This document shows positions 1-64,000 of a stretch of 64,000 bases of DNA, in pieces (positions within the stretch are counted from its first letter, which is position 1; each line of letters starts with the position of its first letter). Position numbers and translations under genes: made by a program. The notes under the pieces are model-generated. The model saw only the letters and a list, made by a program, of their open reading frames with translations, did not search any database and was not told where the DNA came from. This DNA is from Natranaeroarchaeum aerophilus (GTDB lineage: Archaea > Halobacteriota > Halobacteria > Halobacteriales > Natronoarchaeaceae), in assembly GCF_023638055.1 (NCBI RefSeq), contig NZ_JAKRVY010000002.1, forward strand, positions 372,001 through 436,000. Reading direction: 5' to 3'.

Positions 1-27
1 CTGCACTTGTCCGAGTCGAGAACTGGC

Positions 28-46
28 CGCGGGACCGGATTTGAAC
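28..46. repeat. Partial copy of tRNA-Leu 3' region (att-like)
   Basis: Bases 28-46 repeat bases 152-170 exactly over 19 bp. The copied segment is the 3' acceptor strand and T-arm of the tRNA-Leu, in the same orientation and downstream of the tRNA 3' end. Such partial 3' duplications are typical attachment-site remnants left by tRNA-targeting integrases. No integrase is visible, because any element would lie off the left edge or has been lost. Confidence 0.6.
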
Positions 47-98
47 AACGCGAAGACGTGCTCGCTTCGCTGTGCGCGTCTTCTCTCGTTCAAATCCG
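36..98. repeat. Inverted repeat next to the tRNA copy
   Basis: The 11-bp arm CGGATTTGAAC (36-46) is inverted exactly at 88-98. Inside it a second 7-bp pair (52-58 with 77-83, GAAGACG/CGTCTTC) could extend the hairpin. The outer arm is T-arm sequence of the partial tRNA copy, so one tRNA fragment is present in both orientations. A further hairpin (117-123 with 135-141, AAACTGC/GCAGTTT) lies between this repeat and the tRNA. No coding gene is seen in bases 1-150. Confidence 0.5.
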
Positions 99-150
99 CT
101 CCTGCTCCCTCACTGCAAACTGCTCGCTACGCTCGCAGTTTTTGTTCAGT

Positions 151-233
151 GCGCGGGACCGGATTTGAACCGGCGGACCCCTACGGGATAGCGTCCTAAG
201 CGCTACGCCTTTTCCTGGCTTGGCTACCCGCGC
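151..233 (-). tRNA. tRNA-Leu (anticodon UAG)
   Basis: On the minus strand a 7-bp acceptor stem (GCGCGGG with CCCGCGC), the D-arm start TAGCCAAGCCAGG, a 5-bp anticodon stem TAGCG/CGCTA around the loop CTTAGGA, a long class II variable arm and the T-loop GGTTCAAATCC are all readable. Loop positions 34-36 read TAG, giving leucine. No intron is seen and no CCA is encoded. The length of 83 nt fits a class II tRNA. Confidence 0.93.
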
Positions 234-275
234 GCTACCCGATATTCCCGAAGTAAAAACAAGAACCTGTCGTTC

Positions 276-935
276 TCAGTCCGGATCCTCGTCGGTCGAT
301 TCCTCATCGTCGTCACCATACCGGCTCCGCAGGGAGTCCAGTTCGGAGTCGACGTCGACCTGCACCGGATCGTCGTCCTCGTCGGCGTCTTCCTGCTCGT
401 TACGACGCGCTCGCTCCTGTTGCTCGCCGACCCGCGCTTCGGCATCCCGGACCTGTTCGTCGAGGTCGTCCCGGAGCTCGCGGGCTTCGGTAAGGATTTC
501 GCGGGCCGTTTCGTCCCGCGGGAGCGCGCCCTCATCGACCGCGCGCTGAAGCTCGGCCAGCGCGTCATCGAGCCGGTCGAGGCTTTCCTCACCGAGGCGA
601 GTGGCGGCATCTCTCGCCTCGCGGCCGCGACGTTCGGCCTCGCCGCGGAGCTCCTCGCCGCGCTCGCGGGCCTCGCGTTCGGCCTGTACGACCGAGATGG
701 CGCGCTGGAGCGCTTCGAGAAGACGGATATTCGCCTCCAGCACGGCGATCGCGGTCGGGATCGCAACGTCGTCGGCGAAATCGAGCAGTTCTCGCGGGGA
801 CGGCGGGCGAGGAAGCCCGAGCGGGCCACGCCGTGGGCGCGGCTGTGGTTCGACCTCCCGGCGGAGGTCCCGGAGGGTGTCGGCCAGCTCCTCGGCGGTT
901 CGGGCGAGTTCCTCGTCGGGGGCGCTGTCGCTCAT
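276..935 (-). CDS. Conserved haloarchaeal hypothetical protein, acidic and coiled-coil-like
   Basis: The 219-residue protein has no catalytic motif I can recognise. It begins MSDSAPDEELARTAEE, contains a proline/arginine-rich stretch followed by PSPRELLDFADDVAIPTAIA near residues 45-65, then a long Glu/Arg-rich helical region with heptad-like spacing (about 80-180), and ends in a very acidic Asp/Glu tail. The ATG at 933-935 was chosen because the upstream in-frame extension looks like read-through of the intergenic region. It may be one of the haloarchaeal DUF families (DUF7547 is a possibility I cannot confirm). It follows the acd gene pair on the same strand with a 46-bp gap. Confidence 0.72.
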   Translation of the reverse strand: MSDSAPDEELARTAEELADTLRDLRREVEPQPRPRRGPLGLPRPPSPRELLDFADDVAIPTAIAVLEANIRLLEALQRAISVVQAEREARERGEELRGEAERRGREARDAATRLGEESLDRLDDALAELQRAVDEGALPRDETAREILTEARELRDDLDEQVRDAEARVGEQQERARRNEQEDADEDDDPVQVDVDSELDSLRSRYGDDDEESTDEDPD

Positions 936-981
936 AGGGTCGAGTTGGTGTGCCGCCAACAAAAACGGGGTGGTCGCGGCG

Positions 982-2064
982 TTACTCGTCTGCGTCCTCG
1001 GCTGGAGCGCCGATGAGGCCGTCCACGTCGGCGTGGCTGGCGAGCAGTTCGCCCATGCGGTCGACCGTCGTGGCGTCACGGGTTCGGCCCTCGCTGACGA
1101 CGCCTTCGGCGCGGTCGATCGCGGTCAGCGTGTCGGTCTGGAGCAGGAGGATCGGGACGCCCTTCTCTTCGGCCTTGCCGATGACGGCTCCGGTCGGTCG
1201 GTGGCCGCCGGTGAGGATCAGACACTCGATGCCGGGGGCCTGCAGCGCGGCAGTCTGGACGTCCGAGCGGTCGCCGCCGGTGATGACCGCGGCGTCGCGT
1301 GTGCGCCGGAAGTGCCGGAGCGCGGCGTCACTGCCCATCGCACCGACGCTGAAGCGTTCGACGTAGGCGTCGGTATCGGCGTTGGTCAGGATCTCCGCAC
1401 CGAGTTCGTCGGCGAGATCCGCGACCGTGATCCCGGCGAGGTCCTGCTCGCGCGGGAGCACGCCGTGGACCGAGATCCCCTTGCTTTCGAGGAACGGCGT
1501 CGCGTCGGTTTCGAGGCTGTCGAAGGCGTCGTCGCTGACGGCGTTGAACAGGACGCCAGCGAGTCGGTCGTCGAGCTGTCGCGCAGCGGCGAGCACCTCG
1601 TCGACGTCGCCCGGCGTCTCGTAGCCGCCAAGCAGGAGCACCTCGGCGTCGAGCAACTCGGCGACGTCCGCGTCGGTCAGATCGACGATCCCGCCGGTGG
1701 TCAGCGAGCCGCCCCCCTCGACGATCATCAGATCGCGTCCGGCCGCGAGCGTCTCGAAGTGCTCTTTGACCTGCGTCTGGAGGTCGCTGGCGTCTTCCTG
1801 GCCGCGGATGACCTGCTCGATAAACGTCGGCGAGTAGACGACGGGTTCGAGCTCGTGCATCTCCGCGTCCATCCCCAGCATCTCGCGGGCGAGCATCGGA
1901 TCCTCGTCGAGCGTCTTGCCGACGCGCGAGCGGAGCCGCGTCCCTTTCGGTTTCATGTAGCCGACATCGAGGCCGCGCTCTTTGGCGAGCATGCCGAGCG
2001 CGATCGAGACGGCCGTCTTGCCGGTGCCTTCTTCGGTCGAGGTTACGAGTAGCGTCTTCGTCAT
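982..2064 (-). CDS. Pta N-terminal-like P-loop protein with DRTGG domain
   Basis: This 360-residue protein starts TKTLLVTSTEEGTGKTAVS, a Walker A motif of the BioD/dethiobiotin-synthetase-like type, with a second conserved region MIVEGGGSLTTGG near residue 115. The C-terminal third resembles a DRTGG domain. This is the layout of the N-terminal regulatory half of large bacterial phosphotransacetylases, but the acyltransferase domain is absent. Its ATG overlaps the stop of the acetate-CoA ligase gene by 4 nt, so the two are probably co-translated. A role as sensor or partner of ADP-forming acetyl-CoA synthetase is inferred from that coupling; its reaction is unknown. Confidence 0.82.
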   Translation of the reverse strand: MTKTLLVTSTEEGTGKTAVSIALGMLAKERGLDVGYMKPKGTRLRSRVGKTLDEDPMLAREMLGMDAEMHELEPVVYSPTFIEQVIRGQEDASDLQTQVKEHFETLAAGRDLMIVEGGGSLTTGGIVDLTDADVAELLDAEVLLLGGYETPGDVDEVLAAARQLDDRLAGVLFNAVSDDAFDSLETDATPFLESKGISVHGVLPREQDLAGITVADLADELGAEILTNADTDAYVERFSVGAMGSDAALRHFRRTRDAAVITGGDRSDVQTAALQAPGIECLILTGGHRPTGAVIGKAEEKGVPILLLQTDTLTAIDRAEGVVSEGRTRDATTVDRMGELLASHADVDGLIGAPAEDADE

Positions 2065-4157
2065 AGTTTATCAGTGTCCACGGTCAGTTGCAGGTCGATC
2101 GCCGTTGCGCCGTCCGGTCCCGCGACCAGCGGGTTCACGTCGAGTTCGAGGATCGCCGGGAAGTCGGTCGCCAGCTGGGAGAGCCGCTGGAGCGACTCCG
2201 AGATGGCGTCCGTGTCCGCAGGCGTGCGGCCTCGCGCCCCACGCAGCAGCGGCGCGGCCTGAATGTCGTCGATCATCTCGTCGGCCTCCGGTTCGCTGAT
2301 CGGCGCGATCCGGACGGTCGTGTCTTCGAGCACTTCGACGAAGATGCCGCCGAGGCCAAAGAGGACCATCGGGCCGAACTGCGGGTCGCGGTTGAGGCCG
2401 ACGATCGTTTCCGTCCCATCATCGAGGTCGACCATCTCTTGGACCTGAATCCCGATGAGGTTTGCGTCGGGCTGGTAGTTGCGCGCCCGTGTCACGAGGT
2501 CCTCGTAGGCGTCCGCGACGTCTTCGGTTTCGACGCCGACTTTCACGCCGCCGATGTCGGACTTGTGGAGGATGTCGGGGCTGACGATCTTCATCACGGC
2601 GGGGCCGTCGATCTCTTTGGCGACTGCCTCCGCCTCCGCAGGCGAGTCGACGACGTCGCCCTCGGGCGTCGGGATGCCGTAGGCATCGAGCAGATCCATC
2701 GCCTCGACGCCGAGACGGTTGTCGTCGCGCGCTTTCGCACCTTCGAGGATCTCTCGGGCGCGTTCGCGGTCGACGTCGAAATTCGGCGGCTCCTCGTGGG
2801 TCGTCCGGCTGATGTCCCGATACTCGGAGAGCGCGCCGATACTCCGGATCGCACGCGCCGGGTCGAAGTAGTTCGGGACGCCGTTGTCCTTGAGCTTCTC
2901 GGCCGCAGCTTCCGTGCTCTCCCCGCCCATCAGCGCGGAGACGATCGGCGTCTCGTACTCCTCTTTTTTCTCGCTGATGACGTCGGCGAGATTCTCGAAG
3001 TCGAGTACGGCAGTCGGCGCAGCAACAACGATTGCCGCCCCCACTCCGGGATCGGTTAGCGCGGCGTCGAGAGCCTTCTCGAACCGGCTCGCGTCGGCGT
3101 CGCCGAGCACGTCGACCGGGTTGTAGATGTTCCCCTCATCGGGGAGCATCTCGCCGTACGTTTCCAGCGTCTCGTCGGAGAAGCTCGCGAGGTCGAGCCG
3201 CGAGTCGCCGATCGCGTCCGTCGTCATCACGCCGGGGCCGCCGGCGTTAGTGATGACCGCGACGTCGTCGCGCTCGGGCAGGGGCTGGCCCGAGAGCATC
3301 CGCGCGTAGTCGAACATCTCCTGGACGGTTTCGACGCGCAGCACGCCCGCCTGATCGAGTCCGGCCGCGTAGGCCTGCTCGCTCCCGGCGATCGTTCCGG
3401 TGTGTGAGGAGGCCGCCTGCGCACCGGCTTCCGTCCGTCCGGATTTGACGAGCACGACCGGCGTGTCGTCGGTGACCTCGCGGGTGGTGTCGATGAACTC
3501 CCGGCCGTGATCGATCCCTTCGAGATAGCCGATGATCACGTCGGTATCGGGGTCGTCACCCCACTCGTTGATGAAGTCAGTCTCGTCGAGGACGGCCTCG
3601 TTACCCAGTGAGACGACATCTTTAAATCCGAGATCCTGATCGTTTGCCCAGTCCAGCACTGCCGTAATGAACGCGCCGGACTGGCTCATAAAGGAAATCG
3701 AGCCTTCCTGTGCGTTGTCCGGGCCGAAGGTCGCGTTCATGCCGTTTGGCGTGCTCATCACGCCGAGGCTGTTGGGGCCGACGAGGTTGAGATCGTACTC
3801 CTCGGCGACCTCGATCAGTTCGCGTTCGCGTTCTGCGCCTTCGCTGCCGGTTTCGCTGAAGCCAGCCGTGATGACGACGACATCGTCGACACCTGCTTCA
3901 GCCGCTTCCCGTACCGCATCGATGACGATCCCTGACGGGACGACCACTACAGCCAGGTCCGTCGGTGGCGCTGCCGCCACTGATTCATAACAGTCCAGTC
4001 CCAGCACCGCATCACGGTTCGGGTTGATTGGAACGACCTCGCCAGTGTAATCGGCCTGGAGGTTCGTCAGGATTGCCCGCCCGACGGATCCCTCCCGGTC
4101 GGTTGCACCGACGACGGCTACACGCTCCGGCCCGAACAGGTCCGATAACGCTCCCAT
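2061..4157 (-). CDS. acd: Acetate-CoA ligase (ADP-forming), fused alpha-beta
   Basis: The enzyme converts acyl-CoA, ADP and phosphate to acid, CoA and ATP, giving ATP by substrate-level phosphorylation in archaea. The 698 residues carry an N-terminal CoA-binding Rossmann domain (VAVVGATDREGSVG near residue 12), ligase domains with SHTGTIAGS, which holds the conserved phospho-histidine position, and a C-terminal ATP-grasp domain (EIDGPAVMKIVSPDILHKSD). Alpha and beta are fused, as in other haloarchaea. It is cytosolic. It is the first gene of a two-gene unit with the DRTGG protein (ATGA overlap). Acetate is the usual substrate, but other acyl-CoAs are possible. Confidence 0.93.
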   Translation of the reverse strand: MGALSDLFGPERVAVVGATDREGSVGRAILTNLQADYTGEVVPINPNRDAVLGLDCYESVAAAPPTDLAVVVVPSGIVIDAVREAAEAGVDDVVVITAGFSETGSEGAERERELIEVAEEYDLNLVGPNSLGVMSTPNGMNATFGPDNAQEGSISFMSQSGAFITAVLDWANDQDLGFKDVVSLGNEAVLDETDFINEWGDDPDTDVIIGYLEGIDHGREFIDTTREVTDDTPVVLVKSGRTEAGAQAASSHTGTIAGSEQAYAAGLDQAGVLRVETVQEMFDYARMLSGQPLPERDDVAVITNAGGPGVMTTDAIGDSRLDLASFSDETLETYGEMLPDEGNIYNPVDVLGDADASRFEKALDAALTDPGVGAAIVVAAPTAVLDFENLADVISEKKEEYETPIVSALMGGESTEAAAEKLKDNGVPNYFDPARAIRSIGALSEYRDISRTTHEEPPNFDVDRERAREILEGAKARDDNRLGVEAMDLLDAYGIPTPEGDVVDSPAEAEAVAKEIDGPAVMKIVSPDILHKSDIGGVKVGVETEDVADAYEDLVTRARNYQPDANLIGIQVQEMVDLDDGTETIVGLNRDPQFGPMVLFGLGGIFVEVLEDTTVRIAPISEPEADEMIDDIQAAPLLRGARGRTPADTDAISESLQRLSQLATDFPAILELDVNPLVAGPDGATAIDLQLTVDTDKL

Positions 4158-4210
4158 CGCTACATGAATCTGAATGTATCCACCGGTAAAAACTGACTGA
4201 CATCGTGCAG

Positions 4211-4220
4211 GGTATAAATG
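4211..4220 (-). promoter_or_regulatory. TATA box for acd
   Basis: The minus strand reads CATTTATACC. Transcription starting about 26 nt downstream would leave a leader of roughly 30 nt before the ATG at 4157. This is the only AT-rich hexamer at a suitable distance. Confidence 0.55.
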
Positions 4221-4300
4221 CCCCCTTTATGCGGGCCAAGTAATATTCGTGATAATTACCGTTCTTTGTATACTGCTCCCACGCATCCCATCGCAAGCAG

Positions 4301-5413
4301 TCACCGCATGGTCAGCGCTGCTGACCGATCGGAGAGAGCAACCGCGCCGAGGTAGATCGCAATCGCCACAACGATTACGGAACCACCCGACGGCAGGCTC
4401 TGCCAGATCGCGACACCGATCCCACCGAGAATCGACGCCTGCCCAAACAGCACCGACAGGTACAGCGTTTCCCGGAAGCCGCCGGCGATCTGCGAAGCGG
4501 CAGCGACCGGAATCACCAGTAGACCAGCCACCAGAATGACCCCGAGGATCTGCATCGCTCCGACGACAACGACTGCCGTCATCGTGACCAACAGAGCGTT
4601 GTACCATGCCACGTTGAAGCGCGCGACGCGGGCGGCCTTTTCGTCAAACGTGATGAACAGGAACTGTTTGTAGTTGATCGCAACGAGGGCAGTGACGACG
4701 ACAGTGAGGCTGGCGACGATCTGTGACCCCTGTGCAGTGACAACGGACATGTTCCCGAACAGGAGATCCTCGATCTCGATCGGGACGGAGACGAACTCCC
4801 GGCCCCACGAGATCAGTAGCGTCCCCACCGCGAAACTCCCCGAGAGGACGATGGCGATCGGTACGTCGCCGTAGCTGTCGGTGTGCTGTGTCAGCCACTG
4901 CAGGCCGAGAGCCGCAACGACACTCACGATCAGAGCGACGACCAGCAACTGGCCTCTCGACCCGCCGAGACCGAACAGTCCGACGACCACGACGCCGATA
5001 GCGACACCGGCAAACGCGGTGTGGGCCAGTGTCTCGCCGATCAGCGCCATCTGTCGGTGGACCAGATAGGTTCCGACGAGCGGGCCGACGATCCCGACCA
5101 GGATGCCAGTCGCGATCTGTCGCCACATGAACGGATGCTGAAAGACGTTCGTTCCGAGGTAGTAATCGAGCCACTCGCCGAGGATCAGGAACTGGTCGAA
5201 CGCCGTCCCGGCGAACGTGCCGACAGCTCCCGGTGCAGCCCGGAGCCAGTCGACGGTGATAAAGAGGACCATGCCGGTTCCCAGAAGCGCTGTGAGGACG
5301 AGCAGGACTTCCTCGATGCGTTGTCGGGTCGGCACGCTCCCTGCACGGAGTGACTGTTCAATCGGCTCGTTGGGAGTATCCTCGGTCCGCTCGTCGGCAG
5401 TATCCGTGCTCAT
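4301..5413 (-). CDS. Metal ABC transporter permease (ZnuB/MntB family)
   Basis: This 370-residue membrane protein has multiple hydrophobic segments and the family region GETLAHTAFAGVAIGVVVVG, followed by conserved SYGDVPIAIVLSGSFAVG. It belongs to the ABC-3 permeases that import Zn(II) or Mn(II). A long acidic N-terminus of about 35 residues precedes the first membrane segment. Its start overlaps the end of the ATPase gene by 4 nt (ATGA), and the binding-protein gene lies upstream, making a complete three-gene importer. Zinc is preferred as substrate from genomic context; related Halobacterium systems have been assigned to manganese, so the metal is not settled. Confidence 0.92.
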   Translation of the reverse strand: MSTDTADERTEDTPNEPIEQSLRAGSVPTRQRIEEVLLVLTALLGTGMVLFITVDWLRAAPGAVGTFAGTAFDQFLILGEWLDYYLGTNVFQHPFMWRQIATGILVGIVGPLVGTYLVHRQMALIGETLAHTAFAGVAIGVVVVGLFGLGGSRGQLLVVALIVSVVAALGLQWLTQHTDSYGDVPIAIVLSGSFAVGTLLISWGREFVSVPIEIEDLLFGNMSVVTAQGSQIVASLTVVVTALVAINYKQFLFITFDEKAARVARFNVAWYNALLVTMTAVVVVGAMQILGVILVAGLLVIPVAAASQIAGGFRETLYLSVLFGQASILGGIGVAIWQSLPSGGSVIVVAIAIYLGAVALSDRSAALTMR

Positions 5414-6153
5414 GGGTGGTTGTGATCGAGGACCCCGGTCGATTTACCGTAGGCTTCCGAGAGGGCATCGCTCTCGATGAACGAGACCGTGTCGCCGTGA
5501 TGATACAGCTCCCGATTGATGCAGGCGACCGTGTCGACGTGTTTGGTCAGGACGTCGACGTCGTGCTCGATCAGGATGATGGTAATCCCCTGTTCGTTGA
5601 GGTCATCGAGCAGGTCGTAGAACTCGGTTCGCGAGTCGGCGTCGACACCGACTGTCGGCTCGTCGAGCGCGAGCAGATCGGACTCGGACGCCAGCGCACG
5701 GGCAATGAAGGCACGCTGGCGCTGGCCGCCGGAGACCGCGCTGATCGGGCGGTGTGCGAGGTCGGCGATGTCGACCGTCCGAAGGGCGTCGTCGACTATC
5801 GCGTGGTCCTCGTCGCTCAGCCGCGAGTGGCCAACGTGGGCGAACCGGCCCATCAGCACAACTTCCCGAATTGTCACCGGCATCGCACCGCCGCGGTCGG
5901 TCGAGCGCTGGGCGACGTAGCCGAGGCGTTCGCCCGCCTCGAACTCCGCGGCCGGTTCGTCGAAGAGCCTGATACTCCCACTGTCGGGTTCGGCAAGCCC
6001 GATCATCAGGTGGAGCAGGGTCGTTTTGCCCGAACCGTTCGGGCCGATCATCCCCAGAAAGTCCCCGGCCTCGACTGACAGCGATATGTCTTCGACTGCC
6101 ACCGTATCCCCGTAGGAGAACGTCACGTCCTCCACGTCGACGACCGTTGTCAT
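5410..6153 (-). CDS. Metal ABC transporter ATP-binding protein
   Basis: The 247 residues contain Walker A (GPNGSGKTTLLHL, about 37-49), Q-loop region, the signature VSGGQRQRAFIARALA (about 139-154), Walker B LLALDEPTVGVD and the switch histidine in LIEHDVD. It drives import through the ABC-3 permease encoded downstream. It lies 45 bp downstream of the binding-protein gene and shares an ATGA overlap with the permease gene, so one transcript from the promoter before 7581 probably covers all three. Confidence 0.94.
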   Translation of the reverse strand: MTTVVDVEDVTFSYGDTVAVEDISLSVEAGDFLGMIGPNGSGKTTLLHLMIGLAEPDSGSIRLFDEPAAEFEAGERLGYVAQRSTDRGGAMPVTIREVVLMGRFAHVGHSRLSDEDHAIVDDALRTVDIADLAHRPISAVSGGQRQRAFIARALASESDLLALDEPTVGVDADSRTEFYDLLDDLNEQGITIILIEHDVDVLTKHVDTVACINRELYHHGDTVSFIESDALSEAYGKSTGVLDHNHP

Positions 6154-6198
6154 CTATGCACCGTTACCAGCAGGCTCGGTTTTACTCTTTCCATCGGA

Positions 6199-7581
6199 TT
6201 ACGCGCCGAGGGCCGCCCGGAGCGACGGCAGGTTGATCTCTTCCATCTGTTCGACCCAGCCCCAGCCGTTCTCGGACCACTCCGTAGTAGTGCCTTCCGC
6301 CGGAGTCAGGGGCTCTGCGTCCTCGACATCGCTGTTCTCGAAGATCGTCTCGACCATCTGTGGAACCTCCTGGCCGGGGTCCGACACCTCGAACGGATCG
6401 TAGAGTACGGTATCGATGTCCTCTTCCTCGATGAGGTCCAGCAGGTCGGCGATATCCTGCGGCGACACCGAGGCGTCCGGCGAGATTCCAGTCGGCGTCA
6501 CGAGCTCGAAGTCGTACCGTCGTTCGACGTACTGGAACGAGTCGTGTCCGGCGAACACAGCCACGTCCCTGTCCGCGTCCTCGGTTAGCTCCTCGAACTG
6601 CTGATCGACCGTTGCGAGGCGGTCGTTATACGCCGCGGCGTTGTCCTCGTACAGTTCCGCGTTATCGGGATCGAGTTCCCCGAGTTCGTCCGCGATGGTA
6701 TCGACGACGCGCTGGGCGAGCACCGGATCAGCCCAGACGTGCGGGTCCTGAAAGTCGTCCGCACCCTCGTCCTCGTACTCCTCGACGACCTCGAAGGATG
6801 AGGCCTCGTCCGCGGTGTCGTAGATCAGCTCGTCGCCCCGCCAGAGCTCGATGACGACGGCTGTTTGTCCAAGCTCCTCGCCGTGGAACTCGACACGATC
6901 GCCGTGAGATTCGATCCGAACGACTGATTCATCAGTATCGTCGGCGAACCGGGCGTCAAGCTGGTACTGCTCGTCCTCACCGAGTGGCACAACGTAGCCA
7001 TCCTCGTCCTCGATAACGACACCGAAGGGAACGCTCTCGTCGAGTTCGACATCGGGAACACCACCGTGCCAGTGCTCGACGTGCCAGTAGCCGATCCGCC
7101 TGTTCGAGCGGAGGTCGACGATATCGAACTCGTCCAGCTGGAGTGTTTCGGGCGGATACTCCCGTCCGTGATCCGGATCAGGGATCGGGTCATCGTCGAA
7201 GCCGATCAGGAACGGTTCGAGTCCCTGCATCCCGTCGACGACGCGTACATCCTCGTAATCGCGTTCGAGTTCGGCGGCGATATCCTGTGCCCACGAGAAC
7301 TCGGGCGTATCGAGATACAGGAACATGTTCGTCGCCGCGATCTCCCGCGCCAGATCGCCGTCGGGACTCCAGCCGTGGCCCATCGAACCGGTTTCGACCG
7401 GGTTCTCGAAGGAGAGTTCGTCACCGCTAACCTGCTCGGCCCAGTCCCACAGTGCAAAGAAGTTCGCGTACCCCCCTTCACCCTCGTCCCCGCCGAGCGG
7501 GCTATCGAGGCAGCCAGCCAGAGTGCCGAAAGCAGCAGCTCCGGCACCGGCTTTGAGAACGGAGCGTCGTGTCTGTTGCAT
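6199..7581 (-). CDS. Zinc/manganese ABC substrate-binding lipoprotein with large insertion
   Basis: A Tat signal (TRRSVLK) and lipobox LAGC (Cys at about 24) place this protein on the outer face of the membrane. Cluster A-I metal-site signatures are visible: His in GSMGHGWSP, His in DPHVWADP, His in AGHDSFQYVERRY and Asp in YDPFEVSD. At 460 residues it is much longer than the usual 300. Roughly residues 130-265 form an inserted beta-rich domain with WHVEHWHGG and RIESHGDRVEFHGEE, replacing the short His-rich loop common in zinc-specific members. The first His maps before the insertion and the others after it. It heads the importer operon behind the dyad at 7613-7643. Confidence 0.9.
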   Translation of the reverse strand: MQQTRRSVLKAGAGAAAFGTLAGCLDSPLGGDEGEGGYANFFALWDWAEQVSGDELSFENPVETGSMGHGWSPDGDLAREIAATNMFLYLDTPEFSWAQDIAAELERDYEDVRVVDGMQGLEPFLIGFDDDPIPDPDHGREYPPETLQLDEFDIVDLRSNRRIGYWHVEHWHGGVPDVELDESVPFGVVIEDEDGYVVPLGEDEQYQLDARFADDTDESVVRIESHGDRVEFHGEELGQTAVVIELWRGDELIYDTADEASSFEVVEEYEDEGADDFQDPHVWADPVLAQRVVDTIADELGELDPDNAELYEDNAAAYNDRLATVDQQFEELTEDADRDVAVFAGHDSFQYVERRYDFELVTPTGISPDASVSPQDIADLLDLIEEEDIDTVLYDPFEVSDPGQEVPQMVETIFENSDVEDAEPLTPAEGTTTEWSENGWGWVEQMEEINLPSLRAALGA

Positions 7582-7612
7582 ACGCTGTATTTTGTTAGTG
7601 TTGCGTAAAAGG

Positions 7613-7643
7613 ATTGTTATCTGGAAGTGTGTTTTTAATAATC
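7613..7643 (-). promoter_or_regulatory. Putative metal-regulon operator, site A
   Basis: A 31-bp AT-rich imperfect dyad (plus strand ATTGTTAT-N14-TTAATAATC) aligns without gaps to sites at 8567-8597 and 47337-47367. It ends 31 nt before the ATG of the binding-protein gene, immediately upstream of the weak TATA-like CCTTTTACGC. Identity and spacing support a common regulator; which protein binds is unknown. Confidence 0.6.
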
Positions 7644-7656
7644 TCGCTACGGTCGA

Positions 7657-8535
7657 CTACTCCGCGTGCAGCTCGGCGACCGCACGGCCGTGATCGAGTT
7701 CGACGATAGCGTACTCGTCGATGCCTGCACAGTCGTCGACGCCCGCTTCGGCGTGGCCGGCGTGCCCCTCGACGACCTCGACGGAGCCACCGGCAGTGAA
7801 GAAGGCGAAGGTGTCGCCGTCTCCGTGCTCGTGGTCGTGGTCGTCATCGTGATCGTCGTCGTGGTCGTGGTCGTCATCGTGATCGTCGTCGTGGTCGTGG
7901 TCGTCATCGTGATCGTCGTCGTGGTCGTCATCGTGATCGTCGTCGTGGTCGTCATCGTGATCGTCGTCGTGGTCGTCATCATGGTCGTCGTGATCGTCGT
8001 CATCCATCTCGAAGGCAACGTATCCACTCTCACCTTCAACTGTGATGTCGAACGGCTGGTGAGTTTCGGAGACGACCGGTGCGTCTTCCGGTGAATCAGC
8101 AGCTTCGATCTGGTCGCTGTCGTCGTACTGCATATGACCACAGGCGTGATCGATCTCGTCGTGCGAGAGGCCGTCGTGGTCGTGATCGTCGTCGTGGTCG
8201 TGATCGTCGTCGTGATCGTGATCGTCGTCGTGGTCGTGATCGTCGTCGTGGTCGTGATCGTCGTCGTGGTCGTGATCGTCGTCGTGATCGTGATCGTCGT
8301 CGTGGTCGTGATCGTCGTCGTGGTCGTCGTCGTGGTCGTGATCGTCGTCGTGGTCGTCGTCGTGACCGCCCACTCCTTCGACGAGGAACGTCACCGAAGC
8401 TGCGGCCGCTTCACCGTTCGCAGCCTCGCCGTTTTCATCACCGTTCGGGTCGTCGTCGTCGAGACAACCAGCGAACGCGCTTGCAGCCAGTAGTCCACCG
8501 GTACTCGCGAGCAGTCGTCGTCGTGTTTGCTCCAT
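7657..8535 (-). CDS. His/Asp-repeat metal-binding Tat lipoprotein
   Basis: The 292-residue protein has a Tat signal (TRRRLLAS), a lipobox FAGC (Cys 24), and two long low-complexity tracts of HDDD and HD units, one at about residues 58-121 and a second at about 170-240. Between and after them lie a small domain with CGHMQYDD and the C-terminal GHAGHAEAGVDDC region. Such repeats bind many divalent metal ions, so a periplasm-like zinc buffer feeding the neighbouring importer is likely. The ATG at 8533-8535 was chosen because the signal peptide starts there. The coding DNA is a near-tandem repeat of an 18-bp unit and is prone to length change. It lies upstream of the importer operon on the same strand and has its own dyad site. 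Confidence 0.85.
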   Translation of the reverse strand: MEQTRRRLLASTGGLLAASAFAGCLDDDDPNGDENGEAANGEAAAASVTFLVEGVGGHDDDHDDDHDHDDDHDDDHDHDDDHDHDDDHDHDDDHDHDDDHDHDDDHDHDDDHDHDDDHDHDGLSHDEIDHACGHMQYDDSDQIEAADSPEDAPVVSETHQPFDITVEGESGYVAFEMDDDDHDDHDDDHDDDHDDDHDDDHDDDHDDDHDDDHDHDDDHDDDHDHDDDHDDDHDHEHGDGDTFAFFTAGGSVEVVEGHAGHAEAGVDDCAGIDEYAIVELDHGRAVAELHAE

Positions 8536-8566
8536 ACTCCCAGTAACGGTAGTCGTATACAAATAT

Positions 8567-8597
8567 GTTATTATGTAGGTAGAGATTCTTAATAATC
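8567..8597 (-). promoter_or_regulatory. Putative metal-regulon operator, site B
   Basis: The plus strand reads GTTATTAT-N14-TTAATAATC over 31 bp. The last nine bases are identical to site A, and 23 of 31 positions match site C. It ends 31 nt before the ATG of the His/Asp lipoprotein and abuts a TATA-like ATATTTGTATAC at about 8552-8565. The spacing to the start codon equals that at site A. Confidence 0.62.
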
Positions 8598-8637
8598 GGA
8601 GCTACAATAGCGACGGGATATAATAATGGCCTGCGTA

Positions 8638-9042
8638 TCACCGGACGATGATCGTCCCGAACATATCCAGTGCCTCGTGTGGTTCGCAGACGTATTCGTA
8701 GGTCCCCTCGACCTCGAAGGTGTGTTCGTACTCGAATCCTTCGTCCTCGATCTCGTCGTACCCCTCCCAGCCGCCGTCAGGGCCCTCGACCAGCGCGAGG
8801 TTGTGGGTGTCGGATTCCCAGACCCACTGGACCGTCGTCCCCGCGTCGATCGTGAGCTCTTCGGGTTCGAAGATGTTCTGTCCCTCCGGGCCGACGAGCA
8901 CTGTCGTTACGCCGTCGTCCATTACCGGGTCGTCGGCTGGTTCTTCGGCGTTATCGGTACAGCCCGCCAGAACTCCGGCCGTAGTCACGCCGGCCGCCGC
9001 TTTGAGATACGTTCGCCTATCGATCGTCGATCGCTCAGTCAT
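8638..9042 (-). CDS. Halocyanin-like cupredoxin (blue copper lipoprotein)
   Basis: The mature protein is a plastocyanin fold carrying the type 1 copper ligands: His in SDTHNLAL, then Cys, His and Met in YVCEPHEALDMFG near the C-terminus. A Tat signal (DRRTYLKAA) and lipobox LAGC anchor it to the outer face of the membrane, where halocyanins shuttle electrons. Length is 134 residues. The ATG at 9040-9042 was preferred over a TTG three codons upstream. It is on the same strand as the metal genes but separated by the site B promoter, so co-regulation with them is not shown. Confidence 0.92.
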   Translation of the reverse strand: MTERSTIDRRTYLKAAAGVTTAGVLAGCTDNAEEPADDPVMDDGVTTVLVGPEGQNIFEPEELTIDAGTTVQWVWESDTHNLALVEGPDGGWEGYDEIEDEGFEYEHTFEVEGTYEYVCEPHEALDMFGTIIVR

Positions 9043-9114
9043 AGACGGCAAGACGTAGGCGTCGGCCGGAGAAAAGCCTAATTTACGGGATTGCTACCAG
9101 CTGGTTGTCGAGTA

Positions 9115-9636
9115 CTACTGGCCGTCGATTTCGATGGAGGCCCCGCCCGCCGGTATCGCAGCAGTGTCGTCGTGAGTCGTCTGGTCGTCCGCGTTCGCAC
9201 TCCGAACTTTCGGCTCCCAGACCGAGTCGATCAGCAGGCGCACGTCGTACTCGACGACCTGTGAGAGGTCGAGCGTGTCGGTGAGGATGCGATGGATTTC
9301 ACACTCGTCGACCGTCGCTCGCGCGACGACGTGGGCGTCCGCGGTCGCGTACACGTGATCGACACTTTCGAGCGGCGCAAGTTGATCGATAACGTCGTGG
9401 ACTGTTCCCGGCCGGAGATGGAGGTCGACGAGAACGCCAACACCCTCACTGATCTGGGAGCGATCGAGGTCCAGCGTGAACCGACCGATGACGCCGAGTT
9501 CTTCGAGGCGTTCGACGCGGTCGGAGACGGTTGGTGGCGACACACCGACCTGCTCGGCGATGTCGTTATACGGCCGCCGGGCGTTTTCGGTCAGTAGCTG
9601 TAGGATATGTAGATCGGTCTCGTCCAGTTCGACCAT
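9115..9636 (-). CDS. Lrp/AsnC family transcriptional regulator
   Basis: The N-terminal winged-helix domain (LDETDLHILQLLTENARRPYN through GVSPPTVSDRVERLEELGVI) is followed by an alpha/beta RAM-like domain (about 65-145) and a polar tail. An ATG 24 nt further upstream (9660) would add eight residues; the internal ATG was chosen because the family normally begins just before the ELDETD motif. No extra metal-binding domain is present. It sits upstream of the cupredoxin gene on the same strand with a 72-bp gap, so it may control that gene or itself. The effector is unknown. Confidence 0.88.
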   Translation of the reverse strand: MVELDETDLHILQLLTENARRPYNDIAEQVGVSPPTVSDRVERLEELGVIGRFTLDLDRSQISEGVGVLVDLHLRPGTVHDVIDQLAPLESVDHVYATADAHVVARATVDECEIHRILTDTLDLSQVVEYDVRLLIDSVWEPKVRSANADDQTTHDDTAAIPAGGASIEIDGQ

Positions 9637-9888
9637 ACCGGTTCTTGTCGGTATCCCCATAAACTACTTTCGACATTGATTTCGTGATTTTTACCGATAA
9701 TCTACTGGCCTCCCGATGAGATCACAGGGATGACGATACAGTACCACGTCCCTGTCACCGCCATCGCGACTAGTAATTCGACACCAGTGATTCGATAGGG
9801 AGACCGGGCTCGTTTCCCGAATCCCCGACTACTATCAGAGTAGTTTTACTTTTCTGTAGCGCGTATCTCCCCAGGCGAGTCCAAACGG

Positions 9889-9896
9889 TATATATT
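9889..9896 (+). promoter_or_regulatory. TATA box for gshA
   Basis: TATATATT lies 24 nt before the ATG at 9920, which fits a leaderless or nearly leaderless transcript. The remaining 9637-9888 intergenic sequence shows no convincing gene. Confidence 0.65.
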
Positions 9897-9919
9897 GGCG
9901 GATACATTACGGGCTTGCA

Positions 9920-10993
9920 ATGGAAGGTGGTTCGGCCGACGTGTTCACCGAGCTGGGGACGATCGGTATCGAAGAGGAGTTTTTTATCGTCGACGACCGC
10001 GGTCGCCCAACCTCGGGAACGGACGAACTCGTGTACGAAACCGAGCCTCCGGAAGCTCTCGACGGCCGACTGGACCACGAGCTGTTCAAGTTCGTCATCG
10101 AGACGCAGACCCCGGTCATCGACGGCATCGACGACGCATCGGAGACGCTCCACGAGATCCGATCGGCGCTGGTCGACCACGCCACCGAACACGGCTATGG
10201 GATCGCCGCCGCCGGTCTCCACCCGACCGCCAGATGGCGTGAACTCGAACACGCCGAAAAGCCGCGATATCAGGCCCAGCTGGATCGGATCCAGTACCCA
10301 CAGCACCGGAATACGACCGCTGGACTACACGTCCACATCGGCGTCGACGATGCAGACAAGGCGACGTGGGTCGCAAACGAAGTACGCTGGTATCTCCCAA
10401 TGTTGCTGGCGCTCTCGGCGAACTCGCCGTACTGGAACGGCTACGACACCGGCCTGCAGTCGGCGAGAGCGAAGATCTTCGAGGCGCTGCCGAACACCGG
10501 CATGCCGACTGCGTTCGACGATTTCGACGAGTTCCGGGCGTTCGAGGAGACGATGATCGAGACGGACTCGATCAACGATCGGGGGGAGCTATGGTACGAT
10601 GTCCGACCACACTCCGAACTCGGGACAGTCGAGGTCAGAACGCCTGACGGACAGGCCGACGAGGATCGAATCATGGCCTTTGTCGAGTACATCCACGCGC
10701 TGGTGCTCGACCTCGCGGAGCGGTACGAGGACGGCGAGCCCGGGACGCCGATCCGACGGGAACTGCTGGACGAGAACAAGTGGCGCGCCATCCGGTACGG
10801 CCACGACGCCTCGTTTATTTCGCCGGATCTGGACGGGACCGTCACGCTTGGCGAGCTCGTCGAAATCGAGTCCGATCGGCTGGACGTGAGCGGACTCCGG
10901 GGCCTCTACGACGCCGAAAGCGGAGCGACGAAACAGCGCCGACTCCGGTCGGAGGAGGGCGAGGACGCGCTATGTGAGTCGTTGCTGCTCTGA
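9920..10993 (+). CDS. gshA: Glutamate-cysteine ligase (gamma-glutamylcysteine synthetase)
   Basis: The enzyme joins glutamate and cysteine with ATP. Haloarchaea accumulate the product, gamma-glutamylcysteine, as their main low-molecular-weight thiol in place of glutathione. The 357-residue protein begins [18 protein letters not shown], the GCS2-family entry, and includes [24 protein letters not shown] and [17 protein letters not shown], both characteristic of the family. No glutathione synthetase is nearby, as expected for haloarchaea. It is cytosolic and probably transcribed alone from the TATA box at 9889. Confidence 0.93.
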
Positions 10994-11041
10994 GCCAAGG
11001 CTTTTATTCCCCGATAGCTTTTGTCCTTCTAGAAACAACGC

Positions 11042-11659
11042 ATGTCTTCCGACGACACTACCGATCCGGAGTCCCCCGACGACGCACAGACGGACGACGA
11101 GTTCGAGGATAGCTTTCTCCCCGAGGGCGGTGAGTCGACGCGCGAACGCCTCGAAGAGGAGGCGGATCGCGCCGTCGAGGGGTTCGATCAGGGAATCGTC
11201 GACCTGCTCTCGTGGCTCCTCGAAACCGAGACACGGGCGCGGATCTACGTCTATCTCCGACAGCACCCCGGTAGCACGAGCGAGGAAGTCGCCGAGGGAA
11301 CGGGCCTGTATCCGAGTACGGTTCGGGAGGCGCTGGCCGAGCTCCACGACGAGGAGAAGGTCACGCGGAGCAAACGCGAGAACGAAGGGGCGGGCAACAA
11401 CCCCTACGAGTACGACGCGATGGCACCGAGCGACCTCGTGGGCAGCGTCGCGGGCCAGATGCAAAAGGAGCTCAACACGGTGTTCAACATGGACACGTAT
11501 CTCGGCCGTGACGATGGAGGGGCCGACGAGGAGCCGGTAACGATCACCGTCGAGGAGCGGTCGGACGAGGAGTCCGAAGCGGACGATGAATCCGACGCAG
11601 ACGACGCCGCCGACGAGGATGCGTCGTCCAGGGACGGAGCAGACGACGAAGAACACTGA
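11042..11659 (+). CDS. Winged-helix DNA-binding protein with acidic tail
   Basis: Residues about 55-130 form a winged helix (LLETETRARIYVYLRQHPGSTSEEVAEGTGLYPSTVREALAELHDEEKVTRSKRE, given here as positions only beyond the first motif: helix-turn-helix around residues 78-100). The N-terminus and the last 40 residues are extremely acidic, and the C-terminus holds GQMQKELNTVFNMDTYLGRD. This fits a haloarchaeal regulator class without a known target. The 48-bp gap after gshA allows co-transcription, but there is no direct evidence that it controls thiol synthesis. Length is 205 residues. Confidence 0.82.
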   Translation: MSSDDTTDPESPDDAQTDDEFEDSFLPEGGESTRERLEEEADRAVEGFDQGIVDLLSWLLETETRARIYVYLRQHPGSTSEEVAEGTGLYPSTVREALAELHDEEKVTRSKRENEGAGNNPYEYDAMAPSDLVGSVAGQMQKELNTVFNMDTYLGRDDGGADEEPVTITVEERSDEESEADDESDADDAADEDASSRDGADDEEH

Positions 11660-11709
11660 CGCGCACCTGACTCCGACTCTTTTAAGAATCGTGCCGGAGA
11701 ATGGCGGGT

Positions 11710-12204
11710 ATGAACGTCGCGCTGGGGGGAACGTTCGATCCGATCCACGACGGCCACAGAGCCCTGTTCGACCGCGCGTTCGAGCTCGGGGACGTGACGA
11801 TCGGGCTGACCAGCGACGACCTCGCTCCGAAGACACGGGCCGAGGACCGCTACGTCCGGCCGTACGACGAACGGAAAGCCGACCTCGACGGCGAGCTCGT
11901 GGAGTATGCTGACCAGTACGACCGCACCTACGAGATTCGGACTCTCGATGCACCGACCGGGATCGCTACCGAGGCACAGTTCGACTGTCTGGTGGTCTCT
12001 CCCGAAACTATCGACGGCGCGGAGCGCATCAACGAGATTCGCATGGACGAGGGCGTCGCCCCGCTCAGAATCGAGGTCGTTGATCACGTCTACGCCGAGG
12101 ACGACGAGATCATCTCCAGCACCCGGATCGTCAACGGTGAAATCGACGAACAGGGGAACATCACGCCCGATCGCGAGGGGCGTGGGCGCGTCCAGCCCGA
12201 CTGA
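11710..12204 (+). CDS. coaD: Phosphopantetheine adenylyltransferase, archaeal type
   Basis: The enzyme transfers AMP from ATP to 4'-phosphopantetheine in coenzyme A synthesis. The nucleotidyltransferase motif GGTFDPIHDGHRALF (residues 6-20) carries the HxGH signature, and ISSTRIVNGEID near residue 137 matches the C-terminal ISSTxI motif. The 164-residue length fits the archaeal family. An ATG three codons upstream (11701) is equally possible; the internal ATG was chosen because MNVALGG is the normal family start. PanB, from the same pathway, is encoded at 19153-19968. Confidence 0.92.
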   Translation: MNVALGGTFDPIHDGHRALFDRAFELGDVTIGLTSDDLAPKTRAEDRYVRPYDERKADLDGELVEYADQYDRTYEIRTLDAPTGIATEAQFDCLVVSPETIDGAERINEIRMDEGVAPLRIEVVDHVYAEDDEIISSTRIVNGEIDEQGNITPDREGRGRVQPD

Positions 12205-12226
12205 TCCTGCTGATCCTCCCCATTGA

Positions 12227-12535
12227 TTACCAGTCCGGTGGCTCCATCCCGGCTTCGCGAAGCAACTCCTTCCAGCGCTGTTGAATGGTAAGCCGCGCGA
12301 CACCCGCAGCGTCGGCGACATCGCCCTGTGACTGTGCCTGCCCCGAGATCAGCGAGGCCGCGTAGACGCTCGCGGCCAGCACTGCCCGCTTCGAGCGCTC
12401 CGCCTCGGGGACGCTCGAAAGAAAGAGATCCGTCGCGGTCGAGGTGGCGTCGGCGTCAAGATCGAGCTCGTCGGCAACCGCCTCGATCTCTTCGACCCAT
12501 TCCTCGTTCTCGACGCGGGTGCGTGCGCTGTACAT
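12227..12535 (-). CDS. Short TFB-like protein with a single cyclin-type repeat
   Basis: The 102-residue protein matches one TFIIB/TFB core repeat: VENEEWVEEIEAVADELDLD, then RSKRAVLAASVYAASLISG and a helix-turn-helix-like end QGDVADAAGVARLTIQQRWKEL. Full TFBs have a zinc ribbon and two repeats over about 320 residues; here both the ribbon and one repeat are missing. It could modulate promoter recognition as a truncated competitor, or act as an independent DNA-binding protein. The ATG at 12533-12535 was preferred over a GTG three codons upstream. It is convergent with coaD. Confidence 0.82.
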   Translation of the reverse strand: MYSARTRVENEEWVEEIEAVADELDLDADATSTATDLFLSSVPEAERSKRAVLAASVYAASLISGQAQSQGDVADAAGVARLTIQQRWKELLREAGMEPPDW

Positions 12536-12595
12536 CACACCCACGTTCGCACCGTGGGTGAATAAGCCCTGCTCTACTCTCCAGCCCGTTCTGCT

Positions 12596-14449
12596 TCACT
12601 CCCCGACCCGCCTGTCGAGGAAGTCGGTCAGCAGCCGGAACATCCGGAGTTTCTGGTCCTGATCGGAGGAAGCGTGGCCCTCCTCGCCGAGTTCGCGATA
12701 CTCGTACCCCTCGCCCTCCTCGTAGCCCAGTTCGTCGAGTCGGTCGCGGAACAGTCGTGCCTGCGACACCGGTACCCGTCGGTCGTTGACACCGTGGACC
12801 AGAAACAGCGGCGCGTCGAGGTTCTCGGCGTAAGTGATCGGCGAACGCTCCGCGTAGAGATCGGGGTTCTCTTCGGGCGTCCCGAGGTACTTTTCCATCA
12901 ACTCGGTGCGGAAGTGCGGCATCGTCGTCTCGAACATCTCTTCGAGATCCGTCAGCCCGATCCACGCGATTCCGGCGTCGTACAGGTCGGGATACTGGAC
13001 TGCCTGCCAGTACGCCGAATAGCCGCCGTAGGAGCCGCCGAACACGACGACCCTGTCGTCGTCGATCCAGTCGTACCCGGCGACGTGCTCTGCGGCGACC
13101 GCAACGTCACCCTGTTCGGCCCCACCCCAGTCGTCGATCAGCGCCTCGACGAACTCGCGGCCCCGGCCAGTCGAGCCGCGGTAGTTGACCTGCAGGACCG
13201 AGTAGCCCTGCGAGACGAGCACCTGCGTGTACAGGTCGAACGATTTCGCGTCCCGGGCTCGCGGCCCGCCGTGGGGGTTGACGATCAGCGGTGATGGGCG
13301 CTCCCCCGAGTCATACAGCAAAGCCCCGATCTCCAGTTCCTCGCAGGGATCGTGGTCGACTGCCTTCGCGGGCGTTTTGGGGACCCCATCGGAATCGACT
13401 GTAAAGTACTCGGCGTCGGCGAAATCCTCTGGCTCGAATGGGCCGTACTCCGCCTCCACGAGCACCTCGTACTCGTCCGTTTCGAGATCGTAGGCAACCA
13501 GTTCCGGCCGTCGTGTCGGTGTCGTGTGCTGGAAAACGAGCCGTCCATCTGCGAGCACGACCTCACCGGTCTGTCCGAACGAGGCGACGCCTTCTGGCAC
13601 GTCCAGCTCTCGGCCCTCTCCGGACTCTACGTCGTAGACGACCGGAACGGAGATGGCATCCCGATCACGGGACGCGATGATCCGCTCCCCGTCCGGATGG
13701 AAACAGACGCCGCCTTCCTCGTATTCGCCGGTTCCGTACCAGGTAACCTCCTCAGTTTCGAGATCGTAGACGCCAGCCCGGCCCAGATCCTCGGTGTTGT
13801 CGGAAACGAGCAGGCGCTGGCCATCGGGTGACCAGTCCACGGGCGCTGCCTCCGCGCCGATACCCCCGATCTGGAGGTTTCGCGGATCGCTGCCGTCACT
13901 GGTGGCGACGTAGACGTCCTTATTATCGTAGTCGTCGGTTTCGTTCGTAGCGTACGCGATCCGCTCGCCGTCGGGCGAGACGTGAGCGCCCCAGACGGCT
14001 CGCTCGTACTCGGTAAGTTTGTTCGTTTCGTCCGTGCTCAGATCGTGGCTGTACACGTTCATCTGGCCGTCCCGTGAGGAGCCGACGAACAGGGTGTCCT
14101 CGTGGATGTCCGAGATGATCACCTGGCCGTCCATCTCCAGTACGGGTTCGGCATCGCCCGCTCTGGTGAGCGCGTGGACATCGTTCTGTTCGTTGCCGTC
14201 ATCGTCAAGATGGAAGAAAACGCGGTCCTCGTCATCCCACTGGACGAACCACCGTGCGTTCCGTGGGACTTCCCCTGCAGACCACTGGGTCGTCTCGCCG
14301 GTCTCGACATCGAGAACGTGGAGTTCGTTGCGCCCGGTCACGTCGTAGTAGAACGCAATTTCGGTACCCTCCGGAGAGACCGTCGGATGGGCGAGCGTCG
14401 GGAGACTCGCCAGTTCCTCGATCACGTCGATGTCTGTTGTTTCGGACAT
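12596..14449 (-). CDS. S9 family serine peptidase (prolyl oligopeptidase/acylaminoacyl peptidase type)
   Basis: The N-terminal 360 or so residues form a WD-like beta-propeller with repeats such as SPDGERIAYATNE and SPDGQRLLVSDN. The C-terminal alpha/beta-hydrolase domain has the nucleophile motif GGSYGGYS (Ser), Asp in HGVNDRRVP and His in GEEGHASS. The enzyme cleaves short peptides in the cytosol; no signal peptide is present. Length is 617 residues from the ATG at 14447-14449; the longer upstream reading begins with sequence that does not look coding. It is probably monocistronic. Confidence 0.93.
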   Translation of the reverse strand: MSETTDIDVIEELASLPTLAHPTVSPEGTEIAFYYDVTGRNELHVLDVETGETTQWSAGEVPRNARWFVQWDDEDRVFFHLDDDGNEQNDVHALTRAGDAEPVLEMDGQVIISDIHEDTLFVGSSRDGQMNVYSHDLSTDETNKLTEYERAVWGAHVSPDGERIAYATNETDDYDNKDVYVATSDGSDPRNLQIGGIGAEAAPVDWSPDGQRLLVSDNTEDLGRAGVYDLETEEVTWYGTGEYEEGGVCFHPDGERIIASRDRDAISVPVVYDVESGEGRELDVPEGVASFGQTGEVVLADGRLVFQHTTPTRRPELVAYDLETDEYEVLVEAEYGPFEPEDFADAEYFTVDSDGVPKTPAKAVDHDPCEELEIGALLYDSGERPSPLIVNPHGGPRARDAKSFDLYTQVLVSQGYSVLQVNYRGSTGRGREFVEALIDDWGGAEQGDVAVAAEHVAGYDWIDDDRVVVFGGSYGGYSAYWQAVQYPDLYDAGIAWIGLTDLEEMFETTMPHFRTELMEKYLGTPEENPDLYAERSPITYAENLDAPLFLVHGVNDRRVPVSQARLFRDRLDELGYEEGEGYEYRELGEEGHASSDQDQKLRMFRLLTDFLDRRVGE

Positions 14450-14671
14450 TACGGTTCTGTTCGGGCCAATGATGCATAAATTCCCGTGCCGGGATCGGAA
14501 TTCCAAGCATCGGTCTCTACGGACATGTTAGCTATCATCCAAGTATCGGCAGCGGTGATGGTCGGATGCTGTGGCAGCGTCCCAACCGGGTCTCTGGCCG
14601 GTATCCGGCGACTTTCGATCTACCGCAAAACACATACATTGATAATCCCCTTCCCTGTTGTACTAAACAGC

Positions 14672-14971
14672 ATGTTCGATCTGACAGCCTTCCAGCGCGA
14701 CTGCCTGTACGTCATTGCGGGACTCGACGAACCGAAGGGCCTTGCCGTAATGGACGAGCTCGAAGAGTACTACGAGTCCGACATCAACGCGGGGCGGCTC
14801 TATCCGAATCTCGACGAGCTCGTCGACAAGGGACTCGTGGAGAAACACCAGCAGGACCGGCGGACGAACGCGTACGTACCGACCCGACGTGGCAGGCGCG
14901 AGATCGAAGCCCGAGCGGAGTGGAAAGCCGACCAGCTCGAAGCGGAAGCCGAGCCGCCCGCCGACGACTAG
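14672..14971 (+). CDS. PadR-type winged-helix regulator
   Basis: The 99-residue protein (FDLTAFQRDCLYVIAGLDEP, then ESDINAGRLYPNLDELVDKGLVEK and RRTNAYVPTRRGRREIEARAEW) is a minimal PadR-like winged helix of a type common in haloarchaea and related to halophage repressors. The ATG at 14672 follows a short AT-rich leader; the extended frame upstream is intergenic. It is convergent with the LysE-family gene with a 4-bp overlap. The 14450-14671 region holds divergent promoters and nothing else that I can see. Ligand and targets are unknown. Confidence 0.86.
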   Translation: MFDLTAFQRDCLYVIAGLDEPKGLAVMDELEEYYESDINAGRLYPNLDELVDKGLVEKHQQDRRTNAYVPTRRGRREIEARAEWKADQLEAEAEPPADD

Positions 14972-15648
14972 ACGAGTACCGTTCCACCAACCCACAGGAA
15001 GACGACGCCGAATCCGGCGAGGACGACGCCGCTCAGCCCCGCAACGACCGGTGCAAAGGCGTCGACGCGCCGCCCGACCCTGACAAGTCCTCCAGGAAAC
15101 GCGACGATCCAGATCCCGATACCGGCGAAGAAACCACCAAGGAGCGCCAGACTCCCCGTCTCGACTACCAGCGTCCCCGCTAATCCATCGCCGATCAGGG
15201 GGACGTGTTCGAGCACGTCGAGTCGCCCTGGCGTGAGTAGGCCGACCCCGATCGTGAGCCAGAAGCCGATCTGGTAGGGGTTCGTCAGCGAGAGCGCGAA
15301 CGCCTTCCGAAAGCCGGTCGAGTCGTGTGACACCTCGCCGCTAAAAGACTGTGCCGTCCGGGCATCCCGGACTGCTCCCAGCGCAAAATACAGCATCAAT
15401 ACGCCGCCAGCAAGGTAGAGGAGTCCCCGAAGCCAGTCGAGAGCGTCCACGAGTGTCGCGATTCCCAGTAGCGTCAGGACGAAGAACAATACGTCCGCGG
15501 ACATCGCACCAAGTCCGGCCTTGAAGCCCGCGAGCCATCCCCGGAGCACGCTCTCCTCTGCAATAATCGCGTTCATCGGTCCCGGTGGTGCGGCGAGGAC
15601 GAGCCCAAACAGCGCCCCAACGAGCAGGGTCGTCAGTACGGAGAGCAC
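14968..15648 (-). CDS. LysE/RhtB family amino-acid exporter
   Basis: This 226-residue integral membrane protein begins with a hydrophobic segment ending LAAPPGPMNAIIAEE, the family PGP motif, followed by SADVLFFVLTLLGIATL, SLTNPYQIGFWLTIGVGLL and a C-terminal hydrophobic hairpin, giving about six membrane segments. LysE/RhtB members export basic or neutral amino acids; the substrate cannot be read from sequence. It starts with GTG at 15646-15648. It lies downstream of cdc48, separated by a T-rich terminator-like stretch, so it probably has its own promoter. Confidence 0.85.
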   Translation of the reverse strand: MLSVLTTLLVGALFGLVLAAPPGPMNAIIAEESVLRGWLAGFKAGLGAMSADVLFFVLTLLGIATLVDALDWLRGLLYLAGGVLMLYFALGAVRDARTAQSFSGEVSHDSTGFRKAFALSLTNPYQIGFWLTIGVGLLTPGRLDVLEHVPLIGDGLAGTLVVETGSLALLGGFFAGIGIWIVAFPGGLVRVGRRVDAFAPVVAGLSGVVLAGFGVVFLWVGGTVLV

Positions 15649-15672
15649 ACTCGCCGTTTTTCGAGTACGATC

Positions 15673-15679
15673 AAAAAAA
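15673..15679 (-). terminator. T-tract downstream of cdc48
   Basis: Seven consecutive T residues on the minus strand follow the cdc48 stop codon by about 23 nt. Oligo-T without a stable hairpin is the usual archaeal terminator signal. Confidence 0.5.
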
Positions 15680-15701
15680 CGTCGACAGCCGCGCGAACCT
15701 C

Positions 15702-17960
15702 CTACTGGAACGTCCGTCCCAGTTCGCTCTGGCCGTCGGGCTCGCTCCGGGTGATCTCCGATTCGAGCTCCTCGTAGCGTTCTCGCACTTCCTCAGTCAC
15801 ACTCGGGCCGACCTCGTCCAGCGCGTCCTCGAAGTGTTCGCGGGTGATCCGGACGTTCTCGATGCTTTCTCCGATCTCCTCGGGATCGACCGAGTTGATG
15901 AACTCGCGGGAGGCGGCCATCGACGCCTCGCGGGTCACGGCTTCGATGTCTGCACCGACGAAGCCCTCGGTCTCGCTGGCGAGCCAGTCGAGATCGATGC
16001 CATCGGCCAGCGGTTTGTCCCGCGTGTGGACCGCGAAGATCGCCCTGCGGGCGTCCTCGTCGGGGACGGGAACGTGGACGTGTCGGTCCAGTCGGCCGGG
16101 ACGGAGCAGTGCGTCGTCGATCAGGTCGGGGCGGTTCGTCGTGGCGATAACCACGACGTCTTCGAGCTGTTCGAGCCCGTCGAGCTCTGTCAGCAGCTGT
16201 GAGACGACACGTTCGCCGACGTTCGAGTCCCCGCCGCCGGAGCCACGTTCGGTCGCGATGGCGTCGATCTCGTCGAAGAAGACGACAGTAGGGGCGTTCT
16301 CGCGCGCTTTGGAGAACACCTCGCGGACGCCCTTCTCGGACTCGCCGACCCACTTGCTGAGCAGCTCGGGCCCCTTGATCGAGATGAAGTTCGAGTCGGC
16401 CTCGTTGGCGACGGCCTTGGCCATCAGCGTCTTGCCGGTTCCGGGCGGACCGTACAGCAACACGCCTTTCGCGGCCTGCATGTCCATCTGCTCGAACACC
16501 TCGGGGTATTCGAGGGGCCACTGGATCGTCTCGACTAACCCCTCTTTGGTGTCTTCGAGACCCCCCACGTCGTCCCACGTGACGTCGGGTACCTCGACGA
16601 ACACCTCGCGGAGTGCGGAGGGTTCGATCCCCTTGATCGCCTCCCTGAAGTCCCGTTCGGTGACCTGCAACGAGTCGAGGATCTCGGCGTCGATCTCCTC
16701 GCTATCGAGATCGATCTCCGGCCGGATCCGCCGGAGCGCATTCATCGCGGCCTCTTTGGTGAGGCTGGCGAGGTCAGCGCCGACGAAACCGTGGGTGTTC
16801 TCGGCGTAGGCTTCGAGATCGAACTCCTCTTCGAGCGGCATCCCGCGCGTGTGGACCTGCAGGATCTCTTCACGGCCGCTCTTGTCGGGCACGCTGATCT
16901 CGATCTCGCGGTCGAACCGGCCCCCACGTCGAAGCGCCGGATCGATGGCGTCGACGCGGTTCGTCGCCGCGATGACGGTCACCTGACCCCGTTCTTCGAG
17001 CCCGTCCATCAGGCTCAGTAGCTGTGCAACGACGCGGCGTTCGACGTCGCCACCAGCTTCGCCGCGCTCTGGCGCGATCGAGTCGATTTCGTCGATGAAG
17101 ATGATCGCGGGGGCGTTCTCCTCGGCCTCCTCGAACACTTCACGGAGCTGTTCCTCGCTCTCGCCGTAGTACTTCGACATGATCTCCGGGCCGGAGATGG
17201 TGTCGAAGTAGGCGTCGATCTCGTTGGCGACGGCCTTGGCCATCAGCGTCTTGCCGGTCCCTGGCGGACCGTGCAGCAGGACACCCTTTGGCGGTTCGAT
17301 GCCAAGCTGCTGGAACAGCTCGGGGTGGCGCATCGGCAACTCGATCATCTCGCGAACCTGTTCGAGCTCGCTGTCGAGTCCGCCGATGTCCTCGTAGGCC
17401 ACCGAGGGACCGGCCTCGGAGCGTTCGGCCTGCCCGTCGATCTGTTCGGCGGGCGTTTCGCTGATCTCGATATCGGTCGAGTCAGTGACGACGACGGTTC
17501 CGCCCGGCTCGGTGTTGGCGATCTTCAGCGGCACCGATTGACCGCTGCCGGACATGGGGCCAAAGGAGAGCGGGAACGGCACCGTCTGGTTCTCCGTGAT
17601 TGCCTGTCCGCTCAGCTTGTCGCGGACGAGCGGCCCGATGTTCCCGCGGATACGAAGGTTCTGTGGGAGTGCGACCGTTATGCTGGTCGCGGGCTGGACG
17701 TCCGCCTTCTCGATGGTTACGCGGTCATCGATCCCGACGTCGGCCTCCTGTCGGAGACGGCCGTCGATCCGGATGACGTTTCGCCCCTCGTCCTCGGGGT
17801 AGCCCGGCCAGACGCGAGCGACCGCTTTTCGTCCCTCACTGCCCTCGATGACGATATAGTCGCCGTTCTCTAGCTCCAGTTCGCGCATCGACGCCCGGTC
17901 GACCGCGGCGAGTCCCCGCCCTGCGTCCTTCTGCTTGAGTGGTTTGACAGTAAGTCTCAT
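15702..17960 (-). CDS. cdc48: CDC48/VAT-type AAA+ ATPase
   Basis: The 752-residue protein has an N-terminal double-psi barrel and CDC48 domain (1-185) and two AAA modules. Module 1 has GPPGTGKT near residue 234 with [14 protein letters not shown]; module 2 has GPPGTGKT near residue 508 with [14 protein letters not shown] and the second-region arginines in RPGRLDRHV. It unfolds proteins for degradation or remodelling in the cytosol. It follows the Hsp20-like gene with an ATGA overlap, so the two are translated together from the promoter at 18205-18236. The C-terminus lacks a clear HbYX proteasome-docking tail. Confidence 0.95.
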
Positions 17961-18199
17961 CGTCCGTCCTCCAGTTCGATAGTGAGGATACCGTTTTTGA
18001 TAAACGCTTTCGCGCCATCCTCGGGCAGATCGAGATCGATCTGGTCGCCCTCCTCAGGGACGACGATCGCCGTATCACCGACGACCTCTACGTTTGCCGC
18101 TACGTCGCTACCCAGATCGGCCACGATCCGGTGAGCACCATCAGCCTCGTACTCCCGGACGTGGCGTTCGTCACGCCGTGAAAACTGTTCTATATTCAT
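17957..18199 (-). CDS. Small Hsp20-like protein coupled to cdc48
   Basis: The 80-residue product starts [18 protein letters not shown] and ends [19 protein letters not shown]. The last part matches the conserved C-terminal strand of alpha-crystallin domains (F-x-NG-x-L-x-I), but most of that domain is missing. The start at 18199 was chosen because the predicted transcription start lies just upstream and excludes the longer frame. The ATGA overlap with cdc48 suggests stoichiometric synthesis, perhaps as an adaptor. It may belong to the family called DUF7127, which I cannot confirm. Confidence 0.78.
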
Positions 18200-18204
18200 G
18201 ATTC

Positions 18205-18236
18205 CTAACAATAGGTTAGTCACAAAACTATATAAA
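18205..18236 (-). promoter_or_regulatory. Promoter with operator-like palindrome for hsp20-like/cdc48
   Basis: A strong TATA box (plus strand TATATAAA, 18229-18236) predicts initiation near 18206 and a leader of only a few bases. Directly at that point lies an exact inverted repeat CTAAC-AATAG-GTTAG (18205-18219). A protein bound there would block initiation, which fits a repressed, stress-inducible chaperone promoter. Confidence 0.6.
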
Positions 18237-18372
18237 TCTTCCGCTAAAAATCGCAGTACGGCAAAGTTTGATAGTAAAAAGACGAATTGCGGTTCATGCT
18301 GTTCTCGGAGAGTTGCCCCTCCGGCCTACACCCATGGCGAACATTCACATCGGCATGTGGCCAAGTATTCCT

Positions 18373-19161
18373 ATGGAGAGTATCACACACCACGGCCGGG
18401 TAACAGCCTACCGCCGAACTGATCGCGGTGGCGACGGCCCCGTTGTACTGTTCGTTCACGGCAGCGGCGCGACCGGTGACGTCTGGCGGGGCCAGCGCTC
18501 GCTCGCAGATCGATACGAGGTTGTCACGCTCGATCTGAGCGGTCACGGGGAGTCAGAAGACGTCGATGTTAGTTCGGGCTATGAGGCCCTGTCGGCCTAC
18601 GCTACCGATGTCGTCACGGTCGCTCGCGAGGTCGGTGCGGACGTCCTCGTCGGGAGCTCGCTGGGCGGGGCAGTTGTCCAGCACGTCGCGCTCGAACGAA
18701 ACTACGATCCGGCTGCGATCGTACTGACCGGGACCGGCGCGAAACCGGCGGTTCTGGAGGACCTGCTCGGCTGGCTGGACGACGATTTCGAGCGTGCGGT
18801 CGAGTTCCTCCACGAGGACGGGCGGCTGTTCTACGATCCGGACGAGGAACTCCGGACGGCGTCGGCGGACGCCATGCACTCGGTGGGCCAGGAGGTCACT
18901 CGCCGCGATTTCCGGACCTGCCACGTCTTCGATGCCCGGGACCGGATCGGCGAGATAGCGGTGCCCGCCCTCGCCGTCTACGGCGAACACGATCAGTTGA
19001 CGCCGCCGCGCTATCACGAGTATCTGGCCGACGAACTGCCCGATTCCGCCCGGGCGTCGATCGGTGACGCCGCCCACCTCGCGATGCTCGAACGACCCAA
19101 CGCGTTCAACGCGGCGCTCGAACGGTTCTTCGAGGAGCTAGACGAGAACGGCTCAGTATAG
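18373..19161 (+). CDS. Alpha/beta hydrolase
   Basis: The 262-residue protein has the oxyanion-hole region LFVHGSGATGDVW, nucleophile elbow VGSSLGG (Ser), acid in YGEHDQLTPP and final His in GDAAHLAMLERP, all typical of alpha/beta-hydrolase fold esterases. Substrate is unknown. The start MESITHHGR was chosen because related haloarchaeal hydrolases begin there; upstream in-frame ATGs exist at 18334 and 18268. It is divergent from the cdc48 unit and overlaps panB convergently by 9 bp. Confidence 0.88.
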   Translation: MESITHHGRVTAYRRTDRGGDGPVVLFVHGSGATGDVWRGQRSLADRYEVVTLDLSGHGESEDVDVSSGYEALSAYATDVVTVAREVGADVLVGSSLGGAVVQHVALERNYDPAAIVLTGTGAKPAVLEDLLGWLDDDFERAVEFLHEDGRLFYDPDEELRTASADAMHSVGQEVTRRDFRTCHVFDARDRIGEIAVPALAVYGEHDQLTPPRYHEYLADELPDSARASIGDAAHLAMLERPNAFNAALERFFEELDENGSV

Positions 19162-19968
19162 CTCGTCCAGTTCGTCGGCGTCCTGGCTGTGCTCCTCGGC
19201 GGGGAACTCACCCTCCGACACCGCGTCGACGTAGCCGTCGATCGCCGACTGCATCTCCGTCCGGACGTCGCCGAACTGCTCGGCAAAGGGCGGCGACCAC
19301 TCTCCCAGCCCAATGACGTCGTTGAACACGAGCACCTGTCCATCCGTTTCCGGACCGGCACCGATACCGATCGTCGGGATTTCCAGTTCCTCAGTAATCT
19401 TCGCCGCCAGATTCGCGGGGACGTGTTCGAGGACGAGCGAAAAGGCACCCGCCTCCTCGTGAGCGCGTGCGAGTTCGAGGATCTCCCGTGCGGCCTCGGG
19501 ATCGGCTCCCTGCTGGGTGTAGCCGCCGAGTTCGTTGATCCGCTGGGGCGTCAGCCCCAGATGCGCCATGACGGGAATGCCGAGTTGGTGAAGACGCTCG
19601 GTCAACTCAATCGTGTGCTCGCTACATTCCAGTTTGACCGCGTCCGCGCGAGCCTCCTTGAGCATCCGCCCGGCGTTCTCGATGCTCGTCTTGCGGTCCA
19701 TGCCGTAGCTCAGGAACGGCATGTCCGCCACGACCAGCGCGTCCTCGACCCCTCTGGCCACCGCGGCGGTCCTGCTCGCCACCTCGTCGACGGTCACCGG
19801 AAGCGTCGAGTCGTAGCCGAGTACGACGTTTCCCATGCTGTCGCCGACCAGAATAATGTCGACGCCACCCTCGTCGATCAACTCGGCGGTCGGCGTATCG
19901 TACGCCGTCAGCATCGTGATCGGCTCCCCGCCCTTCCTGGCGCGGACGTCCTGTACGGTCAGTGCCAT
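19153..19968 (-). CDS. panB: 3-Methyl-2-oxobutanoate hydroxymethyltransferase
   Basis: PanB makes ketopantoate from 2-oxoisovalerate using a one-carbon unit from methylene-pterin, the first step toward pantothenate and CoA. Motifs include ITMLTAYDTPTAELIDEGG at the start, LVGDSMGNVVLGYDST (metal-binding Asp region), DMPFLSYG, VKLECSE and GIPVMAHLGLTPQ. The 271 residues match the family length of about 265-275. A TATA-like TAATTAAA at 19990-19997 lies the right distance for a leaderless mRNA. Haloarchaea combine bacterial-type PanB with archaeal later steps. Confidence 0.95.
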   Translation of the reverse strand: MALTVQDVRARKGGEPITMLTAYDTPTAELIDEGGVDIILVGDSMGNVVLGYDSTLPVTVDEVASRTAAVARGVEDALVVADMPFLSYGMDRKTSIENAGRMLKEARADAVKLECSEHTIELTERLHQLGIPVMAHLGLTPQRINELGGYTQQGADPEAAREILELARAHEEAGAFSLVLEHVPANLAAKITEELEIPTIGIGAGPETDGQVLVFNDVIGLGEWSPPFAEQFGDVRTEMQSAIDGYVDAVSEGEFPAEEHSQDADELDELY

Positions 19969-20035
19969 ACAGAATGGTTGTCGATGGGATAATTAAATGG
20001 CCGGGAAGCGGGTCGTCGGCGTTCCCGATGGAGGG

Positions 20036-20043
20036 TATATAAG
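20036..20043 (+). promoter_or_regulatory. TATA box for the small membrane protein gene
   Basis: TATATAAG lies about 26-33 nt before the ATG at 20069, supporting that start and a leaderless transcript rather than the in-frame ATG at 19997, which lies upstream of this promoter. Confidence 0.65.
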
Positions 20044-20068
20044 TACGTCCCGCGCCGAATCCGGCAAT

Positions 20069-20308
20069 ATGTACGGAGTCCGTGAGATACTGGCCGCCGT
20101 TCTCGCATTCGGGATCGGCCTCGCCTTGCTGGTCGCACCGAACACCGTAGCACGGCTGCAGTTTTTCGCCCACGGCCCGACCACCGGTAGACACGGCGAG
20201 TACGGTGACGACAGAGTACTCACCGAGAAACAGGCGTGGATCGCACGTGCGATCGGACTGGTTCCGATCGGGCTCGCGGGCTACATTCTGTCCGTACCGC
20301 TGTTGTGA
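20069..20308 (+). CDS. Small hypothetical membrane protein
   Basis: The 79-residue protein has one hydrophobic segment near the N-terminus (EILAAVLAFGIGLALLVAP) and a second at the C-terminus (AIGLVPIGLAGYILSVPLL), separated by a polar loop with FAHGPTTGRHGEYGDD. No family is recognised beyond a general likeness to short haloarchaeal membrane proteins. The promoter position supports this start. It is convergent with the TorD-like gene. Confidence 0.75.
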   Translation: MYGVREILAAVLAFGIGLALLVAPNTVARLQFFAHGPTTGRHGEYGDDRVLTEKQAWIARAIGLVPIGLAGYILSVPLL

Positions 20309-20320
20309 CCGGACCAACCC

Positions 20321-20923
20321 TCAGTCGACGTATCGCTCGCCGACAGCGTCGACGACCGCGTCGAGCGTCCGGACGGCCCACAGATAGAACGCCGAGTCCG
20401 ATGTCTCCTCGACGCGCTCGCGGAACGCCGGAATCCAGTCGAAGTGCGCGCCGTGGAAACGGGCGTACTCCTGGTACTGTTCGGCATCCAGCAGGAGACT
20501 TGCGTACTCCAGCAACAGTGATATATGATCGGCCGGATACTCCGGCGGGACCTCGGCCTCGAGTGCCTCGTACCGACCCTTCATGTCGCTGGCGGGCGGT
20601 CCCGACAGGATTCCGCGCTCGGTCCCGTCCCACCACTGCTCGTAGGCGGACTCGGCGGGTGGGGCATACTCGCCCTCGAACGCCTCGAACGTACGGAGAT
20701 ACTCATGTCGGAGCGTGGCCAGGTCTTCGACCGGCGGAACGGCTTCGACGGTCGATAGCGCCGTCGGTCCCGTGCCGAACGTCGTTTCGAGCGTCCCGTC
20801 ACGAATCGCTGCGAGGAAGTCTTCGTCGGGATGCTGGAAACACGAGGCGAGCGCGGCGTACAGTTCGGCGTGTCGTGTACTCATACGGTGACTCCGGTCG
20901 GAGATAGCTTGAAGATTGGTCAT
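20321..20923 (-). CDS. TorD/DmsD-family molybdoenzyme maturation chaperone
   Basis: TorD-family chaperones bind the Tat signal of a molybdoenzyme and help cofactor insertion before export. The 200-residue all-alpha protein contains the family pattern LRHEYLRTFEAFEGEYAPPAESAYEQ and later PADHISLLLEYASLLL. Its ATG overlaps the stop of the NrfD gene (ATGA at 20920-20923), although a second ATG 39 nt further in (20884) would also give a complete domain. It is the last gene of the molybdoenzyme operon and most likely serves the catalytic subunit encoded at 22563-24890. Confidence 0.88.
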   Translation of the reverse strand: MTNLQAISDRSHRMSTRHAELYAALASCFQHPDEDFLAAIRDGTLETTFGTGPTALSTVEAVPPVEDLATLRHEYLRTFEAFEGEYAPPAESAYEQWWDGTERGILSGPPASDMKGRYEALEAEVPPEYPADHISLLLEYASLLLDAEQYQEYARFHGAHFDWIPAFRERVEETSDSAFYLWAVRTLDAVVDAVGERYVD

Positions 20924-21945
20924 CCGACGACCACCGGCTGGTGGATCGCCGCGTAGACGATCAGGAACCGCAGCATGAACGAACCGGCTATGACTAGCCC
21001 GAACTTCGCCGAACAGATCGGCTTCGTCATCAGCTTGTTCTCCTCCCGGAGGAACTCGACAGCCTGCTGGGCACCCGATATCAGGAGTGGGACCACGAGT
21101 CCGAGCCCGAGTACGCCAACCCAGAGCAAGGGACCGTACGGTCCGGTGAGTGAGGCGTACGTTTCGGTAGCTGCGACGCCGCCCGTTGCGAGCGTGTACA
21201 GCAGGATTCCCAGGATGACGATTTCGACGGTGATGACCGCGTCGTCGAACAGGCTAAACCGATGGACGAGATGGCTGTCGATGTTGCTGGCCAGCTGGGC
21301 GAGCATCACGACTGCCGCCGTCCCGGCCGAGACGCCACTGGCCAGGAACAACAGCGGGAGTAGCCGTGGATCCCACAGGGGGACGTTCCAGCCGACGTCG
21401 CTCAACAGTAGCCCGGTGTAGACGACCACAAGCACTGCCAGTCCGACGCCGACCAGTCGTACACCCATGTCGAGGATACCCGTGGGACGGGTCGCGTCGG
21501 CCAGCCGGTCCAGCAGCCCTTCGACGCCGAGTTTCGCAACCAGCTGTCGGGGGAGCCCACTCGGATCGGCAGTCGCTTTGGCCCCGAACGTAGCCCACAG
21601 TAACCGCACCGTGACGAGGAGGCTGAACAGCACGATCACCCAGGTCCCGATCGCCATCCAGGATGTCCAGTTCGTGAAGCTCACGGGGAAGGTAAATGCC
21701 CGGATGAACGGTCCGGAGAGGTGCAACAGCAACGTGATCGAGCCAACGGCGATCGTGACGAACGCCGTCAGCAGTCCCCACCGGGTGACGTGCTCGTAGC
21801 CGTCGTACTCGCTTCGACCGGCGACAGTCTCGGCGATCGATGCGACCACGTACGACCCTCCCGAGACGCCCCCGAGGAAGAGGTAGACGGCGACGAAGAT
21901 GTCCCAGTGGCCCGCCTCGAGCCAGAACAGTTCTGGAGCAGTCAT
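20920..21945 (-). CDS. NrfD/PsrC-type membrane anchor subunit
   Basis: This 341-residue protein has eight or nine hydrophobic segments and begins with HWDIFVAVYLFLGGVSGGSYVVASI, the NrfD-family first helix. Members exchange electrons with menaquinol for the attached Fe-S and molybdenum subunits. It lies 6 bp after the Fe-S subunit gene and overlaps the torD-like gene. Together the three structural genes make a Psr/Phs/Ttr-type complex. The direction of electron flow, reduction of sulfur compounds or oxidation, cannot be decided from sequence. Confidence 0.9.
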   Translation of the reverse strand: MTAPELFWLEAGHWDIFVAVYLFLGGVSGGSYVVASIAETVAGRSEYDGYEHVTRWGLLTAFVTIAVGSITLLLHLSGPFIRAFTFPVSFTNWTSWMAIGTWVIVLFSLLVTVRLLWATFGAKATADPSGLPRQLVAKLGVEGLLDRLADATRPTGILDMGVRLVGVGLAVLVVVYTGLLLSDVGWNVPLWDPRLLPLLFLASGVSAGTAAVVMLAQLASNIDSHLVHRFSLFDDAVITVEIVILGILLYTLATGGVAATETYASLTGPYGPLLWVGVLGLGLVVPLLISGAQQAVEFLREENKLMTKPICSAKFGLVIAGSFMLRFLIVYAAIHQPVVVG

Positions 21946-21951
21946 GATCGG

Positions 21952-22560
21952 TTACACCTCGTAGGTGACCGCACCGGCCTCGTCGTCTTCCCGATCCGCC
22001 TCGACGATCACATTCGCCGGTTGCGAGGCGAATCGTTCGAGGGCCTCTTTGGACGCCTCGGCTTTCAGCTCACTGACTGGCCCGGCTTTGATCGCGTCGC
22101 CGACGCAGTTGTCGACACAGGCTGGCGTCGAGCCGCCGTCTTCTTGCTCCTCCCGGGGAGGCATGTCGTGGCCGCCGCCTGGCCCCTCTCCGAGACACAT
22201 GTTGCACTTCGACATGGTGCCGCCGTCGTCGTAGGTCGGCGCGCCGTACGGACACGCCCACGCACAGTAGTGACAGCCGATACAGCTGTCCCGGTCGACG
22301 GTGACGATGCCGTCTTCCTCGCGCTTTTCGATCGAATTACACGGACAGACCTTCTCGCAGGGTGCGTCCGAGCAGTGCATACACGACATCGAGATCGGCA
22401 TCGAGCTCACGTCGGGGAACTCCCCGGACTCGACGTTGCGGACCGTCCGCCACTCGTCCTGGTCCGAATCGCGGTCGTGGCGCTGTTTGCACGACACCGA
22501 ACAGGCGTGACAGCCGATACACTTGTTGGCGTCGAAGTAGAACGCCCACTGTTCGCCCAT
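21952..22560 (-). CDS. Four-cluster ferredoxin subunit (PsrB/NrfC/DmsB type)
   Basis: The 202-residue subunit contains four cysteine clusters: CIGCHACSVSCKQ, CMHCSDAPCEKVCPC, CIGCHYCAWACPYG and CNMCLGEG with a later CVDNCVG. It wires electrons between the molybdenum subunit and the membrane anchor. It has no signal peptide of its own, so it probably travels with the Tat-exported catalytic subunit. It starts 2 bp after the catalytic gene ends. Confidence 0.93.
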   Translation of the reverse strand: MGEQWAFYFDANKCIGCHACSVSCKQRHDRDSDQDEWRTVRNVESGEFPDVSSMPISMSCMHCSDAPCEKVCPCNSIEKREEDGIVTVDRDSCIGCHYCAWACPYGAPTYDDGGTMSKCNMCLGEGPGGGHDMPPREEQEDGGSTPACVDNCVGDAIKAGPVSELKAEASKEALERFASQPANVIVEADREDDEAGAVTYEV

Positions 22561-22562
22561 CG

Positions 22563-24890
22563 TCAGTCACCTCCCGTGACGTCGACGGCAACGTGTCTGT
22601 CCGGCTGTCCCGTGATCGGATCCATCTGTTTGGCGTGCAGTTTCATCGTGTTCATCCCCTCGTAGTCTTCCTGTGCCGATCCCTCGCCGAAGCCGTACTC
22701 GGCGGTGACGAAGCCGGGTTTGATCGTCTCGGTGACATGGGCCATCAGTTCGCCCTCCCCGGTCTCGGATTCGATGGTGACCATATCTCCCGTCTCGATC
22801 CCTCGCGGCTCGGCGTCGGCCGGGTTGAGATGCAGGTAGTTGCCCCGGTAGTCCTCGTCTTCGAGTTCGTTCTTCCGCGCGAACTGATCGAGACAGCGGT
22901 CGATCCCCTGATCGCTGCCATGCGAGAAGAACACCGACCGGATGTCGTAGAACTCCAGTGGGTACTCCTCGTCGAGTTCGTCGCCGTAGGTTCCCGGTGG
23001 CTGCCATTCGGGCGCCGTATCCATCCCGGCCTCCTCGGCTGCCTGGACGAACGGCGGGACCTGATCGAGGTCGAAGCTAAACGCCGGGCCGTCCTCGTCG
23101 CGCCACTGCTCGTAGCCGTACTCGCCGACGAGTTCGTAGTTCTTCTCGCCGCTGTCGAGCTCGTCGAGCGTGAGATCGACCGCCTGTAGCTGGTCGTCGA
23201 TGAACTCCTCGTGGTCGTCCCACGGGAAGTACTCGCCCCAGCCCATCGCCTCGGCGATCCCGGTCAGGATCTCCCAGTCGGGTTTCGTGTTGAACTGTGG
23301 TTCGACGGCGGCTTTCCCGCCGACGACCCACTGGTGTTCGGGATACGCGCTCCAGGAACCGGTTCCCATCGTGTCCTTTTCGAGCTGCGTGGCGTCGGCG
23401 AAGACGACGTCGGCGTTGCGCGTGACGCCGTTCCAGTAGGCGTCGACGGCGATCACGAGGTCCATCTCGTCGAGCGCGTCGAGCCAGGCCTCGGCGTTGC
23501 CGTCTTTCAGCGGCATGTCGTGGTGACAGTAGATGCCGTTGATGTGGCCGTTCTCGACCATCTCGGGCACGAGATTGTGTGCGATCCCCTCGATGTGCCG
23601 GAACGGGTATTCTCCGTACTCCTCGTACTTGTGAAGCGCAGGCTCTTTGCCCGCTGCATTGTTCGGCAGGTCGACGCCGATGGTCACGTCGGTCCCCTTG
23701 TCATCGGGTGTCCACTCACAGACCTCGAACGGATCCGCGGTCGGCGTCCCCTTCCACAGTCTGAGCCCGCCAGGACGATCGATATTACCGACCAAACCGT
23801 TCAGGGCGGTGATGTTCTGACTTGCCTTCCATCCGTTACTCACCTGGGCTGTCCCGGTCCAGATCGAGATTCCAGCGGCCGGAGCAGCCTCGGCGAACCC
23901 GCGAGCTATCTCGCGGATCTTGTCGGCGTCGATCCCGGTGATTTCTTCGGCCCACTCGGGGGTCTTGTCCGCGACTGCCTCGCGGTAGGCCTCGAAGCCA
24001 TGGGTATGTTCCTGGACGAACTCCAGATCGAGGCGGCCCTCCTGGATGATGACGTGTGCCATCGCGAGCGCGAGTGCGCCGTCGGTTCGGGGTTCGATCG
24101 GCAGCCACTCGTCGGACTTTTCGGCCGTCTCGGTGTACTGCGGATCGATCGTTACCAGCGTGGCGTCGTTCTCTTCGATCGCTTTGAGAATTCCTTTTGC
24201 CTCGAACTGCCCGGCGAACGCTTCCAGTGGGTTCCGACCCCACATGATGAGATACTCGGCGTTCTGGTAGTCCGGGATCCGGTTGTTCGAGCCGACGCCC
24301 ATCATCCCGCCCGTAACGAAGGTCGGGCCAGCACAGACGTGGACGCCTCGACCGATCCGTTCCGGCGTGCCGTAGAGGTCGCGCCAGATCGTCCGGAAGA
24401 TCGGCGTCTCCGCCCAGCTCCCGGCATCGAGAAACGTCTCCGCGCCGTGTTCGTCGTCGAATTCGCGGAGCCGCTCGGCGGTGTACTCGAAGGCTTCGTC
24501 CCAGGTCGCTTCCCGTAGCTCGCCGTCCTCGCGGATGTACGGCTGTTTGATCCGGTCGGGATCGTGCGTCTTGTCGAGCTGTGCGAGCCCCTTCGGACAG
24601 AGCGTTCCGTTCGTGCCGGGGCCGGCGCTCCCCCGGGGGTTCCCGTCGACACCCGTGATTCCGACGACCGTGTCGTCGTTGACTTTCACTTCCTGGGCAC
24701 AGTTGTGACAGCACATCCAGCAGTTGCCGAAGGCGGTCTCGGCGTTGGCGACCGGGGTCGCGGAGCGGTCCGTGGTTCCGAGCCCTGGCACGTCGTCGAG
24801 ACAGCCACCGAGCGCGGCGGCTCCCGCAGCGGCGGCGCCGGTCTTTAGCAGGTTGCGGCGGGTCAGCCCGTTCCCATCCTCGCTACTCAT
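22563..24890 (-). CDS. Molybdopterin oxidoreductase catalytic subunit, Psr/Phs-like
   Basis: The 775-residue enzyme has a Tat signal (TRRNLLKTG) with lipobox LGGC (Cys 30), so it is exported and probably lipid-anchored. A [4Fe-4S] site (Cys 57, 60, 64 and 98) is followed by the molybdopterin domains and a C-terminal dinucleotide-binding barrel ending in GQPDRHVAVDV. A cysteine in GRGVHVCAGPTF (about residue 186) sits where polysulfide/thiosulfate reductases and nitrate reductases of the Nap type coordinate molybdenum, unlike the serine of DMSO reductases. Gene context (rhodanese lipoprotein, PsrB/PsrC-like subunits) favours polysulfide, thiosulfate or tetrathionate. Arsenate or another oxyanion cannot be excluded. 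Confidence 0.92.
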   Translation of the reverse strand: MSSEDGNGLTRRNLLKTGAAAAGAAALGGCLDDVPGLGTTDRSATPVANAETAFGNCWMCCHNCAQEVKVNDDTVVGITGVDGNPRGSAGPGTNGTLCPKGLAQLDKTHDPDRIKQPYIREDGELREATWDEAFEYTAERLREFDDEHGAETFLDAGSWAETPIFRTIWRDLYGTPERIGRGVHVCAGPTFVTGGMMGVGSNNRIPDYQNAEYLIMWGRNPLEAFAGQFEAKGILKAIEENDATLVTIDPQYTETAEKSDEWLPIEPRTDGALALAMAHVIIQEGRLDLEFVQEHTHGFEAYREAVADKTPEWAEEITGIDADKIREIARGFAEAAPAAGISIWTGTAQVSNGWKASQNITALNGLVGNIDRPGGLRLWKGTPTADPFEVCEWTPDDKGTDVTIGVDLPNNAAGKEPALHKYEEYGEYPFRHIEGIAHNLVPEMVENGHINGIYCHHDMPLKDGNAEAWLDALDEMDLVIAVDAYWNGVTRNADVVFADATQLEKDTMGTGSWSAYPEHQWVVGGKAAVEPQFNTKPDWEILTGIAEAMGWGEYFPWDDHEEFIDDQLQAVDLTLDELDSGEKNYELVGEYGYEQWRDEDGPAFSFDLDQVPPFVQAAEEAGMDTAPEWQPPGTYGDELDEEYPLEFYDIRSVFFSHGSDQGIDRCLDQFARKNELEDEDYRGNYLHLNPADAEPRGIETGDMVTIESETGEGELMAHVTETIKPGFVTAEYGFGEGSAQEDYEGMNTMKLHAKQMDPITGQPDRHVAVDVTGGD

Positions 24891-25110
24891 CCGCGATCAC
24901 CTCGGCGGGGGTGTAATCGTCGCCGAACTCCTCGCGAAGCCGTTCGTCGTACTTCTCGTGGAACTCGCGTTCGGATAGCTCGCCGTTCGCGACGCGCATC
25001 GCGTCGATACCGACCTGTTTCCCGAGTTCCTGATCGTACTCGCTTTCGTCCGGATCCGTCTCGATGGCGGCCAGTGCCTCGAGCGGATCCTGGTTGTTTC
25101 CTGGGCTCAT
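24883..25110 (-). CDS. Small operon-leading protein, ferredoxin-N-terminal-like domain
   Basis: The 75-residue acidic protein (MSPGNNQDPLEALAAIE, then LGKQVGIDAMRVANGELSEREFHEKYDERLREEFG) lacks cysteines from this start. It resembles the short helical domain that precedes the Fe-S protein in some haloarchaeal molybdoenzymes. It overlaps the catalytic gene by 8 bp and is the first gene after the promoter. The start at 25110 is fixed by the TATA box at 25175-25181, which lies inside any longer reading. It may be a complex subunit or assembly helper. Confidence 0.75.
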   Translation of the reverse strand: MSPGNNQDPLEALAAIETDPDESEYDQELGKQVGIDAMRVANGELSEREFHEKYDERLREEFGDDYTPAEVIADE

Positions 25111-25158
25111 GGAGTGCTCACAGTAGAAACAACGGTTCTGGACCGCATAGGTCGCACT

Positions 25159-25181
25159 CGGGATCAATTCAGGCTTTATAT
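25159..25181 (-). promoter_or_regulatory. Promoter with shared sulfur-operon motif, copy 1
   Basis: A TATA box (plus strand TTTATAT, 25175-25181) is followed, in the direction of transcription, by the complement of CGGGATCAATTC (25159-25170). The same 12 bp and the same spacing to TATA recur at 26619-26641, 20 of 23 positions identical. The motif falls between TATA and the expected start site, a position typical for repression. Confidence 0.7.
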
Positions 25182-25270
25182 GCGGGGTGGTGTGCGTGTC
25201 GACAGACGATCAGTTCCAGCGATCAAAAAGCGTGCCGTACCCGAACGACGACAGTCGGTCAGTCGGGAAC

Positions 25271-26581
25271 TCAGAACGCGGGCGGGGCGATCGAATCGCA
25301 GCCCCAGTCGCCGCCACCGTCGCCGCCGTCTCCGTCGTCGCTCTCCGTATCTTCGCCGGCCATGTAGGCCGCATCGGTGACCTCGATCTGGTTCGCGTCG
25401 GCGGACGCGAGGTCAGGGATCTCGTCGACGACGATTTCCAGATCGCTGTCGCCGGTGTCTCCGTCCGTGCGATCGTTCAGGTCGACGCGCCAGTCCTCCG
25501 GCGGGACGTTCCCTTCGGTGTTGTTCCCGTCGTAGTCGGCCCACTGTCTGGAGAAGGAGCCGTCGTAGACGGTGACGTCGTCGTAGCCCAGTATCCCGTC
25601 GAGGACGAAGTAGCCCATGGTCGCGCGGTAGCCGCTCCCGCAGAACGTGACGATCGTATCGCCGTTTTCGACATCGTCCAGGCCGAAGATGTGCGATTCG
25701 ATCGCATCGGCATCCTTCCAGTGGCCGCCTTCTGCGAACTTCGTCGAGTAGCTGTCGCCCTTGTGGTAGTTCGCCGGATCATCGATGATCGCGGTCGAGA
25801 TCGTCGCGTCCGGATCGGGTCGGTTATCAAGGAAGACGTCGTCGCGCTCGCCCGCCTGTTTGAGGTCGACGCGCTGGATCATCTGTGCGATGCCGAGGCG
25901 GTCGTCGTTGTTCAACTCGCCGTTGGCCTGCACGCTGAACGTGGCGGCTGGCGCGTCGGGTTCGCCACCGGTTTCAAGCTCGTACTCCTCGCCGTAGGCG
26001 TTGTATCCGCCGTTGAGAACTTTGATACGCTCGCGTGGGAATCCCCAGTACCGGAGCGTCCAGTAGGCTCGTGCCGTCCGGAGCGCGCTCGGCCCGGAGA
26101 GGACGATCGTGGTGCGCGGACAGACACCACTACGCTGGAGCACCTCGTCCATCTGTGCGCCGTCTGCCACCATCGGTGCAGCCTCACCCAGCCCCTCGGT
26201 GCGCGCGGCGTGGAACTCGTCCGGCGCCCACTTGAGCGCGCCGGGCACATGACCGTCCTCGTACGTTTCGGTGTCCCAGACCCGGAGTACGGTGACACGG
26301 TCACGAACGTCCAGCTGACCGAGGTTCACCAGCCCGGCGTCCTGCCACTCTTTCAGCGTCGCCGGTTCGATCAGCGCGTTCTCGGTCGCTTTCGGATCCG
26401 GAACCTCCTGTTCGGTCTCCTCGTCTTCCCCGTTCTCCGATTCCTCGCCGTTTTCGCCCCCGTTCTCGTCGCCGTTTTCGGCTGCCGGCTCGTCGTCGTC
26501 ACCGAGACAGCCAGCGAGCGCGCCGAGCCCGGCCGCGCCAGTTATCTGCACGAATCGTCGCCGATCGAGTTCTCGATCCAT
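25271..26581 (-). CDS. Tat-exported rhodanese-family sulfurtransferase lipoprotein
   Basis: The 436-residue protein has a Tat signal (DRRRFVQIT), lipobox LAGC and a Glu/Asn-rich linker, then two rhodanese domains. The first (about 85-215) has SGPSALRTARAYW where the active Cys would be, so it looks structural. The second carries TFCGSGYRATMGYF, with the catalytic Cys near residue 325. It would transfer sulfane sulfur from thiosulfate or polysulfide outside the membrane, feeding or draining the molybdoenzyme encoded just downstream. A glycine/aspartate-rich tail ends the protein. The ATG at 26579-26581 follows the promoter at 26619. Confidence 0.9.
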   Translation of the reverse strand: MDRELDRRRFVQITGAAGLGALAGCLGDDDEPAAENGDENGGENGEESENGEDEETEQEVPDPKATENALIEPATLKEWQDAGLVNLGQLDVRDRVTVLRVWDTETYEDGHVPGALKWAPDEFHAARTEGLGEAAPMVADGAQMDEVLQRSGVCPRTTIVLSGPSALRTARAYWTLRYWGFPRERIKVLNGGYNAYGEEYELETGGEPDAPAATFSVQANGELNNDDRLGIAQMIQRVDLKQAGERDDVFLDNRPDPDATISTAIIDDPANYHKGDSYSTKFAEGGHWKDADAIESHIFGLDDVENGDTIVTFCGSGYRATMGYFVLDGILGYDDVTVYDGSFSRQWADYDGNNTEGNVPPEDWRVDLNDRTDGDTGDSDLEIVVDEIPDLASADANQIEVTDAAYMAGEDTESDDGDGGDGGGDWGCDSIAPPAF

Positions 26582-26618
26582 ACTCGTCACTACGCAAGAG
26601 GGTGCGTTGAGAATATCC

Positions 26619-26641
26619 CGGGATCAATTCGGCTTTTATAT
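26619..26641 (-). promoter_or_regulatory. Promoter with shared sulfur-operon motif, copy 2
   Basis: The plus strand has CGGGATCAATTC (26619-26630) followed by the TATA element TTTATAT (26635-26641), matching copy 1 at 25159-25181 at 20 of 23 positions. Initiation about 26 nt beyond TATA would leave a 28-nt leader for the rhodanese gene. Confidence 0.7.
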
Positions 26642-26679
26642 TAGGGGAGCTATATCTCCATCCACTGGGGCGAAGCCGA

Positions 26680-27330
26680 TCACGTCTCCCAGCAGGAACA
26701 GTCACAGGAAAGCTGTCGGACGACGTTCGACTCCGCCCGTCGAAGGCGCTGGGATGTCGCTGACAGGGAGATCCCCAGTTCGTCGGCGATCTTCTCCATC
26801 GGAACGGATGCGTCGGGATCGTAGTACCCGAGCTCCTGGGCGACGTTTACCGCCTCACGCTGCTTGGTAGTCAGTTCCGAAACGTCGACCGAACAGAGCT
26901 CACGGAACTCCGATCCATCGGTCGAGACGATGCTCTGCACGGAGACGCGGGCACAGATCTCTCGCACCTCCGCAACGATATCGGCGACCGTCTCGGTGTC
27001 AGAGACGTACGTTTCCATGACGAACTCCCCGTCCCCGACCTCCAGATATCGCGGCAGACAGCCGTACTCCGCGAACACCTTCCCCGGGCAGTGATCACAG
27101 ATCTCGTTCGATGTGTGTTTCGTGCAGACGCTCTCCTCGTCGTCGCGGACGGCGATGTCGAGGTTGCAGTGTTCCTGATCGAGCCGAACGTCGAGGTCGA
27201 TGATGTCCCCGTCGATCGCGTCCATCACGCAGGGCCCGCCGCGTTCTATCTCGAGTACGACCCGCAGGTCACGGTCCTCAACGGGCGGTATTGCAGCTTG
27301 TTCGTCGTCGGTTCGGGACCCAACAGCCAT
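26680..27330 (-). CDS. Cysteine-rich HTH-10 (Bat-type) regulator
   Basis: The C-terminal 60 residues hold the HTH-10 domain (LTTKQREAVNVAQELGYYDPD followed by EKIADELGISLSATSQRLRRAE). The N-terminal region (1-145) has a cysteine cluster: C in EHCNLDI, C in SVCTKHTS, CDHC, and C in EYGCLP, and the protein ends CDCSCWET. This resembles DmsR-type regulators next to haloarchaeal molybdoenzyme operons and could sense redox state, metal or sulfur species through the cysteines. It is 38 bp beyond the rhodanese promoter and transcribed in the same direction. It is the best candidate to bind the shared motif. Confidence 0.87.
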   Translation of the reverse strand: MAVGSRTDDEQAAIPPVEDRDLRVVLEIERGGPCVMDAIDGDIIDLDVRLDQEHCNLDIAVRDDEESVCTKHTSNEICDHCPGKVFAEYGCLPRYLEVGDGEFVMETYVSDTETVADIVAEVREICARVSVQSIVSTDGSEFRELCSVDVSELTTKQREAVNVAQELGYYDPDASVPMEKIADELGISLSATSQRLRRAESNVVRQLSCDCSCWET

Positions 27331-27333
27331 ATT

Positions 27334-27360
27334 GCCCTCTAGAGGGCCACCTCGTATAAA
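27334..27360 (-). promoter_or_regulatory. Promoter of the HTH-10 gene with perfect palindrome
   Basis: A perfect 14-bp palindrome GCCCTCTAGAGGGC (27334-27347) lies between a TATA-like TTTATAC (27354-27360 on the minus strand) and the ATG at 27330. It ends 3 bp before the start codon of a probably leaderless mRNA. This is the layout of an autoregulatory operator. Confidence 0.6.
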
Positions 27361-27454
27361 CAGACGAGCGTCTTCCCACCTCCTGAGAATACTTTCGTTT
27401 CCGTGACCGGCCGAATCCAGATACTACTTTGTACTCGGGCCGTAACTCAATGGT

Positions 27455-27787
27455 GTGCCAGAGCCAGTCGAGACCAGCGATCCCGAGGGCGTCGACTACG
27501 GATGGGTGATGCAGACCACATTCGTACTCACCATCGTCATCGGCGCGCCGCTGGTCGCCGCCCTGTCGATCCCGTTTACTCTTCCCACGTGGGGGTCCCG
27601 ACTGGAGTTTGCGATCCGCGTCGGCGCTGTCGTCTGGATCCTGATTGCGGTTCCAGTCTTTCTGTACGCGGAGTTCGTACTTGAGGGTGGGGCAGACGAG
27701 GGGGCTGGGGGCTCTACGACGCCGTCAGATAGCGCTTCGAAGCCACTCCCAGATGAGATGTCGGCCGATCAAGACGAATCCAGCTAG
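27455..27787 (+). CDS. Small two-helix membrane protein (DUF5822-like)
   Basis: The 110-residue protein begins PEPVETSDPEGVDYGWVMQTTF and has two hydrophobic segments (about 20-45 and 55-75) followed by an acidic, flexible tail. It looks like the haloarchaeal DUF5822 family, from memory and unverified. It starts with GTG at 27455; no in-frame ATG is close. Its 3' end overlaps the convergent J-domain gene by 63 bp. Confidence 0.78.
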   Translation: MPEPVETSDPEGVDYGWVMQTTFVLTIVIGAPLVAALSIPFTLPTWGSRLEFAIRVGAVVWILIAVPVFLYAEFVLEGGADEGAGGSTTPSDSASKPLPDEMSADQDESS

Positions 27788-29164
27788 TAGCGGGACAACG
27801 ACGTAGCCGAGCAACAGTGCGAGTAACGGAACCGTTATTCCTGCGTCGAAGTACGCGTTCGCACCGGTCGTCCCGAGAACCACGAGAGGTACCAGCGCGG
27901 CGACCGCGAACAGATACGAGATATGTTGACCATTATACCCCCATTCGGACCGTCGGATTACGATCCGGGGCCAGTGGCTCACAATGAAAAACACGAGCGG
28001 CATAATGACAACACCTAGGGTGAAGATGATACTGAGGCCGATTTCGGCAGGGGAAGCTATGTGAGCATATTCGTAGATCTGGGTGAGCCCATCGTGAGGA
28101 GAACTCAACAGTAAATCAGACAGATCATTTATATCAGTCCCTGCAGCCTGCAGCTCATCGACGATCACTCCGAGTTCACCTGCGTTGGTGTAGCCATAGT
28201 GTGCCAACCCGGTGATATAGGACAGAAACGAGAGAATGATTACGGGCCACTTGATTTTCATAATGCGGCCCAGTACATTAACCAACGTTGCACTTCGCTG
28301 CTGTGGCCGACCACCCTCATCTGCGACTTCGTTTTGCCCCTCGGTACTCGGCTGTTCTGCCGTTCCAGCCGAGGCAGTTTCATTCCCGGTCCCAGCGGAG
28401 CTTGCGGTTTCGGTGGCTGCCGACCCCGTCGTCGTATTGTCAGTCGAGTTGTGACCGGTCGCTCCTGACCGACTGGACGACGTCGCCGACGACCGGTTGC
28501 CCTGCGTTGACGACGAACCACTGGAGTCGGTACCCGTTCCAGAGGTTGTGCTGGAACCAGTCGACGAGCTCGATCCGGATCTGTTATACGTCCCGGATTT
28601 GCTTGACGGCCCGCTCCGAGTCCCTGTTGTCGAACTGGAAGACGTGTTAGTCGAAGACCGACCAGTTGAGTCCGAGGATGTTTTGCCCCCCCTCCTCGAC
28701 GAGTTACCGGTTCTTGAGGAGGAACCGGTCGTTTGATTTGTCCCAGTCGACCGCCTGGAGGACTCGCCGGGATCCGATTTAGTCGTATTTGATCCCACAG
28801 TTGATCCAGTACGTTGTTGGGCTCCTGCACTGCGTCCTGTCGCACCCGTAGATGTTCGATCAGTCGAGGTCTCAGACGCCGAGGAGTCATCCTCGTCCTC
28901 GTCGGGCCAGCTGTTCGGGTCCGGAATGCCGTCGAGTCGCTTTGCGACGTAGTTCGTGTGACCCAGCCGGTCGTAGGACTGGCGCTCGTTCGGATCCTTG
29001 AGTGTATCGTAGGCCTTCTTGATAATAGTGAACTGCGCCGTCGCACGAGGATCGTCGTTCCGGTCCGGGTGGTACTCCTGGACCATCTCCCGGAACGCAT
29101 CCCGGATTTCGTCTTTCGAGGCGTCCTCGTCGACGCCGAGCAGTTCGTAAAAATCTCTCGTCAT
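27725..29164 (-). CDS. Membrane-anchored J-domain (DnaJ-like) protein
   Basis: Residues 1-70 are a canonical J-domain with the HPD motif in EYHPDRNDD. A very long Ser/Thr/Gly/Asn-rich, low-complexity linker follows (about 95-290), and the last 180 residues hold four or five hydrophobic segments. J-domains stimulate Hsp70 ATPase activity, so this protein would recruit DnaK to the membrane. It lacks the Gly/Phe region, zinc fingers and client-binding domains of DnaJ. No dnaK is in the window. The linker composition resembles surface or disordered tethers. Confidence 0.87.
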   Translation of the reverse strand: MTRDFYELLGVDEDASKDEIRDAFREMVQEYHPDRNDDPRATAQFTIIKKAYDTLKDPNERQSYDRLGHTNYVAKRLDGIPDPNSWPDEDEDDSSASETSTDRTSTGATGRSAGAQQRTGSTVGSNTTKSDPGESSRRSTGTNQTTGSSSRTGNSSRRGGKTSSDSTGRSSTNTSSSSTTGTRSGPSSKSGTYNRSGSSSSTGSSTTSGTGTDSSGSSSTQGNRSSATSSSRSGATGHNSTDNTTTGSAATETASSAGTGNETASAGTAEQPSTEGQNEVADEGGRPQQRSATLVNVLGRIMKIKWPVIILSFLSYITGLAHYGYTNAGELGVIVDELQAAGTDINDLSDLLLSSPHDGLTQIYEYAHIASPAEIGLSIIFTLGVVIMPLVFFIVSHWPRIVIRRSEWGYNGQHISYLFAVAALVPLVVLGTTGANAYFDAGITVPLLALLLGYVVVPLLAGFVLIGRHLIWEWLRSAI

Positions 29165-29225
29165 ATAGCGGCAGTTACTTGCGGCAAATGTGGTGCATGC
29201 TTATAATTCCAATGTATATCACGTG

Positions 29226-30494
29226 TCAGAAATCGGTAAGGCTCGACTGGCCCGACCGGTCATCAGCGAGAGCCGATCGGTCCGGATCGTCGGTAGTCGA
29301 CTCCGCTTGCCTGCCTGCCGCCTCGGAGTCGTCTCCTTCGGTATCCTGGTCCCAGCCCCCGAGTCGTGCCTGTTCGCCGGACGGGAACTCCAGGTTCGAG
29401 ACCCGCACGCCGACTTTCCGGACGCGGTCGTCGTCGAACTCGGCGATCAACTCAAGCGCGATCTCCTCGATGAGATCGGCGTCATCGATCGGTCCCGGGA
29501 GCGACCGCTCGCGCGTGTTGACGTCGTACGGCGGCGTCACTGCCTTCACGCCGATCGTCCGGTAGAGTGCACCCTTGCTCTGGGCTCTGGTTGCGACCGC
29601 CTCGGCCAGCGCCCGGACCTGCTCGCGTTTTCGCTCGGGATCCTCGACGGCGTCGGCAAAGGCCGACTCCCGGGAGAGACTCTTGGGGTCGCCAGTCGGC
29701 GTCACCTCGCGGGTGTCGGCCCCCCGGGCGCGGTCGTACAGCTCCCGCCCCCGGTCGCCGAACCGGTCGACCAGTTCGTGGGGATCTGCTGCTGCCAGAT
29801 CGCCAGCCGTCTCGATCCCCAGCTCGCGGAGTGTACGGGCCGTCACCGGCCCGACGCCGTGGACTTCCTCGACCGAAAGCGGGGCGAAGAACTCGGCGAC
29901 TTCGCCGGGTTCGATGACCACTAACCCATCCGGCTTGTCGTAATCGCTGGCGACCTTCGCCGCGCTCAGCGTGGGCGCGACGCCGACGCTTGCGACGACG
30001 CCGACCTCCCGCTCGATCCGGTTTTTGACGTGACGGCCGAACCCCTCCGCGACCTCCCAGCCGGTCCGGTCGGTGACGTCGAGATACGCCTCGTCGATGC
30101 TCACCTCCCGGACGGTGTCGGCACAGTCGTGGAGAATCGCCTTGACCTCGGCGGCGACCGACTGGTAAAAGTCCAGATCAACCGGGCGATAGTACCCTGC
30201 GGATTCGTCGGGATCGGCGGCGTCCTCGTCGAGTCGCGGCAGCCGATCGAGCGCCTCGGAGATCGCCATGGCGCTCTCGACGCCGTACTCGCGGGCCTCG
30301 TAGCTCGCCGTCGCGACCGCGCCGATGTCGTCGCCGGGCTCGTAGCCCATCCCGACCACGAGCGGTTCACCCCGAAGTTGGGGCTCGCGCAGCCGCTCGC
30401 AGGCCGCGTAGAAACAGTCCATATCGACGTGGAGGACGATCTGGTCCGGCCGCTCGTCGTCGACGCCGGGCAACGTGGCGTCACCGCTCGGCAT
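29226..30494 (-). CDS. dinB: DNA polymerase IV (Y-family translesion polymerase)
   Basis: The enzyme copies damaged DNA with low fidelity. The 422-residue protein has the catalytic motifs LHVDMDCFYAACE (about 18-30) and SIDEAYLDVTD (about 130-140), a helix-hairpin-helix thumb (VEEVHGVGPVTARTLRELGI) and the little-finger domain. The C-terminal QSSLTDF resembles a PCNA-interacting (PIP-box-like) peptide. The start at 30494 was chosen because the upstream frame runs into the divergent MFS gene. It was probably always chromosomal; composition matches its neighbours. Confidence 0.93.
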   Translation of the reverse strand: MPSGDATLPGVDDERPDQIVLHVDMDCFYAACERLREPQLRGEPLVVGMGYEPGDDIGAVATASYEAREYGVESAMAISEALDRLPRLDEDAADPDESAGYYRPVDLDFYQSVAAEVKAILHDCADTVREVSIDEAYLDVTDRTGWEVAEGFGRHVKNRIEREVGVVASVGVAPTLSAAKVASDYDKPDGLVVIEPGEVAEFFAPLSVEEVHGVGPVTARTLRELGIETAGDLAAADPHELVDRFGDRGRELYDRARGADTREVTPTGDPKSLSRESAFADAVEDPERKREQVRALAEAVATRAQSKGALYRTIGVKAVTPPYDVNTRERSLPGPIDDADLIEEIALELIAEFDDDRVRKVGVRVSNLEFPSGEQARLGGWDQDTEGDDSEAAGRQAESTTDDPDRSALADDRSGQSSLTDF

Positions 30495-30573
30495 ACACAG
30501 GGGTTGGGGCGGCCGGGTTCTAAACGTCTCGCCTTCCACCACAGTGATAGGCCACGGACACGTACCGCCACGG

Positions 30574-31899
30574 GTGTCCTCGACCGAAGCCGCGACGAGT
30601 GTAGACGCGGAATCCTCGTTTCCTGCGGATTCGCGGCGACCGATCGCCGTCGTCGTCGGGGTCGTGTTCATCGACCTGCTCGGCTTCGGGATCATCATCC
30701 CGATCCTGCCCTTTTACGTTCGATCCTTCGGCGTCAGCGACGTTTTCATCGGGCTGCTCGCGGCCTCGTACTCGCTCGCGCAGTTCGTCGCGGCACCGAC
30801 CCTCGGGCGCATCTCCGACGAGCGGGGCCGCCGCCCCGTGCTCATGCTCTCCGTCGGTGTCGCCGGGATCGCGTGGGTGGTGTTCGGGATCGCCGCCGAG
30901 ATCGGTGCCGTCGCGGGCACGACCCTGGGGCTCGTTGCGCTGTTCGGTGCCCGCCTGCTCGCCGGTGCGGCCGGTGGGAACATCGCTGCCGCCCAGGCGT
31001 ACATCGCGGACGTGACGCCGCCCGAGCAACGGGCCGGTGCGCTGGGGCTCGTCGGGGCGGCGTTCGGTCTGGGCTTCGTCTTCGGTCCGGCTATCGGGGG
31101 GTTGCTGGCGAGCGAGACGGCAGTCACCACGGCCCGGACAGTGTTGCCTGGGGTCGTTCCAGTGACCCAGTTTTCGCTGCCCAGCTTCGCGGCGGCCGGG
31201 TTCTCGTTCCTCGCGCTGGGGGCTGCGGCGGTCGTTCTGAAAGAGCCCGAACGGACCCGCGGTCCCAGACTGCGGACGACGTTCGTCGATCAGTTCCGGA
31301 GTGCACTCGCCGACGCGACGCTCCGACCCCTCGTCGTCGCGTTCTTCCTCACCTCGCTCGCGTTCGCGGGCGTCACCGTGATGTTTGTCCCGTTCGTGGC
31401 CGACGCGTTCGGCTACGACGCGACGCAGGCGGCGCTGTTTCTCGCCTACATCGGCGTGCTCGGCATCGTAAATCAGGGCGTTCTCATCGGCTGGCTCTCG
31501 CAACGGTATGGGGTCAGACGGGTCGTCAAGACAGGCGTGGGCTCGCTGTTCCTGGCACTGTGTCTGCTGGCCGTCTCGCCGCTGGCCGGGACGACGCCGA
31601 TGACTACCAGCGGTCCGGAGTGGGTTACGGGGGGACTCGCCGTCCTCGTCGCTTTCGGCGCTTTCGCGTCCTTCGGCAACGGGGCGATCACAGTCGGTCT
31701 CGCGGCGCTGGTCTCCGAGGGGGCATCAAGTGATACGCAGGGCTCGGCCTTCGGCGTCACGCAGGCGGCTGGCAGTCTCGGGCGAACCGCAGGGCCGCCA
31801 CTGGCCGCCGCGGCGTACATCGCCGCCTACTGGTCACCGTTCATCGCCGGGGCGCTCTTACTGGTGCCGGTCGCAATACTGCTGCGAGCGCGTCCGTGA
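30574..31899 (+). CDS. MFS multidrug/tetracycline-type exporter
   Basis: The protein has about 12 membrane segments and the DHA1 signatures FIDLLGFGIIIPILPFY in helix 1 and GRISDERGRRPVLM in the cytoplasmic loop 2-3. It exports drugs or other small molecules by proton antiport; the substrate is unknown. The GTG at 30574 gives about 441 residues with a short polar N-terminus. A GTG at 30544 is also possible; the longest in-frame reading, from 30475, would overlap the divergent dinB start and is unlikely. No close ATG is in frame. Confidence 0.83.
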   Translation: MSSTEAATSVDAESSFPADSRRPIAVVVGVVFIDLLGFGIIIPILPFYVRSFGVSDVFIGLLAASYSLAQFVAAPTLGRISDERGRRPVLMLSVGVAGIAWVVFGIAAEIGAVAGTTLGLVALFGARLLAGAAGGNIAAAQAYIADVTPPEQRAGALGLVGAAFGLGFVFGPAIGGLLASETAVTTARTVLPGVVPVTQFSLPSFAAAGFSFLALGAAAVVLKEPERTRGPRLRTTFVDQFRSALADATLRPLVVAFFLTSLAFAGVTVMFVPFVADAFGYDATQAALFLAYIGVLGIVNQGVLIGWLSQRYGVRRVVKTGVGSLFLALCLLAVSPLAGTTPMTTSGPEWVTGGLAVLVAFGAFASFGNGAITVGLAALVSEGASSDTQGSAFGVTQAAGSLGRTAGPPLAAAAYIAAYWSPFIAGALLLVPVAILLRARP

Positions 31900-32010
31900 C
31901 CAGTCAGTGGCCACCGGCCATGCCGTGCGAGGCCTCCCGCCATCCACACGGAGACGAACAGTATCTTCCGGCTCCCGGTGTTTTTCCTGCCGCCGCTCCG
32001 ATTGGCAGGT

Positions 32011-33636
32011 ATGGACACTCCCGATCTCGATCGGTTCGAGTCCCGCCGCTCGACCGTTTACGCGCCGGAGGGTATCGTCGCGACCAGCCAACCGCTCGCC
32101 GCCGAAGCCGGCGTCTCGATCCTGCGCGAGGGGGGCAACGCCTTCGACGCCGCGGTCGCCACTGCGGCCGCGCTGAACGTCGTCGAACCCACCAGCACCG
32201 GGCTGGGCGGGGACGTCTTCGCGCTCTATCGCACCGCCGACGGCGAGGTCGGCGCGATGAGCAGCTGTGGCGGCGCACCCAGCGACGCGACGCTGGAACG
32301 AGTGCGCGAGGCCGTGGCGGACGACCAGGACGTCGCGCCGAGCGAGGCCGAGATGCCCCAGCACGGCCCCCATCCCGTGACAGTCCCCGGCACGGCCCGG
32401 GGCTGGGAGGCGACGGTCGACCGGCTCGGCACCCGCTCGCTTTCCGAAGTACTCCAGTCGGCGATCCGGTACGCGACGGAGGGCTACCCCGTCAGCGAGG
32501 TCATCGCCAGCGCGTGGGATCATGGCGAGGAGCTGTTCGACGACGAACACGCGCGGGACGCCTATCTCGTCGACGGCGAGCGTGCACCACGCGTCGGCGA
32601 GCACGTCACACTGCCCGAACTCGGCGCGAGCATGAAGCAGATCGCCGAAGAAGGGGCAGACACGGTCTATGAGGGCGAGATCGCAGACGCCATCGTGGAG
32701 GAAGTGCAGTCGAACGGTGGCTTTCTCGACCACGACGATCTCGCCGCCTTTGAGCCGGAGTTTATCGATCCCGTGAGCGCGACCTACCGCGGGACCGAGG
32801 TGTACGAACTGCCGCCGAACAACCAGGGGCTGATCGCGCTCGAAGCGCTCGGGATCGCCGAGGAGATCGGTGCTGGCGAGGTACCCTACGATTCGCCCGA
32901 ACGGATCCACAGGTTCGCCGAGGCGACGAAGATCGCATTTCACGACGGCCACCACTACATCACCGACCCCCAGTACGAGGAGATCCCGCCGCTTGCCGAT
33001 CCGGAGTACGTGGCCGGGCGGGCCGAGGAGATCGGCCCGGAACCGATCGAGAACGTCGATATCGGCTTTGGCGAGGGTGCTGGCGAGGACGCCGACACCG
33101 TCTTGCTCACCGTCGCGGACGACGAGGGCAATCTCGTCTCCTACATCAACTCCCGATTTGCGGGCTTTGGCAGCGGGCTGGTCGCGGGCGACACCGGGAT
33201 CGCACTGCAGAACCGCGGCTGGTCGTTCTCGCTCGACCCCGACCATCCGAACCGGCTCGAACCGGGCAAGCGACCGTTCCACACGCTGATCCCCGCGCTT
33301 GCGAAGTTCGACGAGGACGACTGGGCCGCCTTCGGCGTCATGGGCGGGTACATGCAGCCACAGGGCCACGTTCAGGTGCTTTCGAACATCATCGACTACG
33401 ACATGCCGCTCCAGCGCGCGCTGGACGAACCGCGCTGGCGCTACCGCGAGGACGGGGGGCTCGCGCTGGAAGGCCAGTTCGACGGCGGGATCGCCTCGAA
33501 GCTCGCCCGTCGCGGGCACGACGTCTCGGTCCTGCCGCCGCTGCGCTTTGGCGGCGCACAGATCGTGCGCAATCAGGACGGGACGCTGTCGGGCGCGACG
33601 GAACCACGCAAGGACGGTACTGTGGTCGGGTACTGA
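32011..33636 (+). CDS. ggt: Gamma-glutamyltransferase family protein
   Basis: This Ntn-hydrolase is made as a precursor that cleaves itself before a catalytic Thr, here the Thr in DADTVLLTVADDEG near residue 356. Other family motifs include REGGNAFDAAVATAAALNVVEP, GLGGDVFALY and TVPGTARGWEATV. Length of 541 residues is typical. No signal peptide is visible, so it would act inside the cell. In this host it could recycle or hydrolyse gamma-glutamylcysteine made by the GshA encoded at 9920. The start MDTPDLDRF was chosen over an ATG 33 nt upstream. Confidence 0.9.
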   Translation: MDTPDLDRFESRRSTVYAPEGIVATSQPLAAEAGVSILREGGNAFDAAVATAAALNVVEPTSTGLGGDVFALYRTADGEVGAMSSCGGAPSDATLERVREAVADDQDVAPSEAEMPQHGPHPVTVPGTARGWEATVDRLGTRSLSEVLQSAIRYATEGYPVSEVIASAWDHGEELFDDEHARDAYLVDGERAPRVGEHVTLPELGASMKQIAEEGADTVYEGEIADAIVEEVQSNGGFLDHDDLAAFEPEFIDPVSATYRGTEVYELPPNNQGLIALEALGIAEEIGAGEVPYDSPERIHRFAEATKIAFHDGHHYITDPQYEEIPPLADPEYVAGRAEEIGPEPIENVDIGFGEGAGEDADTVLLTVADDEGNLVSYINSRFAGFGSGLVAGDTGIALQNRGWSFSLDPDHPNRLEPGKRPFHTLIPALAKFDEDDWAAFGVMGGYMQPQGHVQVLSNIIDYDMPLQRALDEPRWRYREDGGLALEGQFDGGIASKLARRGHDVSVLPPLRFGGAQIVRNQDGTLSGATEPRKDGTVVGY

Positions 33637-33662
33637 GTTCTCTATCGGCTGTGTGTTTGTAA

Positions 33663-33690
33663 CTTTGTATACAATGTAACATTGTAACAC
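33663..33690. repeat. AT-rich inverted repeats downstream of ggt
   Basis: CTTTGTATACA (33663-33673) is an exact inverted match to TGTATACAAAG at 34560-34570 on the other side of the toxin-antitoxin pair. Beside it ACAATG-TAA-CATTGT forms a local hairpin. It lies between convergent ggt and toxin genes, so it may also end transcription. Confidence 0.4.
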
Positions 33691-33747
33691 GCAGGGCGGC
33701 GGTAGAATCAACGGAGCTGGCGGAGCAAGCTACTGTACCGGTTGAGT

Positions 33748-34266
33748 TCACTCCTTTTCGGAATACGAATCGAGTTTGCGAACGATCTTCGTGTAGACAT
33801 CTGGAGCGCAGTACCAGCCCTCATCGATCATTGTATCGATGACCTTTCGAGCTTCATCGGCGCTGATCGCACTGGACTGTGCAAATTTCAGGACCAGAAA
33901 GGCAGTTCCGCGAGTCGTGATTCCTTCCGTCGTTGCAACATCGCGACCGTAGGTTTCGTCCATCACTGCAATACCGTCGTGAATGTCAGCACACGCGAGG
34001 ACGGCAGCATCAGCCGCACTGAGGTTCGGATTCGACTCCAGTTGCGTCTGTGACTCGGTCATGTCAACTGCTTCGATGTCGAACTGGCCAGCTTCGACCT
34101 GCTGCTCGATTCGTCGACCATCCGTATACCCCGCCTCGATACCGTCTGTAACGACCTCCTCGTACACCTGTTCGGGAATTACGCGCGGGTCATCCAGGTG
34201 CCGGATGAGCGCCAGTCGTTCGGCCTTTGCGAGATAGATGAGCGGTGTCGCGTCGAAGACCCACAT
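33748..34266 (-). CDS. PIN-like toxin (DUF3368-type)
   Basis: The 172-residue protein begins MWVFDATPLIYLAKAERLAL, with the first acidic PIN residue at Asp 5. It has Glu residues in EEVVTDG, and later acids in LSAADAAVLACAD and VMDETYGRDVA, which together give the PIN metal-binding set. Such proteins act as RNases held in check by their partner. Its ATG directly abuts the TGA of the upstream antitoxin gene with no gap, giving translational coupling. Confidence 0.85.
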   Translation of the reverse strand: MWVFDATPLIYLAKAERLALIRHLDDPRVIPEQVYEEVVTDGIEAGYTDGRRIEQQVEAGQFDIEAVDMTESQTQLESNPNLSAADAAVLACADIHDGIAVMDETYGRDVATTEGITTRGTAFLVLKFAQSSAISADEARKVIDTMIDEGWYCAPDVYTKIVRKLDSYSEKE

Positions 34267-34557
34267 TCACAGTGCCTCGAGGTCGTCGTCAACGTGGTCC
34301 GCATCAACCCACGTGACATCGCGCTCTCTGGCGAGTTGCGCGAAGTCCCAGACGGACATTCCCGCCAGTTCGGCAGCCCTGCTGAACGTGACCTTGCCAG
34401 CTGAAAGCTGGTCCAGTGCCTGTTCACGTCGCCACTCTTCGAGCCCCTCGGAGAGAAATTTTCGGACTGCTGTGCTACGGTCCAGATTCTCGTCTTCGAG
34501 ATACGCGTCGAGCTCGGCCTCCAGCTCGTCAGGCACGCGTGCAGATATCGTTCCCAT
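34267..34557 (-). CDS. UPF0175-type antitoxin with ribbon-helix-helix start
   Basis: The 96-residue protein starts MGTISARVPDELEAELDAYLEDE, a ribbon-helix-helix DNA-binding segment, and continues with LSAGKVTFSRAAELAGMSVWDFAQLARERDV, the UPF0175 region typical of antitoxins paired with DUF3368 toxins. It should neutralise the adjacent PIN-like protein and repress the shared promoter, where a palindrome lies 12 bp upstream of its ATG. The start at 34557 leaves the operator outside the coding region. Confidence 0.86.
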   Translation of the reverse strand: MGTISARVPDELEAELDAYLEDENLDRSTAVRKFLSEGLEEWRREQALDQLSAGKVTFSRAAELAGMSVWDFAQLARERDVTWVDADHVDDDLEAL

Positions 34558-34569
34558 ACTGTATACAAA

Positions 34570-34584
34570 GTATGCATTGCATAC
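34570..34584. promoter_or_regulatory. Palindromic operator of the toxin-antitoxin pair
   Basis: GTATGCA-T-TGCATAC is a perfect 15-bp palindrome overlapping the TATA-like region of the antitoxin promoter. Ribbon-helix-helix antitoxins bind such sites as dimers, so autoregulation is likely. Confidence 0.62.
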
Positions 34585-34746
34585 AAACGCTTTGGTGGCC
34601 TGGACAACATGCCCCAGCATGTTCTCCACTTTCGGTGACTGAGTGTAGAAGGAGGGGCGGTGCTCTGTCGGGAGTCCGGACCCGTTTATCGTCTATATAT
34701 TTGTGAGTACCAAAGATATATTGAGAAGAGCCGTCTACAATCATGT

Positions 34747-35274
34747 ATGCCTGAGTTCGACCCGGCCCCTACCTCCGACGATACCCGGCGACGGTGGCAG
34801 GCGGGAACGGACACGTTTGGTCGTATCTACGACGTCGTCCTCGGGATAACGTCCCCAACCCCGTACACCGATATCGCCGAGCGTGCGGACTGTTCTCAAA
34901 ATGCCGCCAAAAAGCATCTCGACCGGCTGGCGGAGATGGGTATCGCTCACGTCAACAGCGACAGCCGCCCGGCGACATACGAGCGAAACGATGGGTATCT
35001 CGAATGGCAGGATGCCAGTCGGATCGCGGCCGAACTCTCGGTCGACGAGATTATCGACCGCGTTGAGGCGCTCGAATCCCAGCAAGCTGAGTACGAGGCC
35101 CAGTTCGAGACGACGGACCCGACAGATGTCTCCGTGTTTGATCACGGTGACCACGATACGATTCACGAGCGAATGACCGCCGTCAGCGAGTGGCAGGGTG
35201 TGATTCGAGATATCAGACTGTACGAACTGGCCCGCCAGCTCTCCCAGAACGACGGCCATCTCATTCCAGCGTAG
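34747..35274 (+). CDS. Winged-helix protein of a two-gene haloarchaeal module
   Basis: The 175-residue protein has a helix-turn-helix near residues 45-75 (SPTPYTDIAERADCSQNAAKKHLDRLAEMG), followed by RPATYERNDGYLEWQDASRIA and a long C-terminal helix with EALESQQAEYEAQF. It resembles a haloarchaeal family seen next to small proteins like the one downstream (possibly DUF7342, unverified). Two TATA-like boxes precede it; the nearer (34715-34722) fits a leaderless start at 34747. Its stop is immediately followed by the partner ATG. Confidence 0.8.
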   Translation: MPEFDPAPTSDDTRRRWQAGTDTFGRIYDVVLGITSPTPYTDIAERADCSQNAAKKHLDRLAEMGIAHVNSDSRPATYERNDGYLEWQDASRIAAELSVDEIIDRVEALESQQAEYEAQFETTDPTDVSVFDHGDHDTIHERMTAVSEWQGVIRDIRLYELARQLSQNDGHLIPA

Positions 35275-35724
35275 ATGAGTGGGCCACCGGAGGATCCACC
35301 AACTCATTCGACAGGCCCGCCGGATCGACAGACGCTGCGCCTGCTTGCGCGACACCTGTCGTCGGAGTCACTCCTCGTCGAGACCGCGTTCGACCCGGAT
35401 TCCTACGAACCCCGACTCCTTCGCGGGGTGCTCGATGCTGGACGATATCCGGACTCGGTGACAGCCGCCCGCCTCGATATTCGGTGGTTCACGACTGGTG
35501 ATTTCTCGATCCACTACGTCGAAGTCCACGAGGATGGAACGCGCTGGGAGTGTCGCTGGGATCGGCACCCGAACACGCACAACACGCGGTTGCACTTCCA
35601 CGAGCCACCATCCGCCGTCGAAGTAGCTGATCTCGATCTTCCGTCACTCCATCCACTCGACGTGTACTCGACCGTGCTTGCGGCGATCGAGGACCGTATC
35701 GAGACACTCTGGTCGGCACAATGA
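35275..35724 (+). CDS. Hypothetical partner protein of the winged-helix module
   Basis: The 149-residue protein contains [29 protein letters not shown] and [20 protein letters not shown], with several conserved-looking Trp, His and Arg residues, and ends in a helical stretch. I do not recognise a function. The start codon touches the stop of the upstream winged-helix gene, as in toxin-antitoxin operons, and the size fits a small effector protein. An RNase or DNA-modifying role would be speculation. Confidence 0.74.
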
Positions 35725-35839
35725 TTTCGTACGGGGCAGAGCATGCCAGAGCCATCCCCGGCCCCGCTGGCTCAACGGGTCAGCCGCCAACCACCACAGA
35801 TGGGGAGATTCAATAGGCATCGGCTACCGTTGGTACACA

Positions 35840-36766
35840 ATGCGGAACGAGCACCTCATAACGGCCAAACAGTTATCGCGGGAGGACATCGAGACGGTCC
35901 TCGACCGGGCGGCCGAGATCGCGGCCGATCCGTCCGCCGTCAACGACCGTCACGCCGACACGTTGCTCGGGTTGCTCTTTTTCGAGCCGAGCACCCGGAC
36001 CAAGATGAGTTTCGAGGCGGCGATCAAACGACTGGGCGGGGATGTCGTCGACATGGGCTCGGTCGACTCCTCCAGCGTCTCGAAGGGTGAGAGCCTCGCC
36101 GACACCGTCCGCGTCATTCAGGGCTACGCCGACGCACTCGTACTGCGCCATCCCCGGCAGGGATCGGCGAAGATGGCCAGCGAGTTCGTCGACGTACCGC
36201 TGGTCAACGCGGGCGATGGTGCAGGCCATCACCCCAGCCAGACGTTGCTCGACCTCTACACGATGCGTGAGGCAAACGGGCTGGACGATCTGACCATTGG
36301 GATCATGGGCGATCTGAAGTACGGTCGGACCGTCCACTCGCTGGCAAACGCGCTGACGAACTTCGACGTCCGCCAGCACTTCATCAGTCCGGAGAGCCTC
36401 CAGCTCCCCCGGAGCGTCCGGTACGATCTCCATCAGGAGGGTGCGTCGGTCCGGGAACACACCGACCTCGACGAGATCCTGCCGGAACTCGACGTGCTCT
36501 ACGTCACGCGCATCCAGCGCGAACGGTTCCCCGACGAGAACGAGTATCACGCCGTTGCGGGCGAGTACCAGATCGACGCCGAGACGCTCGAAGCGGCCAG
36601 CGACGATCTGACGATCATGCATCCCCTTCCCCGCGTCGACGAGATCGCGCCGGAGATCGACGAGACCGACCACGCCAGCTATTTTTCGCAGGCGCACAAC
36701 GGCGTCCCCGTCCGGATGGCGCTGCTGGATCTCCTGCTCTCAAATGAGGAAGGTGATGCCGAATGA
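35840..36766 (+). CDS. pyrB: Aspartate carbamoyltransferase catalytic subunit
   Basis: PyrB condenses carbamoyl phosphate with aspartate at the first committed step of pyrimidine synthesis. The carbamoyl-phosphate loop [32 protein letters not shown] and [10 protein letters not shown] are all present in 308 residues, the normal length. The start [10 protein letters not shown] was chosen because the longer reading overlaps the upstream gene with non-conserved sequence. It overlaps pyrI by 4 nt (ATGA), giving the dodecameric PyrB-PyrI enzyme. Confidence 0.96.
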
Positions 36767-37221
36767 GTGACCACGAACTCCGCGTCAGCAAGATCCGCAA
36801 CGGCACTGTGATCGATCACGTCCCCGGCGGCCAGGCACTGAACGTCCTCGCCATTCTGGGGATCGATGGCACCGGCGGCGAGCAGGTCAGCATCGGGATG
36901 AACGTCCCCAGCGATCGGCTCCCAGCCAAGGACATCGTCAAGGTGGAGGGGCGCGAACTCAGCCAGAACGAGGTCGACGTCCTCTCGCTGATCGCCCCCG
37001 ACGCAACGATCAACATCGTCAGCGAGTACGACGTCGTCGACAAACGACGGCTCGACCGTCCCGAACACGTCGAGGGCGTCCTCGCGTGTCCGAACCGCAA
37101 CTGTATCACGACTGACGACGAACCCGTCGACTCGAAGTTCGAGGTGCTAGACGACGAGGTTCGGTGTGTCTACTGTAATACGATCATCCGCGATAACCTG
37201 ACCGAGCATATCGGAAATTGA
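36763..37221 (+). CDS. pyrI: Aspartate carbamoyltransferase regulatory subunit
   Basis: PyrI binds nucleotide effectors and transmits allosteric control to PyrB. The 152-residue protein has the nucleotide-binding N-domain ([24 protein letters not shown]) and the C-terminal zinc site with four cysteines in CPNRNC and CVYC. It overlaps pyrB by ATGA, so both chains come from one transcript. Confidence 0.96.
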
Positions 37222-37293
37222 GGCCGACGGGGGCTGTAGTCTCCCTCGATTCCCACCCCAGAACATAAACCGTCTGGCCGTAGACGCTCCAGT

Positions 37294-37677
37294 ATGCAGA
37301 TTCATCACACGGGAATCGCGACGCATGATGCCGGCCGGCTGATCGATCTGTACGGCGACCTCTTCGACGTGCCGGTCGTCCACGAGGAGGAGTTCGACGG
37401 CCTTCGAGTCGTCTTCCTCGATCTCGGGAACGGCTATTTCGAGCTGCTCGAGCCCGTCAAACATGCGACCGTCGCCCGATTCCTCGACAGGCACGGCCCC
37501 GGCGTCCACCACGTCGCCGTGGCGACCGAGGATATCGAGGCAGCCCTGCAGACAGCCAGGGAACGCGGGATCGAGTGTATCGACGACGACCCCCGAGAGG
37601 GCGCGTGGGGCCACGATGTCGCCTTCCTGCACCCGAACGATACGGGCGGCGTCCTGTTCGAGTTCGTCGAGCAGTGA
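37294..37677 (+). CDS. mce: Methylmalonyl-CoA epimerase
   Basis: The enzyme interconverts (S)- and (R)-methylmalonyl-CoA between propionyl-CoA carboxylase and the mutase. The 127-residue glyoxalase-fold protein has paired metal ligands: His in HHTGIATHD, Glu in GYFELLEP, His in GVHHVAVATEDIEAAL and Glu in LFEFVEQ. The carboxylase genes are 18 kb away at 55443-60167, so they are unlinked in the operon sense. Other vicinal-oxygen-chelate functions are less likely. Confidence 0.9.
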   Translation: MQIHHTGIATHDAGRLIDLYGDLFDVPVVHEEEFDGLRVVFLDLGNGYFELLEPVKHATVARFLDRHGPGVHHVAVATEDIEAALQTARERGIECIDDDPREGAWGHDVAFLHPNDTGGVLFEFVEQ

Positions 37678-37794
37678 TTGAGCGGCTCCTCCTCACCCCC
37701 CGCATACATTACCTAGGTCGCAGATACGAATCCATGTATGTTACAGCGGACCGCAGGTCAGCAGAAGATCGGCAGGTATTATAAGGGGAATAGT

Positions 37795-37830
37795 AACCAT
37801 AAATATGGTTTGGGGGAAGGCTTATATATA
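37795..37830 (+). promoter_or_regulatory. Promoter and operator-like dyad of the prkA operon
   Basis: An inverted repeat AACCAT-AAAT-ATGGTT (37795-37810) ends 10 bp before the strong TATA box CTTATATATA (37821-37830). Predicted initiation near 37855 leaves an unusually long leader of about 190 nt before prkA. The 37678-38043 gap of 366 bp contains this promoter, the leader and possible short reading frames, and no clear larger gene. Confidence 0.6.
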
Positions 37831-37964
37831 TCGGATTCTGTGACTAGTATACGACTCGGTGACCGCCCACCGGACCCCGACCCGGACTTCGACGCATCTT
37901 GCACTGTTGAGTCGTTTACTGCTGAGCGCCTCGTTGCGCGGAACAGTCTGGGGAGTGATAGCAT

Positions 37965-38060
37965 ATGACAGAACTGATCCGAACCGACGGCAACCAACTC
38001 GCAGCAGAACCAGCGACCACGAACGGCAAAGCAAGGGGGAGCCATGACCGGAGACACTGA
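37965..38060 (+). CDS. Possible 31-residue leader ORF before prkA
   Basis: An ATG at 37965 opens a frame starting MTELIRTDGNQLAAEP that overlaps the prkA start by 17 nt. It overlaps by ATGA the end of another short frame that could begin with GTG at 37840. Neither has recognisable homologues. They may be regulatory leader peptides or chance reading frames; this is weak support. Confidence 0.25.
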   Translation: MTELIRTDGNQLAAEPATTNGKARGSHDRRH

Positions 38061-40116
38061 AACGCTCGACGAGCTAAGCAAGGAGTACAGGGAATCAATA
38101 CCAGGAGACCTTCGCGAGAGCAGATCCTTCGACTGGTATCTCGACGAGGTGTACGAGGACCCGAAGATCGCCCGCAACGCCCACCAGCGCGTCGCGGACA
38201 TGTTCGACCACTACGGGACCGAGTACGACGAGGAAGCAGGTGTCGTTGAGTACCATCTCGCATCGGAGGATCCGCTCCACGACGGGGAGAACCGCTTTTT
38301 CGGCCGCGTGATCCACGAGTCGATGCACGAGTTCGTCAACAAAGTCAAAAGCGGTGCCCGACGGCTCGGCCCCGAGCGTCGTATCAAGCTACTGCTCGGT
38401 CCCGTGGGATCGGGCAAATCCGCGTTCGACCAGCAGGTCCGGCGCTACTTCGAGGACTACACGATGCAGGAGGAGGGACGGATGTACACGTTCCGCTGGA
38501 CCGACCTCTGCTCGGTAATCGACGATCAGGATCCCGCCGACGATACGGTTCGCTCGCCGATGAACCAGGAGCCACTGGTCCTCCTGCCGCTTGAACAGCG
38601 CCAGCAGGTTATCGACGGGCTAAACGAGCGCCTCGATGCGCCCTATACGATCCGCAACGAGCAGAGTCTGGATCCGGAAAGCGAGTTCTATATGGACCGA
38701 TTGTTGGCCCACTACGACGACGACCTCCAGAAGGTGCTCGACAAACACGTCGAGATCATCCGGCTCACCGCCGACGAGAACAAACGGCAGGCGCTGGAGA
38801 CGTTCGAACCAAAGGACAAGAAAAACCAGGACGAGACCGAACTCACCGGCGACGTCAACTACTCGAAAATCGCCGTCTACGGCGAGTCCGATCCGCGTGC
38901 GTTCGATTACTCGGGCGCGTTCTGTAACGCAAATCGCGGCATCTTCTCCGGCGAGGAACTGCTGAAACTCCAGCGGGAGTTCCTCTATGACTTCCTGCAC
39001 GCCAGCCAGGAACAGACGATCAAGCCCAAGAACAACCCGCGGATCGACATCGACCAGGTGATCGTCGGGCGGACGAACATGCCCGAGTACAAGGACAAAA
39101 AGGGCGACGAGAAGATGGAGGCCTTTAACGACCGCACCAAGCGGATCGACTTTCCCTACGTCCTCTCCTACGAGGACGAGGCCGAGATCTACTGGAAGCT
39201 GCTGGGGAACGCGGACGTGCCCGACATCCACGTCGAACCGCACACGCTGGAGATGGCAGGGCTCTTTTCGGTTCTCACCCGGATCGAGGAACCCGACACC
39301 GACACGGTCGATCTCCTCCAGAAGGCGAAAGCCTACAACGGCGAGGACGACGAGACCGACGACGTCGACCTGAAAAAGCTCCGCGAGGAAGCCGCCGCGA
39401 AAGCCGAGATCGGCGAGGGGATGGAGGGGATCTCGCCGCGATTCATCGGCGACGAGATCGCCGAGGCGATCATGGACAGCAAACACCGCGGCCGTGACTT
39501 CCTCTCGCCGCTGATCGTCTTCAACTTCTTCGAGGAGAACCTGGAACACCACGGCTCGATCGCCGAGGACCGATTCGATACGTACTATCGCTACCTCGAA
39601 CGCGTCCGTGAGGAGTACCGCGAGCGCGCCATCGAAGACGTCCGGCATGCACTGGCCTACGACGTCGACGAGATCCGACGGCAGGGCGAAAAGTACATGG
39701 ATCACGTGATGGCCTACATCGACGACGACACCGTCGAGGACGAGATCACGGGCCGCGAACAGGAGCCCGACGAAACGTTCCTGCGAAGCGTCGAGGAGAA
39801 ACTCGACATTCCCGAGGACCGCAAGGACGACTTCCGCCAGGAGGTCTCGAACTGGGTCTCCCGACGTGCTCGCGAGGGCGAAGCGTTCAACCCACAGGAC
39901 AACGAGCGCCTGCGCCGTGCGCTCGAACGCAAACTCTGGGAGGACAAGAAACACAACATCAACTTCTCGGCGCTGGTCAGCGCGAACGAGTTCGACGACG
40001 ACGAGCGGTCGGCGTGGATCGACGCGCTGCTCAAGCAGGGATACAGTGAGGATGGCGCGCGCGAAGTGCTGGAGTTCGCCGGTGCCGAGGTCGCCAAATC
40101 CGAGCTGGAGGAGTGA
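38044..40116 (+). CDS. prkA: PrkA-family serine protein kinase, copy 1
   Basis: The 690-residue protein has an AAA-type N-terminal domain with Walker A GPVGSGKSAFDQQ (about 119-131) after the family entry RSFDWYLDEVYEDPKIARNAHQR, and a C-terminal kinase-like region. It is the counterpart of bacterial YeaG/PrkA, active in starvation and stationary phase together with YeaH and SpoVR. The ATG at 38044 follows GGGGGAGCC. It is the first gene of a four-gene unit with a second PrkA-like protein one codon downstream. Confidence 0.93.
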   Translation: MTGDTETLDELSKEYRESIPGDLRESRSFDWYLDEVYEDPKIARNAHQRVADMFDHYGTEYDEEAGVVEYHLASEDPLHDGENRFFGRVIHESMHEFVNKVKSGARRLGPERRIKLLLGPVGSGKSAFDQQVRRYFEDYTMQEEGRMYTFRWTDLCSVIDDQDPADDTVRSPMNQEPLVLLPLEQRQQVIDGLNERLDAPYTIRNEQSLDPESEFYMDRLLAHYDDDLQKVLDKHVEIIRLTADENKRQALETFEPKDKKNQDETELTGDVNYSKIAVYGESDPRAFDYSGAFCNANRGIFSGEELLKLQREFLYDFLHASQEQTIKPKNNPRIDIDQVIVGRTNMPEYKDKKGDEKMEAFNDRTKRIDFPYVLSYEDEAEIYWKLLGNADVPDIHVEPHTLEMAGLFSVLTRIEEPDTDTVDLLQKAKAYNGEDDETDDVDLKKLREEAAAKAEIGEGMEGISPRFIGDEIAEAIMDSKHRGRDFLSPLIVFNFFEENLEHHGSIAEDRFDTYYRYLERVREEYRERAIEDVRHALAYDVDEIRRQGEKYMDHVMAYIDDDTVEDEITGREQEPDETFLRSVEEKLDIPEDRKDDFRQEVSNWVSRRAREGEAFNPQDNERLRRALERKLWEDKKHNINFSALVSANEFDDDERSAWIDALLKQGYSEDGAREVLEFAGAEVAKSELEE

Positions 40117-40118
40117 CG

Positions 40119-42401
40119 ATGTCCCGAGGAGAAAAGTTCGTCAGCGAGGCAGACACCGCCCTCGAAGGGGCCTACGAGGAGCCCAGAGCACTGGCCGAGT
40201 ACGTCGACCGCGTCTTCGAACGCCCGAGGATCGCCTCCCATGCGACCAAGTATCTGGTCGAGGCGATCGAATCACAGGGCACCAGAACGGTGATCGAAGA
40301 GGGCGAGGAAAAAGAGCGCTATCGCTTCTTCGATGATCCCCACAACGACGGCGAGCACGCGATCCTCGGCAACACCGAGGTGCTCAACGCCTTCGTCGAC
40401 GATCTGCGAACGATCGCCGCCGAACGCGGCAAAGGCGAGAAGATCATCTGGTTCGACGGGCCGACGGCGACCGGGAAATCCGAACTCAAACGCTGTCTGA
40501 TCAACGGATTGCGCGAGTACTCCAAGACAGAGGAAGGGCGTCGCTACACCATCGAATGGAACGTCGAGGGCGCGGTCGATACGCGCGGTCTGAGCTACGG
40601 GAGCGAGCGCCGCTCCGACGAGGACGACTGGTACGAGAGTCCCGTTCAGGCGCATCCGCTGTCGGTGTTCCCCGACGACGTCCGGGCGGAGCTACTGACC
40701 GAGATCAACGAGGCCTCGGACGCTCACGTCGATCTGCACGTCGACACGCGTCTCGATCCGTTCTCGCGGGAAGCCTACGAGTACTTGGAAGAACAGTACC
40801 GCCGATCGGGACAGTCCGGCGAACTGTTCTCGGCGATCACCGATCCCGATCACCTCAGGGTGAAAAACTACGTCGTCGACGTCGGGCAGGGGATCGGTGT
40901 CCTCCACTCCGAGGACGAGGGCCATCCCAAACAGCGACTGGTCGGCTCGTGGATGCAGGGTATGTTACAGGAGCTGGACTCCCGCGGACGAAAGAACCCG
41001 CAGGCGTTCAGTTACGACGGTGTACTCTCGCAGGGCAACGGGCTCCTCACGATCGTCGAGGACGCCGCCCAGCACGCCGACTTGCTCCAGAAGCTACTGA
41101 ACGTCCCCGACGAGCGAACGGTCAAACTCGACAAGGGGATCGGGATGGATCTCGATACGCAGCTGTTGATTATCTCGAACCCGGATCTGGAAGACCAGCT
41201 CAACCAGCACGCCGACCGTAACGGGGCGGACCCCCTGAAGGCGCTCAAGCGCAGGCTCGATAAACACGAGTTTGCCTACCTGACGAACGTCTCGCTGGAG
41301 ACCGAACTCATCCGGCGGGAGCTGACCGGCGAGATGTCGGTCTGGGAGACCGATGAGTACGACGAACTGGAAGCGAAGATCCGCGAGCCGGTCACGATGG
41401 ACCTGCGGGGAGCCAACGGCGAGATCCGCGAACGCGAACTCGCCCCGCACGCCATCCAGGCCGCGGCGATGTACGCGGTCGTGACGCGGCTCGACGATGG
41501 GGATCTGCCCGCAGGGATCGATCTCGTCGACAAGGCGGTCCTCTACGATCGCGGGTATCTGGAGGACGGCGACGAACGCCGTCAGAAAGACGAGTTTGTC
41601 TTCGACGACGTCGGAAGCGGCAAGCAGGGAATCCCGGTGACGTTTACACGGGACGTGCTTGCCGAACTCCTGCAGGCGGAGACTGACCGGCATCACCCCG
41701 ACCTCCCCGTCGAGTCAGTCGTCATGCCCCGCGACGTGTTGAACGCGATGGCCGAAGAGCTGTCGGAGGCTCCGATGTTCTCGGCTGGCGAAAGTGCGGA
41801 GTTCGAGAACCGTGTCGTCCCGGTGAAAAACTACCTGTTTAGCCAGCAGGAGGCGGATGTCCTCGAGGCCATGCTCCACGACAATCGGGTCGACAAGGAG
41901 ACGGTCGGCGAGTACGTCGAACACGTCTACGCCTGGGCGACCGACGAGCGGATCACCAACGACCGGGGCGAACGCATCGAACCGGACCCCCTGAAGATGA
42001 AGCTGTTCGAGGTCGAACGGATGGGCCGGTTCGCCGAGAGTGATTACGAGGGCAACCAGCCCTCGACCGCCGTCGCCGAGTTCCGGCGGAGCAAAATCAT
42101 CACGTCGCTGAACCGCCACGCCTGGGAGCACCGCGACGAGGATTTCTCGGTATCGGATGTCGACCTGACGTCGATCCCGATCATTCGGAGCCTCCTGGAG
42201 AGCTACGACTGGGACGACGTCGACCGGATCTACGAGGACTTCGATCCGAGCCAGTGGTCGGATCCACCGGCGGACACGGAGACGGAGAGAGTGAAACGAC
42301 AAACGATCGATACCATGATTGATCTGTTCGACTACACGGCGGCGTCGGCCGAGCTGACGAGCCGCCACGTCGTCGGCCAGATCGCGTACAAGTGGGAATA
42401 A
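40119..42401 (+). CDS. PrkA-family protein kinase, copy 2 (divergent paralogue)
   Basis: The 760-residue protein shares the PrkA layout: [26 protein letters not shown] near the N-terminus, Walker [16 protein letters not shown] at about 112-126, and [20 protein letters not shown]. Its sequence is clearly diverged from copy 1. It starts 2 bp after copy 1 ends, and its stop overlaps the next start by one base (TAATG), so strong co-translation is likely. A heteromeric kinase or kinase-pseudokinase pair is inferred. The ATG at 40119 was preferred over a GTG two codons earlier. Confidence 0.9.
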
Positions 42402-43708
42402 TGGGACTACAGGACGATCTCGACCGGTTCAGGGAAGTGGGCGAACAGCGCCGTGAAGACCTCGCCGAGTTCATCCAGTACGGCGATTTGAGCGGGAGCG
42501 GTCGGGACGAGGTGAAGATCCCGATCAAGATCGTCGACCTCCCCTCGTTCGAGTACGATCAGCGCGATCAGGGCGGCGTCGGACAGGGGAAGGGTGAGGT
42601 CGGCGACCCGGTCGGCCCCCCCGAACCGGAGCCGGGCGACGGTGACGAGGACGGCGACCCCGGCGAGGAAAGCGGTGAACACGAGTACTACGAGATGGAC
42701 CCCGAGGAGTTCGCCGAGGAGCTCGACGAACGACTTGGCCTGGACCTGGAGCCAAAGGGCAAGAAGGTCGTCGAGGAGAAGGAGGGCCCTTACACCGATC
42801 TCACGCGGAGCGGCCCGGACTCGACGCTGGACTTCGAGCGCATGTTCAAGGAGGGGCTCAAGCGAAAGCTCGCGATGGACTTCGACGAGGAGTTCCTTCG
42901 CGAGGTGCTGAAGATCGACGGCTGGGGGGCCCAGCAGGTCTTCGAGTGGGCGCGCCGCGAGAACATCCCCGTCTCGAAGCCGTGGATCGAGGAGGCCTAC
43001 GACGAGGTCTCGGACGACGAACTCGATACGTGGGAGAGCTTCGAGGAGCTACAGGCGAACGTCGAGCGCGAACCGGTCCAGCGGAAGATCCGGCGCGAGG
43101 GGCTCACACACGTCCCACTGCGCCGTGAAGACGAGCGGTACAGGCATCCCGAGATCATCGAGGAGAAAGAAAAGAACGTCGTCGTGGTGAACATCCGCGA
43201 TGTCTCCGGCTCGATGCGCCAGAACAAACGGGAGCTGGTCGAGCGGACGTTCACGCCACTTGACTGGTATCTCCAGGGCAAGTACGACAACGCCGAGTTC
43301 GTCTACATCGCCCACGACGCCGAGGCATGGGAGGTCGACCGCGACGAGTTCTTCGGAATCCGTTCGGGCGGCGGGACGAAGATCTCTGCGGCCTACGAAC
43401 TCGCCGACGCACTGCTGGAGGAGTACCCCTGGCACGAGTGGAACCGGTACGTGTTCGCTGCCGGGGACAGCGAGAACTCCTCGAACGATACCGAATCCGG
43501 CGTGATACCGCTGATGGAGTCGATTCCGGCCAACCTGCATGCCTACGTCGAGACCCAGCCGAGCGGTAACGCGGTCAACGCGACCCACGCCAAAGAGCTG
43601 GAGAGCCATTTCGACGAGGACGGCAACGTGGCGGTGGCCTACGTCTCCGGACAGGACGACGTCGTCGATGCCATAGAGGAGATCCTCAGCACGGAGAGCG
43701 ACTCATGA
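42401..43708 (+). CDS. YeaH/YhbH family VWA-like protein (DUF444)
   Basis: The 435-residue protein begins [24 protein letters not shown] and has a long acidic, Gly-rich region, then a von Willebrand A-type domain with the metal-site motif NIRDVSGSM near residue 266. YeaH-type proteins work with PrkA/YeaG kinases and SpoVR in bacteria. It overlaps the upstream stop by one base and the SpoVR start by 4 nt (ATGA). It could be a kinase substrate or scaffold. Confidence 0.9.
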
Positions 43709-45717
43709 ACTTCGATCGATACAGCGCACAGCGCGAGGCGGAGAAACTGCAAGCACCAGTCGAGGAGGCCCGAAAGCTGGCCGAACGGCTCGGCCTCGAA
43801 CCCTACCCGGTCAACTACTGGATCGTCGACTACGACGAGATGAACGAGCTGATCGCCTACGGCGGGTTCCAGCAGCGCTATCCGCACTGGCGCTGGGGGA
43901 TGCAGTACGACCGCCAGCAAAAGCAGGGCCAGTATATGGGCGGGAAGGCTTTCGAGATCGTCAACAACGACAATCCCTCTCACGCCTTCCTGCAGGAGTC
44001 GAACGAACTGGCCGACCAGAAAGCGGTGATCACGCACGTCGAGGCCCACGCCGACTTCTTCGCCAACAACCAGTGGTTCGGTCTCTTCACCGACGGGCGA
44101 AGCGACGATACAGTCGAGGCGGCTGCCATGCTCGAACGCCATGCGCGACAGATCCGCGAGTATATGGAGGACCCCGAAATCGACCGAGCCGACGTGGAGC
44201 GCTGGATCGATCACGTGCTCACGCTGGAGGATACCATCGACCAGCATCAGGCGTTCTCGGCGACACGACCGGGCGAACCAGAGGTCGACACTGACGACGT
44301 CGAAGCCGACCTCGCGGAACAGCTCGCAGAGCTGGAGCTGAGCGACGAAGTTCGCGAGGAGGTGTTCACCGAGGAGTGGCTCGAAGGACAGGCCGACGAC
44401 GAGACGGTCACCGACCCCACGACACCCGAAAAAGACGTCATCGCCTTCCTCGGCGAGCATGGCAAGCAGTTCGATGCCGACGCCGGGAAGGCCCGCGAGT
44501 ACGAGCCCTGGCAACGCGACGTCCTGGAGATGCTGCGCACCGAATCGTACTACTTCGCGGGGCAAAAAATGACAAAAATAATGAATGAGGGCTGGGCCAG
44601 TTACTGGGAATCCGTCATGATGGCTGGCGAGAACTTCGCCGAGGCCGACGAGTTCCTCACCTACGCCGATCACATGGCGCGCGTCCTCGGTTCGCCCGGC
44701 CTGAATCCCTACAAGCTGGGCCTCGAACTCTGGCAGTACGCCGAGAACACGGCCAACCGGCGGGAGGTCCTGGACAAACTCCTGCGCGTCGATGGAATCT
44801 CGTGGCGGAACCTGACGGAATCCGTCGACTTCGACGCCGTGCTGGAGACCATCGAACCGCCGTCTGCGCTGAAACTGATCACAGACGACCGGCTCGATGC
44901 GGTCGCCGACCTGGCCGACGAATATGTCGATCGTGAGAACCTCCAGCGCGCCCGTGACGGCGATATTGACGTCGATCGCTATCCCTGGAAAGTGCTCACC
45001 TACGAGGGGCTGGCGCGGCGACACTTCTCGTTGATCAAACCCCAGAACCGCAGTTTTCTGCCGAACGTGAGCCAGTCCGAACTTGAACGGCTTGGTCGCT
45101 ATCTCTTCGATGACGCGATCTACGACAGCGTGGAGGAGGCTCTGGAGGATGTCGACTACACGACCGGCTGGGACCGGATGCGCGAGATCCGCGAGAGCCA
45201 CAACGACGTCACCTTCCTCGACGAGTTCCTCACCGATGAGTTCGTCGAGGAGGGCGAGTATTTCACCTACGAACACTCCCACGCGACTGGTCAGCCACGC
45301 GTCGCCAGCCGGGAGGCTGCGGACGTCAAAAAGAAGCTCCTGCTGCGCTTTACGAACTTCGGGAAGCCCACGATTGTCGTCAGGGACGGCAACTACAACA
45401 ACCGCAACGAGCTACTGCTTGCTCACCGGTACAACGGCGTCATGCTCGACACCGAGCAGGCAAAGCGCACGCTCGAACGCGTCTTCGAGCTCTGGGGTCG
45501 GCCCGTCAACCTCGTGACGATCGTCAAGCGGATCGACGATCACGACCGCGAGGTGGCGCGTCGTCGCAACGAGGAGCCCGAACCAACCGAGCAGGGAGCA
45601 CTGATCCGGTACGACGGCGAGACGTTCGACGAACGCTCGCTACCGTGGGAGGACGTCGAGGATATCGCCGCCAGTGATATCGACTACGATACGAAACCCG
45701 ACGACTGGCTGGCATAA
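43705..45717 (+). CDS. SpoVR family protein
   Basis: The 670-residue protein starts [27 protein letters not shown] and contains [33 protein letters not shown] and [19 protein letters not shown], which are SpoVR hallmarks. Bacterial SpoVR/YcgB acts in spore cortex formation or stationary-phase stress; the archaeal role is unknown. It is longer than the roughly 500-residue bacterial proteins, with an acidic insert near 185-245. It is the last gene of the prkA operon (ATGA overlap with the VWA gene). Confidence 0.94.
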
Positions 45718-45759
45718 TTGGTCGGTGTCCCGTCTCGGCGTCTGGCGGGAGCGCCGCCC

Positions 45760-46017
45760 TCAGGCCAGTTCGGCGGCCCGATCCCGGAGCGACGATTCTA
45801 CGGTTCTATCCTCGGTGATCGATTCGAGTTCGGCCGTCGCCGAACAGCGGCCAAGGCCTTCGAGAGCGTGGCGACGGAGGTCGCCGACGAGGCCGCCGGT
45901 CCGGACCAGTACGCCGAGGTTCGTCGCGTCCCGTTTTTCGACGAGTCTGTCGATCGCTTCGCGTCGGCTATCCTTCGATACGTTCCGTTTTACTGCGGTC
46001 TGAAAGTCTGAAGACAT
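45760..46017 (-). CDS. Small HEAT-repeat-like protein
   Basis: The 85-residue protein (MSSDFQTAVKRNVSKDSRREAIDRLVEKRDATNLGVL, then LVGDLRRHALEGLGRCSATAELESI) forms two HEAT-like helical hairpins. It starts 5 bp after the COG0523 GTPase gene ends on the same strand, so it probably shares its transcript and could be a partner that docks the chaperone to a client. The ATG at 46015-46017 was preferred over a TTG three codons upstream. It converges on spoVR with a 42-bp gap. Confidence 0.78.
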   Translation of the reverse strand: MSSDFQTAVKRNVSKDSRREAIDRLVEKRDATNLGVLVRTGGLVGDLRRHALEGLGRCSATAELESITEDRTVESSLRDRAAELA

Positions 46018-46022
46018 GTGTA

Positions 46023-47303
46023 TCAATCAGCAATACCGATCTCTTCGCCACCGTCGGTCGTTTCGTCCGATTCTTCCGTGTCGGTCGCTTCCCCGGTTTC
46101 GGGGGCCTCGAACGTCGGGAAGCGATCCTCGAAGGCGTCCCAGTCGGCCGCCATCTCCTCGTCGCTCAGCACGCTTTGCTCCAGATACGTCCGGAGTGCC
46201 TCGTGATCCATCTCGACGCCGATCAGTACCAGACGGGTGCCACGATCACCCCACTGGTCATCCCACTCGTCTTCGAGGCCGGGATGGGCCTCGAACTGCG
46301 CTTCCTGCTCTTCCGGTGGGAGACTCGCTACCCACCGACCGGCCGGTGCGACCCGGACCGACTGGCCCGCGACGTGGAGCATGATCGCGTTGTCCTCCCG
46401 ACCGGCGAGCCAGAAGTGACCCTTCGAGCGGACGACTTCGTCGGGGAACGAGTCAAGCAGCTCGGCAAACCGTTCGGGGTGGAACGGTCGGTCGGCCTCG
46501 AACACGAAGGAAGTAACGCCGTGTTCTTCCTCCGCGGACTCGTGTGGCTGTTGTAGCTCCTGCATCCAGCCAGCCGAGGCGCGTGCTTCCTCGAAGTCGA
46601 AGCGCTCGGTCTCGACGATGTCGTCGACGTCGACCCGGCCGTGAGTCGTCCGCAGGATCTCGGCGCGGGGCTGGAGGACTTCGAGCGTCGCTTCGATCTC
46701 CTCGAGCGTCGCTTCGTCGACGAGATCGCACTTGTTCAACAGGAGGACGTCACAGAACTCCACCTGTTCGACGAGCAGATCGCCGAGATGTTTCTCGGTG
46801 CCGTCGTCGTCGAGGACCTCGTCGGATTGCATCGCCTCGTGGAACTGGTGGGCGTCGACGACGGTGACCGTCGTATCGAGGTGACAGCCCGACAGCGGCT
46901 CGATACCGGTTTCTTCGTAGAACTCGGTCGGATCGAGATCGGACTGGTCAAAGCCCATCGTCAACGTCTGTGCGACAGGGAGTGGCTCGGCGACGCCGGT
47001 CGACTCGACGACGATGGCGTCGAACTCGCCCGCCTCGGTGAGCCTGTCGACCGCTTCGAGCAGATCGCCGCGAAGCTCACAGCAGATGCAGCCGTCGTCC
47101 AGTTCGACTAGCTCTTCCTCCTCGTCGGAGATGTCCGAGGATTCAGCGACCAGATCCGCATCGACGTTGACCTTGCCCATGTCGTTGACGAGGACCGCTA
47201 GCTCGCGGTCGCCACTCTGTGCAAGGATGTGGTTGAGTGTGGTGGTCTTTCCGGCACCTAGCATACCGGACAGTACCGTCACGGGAGTCGTCTCTTCGCT
47301 CAT
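46023..47303 (-). CDS. COG0523 metallochaperone GTPase (CobW/ZNG1 type)
   Basis: COG0523 GTPases deliver metal, often zinc under limitation, to client enzymes. The 426-residue protein has Walker A GMLGAGKTTTLNHI (13-26), the metal-binding GCICC motif (about 71-75), NKCDLVD as guanine-specificity element and a C-terminal CobW domain with FAELLDSFPDEVVRSKGHFWLAG. An acidic tail follows. The dyad site C and a TATA box at 47328-47338 precede it and are shared with the divergent FAD gene. Confidence 0.93.
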   Translation of the reverse strand: MSEETTPVTVLSGMLGAGKTTTLNHILAQSGDRELAVLVNDMGKVNVDADLVAESSDISDEEEELVELDDGCICCELRGDLLEAVDRLTEAGEFDAIVVESTGVAEPLPVAQTLTMGFDQSDLDPTEFYEETGIEPLSGCHLDTTVTVVDAHQFHEAMQSDEVLDDDGTEKHLGDLLVEQVEFCDVLLLNKCDLVDEATLEEIEATLEVLQPRAEILRTTHGRVDVDDIVETERFDFEEARASAGWMQELQQPHESAEEEHGVTSFVFEADRPFHPERFAELLDSFPDEVVRSKGHFWLAGREDNAIMLHVAGQSVRVAPAGRWVASLPPEEQEAQFEAHPGLEDEWDDQWGDRGTRLVLIGVEMDHEALRTYLEQSVLSDEEMAADWDAFEDRFPTFEAPETGEATDTEESDETTDGGEEIGIAD

Positions 47304-47336
47304 TCATTAACAACCTATGGCTTGGTCATAATATAA

Positions 47337-47367
47337 GTTATTATCTAAGTCACAGTTCTTATTAATC
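47337..47367. promoter_or_regulatory. Putative metal-regulon operator, site C (divergent)
   Basis: GTTATTAT-N14-TTATTAATC spans 31 bp, and 23 positions match site B. It lies 33 nt from the COG0523 ATG and 31 nt from the GTG of the divergent FAD gene, nearly midway between them, so a single site could control both directions. Confidence 0.62.
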
Positions 47368-47398
47368 TCTGGGGCATCGATCTCGGTACCGATCACTC

Positions 47399-48640
47399 GT
47401 GAGCAACGACACACACAGTCCAGAGCGGTTCGGGTGTGCTATCATCGGTGGCGGGATCCACGGGACGTATCTCGCGAACCGGCTAGTAGAGGACACCCAG
47501 TTTGGCCCAGCGGATATCGCCATCTTCGACCCACACGAGCAACTGCTGGAATCGTTCCGTCGGAAGGCCCAGCGGTGCGGGATGGAGACACTCAGATCTA
47601 CGTTCGTCCACCACGTCGGGGCGGAGGCGTTCGGCCTCGAACGGTTCGCAGACGAATACGATCGCAGGGACGAACTCGTCTCGACGATCGATTACCCGGC
47701 CCGGCCCTCGCTGTCCCTGTTTCTGGACTACGCCGACGAGATTATCGCGACCAGCGGTCTCGATAGCTGCCATCGCCGGACACACGTCGAGGCGATCCGC
47801 CCGACAGACAGGGATCGTCTCGCACTGGAGACGGTGGAGGGACGCGCGATCGCCGACACCTGCGTCCTCGCGATGGGACACGGAGGTCGCCACACCCGGC
47901 CGGACTGGGCACAGGGAATCGACGACGTGGTCCACGTCTGGGGCGAGTTTGATCCCGCGAGAACCGTCGACCGGACGCTGATCGTCGGTGGCGGGATCAC
48001 TGCCGGCCAGCTCGCCTGCACGCTGAGCGAGTCGGAAACGGTCGGGCTGGTCAGCCGACACCCGCTCGACTGGGAGGTCTCGGAAGCCGCGCCGCCGTGG
48101 ATCAACTGGTCACGAATCGAATCGGAGCTGCACACGCATCCGCCGGGATCGAAAGCGCGACTGGAGGTAGCGAGGGACGCGCGCAACGACGCGTCGATGC
48201 CGCCGTACCTGTACGCGGAACTGGACGAGCGGATCGACGAGGGTGCGCTGGTCATCGAGAGCGGCGACATCGAGACGGTTGAACGTCAAGACGACGGGAT
48301 TGCGCTGTCGATCCGCCACGTCAGGGACCTAGTCGGCGACCGGGTAGTCCTCGCGACAGGCTTCGAGCCGGTGTTCGAGCATCCGTTCGTCGACCGGGTC
48401 GCCCAGGAGTGCTCGCTCGCACGCGGATACGACGGAATGCCACTCCTCGATGACGAGACGCTCGCGTGGCGACACGATCAGGGGCAGCTATCGAACCTGT
48501 TCGTCACCGGCGCGCTGGCCCTCGGTACTGTCGGTCCCTATGCACCAAACATCCCGGGCGCACGGCGGGCGGCAGACCGGATCGTTCCGTCGATAGCGAC
48601 CCAGCTAGAGCGTGCTGACCTCGCAGCGATGGGGCCCTGA
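47399..48640 (+). CDS. FAD/NAD(P)-binding oxidoreductase, paralogue 1
   Basis: The 413-residue protein has an FAD Rossmann motif IIGGGIHGTYLANRL at the N-terminus and a second dinucleotide motif LIVGGGITAGQLA near residue 200. The GYDGMPLLDDETLAWR region matches the neighbouring paralogue. It resembles uncharacterised FAD proteins distantly like ornithine/lysine N-hydroxylases, so a role in metallophore chemistry is one possibility. No reaction can be assigned. It starts with GTG and faces the COG0523 gene across site C. Confidence 0.86.
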   Translation: MSNDTHSPERFGCAIIGGGIHGTYLANRLVEDTQFGPADIAIFDPHEQLLESFRRKAQRCGMETLRSTFVHHVGAEAFGLERFADEYDRRDELVSTIDYPARPSLSLFLDYADEIIATSGLDSCHRRTHVEAIRPTDRDRLALETVEGRAIADTCVLAMGHGGRHTRPDWAQGIDDVVHVWGEFDPARTVDRTLIVGGGITAGQLACTLSESETVGLVSRHPLDWEVSEAAPPWINWSRIESELHTHPPGSKARLEVARDARNDASMPPYLYAELDERIDEGALVIESGDIETVERQDDGIALSIRHVRDLVGDRVVLATGFEPVFEHPFVDRVAQECSLARGYDGMPLLDDETLAWRHDQGQLSNLFVTGALALGTVGPYAPNIPGARRAADRIVPSIATQLERADLAAMGP

Positions 48641-48659
48641 ACGTCTGGGAGAGGGTACT

Positions 48660-49922
48660 CTACGCTGGCACCATTGCTTCCTTCTGGGCGGTCAGGTGGT
48701 CGACGATCAGGTCACCCGCCCGTCGCGCGCCGATCACGTTGCGAGCGAATGGGCCAAGCACCTGCTCCGTGGCGGCTCCGGAGACGAGTACCCGCGAGGG
48801 GCTCCCGTCCTCGCATCGCCAGCACAGCGTCTCGTCGTCGAGAACCGGTGCGCCGCGATAACCAGACGCCAGTGACGTCTCACGGAACGAGCGGAACAGG
48901 CTGGCACTGTAGGGATTCCCAAAGCCAGTTGAACAGATCATCCGGTCGAGACACACCGCAGTCCCGTCCTCGCAGGTGACGACGACGGTCCCGCCCGCCT
49001 CGTTGGCGACCGTAATCTCCGATCGTTCGAGGGATATGCCGTCCCCCTGCAATGTCTCGCGCAATCGGTCGAAGGCGTATGGCGGGATCGCGCCGTCGTT
49101 TCGCGCCTGCTCGACGCGCTGCTGGCGTTCCTGCGAGGCGGGAGGCAGATCGTGGAGTTCCTCCACGACGCTGGAAAAATGCATCCACTCGGTGCCCGCC
49201 TCTAGCGACTCGACGCGGAACGGACTGCGCGCGAACAGCGTCACGGTTCTGGACGGACGCGCAATTGTCACTGCTAACTGTGCAGCCGTGATGCCACCGC
49301 CAACGATGCCGACGTGTTCGGTCTCGCCGATCACTTCCCGGTCGAACGACGGATCCCAGACGTGTGTGACCGGGGCGTCCTCCGGAAGCGTGCCAGCCCA
49401 CTCGGGGAGCGACGTCGCGCCGCCGTAGCCGGTCGCCAGGAGACACCAGTCGGATTCGATCCGCCCCGTGGTCGTCTCCACGGCAACCCCCGTGCGCTGC
49501 TCTCTGATCCCGGTTGCCCTGCCCTCGACGATGGACGAATCCAGATCGTACCGGTCGACGACCCACGCCGCGTGATCGAAAAAGAGGTCGGTCGTCGGCC
49601 GGTCACCGCCAACCCTGCTCGGATGCAGTTCGTCGTCACGCCCCCGCCCGCGTGCGAAATCACGCAGCGAAAACGGATCGCGAGCCACGTGGTGGACAAA
49701 GGGTGACCTGAGCGTCTCGACGCCACACTGCCGACACTTCCGACGAAACCCGCCGAGCAATCCGTCGGGTTCGACGATTCGCAGGTCCTCGTGCTCGACG
49801 ACATTCGCGTCGAGCAGCCGGATCGCGAGGTGGACGCCGTGGACGCCGCCGCCGATGATCGTCACGCGTGGACTGCTCCGTACGTCCGATCGATTGCTCC
49901 CTTGCATCGGTCGCTCGGTCAT
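48660..49922 (-). CDS. FAD/NAD(P)-binding oxidoreductase, paralogue 2
   Basis: The 420-residue protein shares the layout and many signatures of the convergent paralogue: TIIGGGVHGVHLAIRL, RQCGVETLRSPFVHHV, VGGGITAAQLA, ARNDGAIPPYAF and GYRGAPVLDDETLCWR. The pair share the tail PF/YAxNxxGARRA. The ATG at 49922 lies just after site D; an internal ATG at 49907 is also possible. The two paralogues are tail-to-tail with a 19-bp gap, most likely an inverted duplication. The reaction is unknown. Confidence 0.86.
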   Translation of the reverse strand: MTERPMQGSNRSDVRSSPRVTIIGGGVHGVHLAIRLLDANVVEHEDLRIVEPDGLLGGFRRKCRQCGVETLRSPFVHHVARDPFSLRDFARGRGRDDELHPSRVGGDRPTTDLFFDHAAWVVDRYDLDSSIVEGRATGIREQRTGVAVETTTGRIESDWCLLATGYGGATSLPEWAGTLPEDAPVTHVWDPSFDREVIGETEHVGIVGGGITAAQLAVTIARPSRTVTLFARSPFRVESLEAGTEWMHFSSVVEELHDLPPASQERQQRVEQARNDGAIPPYAFDRLRETLQGDGISLERSEITVANEAGGTVVVTCEDGTAVCLDRMICSTGFGNPYSASLFRSFRETSLASGYRGAPVLDDETLCWRCEDGSPSRVLVSGAATEQVLGPFARNVIGARRAGDLIVDHLTAQKEAMVPA

Positions 49923-49926
49923 CTCC

Positions 49927-49957
49927 TGTTAATAAAATGTTCGAGTATATTAATAAC
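49927..49957. promoter_or_regulatory. Putative metal-regulon operator, site D
   Basis: On the minus strand this reads GTTATTAA-N14-TTATTAACA, the same two half-sites and 31-bp span as sites A-C but less conserved inside. It overlaps the TATA-like TTAATATA of paralogue 2, whose ATG follows by 4 bp. It is the weakest of the four matches. Confidence 0.48.
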
Positions 49958-50055
49958 TTCTGGACCGGGGGCGTCTGCAGTCGATAGTTCCCCGCCAGCG
50001 TACAGGACGATTCGGCCCCGACTAGCCTTTTACAGGCTGAACCCAAAGAGCGGGT

Positions 50056-51207
50056 ATGGCTGCATCACTCACCGCGGAGGAATTTCGCGATCTACAGGAC
50101 CGGGGAGAGTCGTACGCGCTCGTCGATACCCGTCCAGCAGAGAGCTTCGAGTCGTGGCATATCGAGGGGGCGATCAACTACACGTACAAGCCCCACCACG
50201 AGTTCGACGTCGAGGACTTTCGGGCGGAGACGGGACTGGAACCGGCCGATCGAATCCTCACGATCTGTGCGAAAGGCAAATCATCGTTCGACATCGTTGA
50301 CGAACTGGCCGCGGCGGGCTACGACGACGTCACGGTGATCGAGGACGGCATGCGTGCCTGGAGCCGGGTGTACGACGTGACGACTGTCCCAACCGAGAGC
50401 GACGGAATCGAACTCCTGCAGGTCCAGCGCCGCGCGAAGGGCTGTCTCGGCTACATTGTCGGCTGTACGGAGACGGGACGGGCGGCCGTGATCGACGCGA
50501 CCCGACACGTCGAGGAGTTTATCGAGGCTGCCGGGTCGGCGGGCTACGAGATTGCCACCGTCTTCGACACCCACGTCCACGCCGACCACATCTCCGGCGG
50601 TCGGAAGCTTGCGGACCAGCTAGACCTTCCCTACTATCTCGGCGAGGACGCCACAGACCGCGGCGTCGCTTACGAGTACGAACCGCTGGCGCGAAACGAG
50701 GTCGTCACCGTCGGCGAGGTTGCTGTCAAGGCGCTCGCCACGCCCGGCCACACCTCCGAGATGGTTAGCTACCTGCTCGACGGCGAGGCAGTCGCGACCG
50801 GTGACACACTCTTTGTCGACTCGGTGGGACGCACCGAACTCCAGTTCGGCGACGCGGAGGCCGCGGAGGGTGCCGACCAGCTCTACGACTCCCTGCACGG
50901 GACGCTGCTTGCGTTGCCCGAGGGCGTGACCGTCCTGCCGGGTCATTTCGCCGTCAGCGATGCGGGCGAAACCGGCGAGCTGACCCGTGGTGAGCCGATC
51001 GTCGACTCGGTCGGGACGATCCGAACGACTGTCGATCTACTCGGTCGTCCGCGGGACGCGTTCGTCCAGCACGTCACCGAGCACCGCCCCGAGAAGCCGC
51101 CGAACTACGAGCGGATCATCGGCCTCAATACGGGCCGCAAAGCGGTCGACGACGAGACCGAGGCGATCGAGCTCGAACTCGGACCGAACCGCTGTGCAGC
51201 AGAGTGA
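50056..51207 (+). CDS. Rhodanese-metallo-beta-lactamase fusion (persulfide dioxygenase-like)
   Basis: Residues 1-110 form a rhodanese domain with the active Cys in TICAKGKSSFD. The rest is a metallo-beta-lactamase domain with THVHADHISGG, ATPGHTSEMVSYL and GDTLFVDSVGRTEL. ETHE1-type enzymes oxidise thiol persulfides to sulfite, and rhodanese fusions couple this to thiosulfate formation. In haloarchaea the thiol could be gamma-glutamylcysteine. The order here is rhodanese first. It is 383 residues, cytosolic, and followed by yjbQ after 7 bp. Confidence 0.9.
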   Translation: MAASLTAEEFRDLQDRGESYALVDTRPAESFESWHIEGAINYTYKPHHEFDVEDFRAETGLEPADRILTICAKGKSSFDIVDELAAAGYDDVTVIEDGMRAWSRVYDVTTVPTESDGIELLQVQRRAKGCLGYIVGCTETGRAAVIDATRHVEEFIEAAGSAGYEIATVFDTHVHADHISGGRKLADQLDLPYYLGEDATDRGVAYEYEPLARNEVVTVGEVAVKALATPGHTSEMVSYLLDGEAVATGDTLFVDSVGRTELQFGDAEAAEGADQLYDSLHGTLLALPEGVTVLPGHFAVSDAGETGELTRGEPIVDSVGTIRTTVDLLGRPRDAFVQHVTEHRPEKPPNYERIIGLNTGRKAVDDETEAIELELGPNRCAAE

Positions 51208-51214
51208 TCGTGTG

Positions 51215-51616
51215 ATGACGACCAGTCAGCAGTTCACCGTCTCGACCGACGCACGGCTCGATATAATCGACGTGACAGACCGTGTCGAACGCGCGATTCC
51301 GGACGACGTCGAGCAGGGGCTCTGTACTGTTTTTGTCCAGCATACGACCGCTGCGGTCGTGATCAACGAGGCCGAGCCGCGGCTACTTGACGACATCGAA
51401 GAGTTCCTTGCCGACCTCGTCCCCGACGAGGGCCATCGTCACGACGATCTGGACGGGAACGCCGACTCGCATCTCCGGACCGCGTTGCTGGGGCCGAGCG
51501 AAACGATCCCGATTCGGGACGGCGATCTCGGCACCGGCACCTGGCAGTCCGTCCTGCTGGTCGAGTGTGACGGCCCGCGGTCGAGAACAGTCTCGGTGAC
51601 GGTCGTCGGGGAATAG
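51215..51616 (+). CDS. YjbQ family protein (UPF0047)
   Basis: The 133-residue protein has the YjbQ pattern CTVFVQHTTAAVVINEAEPRLLDDIEEFL, GHRHDDLDGNADSHLRTALLG and GTWQSVLLVECDGPR. The family is annotated as secondary thiamine-phosphate synthase from genetic suppression, with uncertain physiological role. The ATG at 51215 lies 7 bp after the rhodanese-MBL gene, so both likely share a transcript. Confidence 0.93.
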   Translation: MTTSQQFTVSTDARLDIIDVTDRVERAIPDDVEQGLCTVFVQHTTAAVVINEAEPRLLDDIEEFLADLVPDEGHRHDDLDGNADSHLRTALLGPSETIPIRDGDLGTGTWQSVLLVECDGPRSRTVSVTVVGE

Positions 51617-51617
51617 T

Positions 51618-51800
51618 TCAGGATTCCGTCCTACCGTCAGCGACGATCAGCCGCTCCAGCGCGTCCGAGCCGATCGGCGCGACTACGATCGGCGTCACTA
51701 TGGACGCACCATCGACGTACGCCACGACCCCGAGGCCGATGGCGAGGAGACAGAGGCTCCCGGTACGGCCACCGACTGCTGGGCCGGACCTGTTGCTCAC
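51618..51800 (-). CDS. Small membrane protein coupled to the upstream gene
   Basis: A 60-residue protein beginning (GTG) MSNRSGPAVGGRTGSLCLLA holds one hydrophobic stretch and a possible second (ASIVTPIVVAPIG). Its GTG overlaps the TGA of the next gene upstream (GTGA), a strong sign of translational coupling. No function is known. The longer open frame on the same strand upstream of 51800 is arginine-rich and not real. Confidence 0.6.
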   Translation of the reverse strand: MSNRSGPAVGGRTGSLCLLAIGLGVVAYVDGASIVTPIVVAPIGSDALERLIVADGRTES

Positions 51801-52171
51801 GCGAATCCCACGACCAGCACGGTCGTGTTCCACGCGACGACGACGACGCCGAGGACGGCGAGGGTCACCGGGACGACGAGCCGGTGTACCGGTCGGAGTC
51901 GGCGGGCGATCAGGATAAAACCGGCCAGTACCAGGGCTTTCCAGACGGTGAGGACGACCGCCGCACCGACCAGTCCGGGGGCGGCGTCGACGAGCGCAGC
52001 AGGAAGCGGGTTCCCTTCCGTCGCGCCGAGCCACAGGCCGACGACGGTCGATACGAGATCGCCGACGCCGTAGAACGCAATCGCAAGCATCCACAGCGTG
52101 TACTCCACCTCGTCGGCGTCGAGACTGGTCCACTCTGCATCGTTTCTGTGGATCGCGCTATCGACGGCCAC
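51797..52171 (-). CDS. Small integral membrane protein
   Basis: The 124-residue protein has four hydrophobic segments (EYTLWMLAIAFYGVGDLVSTV, VGAAVVLTVWKALVLAGFIL, then VPVTLAVLGVVVVAWNTTVLVV). The GTG start at 52169-52171 was chosen because a Shine-Dalgarno-like GGAGGTGG lies a few bases upstream; a longer reading starts with ATG at 52249. The aspartate in GVGDLVSTVVGL could be functional, as in DUF5658-like proteins, but the family is unconfirmed. Confidence 0.72.
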   Translation of the reverse strand: MAVDSAIHRNDAEWTSLDADEVEYTLWMLAIAFYGVGDLVSTVVGLWLGATEGNPLPAALVDAAPGLVGAAVVLTVWKALVLAGFILIARRLRPVHRLVVPVTLAVLGVVVVAWNTTVLVVGFA

Positions 52172-52443
52172 TGGACCACCTCCGTCCCGGCTGATTCGTC
52201 CGTCGCCAGCACCCGCTGTGCGAGGATCGTGTGACGGGCCGAGACGCAATCGTAAGCTGATTCGACGGAATCGCAGTGGGCATAGACGGGATCCGCCGTC
52301 GCGTGGACGGCTCGTCTCACCTCTCGACAGGGCTACCCTTTGCTATGGATCGGATACTGGCCCACAGGTCCGGCTTACTCCAGACTGACGAACGCTAGAT
52401 GATCCATATCATCCGAGAACAGGGGGTACGATATCGAGGAGCG

Positions 52444-53115
52444 TTACAGGTACGGCCGGGCGACGTCCACGGCGTCTGTCGCGATACCGTCGACGCCGCG
52501 CCACGCCATGGCACGGGCGAGCAGCGGCTCGTTGACCGTCCAGACGTTGACGTCGAGATCGACCGTTCGGGCACGCGAGAGCAGCGGCGAGTACAGGAGC
52601 AGACTGAATCGTGGATGCACATACTCACAGCCGAGTTCGACCGCACGCCGGATCGGCTCGTCGCGTAGTCGCCCCGAGATGAACGCCGTAGCGACCGATC
52701 GGTCCAGCGAGCGGACCTCCCGGAGTGCGTCCGCGGAAAAGGAGGAGACGATACAGTCGTTTTCGACCCGACCGAGCACGTCGAGGACATCGCCTGCAAT
52801 ATCGGTCTCTTTGAGCTCGACGTTGAGGTCGACATCAGCCGGAATCGCCGCAAGTACATCCTCGAGCGTCGGGATCGACTCACCGCTCCCCAGGACTTTG
52901 AAAGACTGCAGCTCGGAAAGCGACAGATCGCCGACGCGGCCCGTTCCATCAGTAACGCGGTCGATCTGCTCGTCGTGGACGACGACGAGTTCGCCCGACC
53001 CACACCGGCGGACGTCGAACTCGATGCTATCGGCGACTCGGCTCGCCCGCTCGATGGCCGACACCGTGTTCTCGGGCGCGTCGGCGGCGAACCCACGGTG
53101 GGCGATGACTCGCAT
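52444..53115 (-). CDS. Glycerophosphodiester phosphodiesterase
   Basis: The 223-residue TIM-barrel protein has the GDPD motifs AHRGFAADAPENTVSAI (residues 5-21), EFDVRRCGSGELVVVHDEQIDRVTDG (metal ligands and catalytic His) and VELKETD. It cleaves glycerophosphodiesters to glycerol phosphate and an alcohol. No signal peptide is seen. The ATG at 53115 was chosen because the motif normally starts within a few residues; an alternative ATG lies at 53163. The 52172-52443 gap shows no gene. Confidence 0.92.
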   Translation of the reverse strand: MRVIAHRGFAADAPENTVSAIERASRVADSIEFDVRRCGSGELVVVHDEQIDRVTDGTGRVGDLSLSELQSFKVLGSGESIPTLEDVLAAIPADVDLNVELKETDIAGDVLDVLGRVENDCIVSSFSADALREVRSLDRSVATAFISGRLRDEPIRRAVELGCEYVHPRFSLLLYSPLLSRARTVDLDVNVWTVNEPLLARAMAWRGVDGIATDAVDVARPYL

Positions 53116-53188
53116 ACCTGCTCTCTCGGCTGCCGAGATAATGAATCCGTCCCGTGGATTCATTTCCGTGTGGGACGTTAGCGTCTGT

Positions 53189-53899
53189 ATGTCCGTTAGC
53201 TTCGATTTCAGCGATCGCGTCGTCGTCGTAACCGGTGCCTGTGGCGCGCTCGGCAGCGCGGTCGCCGAGCGGTTCAGCGATGCGGGCGCTGCCGTCGCCG
53301 CAGTCGACGTGGTGGAACCGGACGACGAGGACGCGCTGCTGGACCTCGACGAGCGCACCGCGTACTACCAGATCGATCTCACCGACGAAGACGACGTCGA
53401 ACGGGGGATCGACGAGATCGTCGATGCTCACGGCGGAATCGATCACCTCGTGAACGTCGCCGGAACCTGGCGCGGCGGCCAGCCCATCGAGGAGACGCCG
53501 GTCGACGAGTTCGAGATGCTGTTCGACGTCAACCTCAAAACCGCGTTTCTGGCCTCGAAACACGCCCTGCCGCACCTGCAGGAGGCCGAGGGATCCGTCG
53601 TGAGCATCAGCTCGCGATCATCGCTCGAAGGCGGTGAAGGCGACGGCCCCTACCGGGCGTCGAAAGCGAGCATCCGCCGTCTGACCGAGACGATCGCCGC
53701 CGAAAACGAGGGCGTCGTGCGGGCGAACGCTGTCATGCCGAGCGTGATCGACACGCCGATGAACCGCGAGATGATGTCGGGATCGGATCAGGACAAATGG
53801 GTCGCCCCGGCCGACATCGCGGGCGTCATCGCGTTTCTCTGTAGCGACGCCGCGCGTCCGACGAGCGGCGCGGCGGTGCCGGTCTACGGAGAGGCGTGA
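53189..53899 (+). CDS. Short-chain dehydrogenase/reductase
   Basis: The 236-residue SDR has the cofactor motif VVVTGACGALGSAVAERF (11-28), an Asp after the second strand (AAVDVVEPDDED) suggesting NAD preference, the NVAG motif, catalytic Ser in SISSRSS, and YxxxK in YRASKAS. Substrate is unknown. The ATG at 53189 is the natural start; the much longer frame upstream overlaps the divergent phosphodiesterase gene and is serine/arginine-rich noise. Confidence 0.93.
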   Translation: MSVSFDFSDRVVVVTGACGALGSAVAERFSDAGAAVAAVDVVEPDDEDALLDLDERTAYYQIDLTDEDDVERGIDEIVDAHGGIDHLVNVAGTWRGGQPIEETPVDEFEMLFDVNLKTAFLASKHALPHLQEAEGSVVSISSRSSLEGGEGDGPYRASKASIRRLTETIAAENEGVVRANAVMPSVIDTPMNREMMSGSDQDKWVAPADIAGVIAFLCSDAARPTSGAAVPVYGEA

Positions 53900-54019
53900 T
53901 TCGGTCCAGATCTGACGATCGTGTTTTCGGATCGATTGGGGACGGGAGATCTGTACATTTGCTGAAACCATTTATAGAGAAGATTAGTTTTATTAAATAC
54001 CATCGTGGAGGTGGTACGT

Positions 54020-55360
54020 ATGGCAGAGTCATCCGCAAGTCGAGAACAGTGGGCAACCCGTCTGGGGTTCATCCTCGCTGCAGTAGGGAGCGCAGTCGGG
54101 CTCGGGAACATCTGGCGGTTCCCGTTCCAGATTGGACAGGAAGGTGGCGGTGCCTTTTTGCTGATCTACCTGCTTTTCGTGGTGCTCATCGGGATTCCCG
54201 TGATTCTCGTCGAGTTCGTTATCGGTCGACGATCCAAGCAGAGCCCCGTGAAAGCGTTTTCCGAGCTGGGGTACGGTAACTGGCGGTACATCGGTGGACT
54301 GTTCGTCCTCACCGGACTGATGATCATGTCGTTCTATTCCGTCGCAGCTGGCTGGGTGCTGCGATATACGGGGGGCAGCGTCACCGGGGCGTACTTCGAG
54401 AACCCGGAAGCGTACTTCGCAACGGTTTCCGAGGGAACGATGACGATCGCGCTACACGGGCTCTTTATCGCCCTGACCGCCGTCATCGTCGCGGCCGGAG
54501 TCAAACGCGGCATCGAACTCGCAGTCAAGGCGATGATTCCGGCACTTGCCGTCATCATGGTCGTACTGATCGGCTATGCCGCGACGCTCGATGGTGCAAT
54601 GGCTGGCTACTCGTGGTTCCTTTCGCCCGATCTTGACGTCCTCGCGGAGAACTGGATGTCGATCCTGCCCGCGGCTGCCGGACAGGCGTTTTTCACTCTG
54701 TCGCTCGGGATGGGCGTGATGATCACGTACGCCTCCTATCTGGGCGAGGACCGAAACCTCGCGGAGGACAGCGGCTGGATCGCTGGCCTCGACACGCTGA
54801 TTGCAGTTATGGCCGGTCTGATCATCTTCCCGGTGCTGTTCGCCATCGGTGCGACGCCGGGAGACGGCGGTCCCGGGGAGCTGTTCATCGGCGTCGGCGG
54901 TGCAATCGCCGAAATTCCGGGAAGCCACATTGTCGGCTTCCTCTTTTTCGGCGTGGTTGCCATCGGCGCACTGTCGAGCGCGATCAGCATCCTCGAAGTG
55001 CTGGTCTCCTATCTGATCGATTCGTACGGAGTGGACCGGCAGAAAGCGACCTACGGGATGGCGGGACTGATTTTCCTGCTCGGCGTTCCGTCTGCGATGG
55101 ACCTCGATACGCTCGGGCTCATCGACGGGATCACCGGCGGCTTCATGCTTCCACTTGGCGTCTTCCTGCTTGTGATCTTCGTCGGCTGGGTGTTCCCCCA
55201 CTCCGACGAGGAGCTATCGAAAGGACTCAAAAGCGGTGCCGAAGGTCGGCTACCGCAGCTCTGGCTGTGGTACGTCCGAACCGTCGTCCTCGTCGTTGTC
55301 GCCATCGTGCTGGTCTTCGAGGCGTATAACCAGCTCGTCGCGTTCGGCGTTATCGGCTGA
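54020..55360 (+). CDS. Neurotransmitter:sodium symporter (NSS) family transporter
   Basis: This 446-residue protein has 11-12 membrane segments and the NSS start WATRLGFILAAVGSAVGLGNIWRFPF, with the unwound-helix sodium and substrate site GSAVGLGN. Bacterial homologues such as LeuT and MhsT import amino acids with sodium. A clear ribosome binding site GGAGGTG precedes the ATG at 54020, and a TATA-like box lies at about 53986-53998. Substrate is unknown. Confidence 0.92.
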   Translation: MAESSASREQWATRLGFILAAVGSAVGLGNIWRFPFQIGQEGGGAFLLIYLLFVVLIGIPVILVEFVIGRRSKQSPVKAFSELGYGNWRYIGGLFVLTGLMIMSFYSVAAGWVLRYTGGSVTGAYFENPEAYFATVSEGTMTIALHGLFIALTAVIVAAGVKRGIELAVKAMIPALAVIMVVLIGYAATLDGAMAGYSWFLSPDLDVLAENWMSILPAAAGQAFFTLSLGMGVMITYASYLGEDRNLAEDSGWIAGLDTLIAVMAGLIIFPVLFAIGATPGDGGPGELFIGVGGAIAEIPGSHIVGFLFFGVVAIGALSSAISILEVLVSYLIDSYGVDRQKATYGMAGLIFLLGVPSAMDLDTLGLIDGITGGFMLPLGVFLLVIFVGWVFPHSDEELSKGLKSGAEGRLPQLWLWYVRTVVLVVVAIVLVFEAYNQLVAFGVIG

Positions 55361-55442
55361 GTCCGACAGTCCCTGGTTGCGGAAATCTTTTCCATTCGGT
55401 CACCGATATTCGCGATATGAAGACGATCGAGAGGGAGATGTT

Positions 55443-56993
55443 ATGACGATGGAAGATCGGATCGCGGAACTCCGGGAACTCCGCGAAGAGGCCGAACTCG
55501 GCGGCGGCGAGTCCCGGATCGAACGCCAGCACGACAAGGGGAAGATGACCGCCCGAGAGCGGATCGAGTACTTCCTCGACGACGGCACCTTCCACGAGTT
55601 CGACAAGCTCCGGACCCACGGCAGCCACAACTTCGGGATGGAAGAAAAGAAGATCCTGACCGATGGCGTCGTGACGGGCTATGGCGAGGTCGATGGGCGG
55701 AAAGTGTTCGTCTTCGCCCACGACTTCACCGTCTTCGGCGGCTCGCTCGGTGAAGTGTTCGCCGAGAAGATCTGCAAGGTGATGGATACGGCAATGGAGG
55801 TCGGCTGTCCGATCGTCGGCCTGAACGACTCGGCGGGTGCCCGGATTCAGGAGGGCGTCAACAGCCTCGCGGGCTTTACCGAGATTTTTCATCGGAACCA
55901 GAAGGCAAGCGGTGTCGTGCCACAGATCTCCGGAATCATGGGCCCCTGTGCGGGTGGTGCGGTCTACTCTCCCTCGATCACCGACTTCATCTTCATGGTC
56001 GAGGACACGAGCCACATGTACATCACGGGACCGGGCGTCACCAAAACGGTCACCGGCGAGGAGGTCTCTCACGAGGAACTCGGCGGCGCGTCGACACACA
56101 GTTCGACGACCGGCGTCGCACAGTTTTCCGTCCCGGACGACGAGACGGCGCTCGACCGGATCCAGCATCTGCTCTCCTATCTCCCACAGAACAACGTCGA
56201 GGACCCCCCACGCGTCGAGCCGTGGGACGACCCGGACCGACAGGACGAGGAGCTGGAACAGATCGTCCCACCGAGCCCGCAGAAACCATACGACATGGTC
56301 GACGTGATCGGCTCGGTGATGGACGAGGGCTCCTTTTTCGAGGTCAACGAGAACTTCGCGAAGAACATCGTCGTCGGCTTCTCGCGACTCGACGGACACT
56401 CGGTCGGTGTCGTCGCGAACCAGCCCCGGGTCAACGCCGGGACGCTCACCGTCGATTCGAGCATGAAGGCGGCCCGGTTCGTGCGCTTCTGTGATGCCTT
56501 CAACATCCCCATCGTCTCCTTTGTCGACGTGCCGGGCTACATGCCGGGCACCGATCAGGAACACCGCGGGATCATCCGCCACGGCGCGAAACTGCTCTAC
56601 GCGTACTCCGAGGCAACAGTACCACTCCTCACGGTTATCACGCGCAAGGCCTACGGCGGAGCCTACTGCGTCATGGCGTCGAAACACCTCGGCGCGGACG
56701 TCAACTACGCCTGGCCGACGGCCGAAATCGCGGTGATGGGTCCACAGGGCGCGGTGAACCTGCTCTACAGCGACGAACTCGAAGCGGCCGAGGACACCGA
56801 GGCGCTCCGCCAGGAGCTGATCGACGAGTACCGCGAGGAGTTCGCCAACCCCTACACCGCCGCCGACCGGGGCTATCTCGACGACGTCATCGAGCCGACG
56901 GAGACGCGCCCGCGCCTCGTGCAGGATCTGGAGATGCTCCGCTCGAAGCGCGAGGACCAGCCGGACAAAAAACACGGGAACATCCCGCTCTGA
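55443..56993 (+). CDS. pccB: Propionyl-CoA carboxylase, carboxyltransferase (beta) subunit
   Basis: PccB transfers the carboxyl group from carboxybiotin to propionyl-CoA (and perhaps acetyl-CoA). The 516-residue protein has TMEDRIAELRELREEAELGGG at the N-terminus, GLNDSAGARIQEGVNSL, GPCAGGAVYSPSITDF for acyl-CoA binding and PTAEIAVMGPQGAVNLLY. It starts MTMEDR at 55443, with GGGAG upstream. The substrate assignment follows from the adjacent pccX and the mce gene elsewhere in the window. Confidence 0.95.
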   Translation: MTMEDRIAELRELREEAELGGGESRIERQHDKGKMTARERIEYFLDDGTFHEFDKLRTHGSHNFGMEEKKILTDGVVTGYGEVDGRKVFVFAHDFTVFGGSLGEVFAEKICKVMDTAMEVGCPIVGLNDSAGARIQEGVNSLAGFTEIFHRNQKASGVVPQISGIMGPCAGGAVYSPSITDFIFMVEDTSHMYITGPGVTKTVTGEEVSHEELGGASTHSSTTGVAQFSVPDDETALDRIQHLLSYLPQNNVEDPPRVEPWDDPDRQDEELEQIVPPSPQKPYDMVDVIGSVMDEGSFFEVNENFAKNIVVGFSRLDGHSVGVVANQPRVNAGTLTVDSSMKAARFVRFCDAFNIPIVSFVDVPGYMPGTDQEHRGIIRHGAKLLYAYSEATVPLLTVITRKAYGGAYCVMASKHLGADVNYAWPTAEIAVMGPQGAVNLLYSDELEAAEDTEALRQELIDEYREEFANPYTAADRGYLDDVIEPTETRPRLVQDLEMLRSKREDQPDKKHGNIPL

Positions 56994-56996
56994 ACG

Positions 56997-57302
56997 ATGC
57001 CAGAGACAGATCCTGAAGACGTCAACCAGCCCCTCGGTGACGTCCTGCCACAGGACGTCTCGCTGTCGCTTCCCGACGACGCGAGCGACGCCGAGGCGGC
57101 CGCGATTGCCGCGGCGATCGGCGCACATCTCCGCGACAGGGAACTGGCCGCGGCCCGTGGAGAAAGCGAGGAGGAGACGTGGCAGGGCAAGCAGTGGGCC
57201 TTTGCCGGAAAACTCGACGGCTGTGGCGACTCAACACGACGTGTGCCGCTCGACGCGCCGACCGATCCGTGGACCGCTGCCGGGCGGAGCGACCGATTCT
57301 AG
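56997..57302 (+). CDS. pccX: Small PccX-type subunit
   Basis: The 101-residue protein (residues 28-50 rich in Ala: [20 protein letters not shown]; then [14 protein letters not shown]) matches the small third subunit PccX described for Haloferax mediterranei, which is needed for carboxylase activity. It lies 3 bp after pccB, so the two are co-translated. It resembles the epsilon subunit of actinobacterial acyl-CoA carboxylases in helical content and the conserved W-x-x-x-G-R/K pattern. Confidence 0.88.
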
Positions 57303-57371
57303 CGTTTTTGGGTTCTCAAGCGGCTGGAATCGGAGCGGAGCTTATGTCCACCCCCCGTGTTTATCCCATCG

Positions 57372-58292
57372 ATGGCTACGACCGAATCCGAGATGAACGT
57401 CAGCGACTCGGTCGCCGATCTGATCGGTGAGACGCCACTGCTTTGCATCGATGAGAACCTCTACGCGAAGATCGAGGCACAGAACCCCTACTCGGTGAAA
57501 GATCGGATCGGCCGCGAGATCATCGACGCCGCGGAGCGATCCGGCGCGCTCGAACCGGGCGGAACCGTCGTCGAGGCGACCAGTGGCAACACCGGGATCG
57601 GGCTCGCCGCGATTTCGGCTGCCCGTGGGTACGACTGCGTGCTGACGATGCCCGAGTCGATGTCCGAAGAACGCCGTGCCATGCTCGCCGCGCTGGGCGC
57701 GGAGCTGGAGTTGACACCGGCCGACGACGGCATGACGGGTGCGAACGAACGGGCTGCGGAAATCGTCGACGAGCACGACAACGCCATCCTCGCCCGACAG
57801 TTCGAAAACGAAGCAAATCCGACCGCTCATCGCAAGACGACTGGCCCGGAAATCTGGCGAGATACGGGCGGGCGCGTCGATGCGGTCGTCGCGGGGGTCG
57901 GGACGGGAGGCACGATCACTGGGCTTGCCGAGTACTTCAACGAGGAACGCGGCGCGGATGTCACGATCGTCGCCGTTGAACCGGACGAATCGCCAACGCT
58001 GACCGAGCAAAGCGACGATAGTCACGGAATACAGGGGATCGGCCCGGGCTTCGTACCGGAGATACTGCGGACGGAACTTGTCGACGAGGTTCGGGCTGTA
58101 GACACCGACCGTGCCAAGGAGACAGCGAGATGGCTCGGACGTGAGGAGGGACTCATGATCGGCATTTCCTCGGGTGCAGCGCTGGCCGCGGGACGGGAAT
58201 ACGCGGCGGAGAACCCCGATGATTGCACCGTCGTCATTCTCCCAGACACTGGTGAGCGGTATCTATCCACGGACCTGTTCGCGCCCGAGTGA
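57372..58292 (+). CDS. cysK: Cysteine synthase family (O-acetylserine sulfhydrylase)
   Basis: This PLP enzyme makes cysteine from an activated serine and sulfide. The PLP-lysine motif PYSVKDRIG (Lys in VKD), the SGNTGIGLA substrate loop, GTGGTITG phosphate cup and SSGAALAA are present in 306 residues. A sulfur source could be linked to the Psr-like enzyme. It sits between pccX and pccA, 69 bp after pccX, and may have its own promoter. An internal ATG at 57393 is a possible start. Homologous cystathionine beta-synthases are less likely because no CBS domain is present. Confidence 0.92.
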   Translation: MATTESEMNVSDSVADLIGETPLLCIDENLYAKIEAQNPYSVKDRIGREIIDAAERSGALEPGGTVVEATSGNTGIGLAAISAARGYDCVLTMPESMSEERRAMLAALGAELELTPADDGMTGANERAAEIVDEHDNAILARQFENEANPTAHRKTTGPEIWRDTGGRVDAVVAGVGTGGTITGLAEYFNEERGADVTIVAVEPDESPTLTEQSDDSHGIQGIGPGFVPEILRTELVDEVRAVDTDRAKETARWLGREEGLMIGISSGAALAAGREYAAENPDDCTVVILPDTGERYLSTDLFAPE

Positions 58293-58343
58293 CTCCCCGA
58301 ACCGGAAAAGTAAGGTACGTGGTCACTGATACTTCGATCAAGA

Positions 58344-60167
58344 ATGTTCAGGAAGGTCCTGGTCGCGAACCGCGGGGAGATCGCGGTTCGGGTGATGCGT
58401 GCCTGTGAGGAGTTGAACGTCGGGACCGTCGCTGTCTACAGCGAGGCCGACAAGAACGCGGGCCACGTCCGCTACGCCGACGAGGCGTACAACATCGGCC
58501 CCGCGCGGGCGGCCGACTCGTATCTCGATCACGAGGCCGTCATCGAGGCGGCGCGCAAGGCAAACGCCGACGCGATCCATCCCGGCTACGGCTTCCTTGC
58601 GGAGAACGCCGAGTTCGCCGGTAAGGTCGAGGAGACCGAGATCACGTGGATCGGCCCCTCCGCCGACGCGATGGAGCAACTGGGTGAGAAGACGAAAGCG
58701 CGCAAGGTCATGGATTCGGCCGACGTCCCGATCGTTCCGGGTACGACTGATCCGGTGACCGAACCGGAGGAAGTCGAGGCGTTCGGTGAGGAACACGGCT
58801 ATCCGATCGCGATCAAGGCCGAGGGCGGAGGGGGCGGTCGCGGGATGAAGATCGTCGAGGGGCCAGACGAAATCGAAGACCAGCTGACGAGCGCGAAACG
58901 CGAGGGAGAGGCCTATTTCGACAACGATTCGGTGTATCTCGAACGCTTCCTGGAAAATCCCCGTCACGTCGAGGTCCAGATCATCGCCGACGGCGAGGGT
59001 AACGTCAGACACCTCGGGGAGCGGGACTGCTCACTTCAGCGCCGCCACCAGAAGGTGATCGAGGAAGGGCCGAGCCCGGCACTCACGGATGAGCTTCGCG
59101 AGCAGATCGGCGAAGCTGCCCGCCGGGGCGTGCAGGCCGCCGATTACACGAACGCCGGGACCGTCGAGTTCCTGGTCGAAGAGGACGTCGACCGGAAGGC
59201 TGGCGAACTGCTGGGCGCGGAGACGAACTTCTACTTCCTCGAAGTGAACACGCGCATTCAGGTCGAACACTGCGTCACAGAGGAGATCACGGGCATCGAT
59301 ATCGTCAAGTGGCAGCTCCGCGTCGCCGCGGGCGAGAAACTGGCCTTCGAACAGGACGACGTCGAGATCGACGGTCATGCCATCGAGTTCCGGATTAACG
59401 CCGAGAACGCCGCCGAGGAGTTCGCCCCGCAGACGGGGACGCTTCGAACCTACGACCCGCCGGGCGGGATCGGTGTCCGTGTCGACGACGCCCTGCGTCA
59501 GGGCGACGAGATCGGCGGCGACTACGACTCGATGGTCGCGAAGCTGATCGTCTACGGCAGCGACCGGGACGAGTGTATCAGCCGGAGCCTGCGTGCGCTC
59601 CGGGAGTTCGATATCGACGGGCTGACCACCGTCATTCCGTTCCACCGGCTGATGTTGAGCGACAAGGCGTTCGTCGACGGGCAACATACGACCAAATACA
59701 TCGACAACGAACTGGATCCGTCCCGAATCGAGGAGGCTCAGGCCCAGTGGGGAACCGACACGACCGACGACGATGGGAACGAAGAATCCGTCGTCGAACG
59801 GCAGTTCACCGTCGAAGTCAATGGCAAACGGTTCGACGTCGATCTCGAAGAGCGCGGGGCGACCCCGATCGCGTCACAGCCGTCCTCGGGCGGCGACGAC
59901 CGGCCGGACACGGTCGGCCCCGGCGGAACCGACGACACGGAGATCACGGGTGACGGTGAGACCGTCACTGCGGAGATGCAGGGGACGATTCTGGAGATCA
60001 ACGTCGAGGTCGGCGACGAGGTCGCCGCAGGCGACGTGATCTGCGTCCTCGAAGCGATGAAGATGGAAAACGATGTGGTCGCGGAACGTGGCGGCGAGGT
60101 CACACAGATCGCCGTCGACGAAGAGGACAGCGTCGATATGGGCGACGTGCTGGTCGTGCTGGACTAG
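58344..60167 (+). CDS. pccA: Biotin carboxylase-BCCP subunit of acyl-CoA carboxylase
   Basis: The 607-residue protein starts [22 protein letters not shown], then the ATP-grasp glycine loop [14 protein letters not shown] (about 152-165), and [15 protein letters not shown], and ends with a biotinyl domain whose lysine is in [10 protein letters not shown] (about 570). It carboxylates its own biotin using ATP and bicarbonate and hands the group to PccB. A Gly/Asp-rich linker precedes the BCCP part. The pccBX genes lie upstream, split from it by cysK. Confidence 0.95.
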
Positions 60168-60222
60168 CCGTTCGACGATTGCACCAACGAGGCTTTACTC
60201 GGTCCGTAACTACACCCAGCAA

Positions 60223-60909
60223 ATGCACCGTCGTACCTATCTTCGTGCGGCTGCCGGTCTCGGCATCGTCGCGGCCGCGGGCTGTCTCGGTGAGGACGGA
60301 CCAACAGCGCTCGATGCACCCGACGACCAGCAGGCTGATCCGGCAGATCTCGCCTATCCGGCGTACGGGCAGGAGCTGCCCGACGCTACGCTCCCCTCAC
60401 CGATTCACGACCGGGACGTGAACACCCGCGAGTTCGTCGGCGAGCGTCACACGCTGCTGACGTTTCTATTCACGCGCTGTCACGAGGTCTGTCCGGCGCT
60501 GACGGCGAACCTGGCACAGGTCCAGACCCACGCTGCCGAGGACGACTACAGCGATGATGTCGCACTCGTGCCGGTCACGTTCGATCCAGTCTACGACACC
60601 GAGGACGTGCTCCGTGAGTTCACCGAGGCGAGGGGAGCCGACCCGACCGCAGAGAACTGGCAATTTCTGCGCCCCGAGAGCGACGAGCGCGCCGAGGAAG
60701 TCATCGGCGAGACCTTTGGCGTCCCGTTCCAGCAGACTGACGCGTACACACCCGACGAGGGGGACACCCACGAGATGGAGTTCAACCACCAGTCCCTGAC
60801 GCTGCTGGTCAACGTCGACGGCTACGTCGAGCGCGCCTACGCTGGCGGTGCGCCCCAGCCTGATGTCGTGCTCGACGACCTGACAGCAGTTCGGAATCAC
60901 TTCGAATGA
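60223..60909 (+). CDS. SCO1/SenC family copper chaperone lipoprotein
   Basis: SCO proteins deliver copper to the Cu(A) site of cytochrome oxidase or act in thiol redox chemistry. The 228-residue protein has a Tat signal (HRRTYLRAA), lipobox AAGC, the copper-binding TRCHEVCPA (CxxxC) and the essential distal His in MEFNHQSLTLL. It heads a three-gene unit with a TlpA-like protein (ATGA overlap) and CcdA. Confidence 0.92.
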   Translation: MHRRTYLRAAAGLGIVAAAGCLGEDGPTALDAPDDQQADPADLAYPAYGQELPDATLPSPIHDRDVNTREFVGERHTLLTFLFTRCHEVCPALTANLAQVQTHAAEDDYSDDVALVPVTFDPVYDTEDVLREFTEARGADPTAENWQFLRPESDERAEEVIGETFGVPFQQTDAYTPDEGDTHEMEFNHQSLTLLVNVDGYVERAYAGGAPQPDVVLDDLTAVRNHFE

Positions 60910-61448
60910 ACCGGAGGGAGTTCGTCGCCGCGGCGGCGAGCGTGGGGGTGCTCGGAACGGGTGCGGCCGTCGCGACCGACCGGATCGATCTGAGAGAACC
61001 GTCCGATACGGCGACGGTCGAGCCGATCGAAATAGAGACGCTCGACGGGCCGGGGAGCACGGCCGGGTCGATGGCCGTTCCCGAACATGGGCGCGTCACG
61101 CTCGTGTCCGTCTTTGCAACGTGGTGTCGCATCTGTGAAGATTCGATGCCCGCATTGGGGCAGGTTTACGACGGGTACGGCGACGATGTCCGGTTTCTCT
61201 CGGTCTCGAACGAGGCTATCGGTGGAACGGTAACCAGGGACGATATCGTCGACTGGTGGGAACGTCACGACGGTCGCTGGCCGGTCGGCGTCGATACCGA
61301 TCTGGCACTGACTGCCGAGTTCGACGTCGGAACCGTTCCGACGACGCTCGTGCTGGGCGCAGACAACGAGGTTGCGTGGCGCTCGACCGGCGAGAAGACG
61401 GTCGAGGAACTACACTCCGGCATCCACGGAGCGCTGGGTAACCCATGA
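60906..61448 (+). CDS. TlpA/ResA-type thioredoxin-like protein
   Basis: The 180-residue protein has a Tat-like signal (NRREFVAAAAS, no lipobox Cys) and a thioredoxin fold with active site FATWCRICEDSMP (about residues 75-87) and the cis-Pro region TVPTTLVLG. It reduces disulfides outside the membrane, in particular those of copper chaperones or cytochrome c apoproteins. Both its ends overlap neighbours by 4 nt, indicating tight co-expression with SCO and CcdA. Confidence 0.92.
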   Translation: MNRREFVAAAASVGVLGTGAAVATDRIDLREPSDTATVEPIEIETLDGPGSTAGSMAVPEHGRVTLVSVFATWCRICEDSMPALGQVYDGYGDDVRFLSVSNEAIGGTVTRDDIVDWWERHDGRWPVGVDTDLALTAEFDVGTVPTTLVLGADNEVAWRSTGEKTVEELHSGIHGALGNP

Positions 61449-62101
61449 GTTCGCTCGGCTTTCTCGCCGCGGCAGGGCTGGCCGCGGGTGCTGGCGTCGC
61501 GACGTTTTTCTCGCCGTGTGCGTACGCCCTGCTCCCCGGCTACGTGGGCTACTACGTCGCCGCGACGGGCGACGAGGAACCGCCGCTATCGGGGGCGTTG
61601 CTCCGGGGCGGCGCGGCGACCGGCGGCGTCGTGCTCGTGTTCGCCGTGCTGGCCCTGATCGCGGTGGCAGTTCAGCAGTCGATCGAGGCGTATCTTCCAA
61701 CGGTGGAGCTACTCGTCGGCGTCGCGCTGGTGGCCCTTGGCGTCGCGCTGGCTGCCGACCTCGGCCCGCGTCCCCACGTCTCGCTTCCGGAGCGACGGAC
61801 GACCGTCCTCGGCTTCGGGGGCTTCGGGGCGCTGTACGCGCTCGCGGCTGCGGGCTGTGTCGCACCCCTGTTCCTCTCGATCGTCTTCCAGTCGGTCGCG
61901 CTGCCGACTGCCCAGACGGTCGGCGTCCTTGCGGTCTATGCAGGAACGTTCGGCGCGCTGATGCTGGCGACGACCGTCCTGACCGCGGTAGGCCACGGGA
62001 TCGGTGTCGGTCGAGTGGCGCTGCCGACCCACCGTCTCGTCCGGATCGGTGGGGGCGTTCTCGTCGTTGCAGGACTGGTCCAGATCTGGCTGGCGCTCTA
62101 A
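61445..62101 (+). CDS. ccdA: CcdA/DsbD-like thiol electron transporter
   Basis: CcdA passes electrons from cytoplasmic thioredoxin across the membrane to TlpA-type proteins. The 218-residue protein has six hydrophobic segments and the paired cysteines in TFFSPCAYALLPGY and AAGCVAPLFLS, which are the redox-active pair. It is the last gene of the SCO-TlpA-CcdA unit (ATGA overlap), and its electrons would keep the preceding TlpA active. Confidence 0.93.
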   Translation: MSSLGFLAAAGLAAGAGVATFFSPCAYALLPGYVGYYVAATGDEEPPLSGALLRGGAATGGVVLVFAVLALIAVAVQQSIEAYLPTVELLVGVALVALGVALAADLGPRPHVSLPERRTTVLGFGGFGALYALAAAGCVAPLFLSIVFQSVALPTAQTVGVLAVYAGTFGALMLATTVLTAVGHGIGVGRVALPTHRLVRIGGGVLVVAGLVQIWLAL

Positions 62102-62146
62102 TCCGCCTCCGGGGCTTTCTTTTATCCCCTCGTCGTTCGTGCGTGT

Positions 62147-63160
62147 ATGCTGACGCTACTGTGGCTTCTCGGCCTCTCTGCGATCGCTACGGCACTCGTC
62201 TGGAAGGGCAGCCTCTATCTCGAAGGCGCGGCGGACCGGCTGGCGCTGTACTACGGCCTGCCGGCAATCGTTCAGGGCTCGATCATCGCCGCGGTAGGTT
62301 CCAGTTTTCCGGAACTGGCGAGCGTCGTGATCGCAACCGTACTCTACGAGGAGTTCGTCCTCGGCGTCGGTGCGATCGTCGGCTCGGCGGTATTCAACAT
62401 CCTCGTGATCCCCGCACTCTCGGTGCTGGCCCGCCGGGGGACTCTGGAGTCCAGTCGCGCGCTGGTCTACCGCGAGGCGCAGTTCTACATCATCTCCGTC
62501 GCCGCGCTCTTGCTGGTCTTTTCATTTGCCGTGATCTACTATCCGGTCAACGGGGACGGTGGACTGGTTGGTGAGATCACGCGTCCGCTCGCACTCGCCG
62601 CGATCGCACTGTACGGCCTCTATCTATTCATTCAGCAACAGGAGACGAGCGACTTCGACGCGCCAGTCCCACCGTCGTCGCTCTCGGTCGGCAAGCAGTG
62701 GGGACTGCTTGCACTGGGTTTGCTGGTGATTCTGGTCGGCGTCGAGTTGCTCGTCCGCGCCGCGGTGGGCCTGGGGGAGTTCTTCGGCACGCCATCGTTC
62801 CTCTGGGGGCTGACGATCATCGCCGCCGGAACGAGCTTGCCGGATGCGATCATCAGCGTTCGCGCTGCACAGCACGGCGACTCGACGATCAGCCTCGCGA
62901 ACGTCTTCGGGAGCAACATCTTCGATCTGCTGGTCGCGATCCCGGTCGGTGTGTTGATAATCGGTGCTGCGGAGATCGACTTCGCGGTCGCCGCGCCGAT
63001 GATGGGCTTTCTGATCGTCGCCACGATCGCCCTCTTCGGGGCCGCGCGGACCGACTTCGAGATTACCGATCCCGAAGCGTGGCTGTTGCTCTGTCTGTAC
63101 GGACTCTTCGTCTGCTGGATGGTCCTGGAAAGCGTCGGCGTGACGAGTTTCGTCCTATAA
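62147..63160 (+). CDS. CaCA family sodium/calcium exchanger
   Basis: The 337-residue protein has ten or so membrane segments with two inverted alpha-repeats: GSSFPELASVVIAT with GSAVFNILVIPA, and GTSLPDAIISVRA with GSNIFDLLVAIP. The acidic residues in these repeats bind the cations. Such exchangers expel calcium using sodium entry. A TATA-like CTTTTATC lies shortly upstream of the ATG at 62147. It overlaps the next convergent gene by 6 bp. Confidence 0.92.
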   Translation: MLTLLWLLGLSAIATALVWKGSLYLEGAADRLALYYGLPAIVQGSIIAAVGSSFPELASVVIATVLYEEFVLGVGAIVGSAVFNILVIPALSVLARRGTLESSRALVYREAQFYIISVAALLLVFSFAVIYYPVNGDGGLVGEITRPLALAAIALYGLYLFIQQQETSDFDAPVPPSSLSVGKQWGLLALGLLVILVGVELLVRAAVGLGEFFGTPSFLWGLTIIAAGTSLPDAIISVRAAQHGDSTISLANVFGSNIFDLLVAIPVGVLIIGAAEIDFAVAAPMMGFLIVATIALFGAARTDFEITDPEAWLLLCLYGLFVCWMVLESVGVTSFVL

Positions 63161-64000
63161 CAGGCGCTCAAGCAACTCGATGGGATGTGGTGGCTTCTCG
63201 GTCGTCCGATCCCACTCTCCCAGCTGGCTCCGACAGGACGTCCCCGGCGTGGTGATGAGCTCGCCGTCGCTGCGCTCGACCTGATCGAAGAGGATCGAGC
63301 CGATCGCCCGGCTCATCGAGAAGTGTTCGGCCTCGTAGCCGAAGCTTCCGGCCATCCCACAGCAGCCGCTGTCGAGTTCGTCCACGTCGTAGCCCGCCCG
63401 TTCGAGGACAGTCGCGACGTGGTGGTCACGTTTCGTCGCTTTCTGGTGGCAGTGGCCGTGGTAGGTCACTGCGGCGTCACCGCCGGTCGGGACATCGAGC
63501 GCGAAACCATTCAGGTACTCCATGATCCCGTAGCTGTTCCCGGCTACTCGCTCGACGTCCTCACCGTCCAGCAAGTCGAGATAGTCCGACTGGACCATTA
63601 CGGCGTCGGAGGGCTCGATGAAGACGACGTCCCAGCCGTCCTCGACGTCGGGCGCGAGTTCGGCGACGTTCTTCTCGGCGCGCTGGCGCGCCAGTCCGAG
63701 AAAGCCCTTCGAGAACGGCGGGCGACCGCTTCCGGTTACGTCCTCGGGGACCCTGACGTGGGCCCCGGCAGCTTCGAGGACGCGGATCGCCGCCAGCCCG
63801 ATCTCGGGATCGCTATAGTTGGTGTACGTATCGGGGAACAACAGGACCTTCCGATCGGCTTCTTCCTCGCCCACTTCGACATCCCTGTCGGCCGCCTGGT
63901 CGACGAGCGAGCGGCGCTCGAAGGTCGGCAGGTTGCGCTCGCGAGCGATGCCGACGAGCTTCTCGGTCAGGATGCCCGAACCGGGGAGCTTTCCGAACCA
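63155..64000 (-). CDS. FAD-linked oxidase/Fe-S protein, C-terminal part (5' truncated)
   Basis: The frame stays open to the right edge, so only the C-terminal 281 residues are seen. These contain two CCG-domain signatures (TYHGHCHQKATK with SGCCGMAGSFGYE, and TTPGTSCRSQLGEW) that bind an Fe-S cluster in glycolate-oxidase/D-2-hydroxy acid dehydrogenase-like proteins of about 1000 residues with an N-terminal FAD domain. The visible part starts WFGKLPGSGILTEKLVG. The GTG at 63874 is internal. Substrate cannot be given. Confidence 0.85.
   Translation of the reverse strand, partial: WFGKLPGSGILTEKLVGIARERNLPTFERRSLVDQAADRDVEVGEEEADRKVLLFPDTYTNYSDPEIGLAAIRVLEAAGAHVRVPEDVTGSGRPPFSKGFLGLARQRAEKNVAELAPDVEDGWDVVFIEPSDAVMVQSDYLDLLDGEDVERVAGNSYGIMEYLNGFALDVPTGGDAAVTYHGHCHQKATKRDHHVATVLERAGYDVDELDSGCCGMAGSFGYEAEHFSMSRAIGSILFDQVERSDGELITTPGTSCRSQLGEWDRTTEKPPHPIELLERLL

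Follow-up and report, generated by a model that had tools for sequence, protein, structure and literature searches.

The question raised by this locus is whether two similar AT-rich dyads, in front of a metal importer and a His/Asp-rich lipoprotein, are operators of one metal-responsive regulator, and which metal and which protein would then be involved. The window (the whole 64-kb stretch of DNA that was analysed) had received a preliminary description in which sites A (7613-7643) and B (8567-8597) formed a 31-bp motif with identical last nine bases, ending 31 nt before each start codon, just upstream of a TATA-like element, with further copies at 47337-47367 and 49927-49957. Direct reading confirmed A and B in sequence, position and spacing: the last nine bases are the same (TTAATAATC), 31 nt separate the gene-proximal edge from the ATG at both (znuA, 7579-7581; lipoprotein, 8533-8535), and TATA-like elements are present at 7606..7610 and 8558..8566. 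The length of the motif held only in part. Comparison with relatives gave a conserved core of 30 bp, GTTATTAA-N14-ATAATAAC, located at 7613-7642 in A, 8567-8596 in B and 47337-47366 in C, and the 31st base was without conservation among relatives. The third copy (C) was upheld as a site, as was the fourth (D), with its register corrected by one base to 49928-49957, where it reads GTTAATAA-N14-TTAATAAC. Pairwise identity over 31 positions was 19/31 for A and B, 19/31 for A and C, and 23/31 for B and C. The putative operators and the neighbouring TATA-like elements, the latter read from the sequence, are:

7613..7642, minus strand: operator A, ATTATTAA-N14-ATAACAAT, 31 nt before the znuA ATG; matrix score 21.8
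7606..7610, minus strand: TATA-like element TTTTA, directly downstream of A
8567..8596, minus strand: operator B, ATTATTAA-N14-ATAATAAC, 31 nt before the ATG of the His/Asp lipoprotein; matrix score 26.3
8558..8566, minus strand: TATA-like element ATATTTGTA, directly downstream of B
47337..47366, minus strand: operator C, ATTAATAA-N14-ATAATAAC; matrix score 26.4
47327..47336, minus strand: TATA-like element TTATATTATG, directly downstream of C
49928..49957, no strand assigned: operator D, 5 nt before the ATG at 49922; matrix score 22.5

Site C lies 33 nt from the ATG of a COG0523 gene and 32 nt from the GTG of a divergent FAD gene. If the znuA transcript is leaderless, the TTTTA element beside A could sit at about -27. 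The genes associated with the four sites are:

6199..7581, minus strand: znuA, zinc-type substrate-binding lipoprotein (Pfam ZnuA, E=1e-43; tree placement)
5410..6153, minus strand: znuC, ATPase (Pfam ABC_tran)
4301..5413, minus strand: znuB, permease (Pfam ABC-3)
7657..8535, minus strand: His/Asp-repeat lipoprotein, consisting mostly of His/Asp repeats; similar proteins with their own site occur near znuA elsewhere
46023..47303, minus strand: COG0523 (CobW) GTPase of the zinc metallochaperone type (Pfam cobW/CobW_C)
47399..48640, plus strand: FAD/NAD(P)-binding protein 1 (Pfam NAD_binding_9)
48660..49922, minus strand: FAD/NAD(P)-binding protein 2 (Pfam NAD_binding_9)

The lipoprotein had no match in Pfam or NCBIfam, and a role as zinc-binding partner or store remains a possibility. 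The best NCBIfam match of the COG0523 GTPase was ZigA, at 414 bits and under the cut-off of 600; an orthologous site (score 27.8) lies upstream of the COG0523 gene in another genome, G041. In two relatives, Halorubrum tebenquichense and G055, znuB is followed by a homologue of FAD/NAD(P)-binding protein 1, and in G041 a homologue of FAD/NAD(P)-binding protein 2 adjoins COG0523, with a weaker site (15.8) overlapping near its annotated start. Both FAD/NAD(P)-binding proteins are likely members of the regulon.

The matrix was trained on 31 sites from other genomes only, one of which was the orthologue of B in the sister species (G001) and none of which came from the genome analysed here (G000). 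Sites C, B, D and A were the four best matches in the window, and no position outside them exceeded 9. In 2 Mb of simulated sequence with the dinucleotide composition of the window, searched on both strands, the top score was 8.6. Whole-genome scans were performed with patterns rather than with the matrix. B, C and A were the three best matches to GATTATTAA-N14-ATAATAAC in the whole 3.29-Mb genome, the perfect score of B being given by construction since the pattern was derived from B and C. A broader pattern with zero mismatches occurred at seven places in the genome, namely A-D, one uS14 paralogue and two intracoding positions, C2:216012 and C3:185747, which were not counted as targets because both lie inside coding sequence. 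A reversed-pattern control gave 2 matches at no more than one mismatch in the whole genome. The four sites are real and all four stand at metal-linked genes.

The preliminary description had cautioned that promoters of this AT content may resemble one another by chance. In favour of chance are the AT-rich nature of the motif and the roughly 45 control matches obtained at two mismatches over 59 genomes; against it stand the fixed spacing, the retention of the arms while the spacer drifts, the clade-specific presence described below, and the metal linkage of all of the top four matches in the window. Coincidental similarity can be all but discounted.

Conservation of the dyad was assessed with a tree of 72 ZnuA-like proteins, a site being called at a matrix score of at least 14 within 120 nt upstream. 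The dyad precedes znuA orthologues in many haloarchaeal families. Outside one clade of sister transporters, 37/50 znuA-like genes reached this score, against 0/22 inside it; the chance of such a score was about 0.001 per upstream region in simulations with the same AT-rich composition. The znuA of G000 groups with the site-bearing ZnuAs. Several of the 13 site-less genes outside the sister clade lie behind a site-bearing His/Asp gene, and one has a site further upstream; the other exceptions include duplicate or mis-started reading frames and members of a znuA2 group linked to NikR1 (see below). The position of the dyad is also conserved, with the site ending either 30-31 or 2-6 nt before the ATG in 29 of the 37 site-bearing genes. 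The first class includes Natrinema, Haloterrigena, Halorubrum, Halohasta and others, and the second Halobium, Haladaptatus, Halomarina, Halobaculum, Halobellus and Halovenus. Site D, at 5 nt, fits this second class. Between G000 and G001, 15/16 bases of the arms of site B are kept and only 6/14 of its spacer. A and C with most of their flanks, together with D itself, are identical in the two species, so that comparison of these three sites says little. Repeat-rich relatives of the lipoprotein at 7657-8535 were also observed to adjoin znuA in many haloarchaea. His/Asp-rich proteins also occur with their own site, three of these ORFs standing in a row in G052.

In both position classes the dyad would border or overlap the TATA region of a leaderless promoter. 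This favours repression as the mode of control, a direction that is inferred; activation from upstream of the TATA box remains conceivable. That the genes form a shared regulon under one metal-responsive regulator is well supported, although the control itself has not been measured.

The sister clade consists of L072 and 21 other loci (most of L181-L199, L203, L206, L213, L218), and a matrix scan of upstream regions found the 30-bp dyad missing from all 22 of these ZnuA-like transporters. Many of their promoters carry a DtxR/MntR-like palindrome, TTAGAY..RTCTAA, and this clade is probably under manganese control. Manganese was rejected as the signal for the 30-bp dyad, the sister transporter clade having its own palindrome. 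A related alternative is that a zinc repressor of the DtxR/MntR family binds the dyad, as was predicted for ZntR at the znuABC genes of Methanosarcina. In its favour, archaea are said to lack Zur in the survey that discusses ZntR (PMC2770081), and G000 encodes two DtxR-family proteins. DtxR-type sites are generally shorter palindromes than a 30-bp dyad, however, many sister-clade promoters carry TTAGAY..RTCTAA and none the dyad, and neither DtxR gene match lies on the contig with A-D. This alternative is considered unlikely.

Evidence on the signal came from the uS14 paralogue, a protein of 54 aa (Pfam Ribosomal_S14) encoded elsewhere in G000 with a site 33 nt before its ATG. The same arrangement, at the same distance, is found in G001. 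The paralogue lacks the second Cys of each CxxC pair (CRAT, CRQS), so that two of four zinc-ribbon cysteines are lost, whereas canonical uS14 retained CxRC and CRQC in every copy read. Loss of zinc binding is inferred from these missing cysteines. In G041 a paralogue-type uS14 lies downstream of the site-bearing COG0523 gene; in G017 one lacks a strong site and has a NikR4 gene nearby. Zinc-free ribosomal paralogues controlled by Zur are known in bacteria (PMC2770081), and because they typify bacterial Zur regulons zinc is the probable signal here. Two functional traits of a Zur-type regulon are present: the operator stands at fixed spacing before znuABC and COG0523, and also before a ribosomal paralogue that has lost zinc ligands. 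Zinc was likewise favoured over manganese, the two signals left open by the preliminary description, because of the uS14 paralogue and the ZigA-like COG0523 target and because the paralogous transporter clade has the DtxR-like palindrome. Zinc is thus the likely signal, as inferred from the targets in the absence of metal data.

The regulator itself was sought among several families. No PF01475 (Fur family) match was present in G000, and most other haloarchaea gave weak matches only; the two DtxR-family proteins of G000 are both encoded off the A-D contig. Another possibility is that the AsnC/Lrp protein encoded within the window at 9115-9639 binds the dyad, and two members of the same family, G003 and G005, indeed share the order AsnC-cupredoxin-site-znuA. 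No AsnC gene was found near site-bearing znuA in the other families examined, though, and a 6-16-6 dyad is unusual for Lrp. AsnC was set aside as the dyad occurs without its gene, and is very unlikely to be the regulator.

Read as TTATTA-N16-TAATAA, the consensus of the 31 training sites, the dyad covers 28 bp, with a 6-bp half-site on either side of a 16-bp gap. This geometry equals that of the E. coli NikR operator, GTATGA-N16-TCATAC (6-16-6; PMC7055735), and delta-proteobacterial NikR sites are repeats of 27-28 bp (PMC545781). Four NikR_C proteins over the NikR_C cut-off are encoded in G000, of types designated NikR1 to NikR4. In the tree of NikR proteins, NikR2 and NikR3 form one group and the nickel-associated NikR1 and NikR4 the other, separated with 99% SH-aLRT support; some branches are long. 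The NikR2/3 clade is almost universal among haloarchaea. The candidate regulator consists of an N-terminal ribbon-helix-helix and NikR_C, and phmmer aligned both domains to 2bj1 (E=1e-16) and 1q5v (E=6e-16). Its His, His-x-His and Cys metal ligands are invariant in 29 NikR2 sequences, and 38/38 NikR2/3 proteins have R-H at the first ligand, in contrast to the Q-H of NikR1/4 and of the solved NikRs. NikR1 scored above several of the NCBIfam NikR cut-offs, and NikR2 and NikR3 above none. NikR2/3 are therefore members of the NikR family that NCBIfam does not class as nickel NikR.

The gene neighbourhoods of the four types differ. NikR1 of G000 neighbours urease and znuA2, and TGTATTA-N16-TAATACA lies in the intervening DNA. 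Relatives of NikR4 and genes for NicO-like transporters form divergent pairs, and several genomes have NikR3 opposite COG0523 (two COG0523 genes are divergent from NikR3). NikR2 adjoins znuACB in G029, G050 and G034 and is unlinked to znu in most genomes; its identity among the relatives sampled is mostly 74-88%. NikR2 is preferred over NikR3 as the binder of A-D because it occurs where NikR3 does not. Zinc fails to activate the NikR of E. coli or of H. pylori properly (PMC3087415; PMC7949043), and a change of specificity must consequently be assumed.

It could be argued that this is instead a nickel or cobalt regulon, with NikR2 an ordinary nickel sensor and the transporter a nickel importer. 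In support, the His, HxH and Cys ligands are kept in NikR2/3, a few NikR3 with HxC excepted, and elsewhere in G000 the urease genes have as neighbour a ZnuA-type transporter with a NikR-like site. Against this reading, zinc is indicated by the ZigA-like chaperone and by the uS14 paralogue that lost zinc ligands; the near universality of NikR_C genes (43/43 good genomes) is not shared by urease (strong matches in 14/59 genomes); NicO and urease have a separate NikR pair; and the residue before the first ligand has changed from Q to R. A nickel or cobalt regulon is accordingly regarded as improbable. It could further be proposed that some other, unidentified regulator binds the dyad and that the NikR geometry is coincidental, given that the regulator has no biochemical demonstration and that most genomes have NikR2 away from znu. 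NikR nevertheless agrees with the spacing, the register of the half-sites, the split between clades and the gene linkage, and such a coincidence is very unlikely.

The preferred reading is that a member of the haloarchaeal NikR2/NikR3 clade acts at the dyad as a zinc-responsive repressor. This is judged likely, with protein, metal and direction all inferred from sequence and no binding data available; what the data show directly is a conserved dyad at fixed positions and the genes that it precedes. Weighing against the reading are the nickel ligands retained by NikR2/3, the distance of NikR2 from znu in most genomes, and the weaker dyad variants at the NikR2 and NikR3 promoters, which leave autoregulation doubtful. 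The dyad would then be the operator of a zinc-limitation regulon, bound by a NikR2/NikR3-clade protein encoded elsewhere in the genome as the counterpart of Zur. A zinc-bound ribbon-helix-helix tetramer is predicted to grip the TTATTA/TAATAA half-sites 16 bp apart and to sit directly against the TATA box on its upstream side, or over the core promoter, where it would block initiation of transcription. As zinc falls the tetramer would be released, and ZnuACB, the His/Asp lipoproteins, the ZigA-like COG0523 protein, the FAD proteins and the cysteine-reduced uS14 would be made. A bolder version, held to be more likely than not, is that in haloarchaea Zur was replaced by a zinc-sensing branch of the nickel regulator NikR through duplication, the Q-to-R change and a shifted half-site, and that this branch runs a zinc-sparing programme including the uS14 swap. 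The claim in the preliminary description of one metal-responsive regulator with a candidate regulon is well supported, in the absence of binding, expression or metal data, and the scatter of matrix matches over unrelated promoters that would have refuted it was not seen; its caveat about chance is countered by the spacing, arm conservation and clade-specific presence. The regulator candidate, the uS14 target, the exact 30-bp core and the register of D go beyond it.

The proposed system resembles a bacterial Zur regulon in its targets (znuABC, a COG0523 chaperone, a zinc-free ribosomal paralogue) and presumably in repression when zinc is replete, but no Fur-family protein was found in G000, the operator is a widely spaced 30-bp dyad rather than a compact Zur box, and the uS14 is of the archaeal type. 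With NikR of E. coli, delta-proteobacteria and Pyrococcus it shares the ribbon-helix-helix and NikR_C domains, half-sites 16 bp apart and the kept ligands. It differs from nickel NikR in its zinc-gene targets, its half-site (TTATTA versus GTATGA), the replacement of Q by R just ahead of the first ligand His and its scores below the NCBIfam cut-offs. Like the predicted DtxR/MntR-like ZntR of Methanosarcina, it is an archaeal regulator of znuABC and COG0523, yet the protein family is another and DtxR-type sites here stand at a different transporter clade. A NikR homologue beside znuABC in Methanothermobacter was suggested from gene order to be zinc-responsive (PMC3087415); that case concerns a different archaeal group, and the passages bearing on it contain no operator, regulon, clade or ribosomal target. 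In Haloferax volcanii an sRNA has been described to act on znu mRNA (PMC8155600). This operator, a link between NikR and zinc in haloarchaea, a haloarchaeal zinc-type NikR clade and a zinc-controlled archaeal uS14 paralogue were not reported in the literature searched, which left most subscription papers uncovered. For the control of zinc uptake in haloarchaea the analysis provides an operator with a list of targets and a candidate for the regulator. If the reading is true, a metalloregulator family defined by nickel has switched metal and taken the job of Zur, nickel-type and zinc-type NikR paralogues in one cell become available for studying the evolution of metal specificity, and zinc sparing by the ribosome extends to archaea through a uS14 paralogue.

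Several minor observations were made at related loci. Three NikR3-type proteins have HxC in place of HxH (L079 4861-5271, L080 7356-7802, L095 525-971), so that their ligands become His2Cys2, a combination that would suit zinc. At the promoters of NikR2 and NikR3 only weaker dyad variants occur. The NikR2 promoters (L068, L090-L114) have in common CTTAATA (TATA) and GTTAATAC or ATTATTAC directly before the ATG, an element that is possibly an autoregulatory site. The NikR4/NicO-like loci are L155, L157, L158, L159, L163 and L164, the NicO match being weak in Pfam for the two tested; an inverted-repeat scan found no clear NikR-like dyad in the NikR4-NicO spacer, and a GGTTGTTAMTACC...TCGTCATA element is common to most of these spacers. 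The second ZnuA/ZnuB pair of G000 lies between the urease genes and the canonical NikR (C2:454000-461500, L071) and might import nickel for urease. A dyad-like match within a membrane histidine-kinase-like coding region occurs in both G000 (C2:216012, L247) and G001 (C1:782412, L146), with a ZIP transporter gene upstream of the latter. Finally, in G016 (L079 8020-9081) an NMT1-like ABC substrate-binding protein is encoded by an ORF that lies beside zinc genes and starts 3 nt after a perfect dyad.

Follow-up and report, generated by a model that had tools for sequence, protein, structure and literature searches.

Gene organization and the repeated promoter block

The window, i.e. the whole 64,000-nucleotide stretch of Natranaeroarchaeum aerophilus DNA that was analyzed, contains a cluster of genes on the minus strand, which are transcribed in the order regulator, rhodanese, Ferredoxin_N ORF and molybdoenzyme operon (24890-20321). 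The genes and the features of their promoters are the following:

26680-27330, minus strand: regulator of the Bat/DmsR/NarO kind with DmsR_N and HTH_10 domains (Pfam), 216 aa, candidate binder of the element
26635-26640, minus strand: TATA box (TATAAA) of the rhodanese promoter (sequence, orthologue comparison)
26616-26634, minus strand: TATA-locked element of the rhodanese promoter, AGCCGAATTGATCCCGGGA (sequence and orthologue comparison)
26608, minus strand: conserved A (position 33) of the rhodanese promoter, candidate initiator (site alignment)
25271-26584, minus strand: rhodanese, ExtH-like, probably exported (NF040901 above cut-off)
25175-25180, minus strand: TATA box (TATAAA) of the psr promoter (sequence, orthologue comparison, site alignment)
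25156-25174, minus strand: TATA-locked element of the psr promoter, GCCTGAATTGATCCCGAGT, positions 7-25 counted from the T of TATAAA, conserved in orthologues
25148, minus strand: conserved A (position 33) of the psr promoter, candidate initiator (1.40 bits in the site alignment)
24883-25110, minus strand: 75-aa Ferredoxin_N (PF16947) ORF, first of the psr transcript (Pfam, orthologous loci)
22563-24890, minus strand: psrA-like molybdopterin oxidoreductase of the Psr/Phs type with a TAT-like signal (profile matches)
21952-22560, minus strand: psrB-like 4Fe-4S subunit (profile matches)
20920-21945, minus strand: psrC-like NrfD membrane subunit (profile matches)
20321-20923, minus strand: psrD-like TorD/NarJ-type chaperone (profile matches)

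The complete gene set of the haloarchaeal Psr cassette (PMC6176080), namely psrA, psrB, psrC/NrfD, the chaperone, the sulfurtransferase and a regulator of the bacterioopsin-activator type, is thus present. The molybdoenzyme fits best into the Psr/Phs family and may have polysulfide or thiosulfate reductase activity; its best NCBIfam model is PhsA, far under the cut-off (289 versus 694 bits), and the TAT_signal match lies slightly below its own (20.7 versus 22.7 bits). The rhodanese scores 235.5 bits against the ExtH model NF040901, for which the curated cut-off is 200; as this model describes ExtH of selenite/tellurite reduction operons, a role of the rhodanese in the reduction of tellurite or selenite is conceivable. 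Behind the psr site the Ferredoxin_N ORF comes first and psrA only after it. In the psr leaders of eight other loci (L034, L036-L042) it is replaced by apparently unrelated short ORFs of about 35-50 codons, which reach or overlap the psrA start. The genome of the window also encodes a second psr-like operon (G000:C2:41590-43848, L158) with a psrA 48-51% identical to the other and an HTH_10 gene of its own, and the element is absent upstream of it.

An earlier note on this DNA had described a block that recurs 1.46 kb apart with 20 of 23 positions identical and the same spacing to TATA, and both its coordinates and the degree of identity were confirmed. Of the 12-mer CGGGATCAATTC, a count over the whole 3.29-Mb genome found exactly two copies, at 25159-25170 and 26619-26630 as read on the plus strand, 1460 bp apart. 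Each copy lies close downstream of a TATA box, one ahead of psrA and the other ahead of the ExtH-like rhodanese gene, and the surrounding 23-base blocks, CGGGATCAATTCAGGCTTTATAT and CGGGATCAATTCGGCTTTTATAT, match at 20/23 positions with identical TATA spacing. Since the genes lie on the minus strand, the functional reading of the psr operon block is TATAAAGCCTGAATTGATCCCGAG (25180 to 25157) and that of the rhodanese block TATAAAAGCCGAATTGATCCCGGG (26640 to 26617, likewise on the minus strand). The placement of the motif between TATA and the start site, as the note had it, is borne out relative to the presumed start. The genome search for the motif with its TATA that it had proposed returned, at up to three mismatches, the two known sites and one poor match. 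The identity between the psr and rhodanese promoters is limited to -12 to +25 around the TATA start (27/37); beyond this stretch the agreement drops to nearly random levels (9/38 and 9/50 upstream, 16/50 downstream).

Conservation of a TATA-locked composite element

Rhodanese orthologues were found in 14 of the 391 genomes of the class, and comparison of the surrounding loci showed that the gene order regulator-rhodanese-psrA-psrB-psrC-psrD is largely kept. All 27 orthologous psr and rhodanese promoters first compared, which come from these 14 genomes and five haloarchaeal families, carry a composite with the consensus TATAAARCCTnAAnnnnTCC(C/A)GAG (scored as TATAAARCCTnAAnnnnTCCCGAGT), matching it at 15-20 of the 20 scored positions. 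Conservation at orthologous operons, the absence of which the earlier note had named as grounds for refutation, is thus seen in 27/27 promoters, and its reading of the motif as a regulatory element common to two genes of the same sulfur pathway is supported. The 12 bp that it delimited have to be extended to an element of about 19 bp (positions 7-25) in a fixed TATA register. At this size, the element is part of a composite promoter of haloarchaeal Psr cassettes, which consists of a near-invariant TATAAA followed in fixed register by approximately 19 bp of the form RCCTnAAnnnnTCCmGAG.

The composite is readily distinguished from the other TATA boxes of the same loci: the 266 kb contain 39 TATAAA sites, of which 25 belong to psr or rhodanese promoters and match at 10-14 of the 14 non-TATA positions, against at most five in the other 14. 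When TATA and the motif were located independently, the spacing was identical in 23 of the 27 promoters, and in the other four the independent picker took a different TATA or motif. In the site alignment, information spans TATA to position 25, with about 22 bits over positions 7-25, plus the A at position 33; the sequence upstream of TATA holds no conserved information there, and the BRE region is C-rich. A palindromic organization of the site was considered and rejected, given that C9-G22 pairs in 35/36 and A13-T18 in 30/36 sites but the dyad as a whole has a p of 0.24. In one genome (G319), where the rhodanese gene is divergent from psrA, this gene has its own promoter site with two mismatches, so that one site per gene is kept. 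This rhodanese (L033:9476-11722) is an 812-aa open frame of double length with two ExtH-like halves.

A scan of the 391 genomes with the degenerate pattern TWTAAARSCYNAANNNNTHCMGRG at up to one mismatch, with the reversed pattern as control, yielded matches in 28 genomes versus 6 for the control. Every one of the 25 perfect matches lies ahead of a psrA-type operon or a rhodanese, including psr operons without a rhodanese gene (G269, G359, G052, G255 and G226). In a wider search of genome contigs, the haloarchaeal matches to the exact pattern numbered three (Natronosalvus hydrolyticus, Halobacteriaceae archaeon SHR40 and a Halodesulfurarchaeum MAG), and each fell in a promoter of psr or of the rhodanese; eight further matches, approximately as many as expected by chance, came from unrelated organisms; a search for related loci with the rhodanese as query gave no match. 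At two mismatches neither the own genome nor its relatives showed an excess over the reversed-pattern control that would indicate a larger regulon, with the exception of a plausible hydrogenase site in G284. This one-mismatch element, TATAAAACCAAAAGGAATCCAGAG (L095:8056), precedes an operon resembling that of an uptake [NiFe]-hydrogenase about 20 kb from the psr cluster, and the regulon of this lineage may hence include hydrogen oxidation. A further arrangement was noted in G119 (L093:8019), where TATAAAAGC followed by the perfect palindrome CTGAATTATTCAG lies ahead of a Ferredoxin_N ORF and of a Mo operon that is only distantly related (29.5% to psrA). A different DmsR_N/HTH_10 gene accompanies this operon, and the arrangement may be a related regulator-element pair.

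The regulator and its co-inheritance with the element

The regulator contains an HTH_10 domain (8.2e-16, 58.0 bits versus a gathering score of 23.1) and a DmsR_N match (7.3e-8, 33.1 versus 27 bits) that covers only the C-terminal half of the Pfam model. It further displays two cysteine clusters, CDHCPG..C.PRY and a C-terminal CDCSCW, and C34, C55, C78, C81, C91 and C211 (numbering of the protein encoded in the window) are invariant in a four-sequence alignment. Pfam additionally reports Sigma70_r4 under its gathering score (1.3e-4). The structure model is of middling quality (pLDDT 70, pTM 0.48) and has no credible whole-chain structural match; the HTH part alone resembles sigma region 4 (Foldseek probability 1.00 but E 0.09). 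The regulator gene has a perfect palindrome, GCCCTCTAGAGGGC (window 27334-27347), between its ATG and the TATA (TTTATA) ahead of it; this palindrome is the sole exact copy in the genome, is also present in G006 (L030), and is possibly a separate operator of the gene.

With regulator orthologues called at E <= 1e-34, the element is present in all 22 genomes that have one versus 6 of the 369 that do not (Fisher 7e-31, uncorrected for shared ancestry), a p-value that overstates the evidence because the alignment rows are related and the cluster may travel as a unit, and a count raised by linkage and, possibly, by whole-cassette transfer. The six exceptions are all one-mismatch matches, and five have no psr-like gene nearby. 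As most of the co-occurrence reflects linkage, it is four contrasts that carry weight. G319 and G359 encode an unlinked regulator (61% identity), about 1.3 and 2.0 Mb away, yet both regulator and element persist; a further site with three mismatches in the same register follows the regulator at its new locus, and the G319 copy of this site lies ahead of a small second HTH_10 gene. G152 and G202 have the psrA closest to that of the window outside the genus (83-84% identical) with a regulator only 40-42% identical, and their psr promoters carry an altered element, TATAAAACCTTCAnCCGTTGAGAG. In these genomes, the own one among them, psrA paralogues with about 50% identity lack the element. Finally, rhodanese and psr sites resemble each other most in their central bases when both are from one family (best of 120 family pairings), and across families two rhodanese sites are no more alike than a rhodanese and a psr site, a pattern predicted by co-evolution with one trans-acting factor and not by an old duplication. 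One group (g45, comprising G098 and G346) has a perfect element, yet its best regulator match reaches only about 36%. Taken together, the most likely interpretation of these sequence patterns is that the element represents the recognition site of the adjacent DmsR-type HTH_10 protein, the candidate that the earlier note had put forward for a binding test and that co-inheritance strongly supports.

Proposed mode of action and relationship to known systems

The mode of action that we tentatively prefer, with a probability approaching one half, is that the HTH_10 regulator binds the element and holds the psr and rhodanese promoters shut until a signal of reduced or zero-valent sulfur, or of anoxia, arrives. 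The approximately 19-bp element fills the spacer between TATA and the presumed transcription start, and the protein encoded at 26680-27330 would, by binding it, co-regulate the psr operon and the rhodanese gene. Taking the inferred start site, the element overlaps the region where RNA polymerase is loaded and DNA is melted; a bound regulator would therefore cover DNA that TFB and RNA polymerase need for contact and melting, which favors this reading, as does the behavior of TrmB regulators, which repress when bound downstream of TATA and activate when bound upstream (PMC10817205). The conserved cysteines may then meet polysulfide, sulfane sulfur or anoxia, upon which the regulator would release both promoters. 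These cysteines, together with the fact that Psr and its rhodanese are sulfur-induced in relatives (PMC6176080, PMC5437934), point to sulfane sulfur or redox as the likely signal. Several observations speak against repression: the dyad of the site is not significant (p 0.24), which is unusual for a dimeric repressor; the characterized Bat-family proteins Bat, DmsR and NarO are mainly activators (PMC1447603, PMC11218638); and the psr and rhodanese promoters are without the haloarchaeal BRE (CGAAA) and the -10 WW (consensus from PMC4983044), which fits an activator-dependent promoter better. On balance, repression appears to be slightly ahead of activation.

Activation by the same regulator at the same site, inside the core promoter and in a fixed contact with TBP/TFB that replaces the missing BRE contact, is a serious though less likely alternative. 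It is consistent with DmsR being a positive regulator (PMC1447603), and is countered by the TrmB precedent (PMC10817205), the coverage of DNA that has to be melted, and the related CGAA-N4-TTCG sites of nirK promoters, which lie about 22-36 nt upstream of TATA where a TATA is recognizable. The spacing and orientation of the element relative to TATA, invariant across families, the lack of any BRE-like or upstream activator signal, the TCC where haloarchaea have WW near -10, and the similarity of the HTH part to sigma region 4 (sub-threshold Pfam; Foldseek E 0.09) all argue for it. Activators of the MerR type bind within the promoter spacer and follow a comparable logic. More speculatively, and with lower probability still, the sigma-4-like HTH_10 protein could be a dedicated initiation co-factor that sits in fixed register directly behind TATA, compensates for the missing BRE and turns on sulfur-respiration promoters only. 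The regulator-element pairs of psr, G152/G202 and perhaps G119 would then be a small family whose members diverged together, and archaea would have their own equivalent of activators that bind in the promoter spacer.

If the element were instead an extended core promoter recognized by a special TBP/TFB pair, with the HTH_10 protein uninvolved, this would account for the continuity with TATA, the fixed register and the initiator-like A at position 33, and haloarchaea do have several TBPs and TFBs (PMC1447603). This reading is nevertheless improbable, as a general factor should serve many genes and the own genome has two sites, two-mismatch matches elsewhere are at control level, and the presence of the element tracks one regulator even when unlinked. 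The earlier note had offered an old promoter duplication as its alternative, and the two near-identical blocks on one strand 1.46 kb apart speak for it. As a full explanation it finds no support: the flanks are unrelated, the element is conserved in five families, sites of the same lineage resemble each other, and between families the rhodanese sites are no closer to one another than to psr sites. A remnant devoid of present function is hence very improbable. Chance resemblance, with 20/23 matches arising randomly at about 1.5e-7 per pair of positions, can practically be dismissed in view of the orthologous conservation and the restriction to psr and rhodanese promoters.

The Psr operon or cassette is already known, and the cis-element is the addition made here; a search of the openly accessible literature found no published account of it. 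It appears operator-like and probably belongs to a known regulator family, but differs in sequence and in its unexpected, TATA-locked place downstream. Haloarchaeal genomes each encode 23-54 first-look candidates for Bat/DmsR/NarO-type proteins, and few DNA sites are known for them. Co-inheritance now ties one subfamily to a precise spacer element with a regulon of one or two promoters, a combination of precision and small size that makes the mode of action directly testable, and the element could serve as a marker for the control of sulfur respiration in uncultured haloarchaea.

Among the known systems, the haloarchaeal Psr cassette likewise has psrABCD, a rhodanese-like sulfurtransferase and bacterioopsin-activator-family genes clustered, and is sulfur-induced (PMC6176080, PMC5437934); a text search of these two papers for 'promoter' found no promoter work. 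In the TrmB family, too, repression or activation depends on where the regulator binds with respect to TATA, but this is another protein family with a palindromic motif and a sugar signal (PMC10817205). Bat of Halobacterium is also an activator of the HTH_10 type, but has PAS and GAF domains and a UAS 5' to bop (PMC1447603); the bop promoter is reported to be without a TFB recognition element, comparable to the missing BRE here. At the dms operon of Halobacterium, a DmsR_N plus HTH_10 regulator again lies beside a molybdoenzyme operon for anaerobic respiration, the difference being that activation of DMSO reductase by DmsR has been shown (PMC1447603). NarO, like the present regulator, belongs to the Bat-type HTH proteins that lack PAS/GAF domains, and its denitrification operator (CGAAYATDKTYG) similarly serves anaerobic-respiration operons and has the AA-N4-T core spacing (PMC10062603, PMC11218638). 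Identity with the NarO motif is ruled out by sequence (CTnAA-N4-TCCmG versus CGAA-N4-TTCG) and by position: the NarO operator is semi-palindromic, reported for many promoters and upstream of TATA where one is visible, whereas the present element is asymmetric, lies downstream of TATA in all sites and occurs at one or two promoters per genome.

Follow-up and report, generated by a model that had tools for sequence, protein, structure and literature searches.

Why should one inverted repeat stand at the promoters of a zinc-type ABC importer and its neighbour, and again between the divergent genes of a COG0523 GTPase and a flavoprotein (FAD1) and beside a second flavoprotein gene (FAD2)? An earlier note on this DNA had proposed that the repeat ties the two loci together in a response to zinc limitation that includes the FAD paralogues. 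The stretch analysed (the window) comprises 64,000 nt, positions 372001–436000 of contig C2 of a 3.29 Mb haloarchaeal assembly from Natranaeroarchaeum (G000), and its features are collected in Table 1. The genome-wide work on the dyad in this genome consisted of pattern and protein searches only. We favour, with a probability of about 0.6, the reading in which C and D act as operators for a zinc-starvation regulon of haloarchaea that is repressed by a metal-loaded protein of the NikR family.

Table 1. Features of the window, in window coordinates.
Feature	Position	Strand	Remarks
Zinc-type ABC importer	4301–7581	-	three genes, from domain matches
ZnuB-like	4301–5413	-	PF00950
ZnuC-like	5410–6153	-	importer gene
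ZnuA-like	6199–7581	-	PF01297
Dyad A	7614–7641	-	predicted operator of znuACB, 32 nt 5' of the ZnuA start
His/Asp-rich probable lipoprotein	7657–8535	-	low complexity, long HDDD repeats
Dyad B	8568–8595	-	perfect match; 5' of the His/Asp-rich lipoprotein gene (probable ATG ~8535)
COG0523 GTPase, ZigA-like	46023–47303	-	CobW N and C domains: PF02492 160 bits, PF07683 86 bits
Probable TATA box of COG0523 promoter	47327–47336	-	CTTATATTAT; kept beside the dyad in other genomes
Dyad C	47338–47365	.	TTATTATCTAAGTCACAGTTCTTATTAA; between divergent COG0523 and FAD1 promoters
FAD1 flavoprotein	47399–48640	+	two dinucleotide-binding motifs (NAD_binding_9), from domain search
FAD2 flavoprotein	48660–49922	-	convergent paralogue, 39% identical to FAD1 by sequence comparison
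Dyad D	49929–49956	-	TTATTAATATACTCGAACATTTTATTAA; predicted operator over the FAD2 promoter/start region

The consensus TTATTA-N16-TAATAA is common to sites A, B, C and D, each with at most one mismatch in a pattern search of the window, so that C and D do carry the same dyad as the importer sites. Exactly four such matches occur in the 64,000 nt. When the spacer was varied from 8 to 24, N16 gave four matches and every other spacing none, and in 60 dinucleotide shuffles of the window the mean and the maximum number of dyads were both 0. Shuffling only the short AT-rich intergenic pieces produced a dyad in 6 of 5000 trials for the C piece and in 0 of 5000 for the D piece. The position of the dyad is likewise fixed, with start codons 32–34 nt away at A, at B and on both sides of C. 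Site C had been described as almost midway between the COG0523 and FAD1 starts, and it is; the distances are 34 nt to the COG0523 ATG (47303, minus strand) and 33 nt to the FAD1 GTG (47399, plus strand) rather than the 33 and 31 nt quoted. FAD1 and FAD2 are convergent, as had been said and as the gene coordinates show. Site D was correctly assigned to the FAD2 promoter; it lies over and just 5' of the start, and its end is 6 nt from the FAD2 ATG (49922, minus strand), whereas A, B and C, like the uS14 site described below, stand at −34. A gene for a rhodanese and metallo-beta-lactamase fusion (50056–51207) is divergent from FAD2, about 100 nt from dyad D, and is not obviously in the regulon.

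At one mismatch or fewer, the whole genome contains seven dyad places, five of which precede genes with a zinc theme, namely A–D and a second uS14 gene (C3:166459). The remaining two, one before a histidine kinase gene (C1:311955) and one within AT-rich DNA (C13:27628), were taken as chance matches. No dyad was found near the third COG0523 gene of the genome (C5:101412).

The earlier note would have abandoned its proposal had the dyad not been conserved at orthologous loci. We collected 30 ZnuA orthologues (50–85% identity) by protein similarity, not by motif, from genomes of families f1, f3, f4, f9, f10 and f11. In 30/30 the dyad ends 31–37 nt 5' of the aligned start; 17 of the 30 dyads are perfect and 29 have no more than one mismatch, while N16 is variable. 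The spacing again peaks sharply, with 36 matches at 16 and 0 at 14, 15, 17 and 18, and a conserved TATA-like element, CTTTTA, directly follows the dyad on its 3' side. Across 18 whole genomes the exact dyad occurs 20 times, mostly at ZnuA, compared with once for the pattern read backward. A gene related to the His/Asp-rich lipoprotein stands 5' of ZnuA at 24/30 loci, and the protein is likely a surface zinc buffer. The dyad is also present in 7/7 divergent COG0523/FAD1 intergenic regions of other genera, where a conserved AATATA box adjoins it, and every one of the 14 FAD2 orthologues (≥55% identity, a set that includes the window's genome and a near-identical sister) carries a dyad in the 900 bp upstream when up to two mismatches are allowed, against a background at that stringency of 4 in 104 random 1-kb pieces (~4% per kb). 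The operator thus spans at least six family-level groups, and we conclude that the repeated dyad is a real, widely conserved switch site in haloarchaea, although neither binding nor expression data are available.

Gene order is conserved together with the dyad. The arrangement in which COG0523 and FAD1 diverge from the dyad and FAD2 points back toward FAD1 is seen again in other genera, in the comparison that the earlier note had asked for. Gene calls in these genomes were heuristic (codon GC bias and BLAST), and labels such as Natrialbaceae-like are our own reading from named relatives. Natrialbaceae-like genomes keep the order of the window and add small genes and a second uS14 gene of the type described below 3' of COG0523 (L099, L100). 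The COG0523/uS14 operon of L099 encodes three small conserved proteins: one of 85 aa without a Pfam match (8074–8331), a Cys-containing one of 70 aa (8343–8555) and one of 50 aa with two zinc-finger-like motifs (7544–7696). Haloferacaceae-like islands have ZnuA-ZnuC-ZnuB-FAD-DUF7124 as one gene string, with the dyad 5' of ZnuA in several, and adjoin COG0523, uS14, FeoB-like and second flavoprotein genes; in f5 genomes a FAD gene lies directly 3' of znuACB. FAD and znuACB apparently form one operon in Haloferacaceae-like genomes. A genome of another family (G220) has three perfect dyads within 8 kb: one is close to FAD, one close to the second flavoprotein, and one precedes ZnuA. We also observed that a FeoB-like GTPase/Gate-domain transporter and a Pyr_redox_3 flavoprotein occur in zinc islands, often as a unit with the second uS14 (L159, L160, L268, L018, L107–L114). 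Another conserved string (L091:11907–14569, L109, L114, L159) combines a CbiL-like methyltransferase, a MoaB-like gene and COG0523 in one or two copies, next to NikR-type regulators; it could be a second metallochaperone module.

The zinc theme, which the earlier note had rested on COG0523, gains support well beyond that family from the uS14 paralogue, which shares the dyad or the operon. In the window's genome a dyad copy lies 34 nt 5' of the second uS14 start, as at A–C, if the second possible start (MTDTAEE) is taken. The paralogue reads CRATGR...LCRQSFR where the canonical protein (C2:353727) reads CQRCGR...LCRQCFR, so that two of the four zinc cysteines are lost; it therefore qualifies as a C-minus uS14, defined by loss of CxxC...CxxC ligands with a canonical copy alongside. 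The same losses were found in 13/13 second uS14 copies read. FAD genes occur in 47 and the second uS14 in 25 of 242 haloarchaeal genomes, and every one of the 25 also has FAD (p = 2 × 10−21 by Fisher's exact test, uncorrected for kinship; the presence lists were copied by hand from result tables). The combination that we take to define a functional Zur-like regulon, in which one conserved operator serves a zinc importer, COG0523 and a ribosomal paralogue depleted of zinc ligands, is thus present.

Conserved at both loci and shared with the uS14 paralogue, the dyad does tie the COG0523/FAD locus to the importer. From its conservation, the co-occurrence with uS14 and the linkage to znuACB we infer that the FAD genes belong to the dyad-linked set, as had been suggested, and therefore to the zinc regulon, in the absence of any zinc-response data. 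Their products resemble N-hydroxylating flavin monooxygenases and flavin disulfide reductases; substrate and chemistry are unknown. The structure model of FAD1 has pLDDT 69 and pTM 0.48, and its assignment as a lysine/ornithine N-monooxygenase or a YpdA reductase, suggested by good E-values, was not accepted at TM ~0.3, leaving the reaction undecided. Likewise, the GTPase meets the COG0523 domains but not the ZigA equivalog NF038288 (414 bits, cut-off 600).

Which protein might read the dyad? Fur/Zur (PF01475) has no match in the window's genome and was rejected; marginal matches over the cut-off occur in 4 of the 30 dyad genomes. The dyad does meet the 6-16-6, 28-bp layout of a NikR operator in the spacing scan and whole-genome counts, without binding data. 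The E. coli NikR operator is GTATGA-N16-TCATAC (PMC7055735); the geometry is common to both, whereas the haloarchaeal half-site is TTATTA and its target genes belong to zinc starvation rather than nickel import. The haloarchaeal islands are also linked to NikR-family proteins in which the metal ligands are conserved. The genome encodes four NikR-family proteins (C2:119932, C3:177884, C3:178319 and C2:458025). The requirement of an RHH domain plus NikR_C is met at L145, L146 and L147 (PF08753 69–91 bits, PF01402 above cut-off), candidate c14 can be aligned to NikR structures along its length, and the metal ligands His/His/His/Cys are conserved in alignment to 2bj1 and 1q5v. The NCBIfam NikR (nickel) cut-offs are not met, with 66/83 bits (PRK02967) and 104/111 bits (PRK01002) for c14 and 78/83 for c11. 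RHH plus NikR_C genes stand beside COG0523 or uS14 in f3, f5, f10 and f11 islands, and in G006 and G220 the NikR/COG0523 promoters contain a perfect TTAATA-N16-TATTAA. Additional copies of NikR co-vary with FAD between genomes (37/11/10/184, p = 10−24), with some genomes having extra copies but no FAD.

Within the window's genome, the NikR pair on C3 adjoins the second COG0523 gene, and no good dyad was found at that COG0523-2/NikR-B promoter. The NikR-family gene at C2:458025 (plus strand) and a second ZnuA-like gene (C2:456450–457862, minus strand) point away from each other, with a perfect GTATTA-N16-TAATAC between them (C2:457903–457930; L277:11404–11431); the two probably form a metal-uptake unit apart from the first, under a NikR operator of its own. 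The family of C2:119932–120360 (L145/L191) is present in 241/242 haloarchaeal genomes, mostly at 75–86% identity; its target is unknown, and TTATTA or TTGTTA often stands directly 5' of its ATG.

None of the NikR paralogues occurs in all of the dyad genomes: G052 and G220 are without the 129-aa type, the extra 143-aa type is absent from G051, G058, G062, G092, G124, G134, G153 and G228, and a close copy of the type that is nearly universal elsewhere is missing from G069; no NikR gene was found near the island in Natrialbaceae-like genomes. We rejected c14 as sole reader, since it is missing from G052 and G220, and did not accept NikR-A (the near-universal 143-aa type) as a proven reader, as its own promoters lack a conserved 6-16-6 dyad and its neighbouring CDF exporter is found only in this genus. 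A NikR-family reader is therefore only inferred, and we consider it somewhat better supported than not, with the paralogue unresolved. The same mismatch in distribution leaves room for the same zinc-starvation operator and regulon to be read by a different protein, such as a DtxR/MntR-like (ZntR-type), Lrp, ArsR or unknown haloarchaeal factor, and a DtxR-like ZntR has indeed been predicted for znuABC and COG0523 in Methanosarcina (Haas 2009, PMC2770081). We regard this as possible but tentative, because half-sites about 22 bp apart in a 6-16-6 layout are the NikR geometry and NikR-family genes occur in many islands; the exclusion of DtxR is weak without a genome-wide DtxR search.

In the mechanism that we propose for a NikR-family repressor, the protein, metal-loaded when zinc is plentiful, would bind TTATTA-N16-TAATAA as a tetramer, the two half-sites, about two helical turns from each other, each being taken by an RHH dimer. 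It would then cover BRE/TATA, block TBP/TFB and keep the promoter off, a positional inference from the dyad abutting or covering BRE/TATA at the inspected sites. Under zinc scarcity the apo-protein may be released and all members of the regulon switched on, yielding ZnuACB, the His-rich zinc-binding lipoprotein, the COG0523 metal chaperone, two FAD enzymes and C-minus uS14, and the last of these could replace zinc-containing uS14 and free its zinc. The direction of regulation is itself inferred. An activator binding just 5' of BRE/TATA at low zinc would suit the ZnuA loci, where the dyad occupies −60 to −33, just 5' of the TATA-like element, a position used by archaeal activators. Inspection of D and of the FAD1 side of C makes this unlikely, as the TATA box itself seems to lie beneath the dyad there (that of FAD1 is probably formed by the right arm of C), and repression fits better.

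The identity of the metal is inferred too. The importer falls below the NCBIfam zinc equivalog cut-offs, so that by itself it does not rule out Mn, Co or Ni, and since the candidate regulators are NikR homologues and the islands also carry CbiL-like methyltransferase and FeoB-like genes, the dyad might answer nickel, cobalt, manganese or general metal stress, with zinc just one input. We think this improbable, because a shortage of zinc best accounts for the zinc cysteines that the second uS14 has lost, and COG0523, ZnuABC and a zinc-free ribosomal paralogue make up the classic bacterial zinc-limitation set. That the dyad is merely a by-product of two opposed TATA boxes at divergent promoters can be dismissed despite arms that resemble AT-rich core promoter sequence, as at C, since A, D and the 30 ZnuA loci mostly lack a divergent gene, ZnuA has a separate TATA-like element 3' of the dyad, and the spacing is exactly 16.

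We found no report of this haloarchaeal dyad operator or regulon in the literature searched, from which the majority of subscription-journal papers and of preprints were missing. The one zinc-uptake regulon of Archaea found there is the bioinformatic Methanosarcina prediction, and Archaea are described as lacking Fur/Zur. That ZntR regulon (PMC2770081) resembles ours in joining archaeal znuABC and COG0523, a family it links to zinc in all kingdoms, under a shared predicted operator; it differs in a DtxR-like predicted regulator and a restriction to Methanosarcina, and the section consulted mentions no ribosomal paralogue or FAD genes. The second uS14 is very probably the same kind of gene as rps14b, a distant uS14 paralogue in ~20% of haloarchaeal genomes whose function was listed as unclear in 2021 (PMC8305020). 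To that report we add the operator, the rationale of cysteine loss and the complete co-occurrence with FAD, and we propose for rps14b a function in zinc starvation, which would extend zinc-sparing ribosome remodelling to Archaea. Two uncharacterised flavoenzyme families are placed in zinc metabolism by dyad and gene linkage, and the precise operator, member list and candidate regulator family can be tested in culturable genera. The closest parallel is the bacterial Zur regulon of B. subtilis, E. coli and mycobacteria, with its znuABC, COG0523 (YciC), zinc-free ribosomal paralogues including uS14 and shared palindrome. The system described here, in contrast, is archaeal, in a genome where no Fur/Zur protein was found; its 28-bp TTATTA-N16-TAATAA operator is unlike the Zur box, and its members include NAD_binding_9 flavoproteins and a His-rich lipoprotein. 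It is an evenly balanced possibility that haloarchaea possess a complete zinc-starvation response, with zinc sparing by C-minus uS14, a zinc-sensing branch of NikR in place of Zur and a flavoenzyme family at its core.
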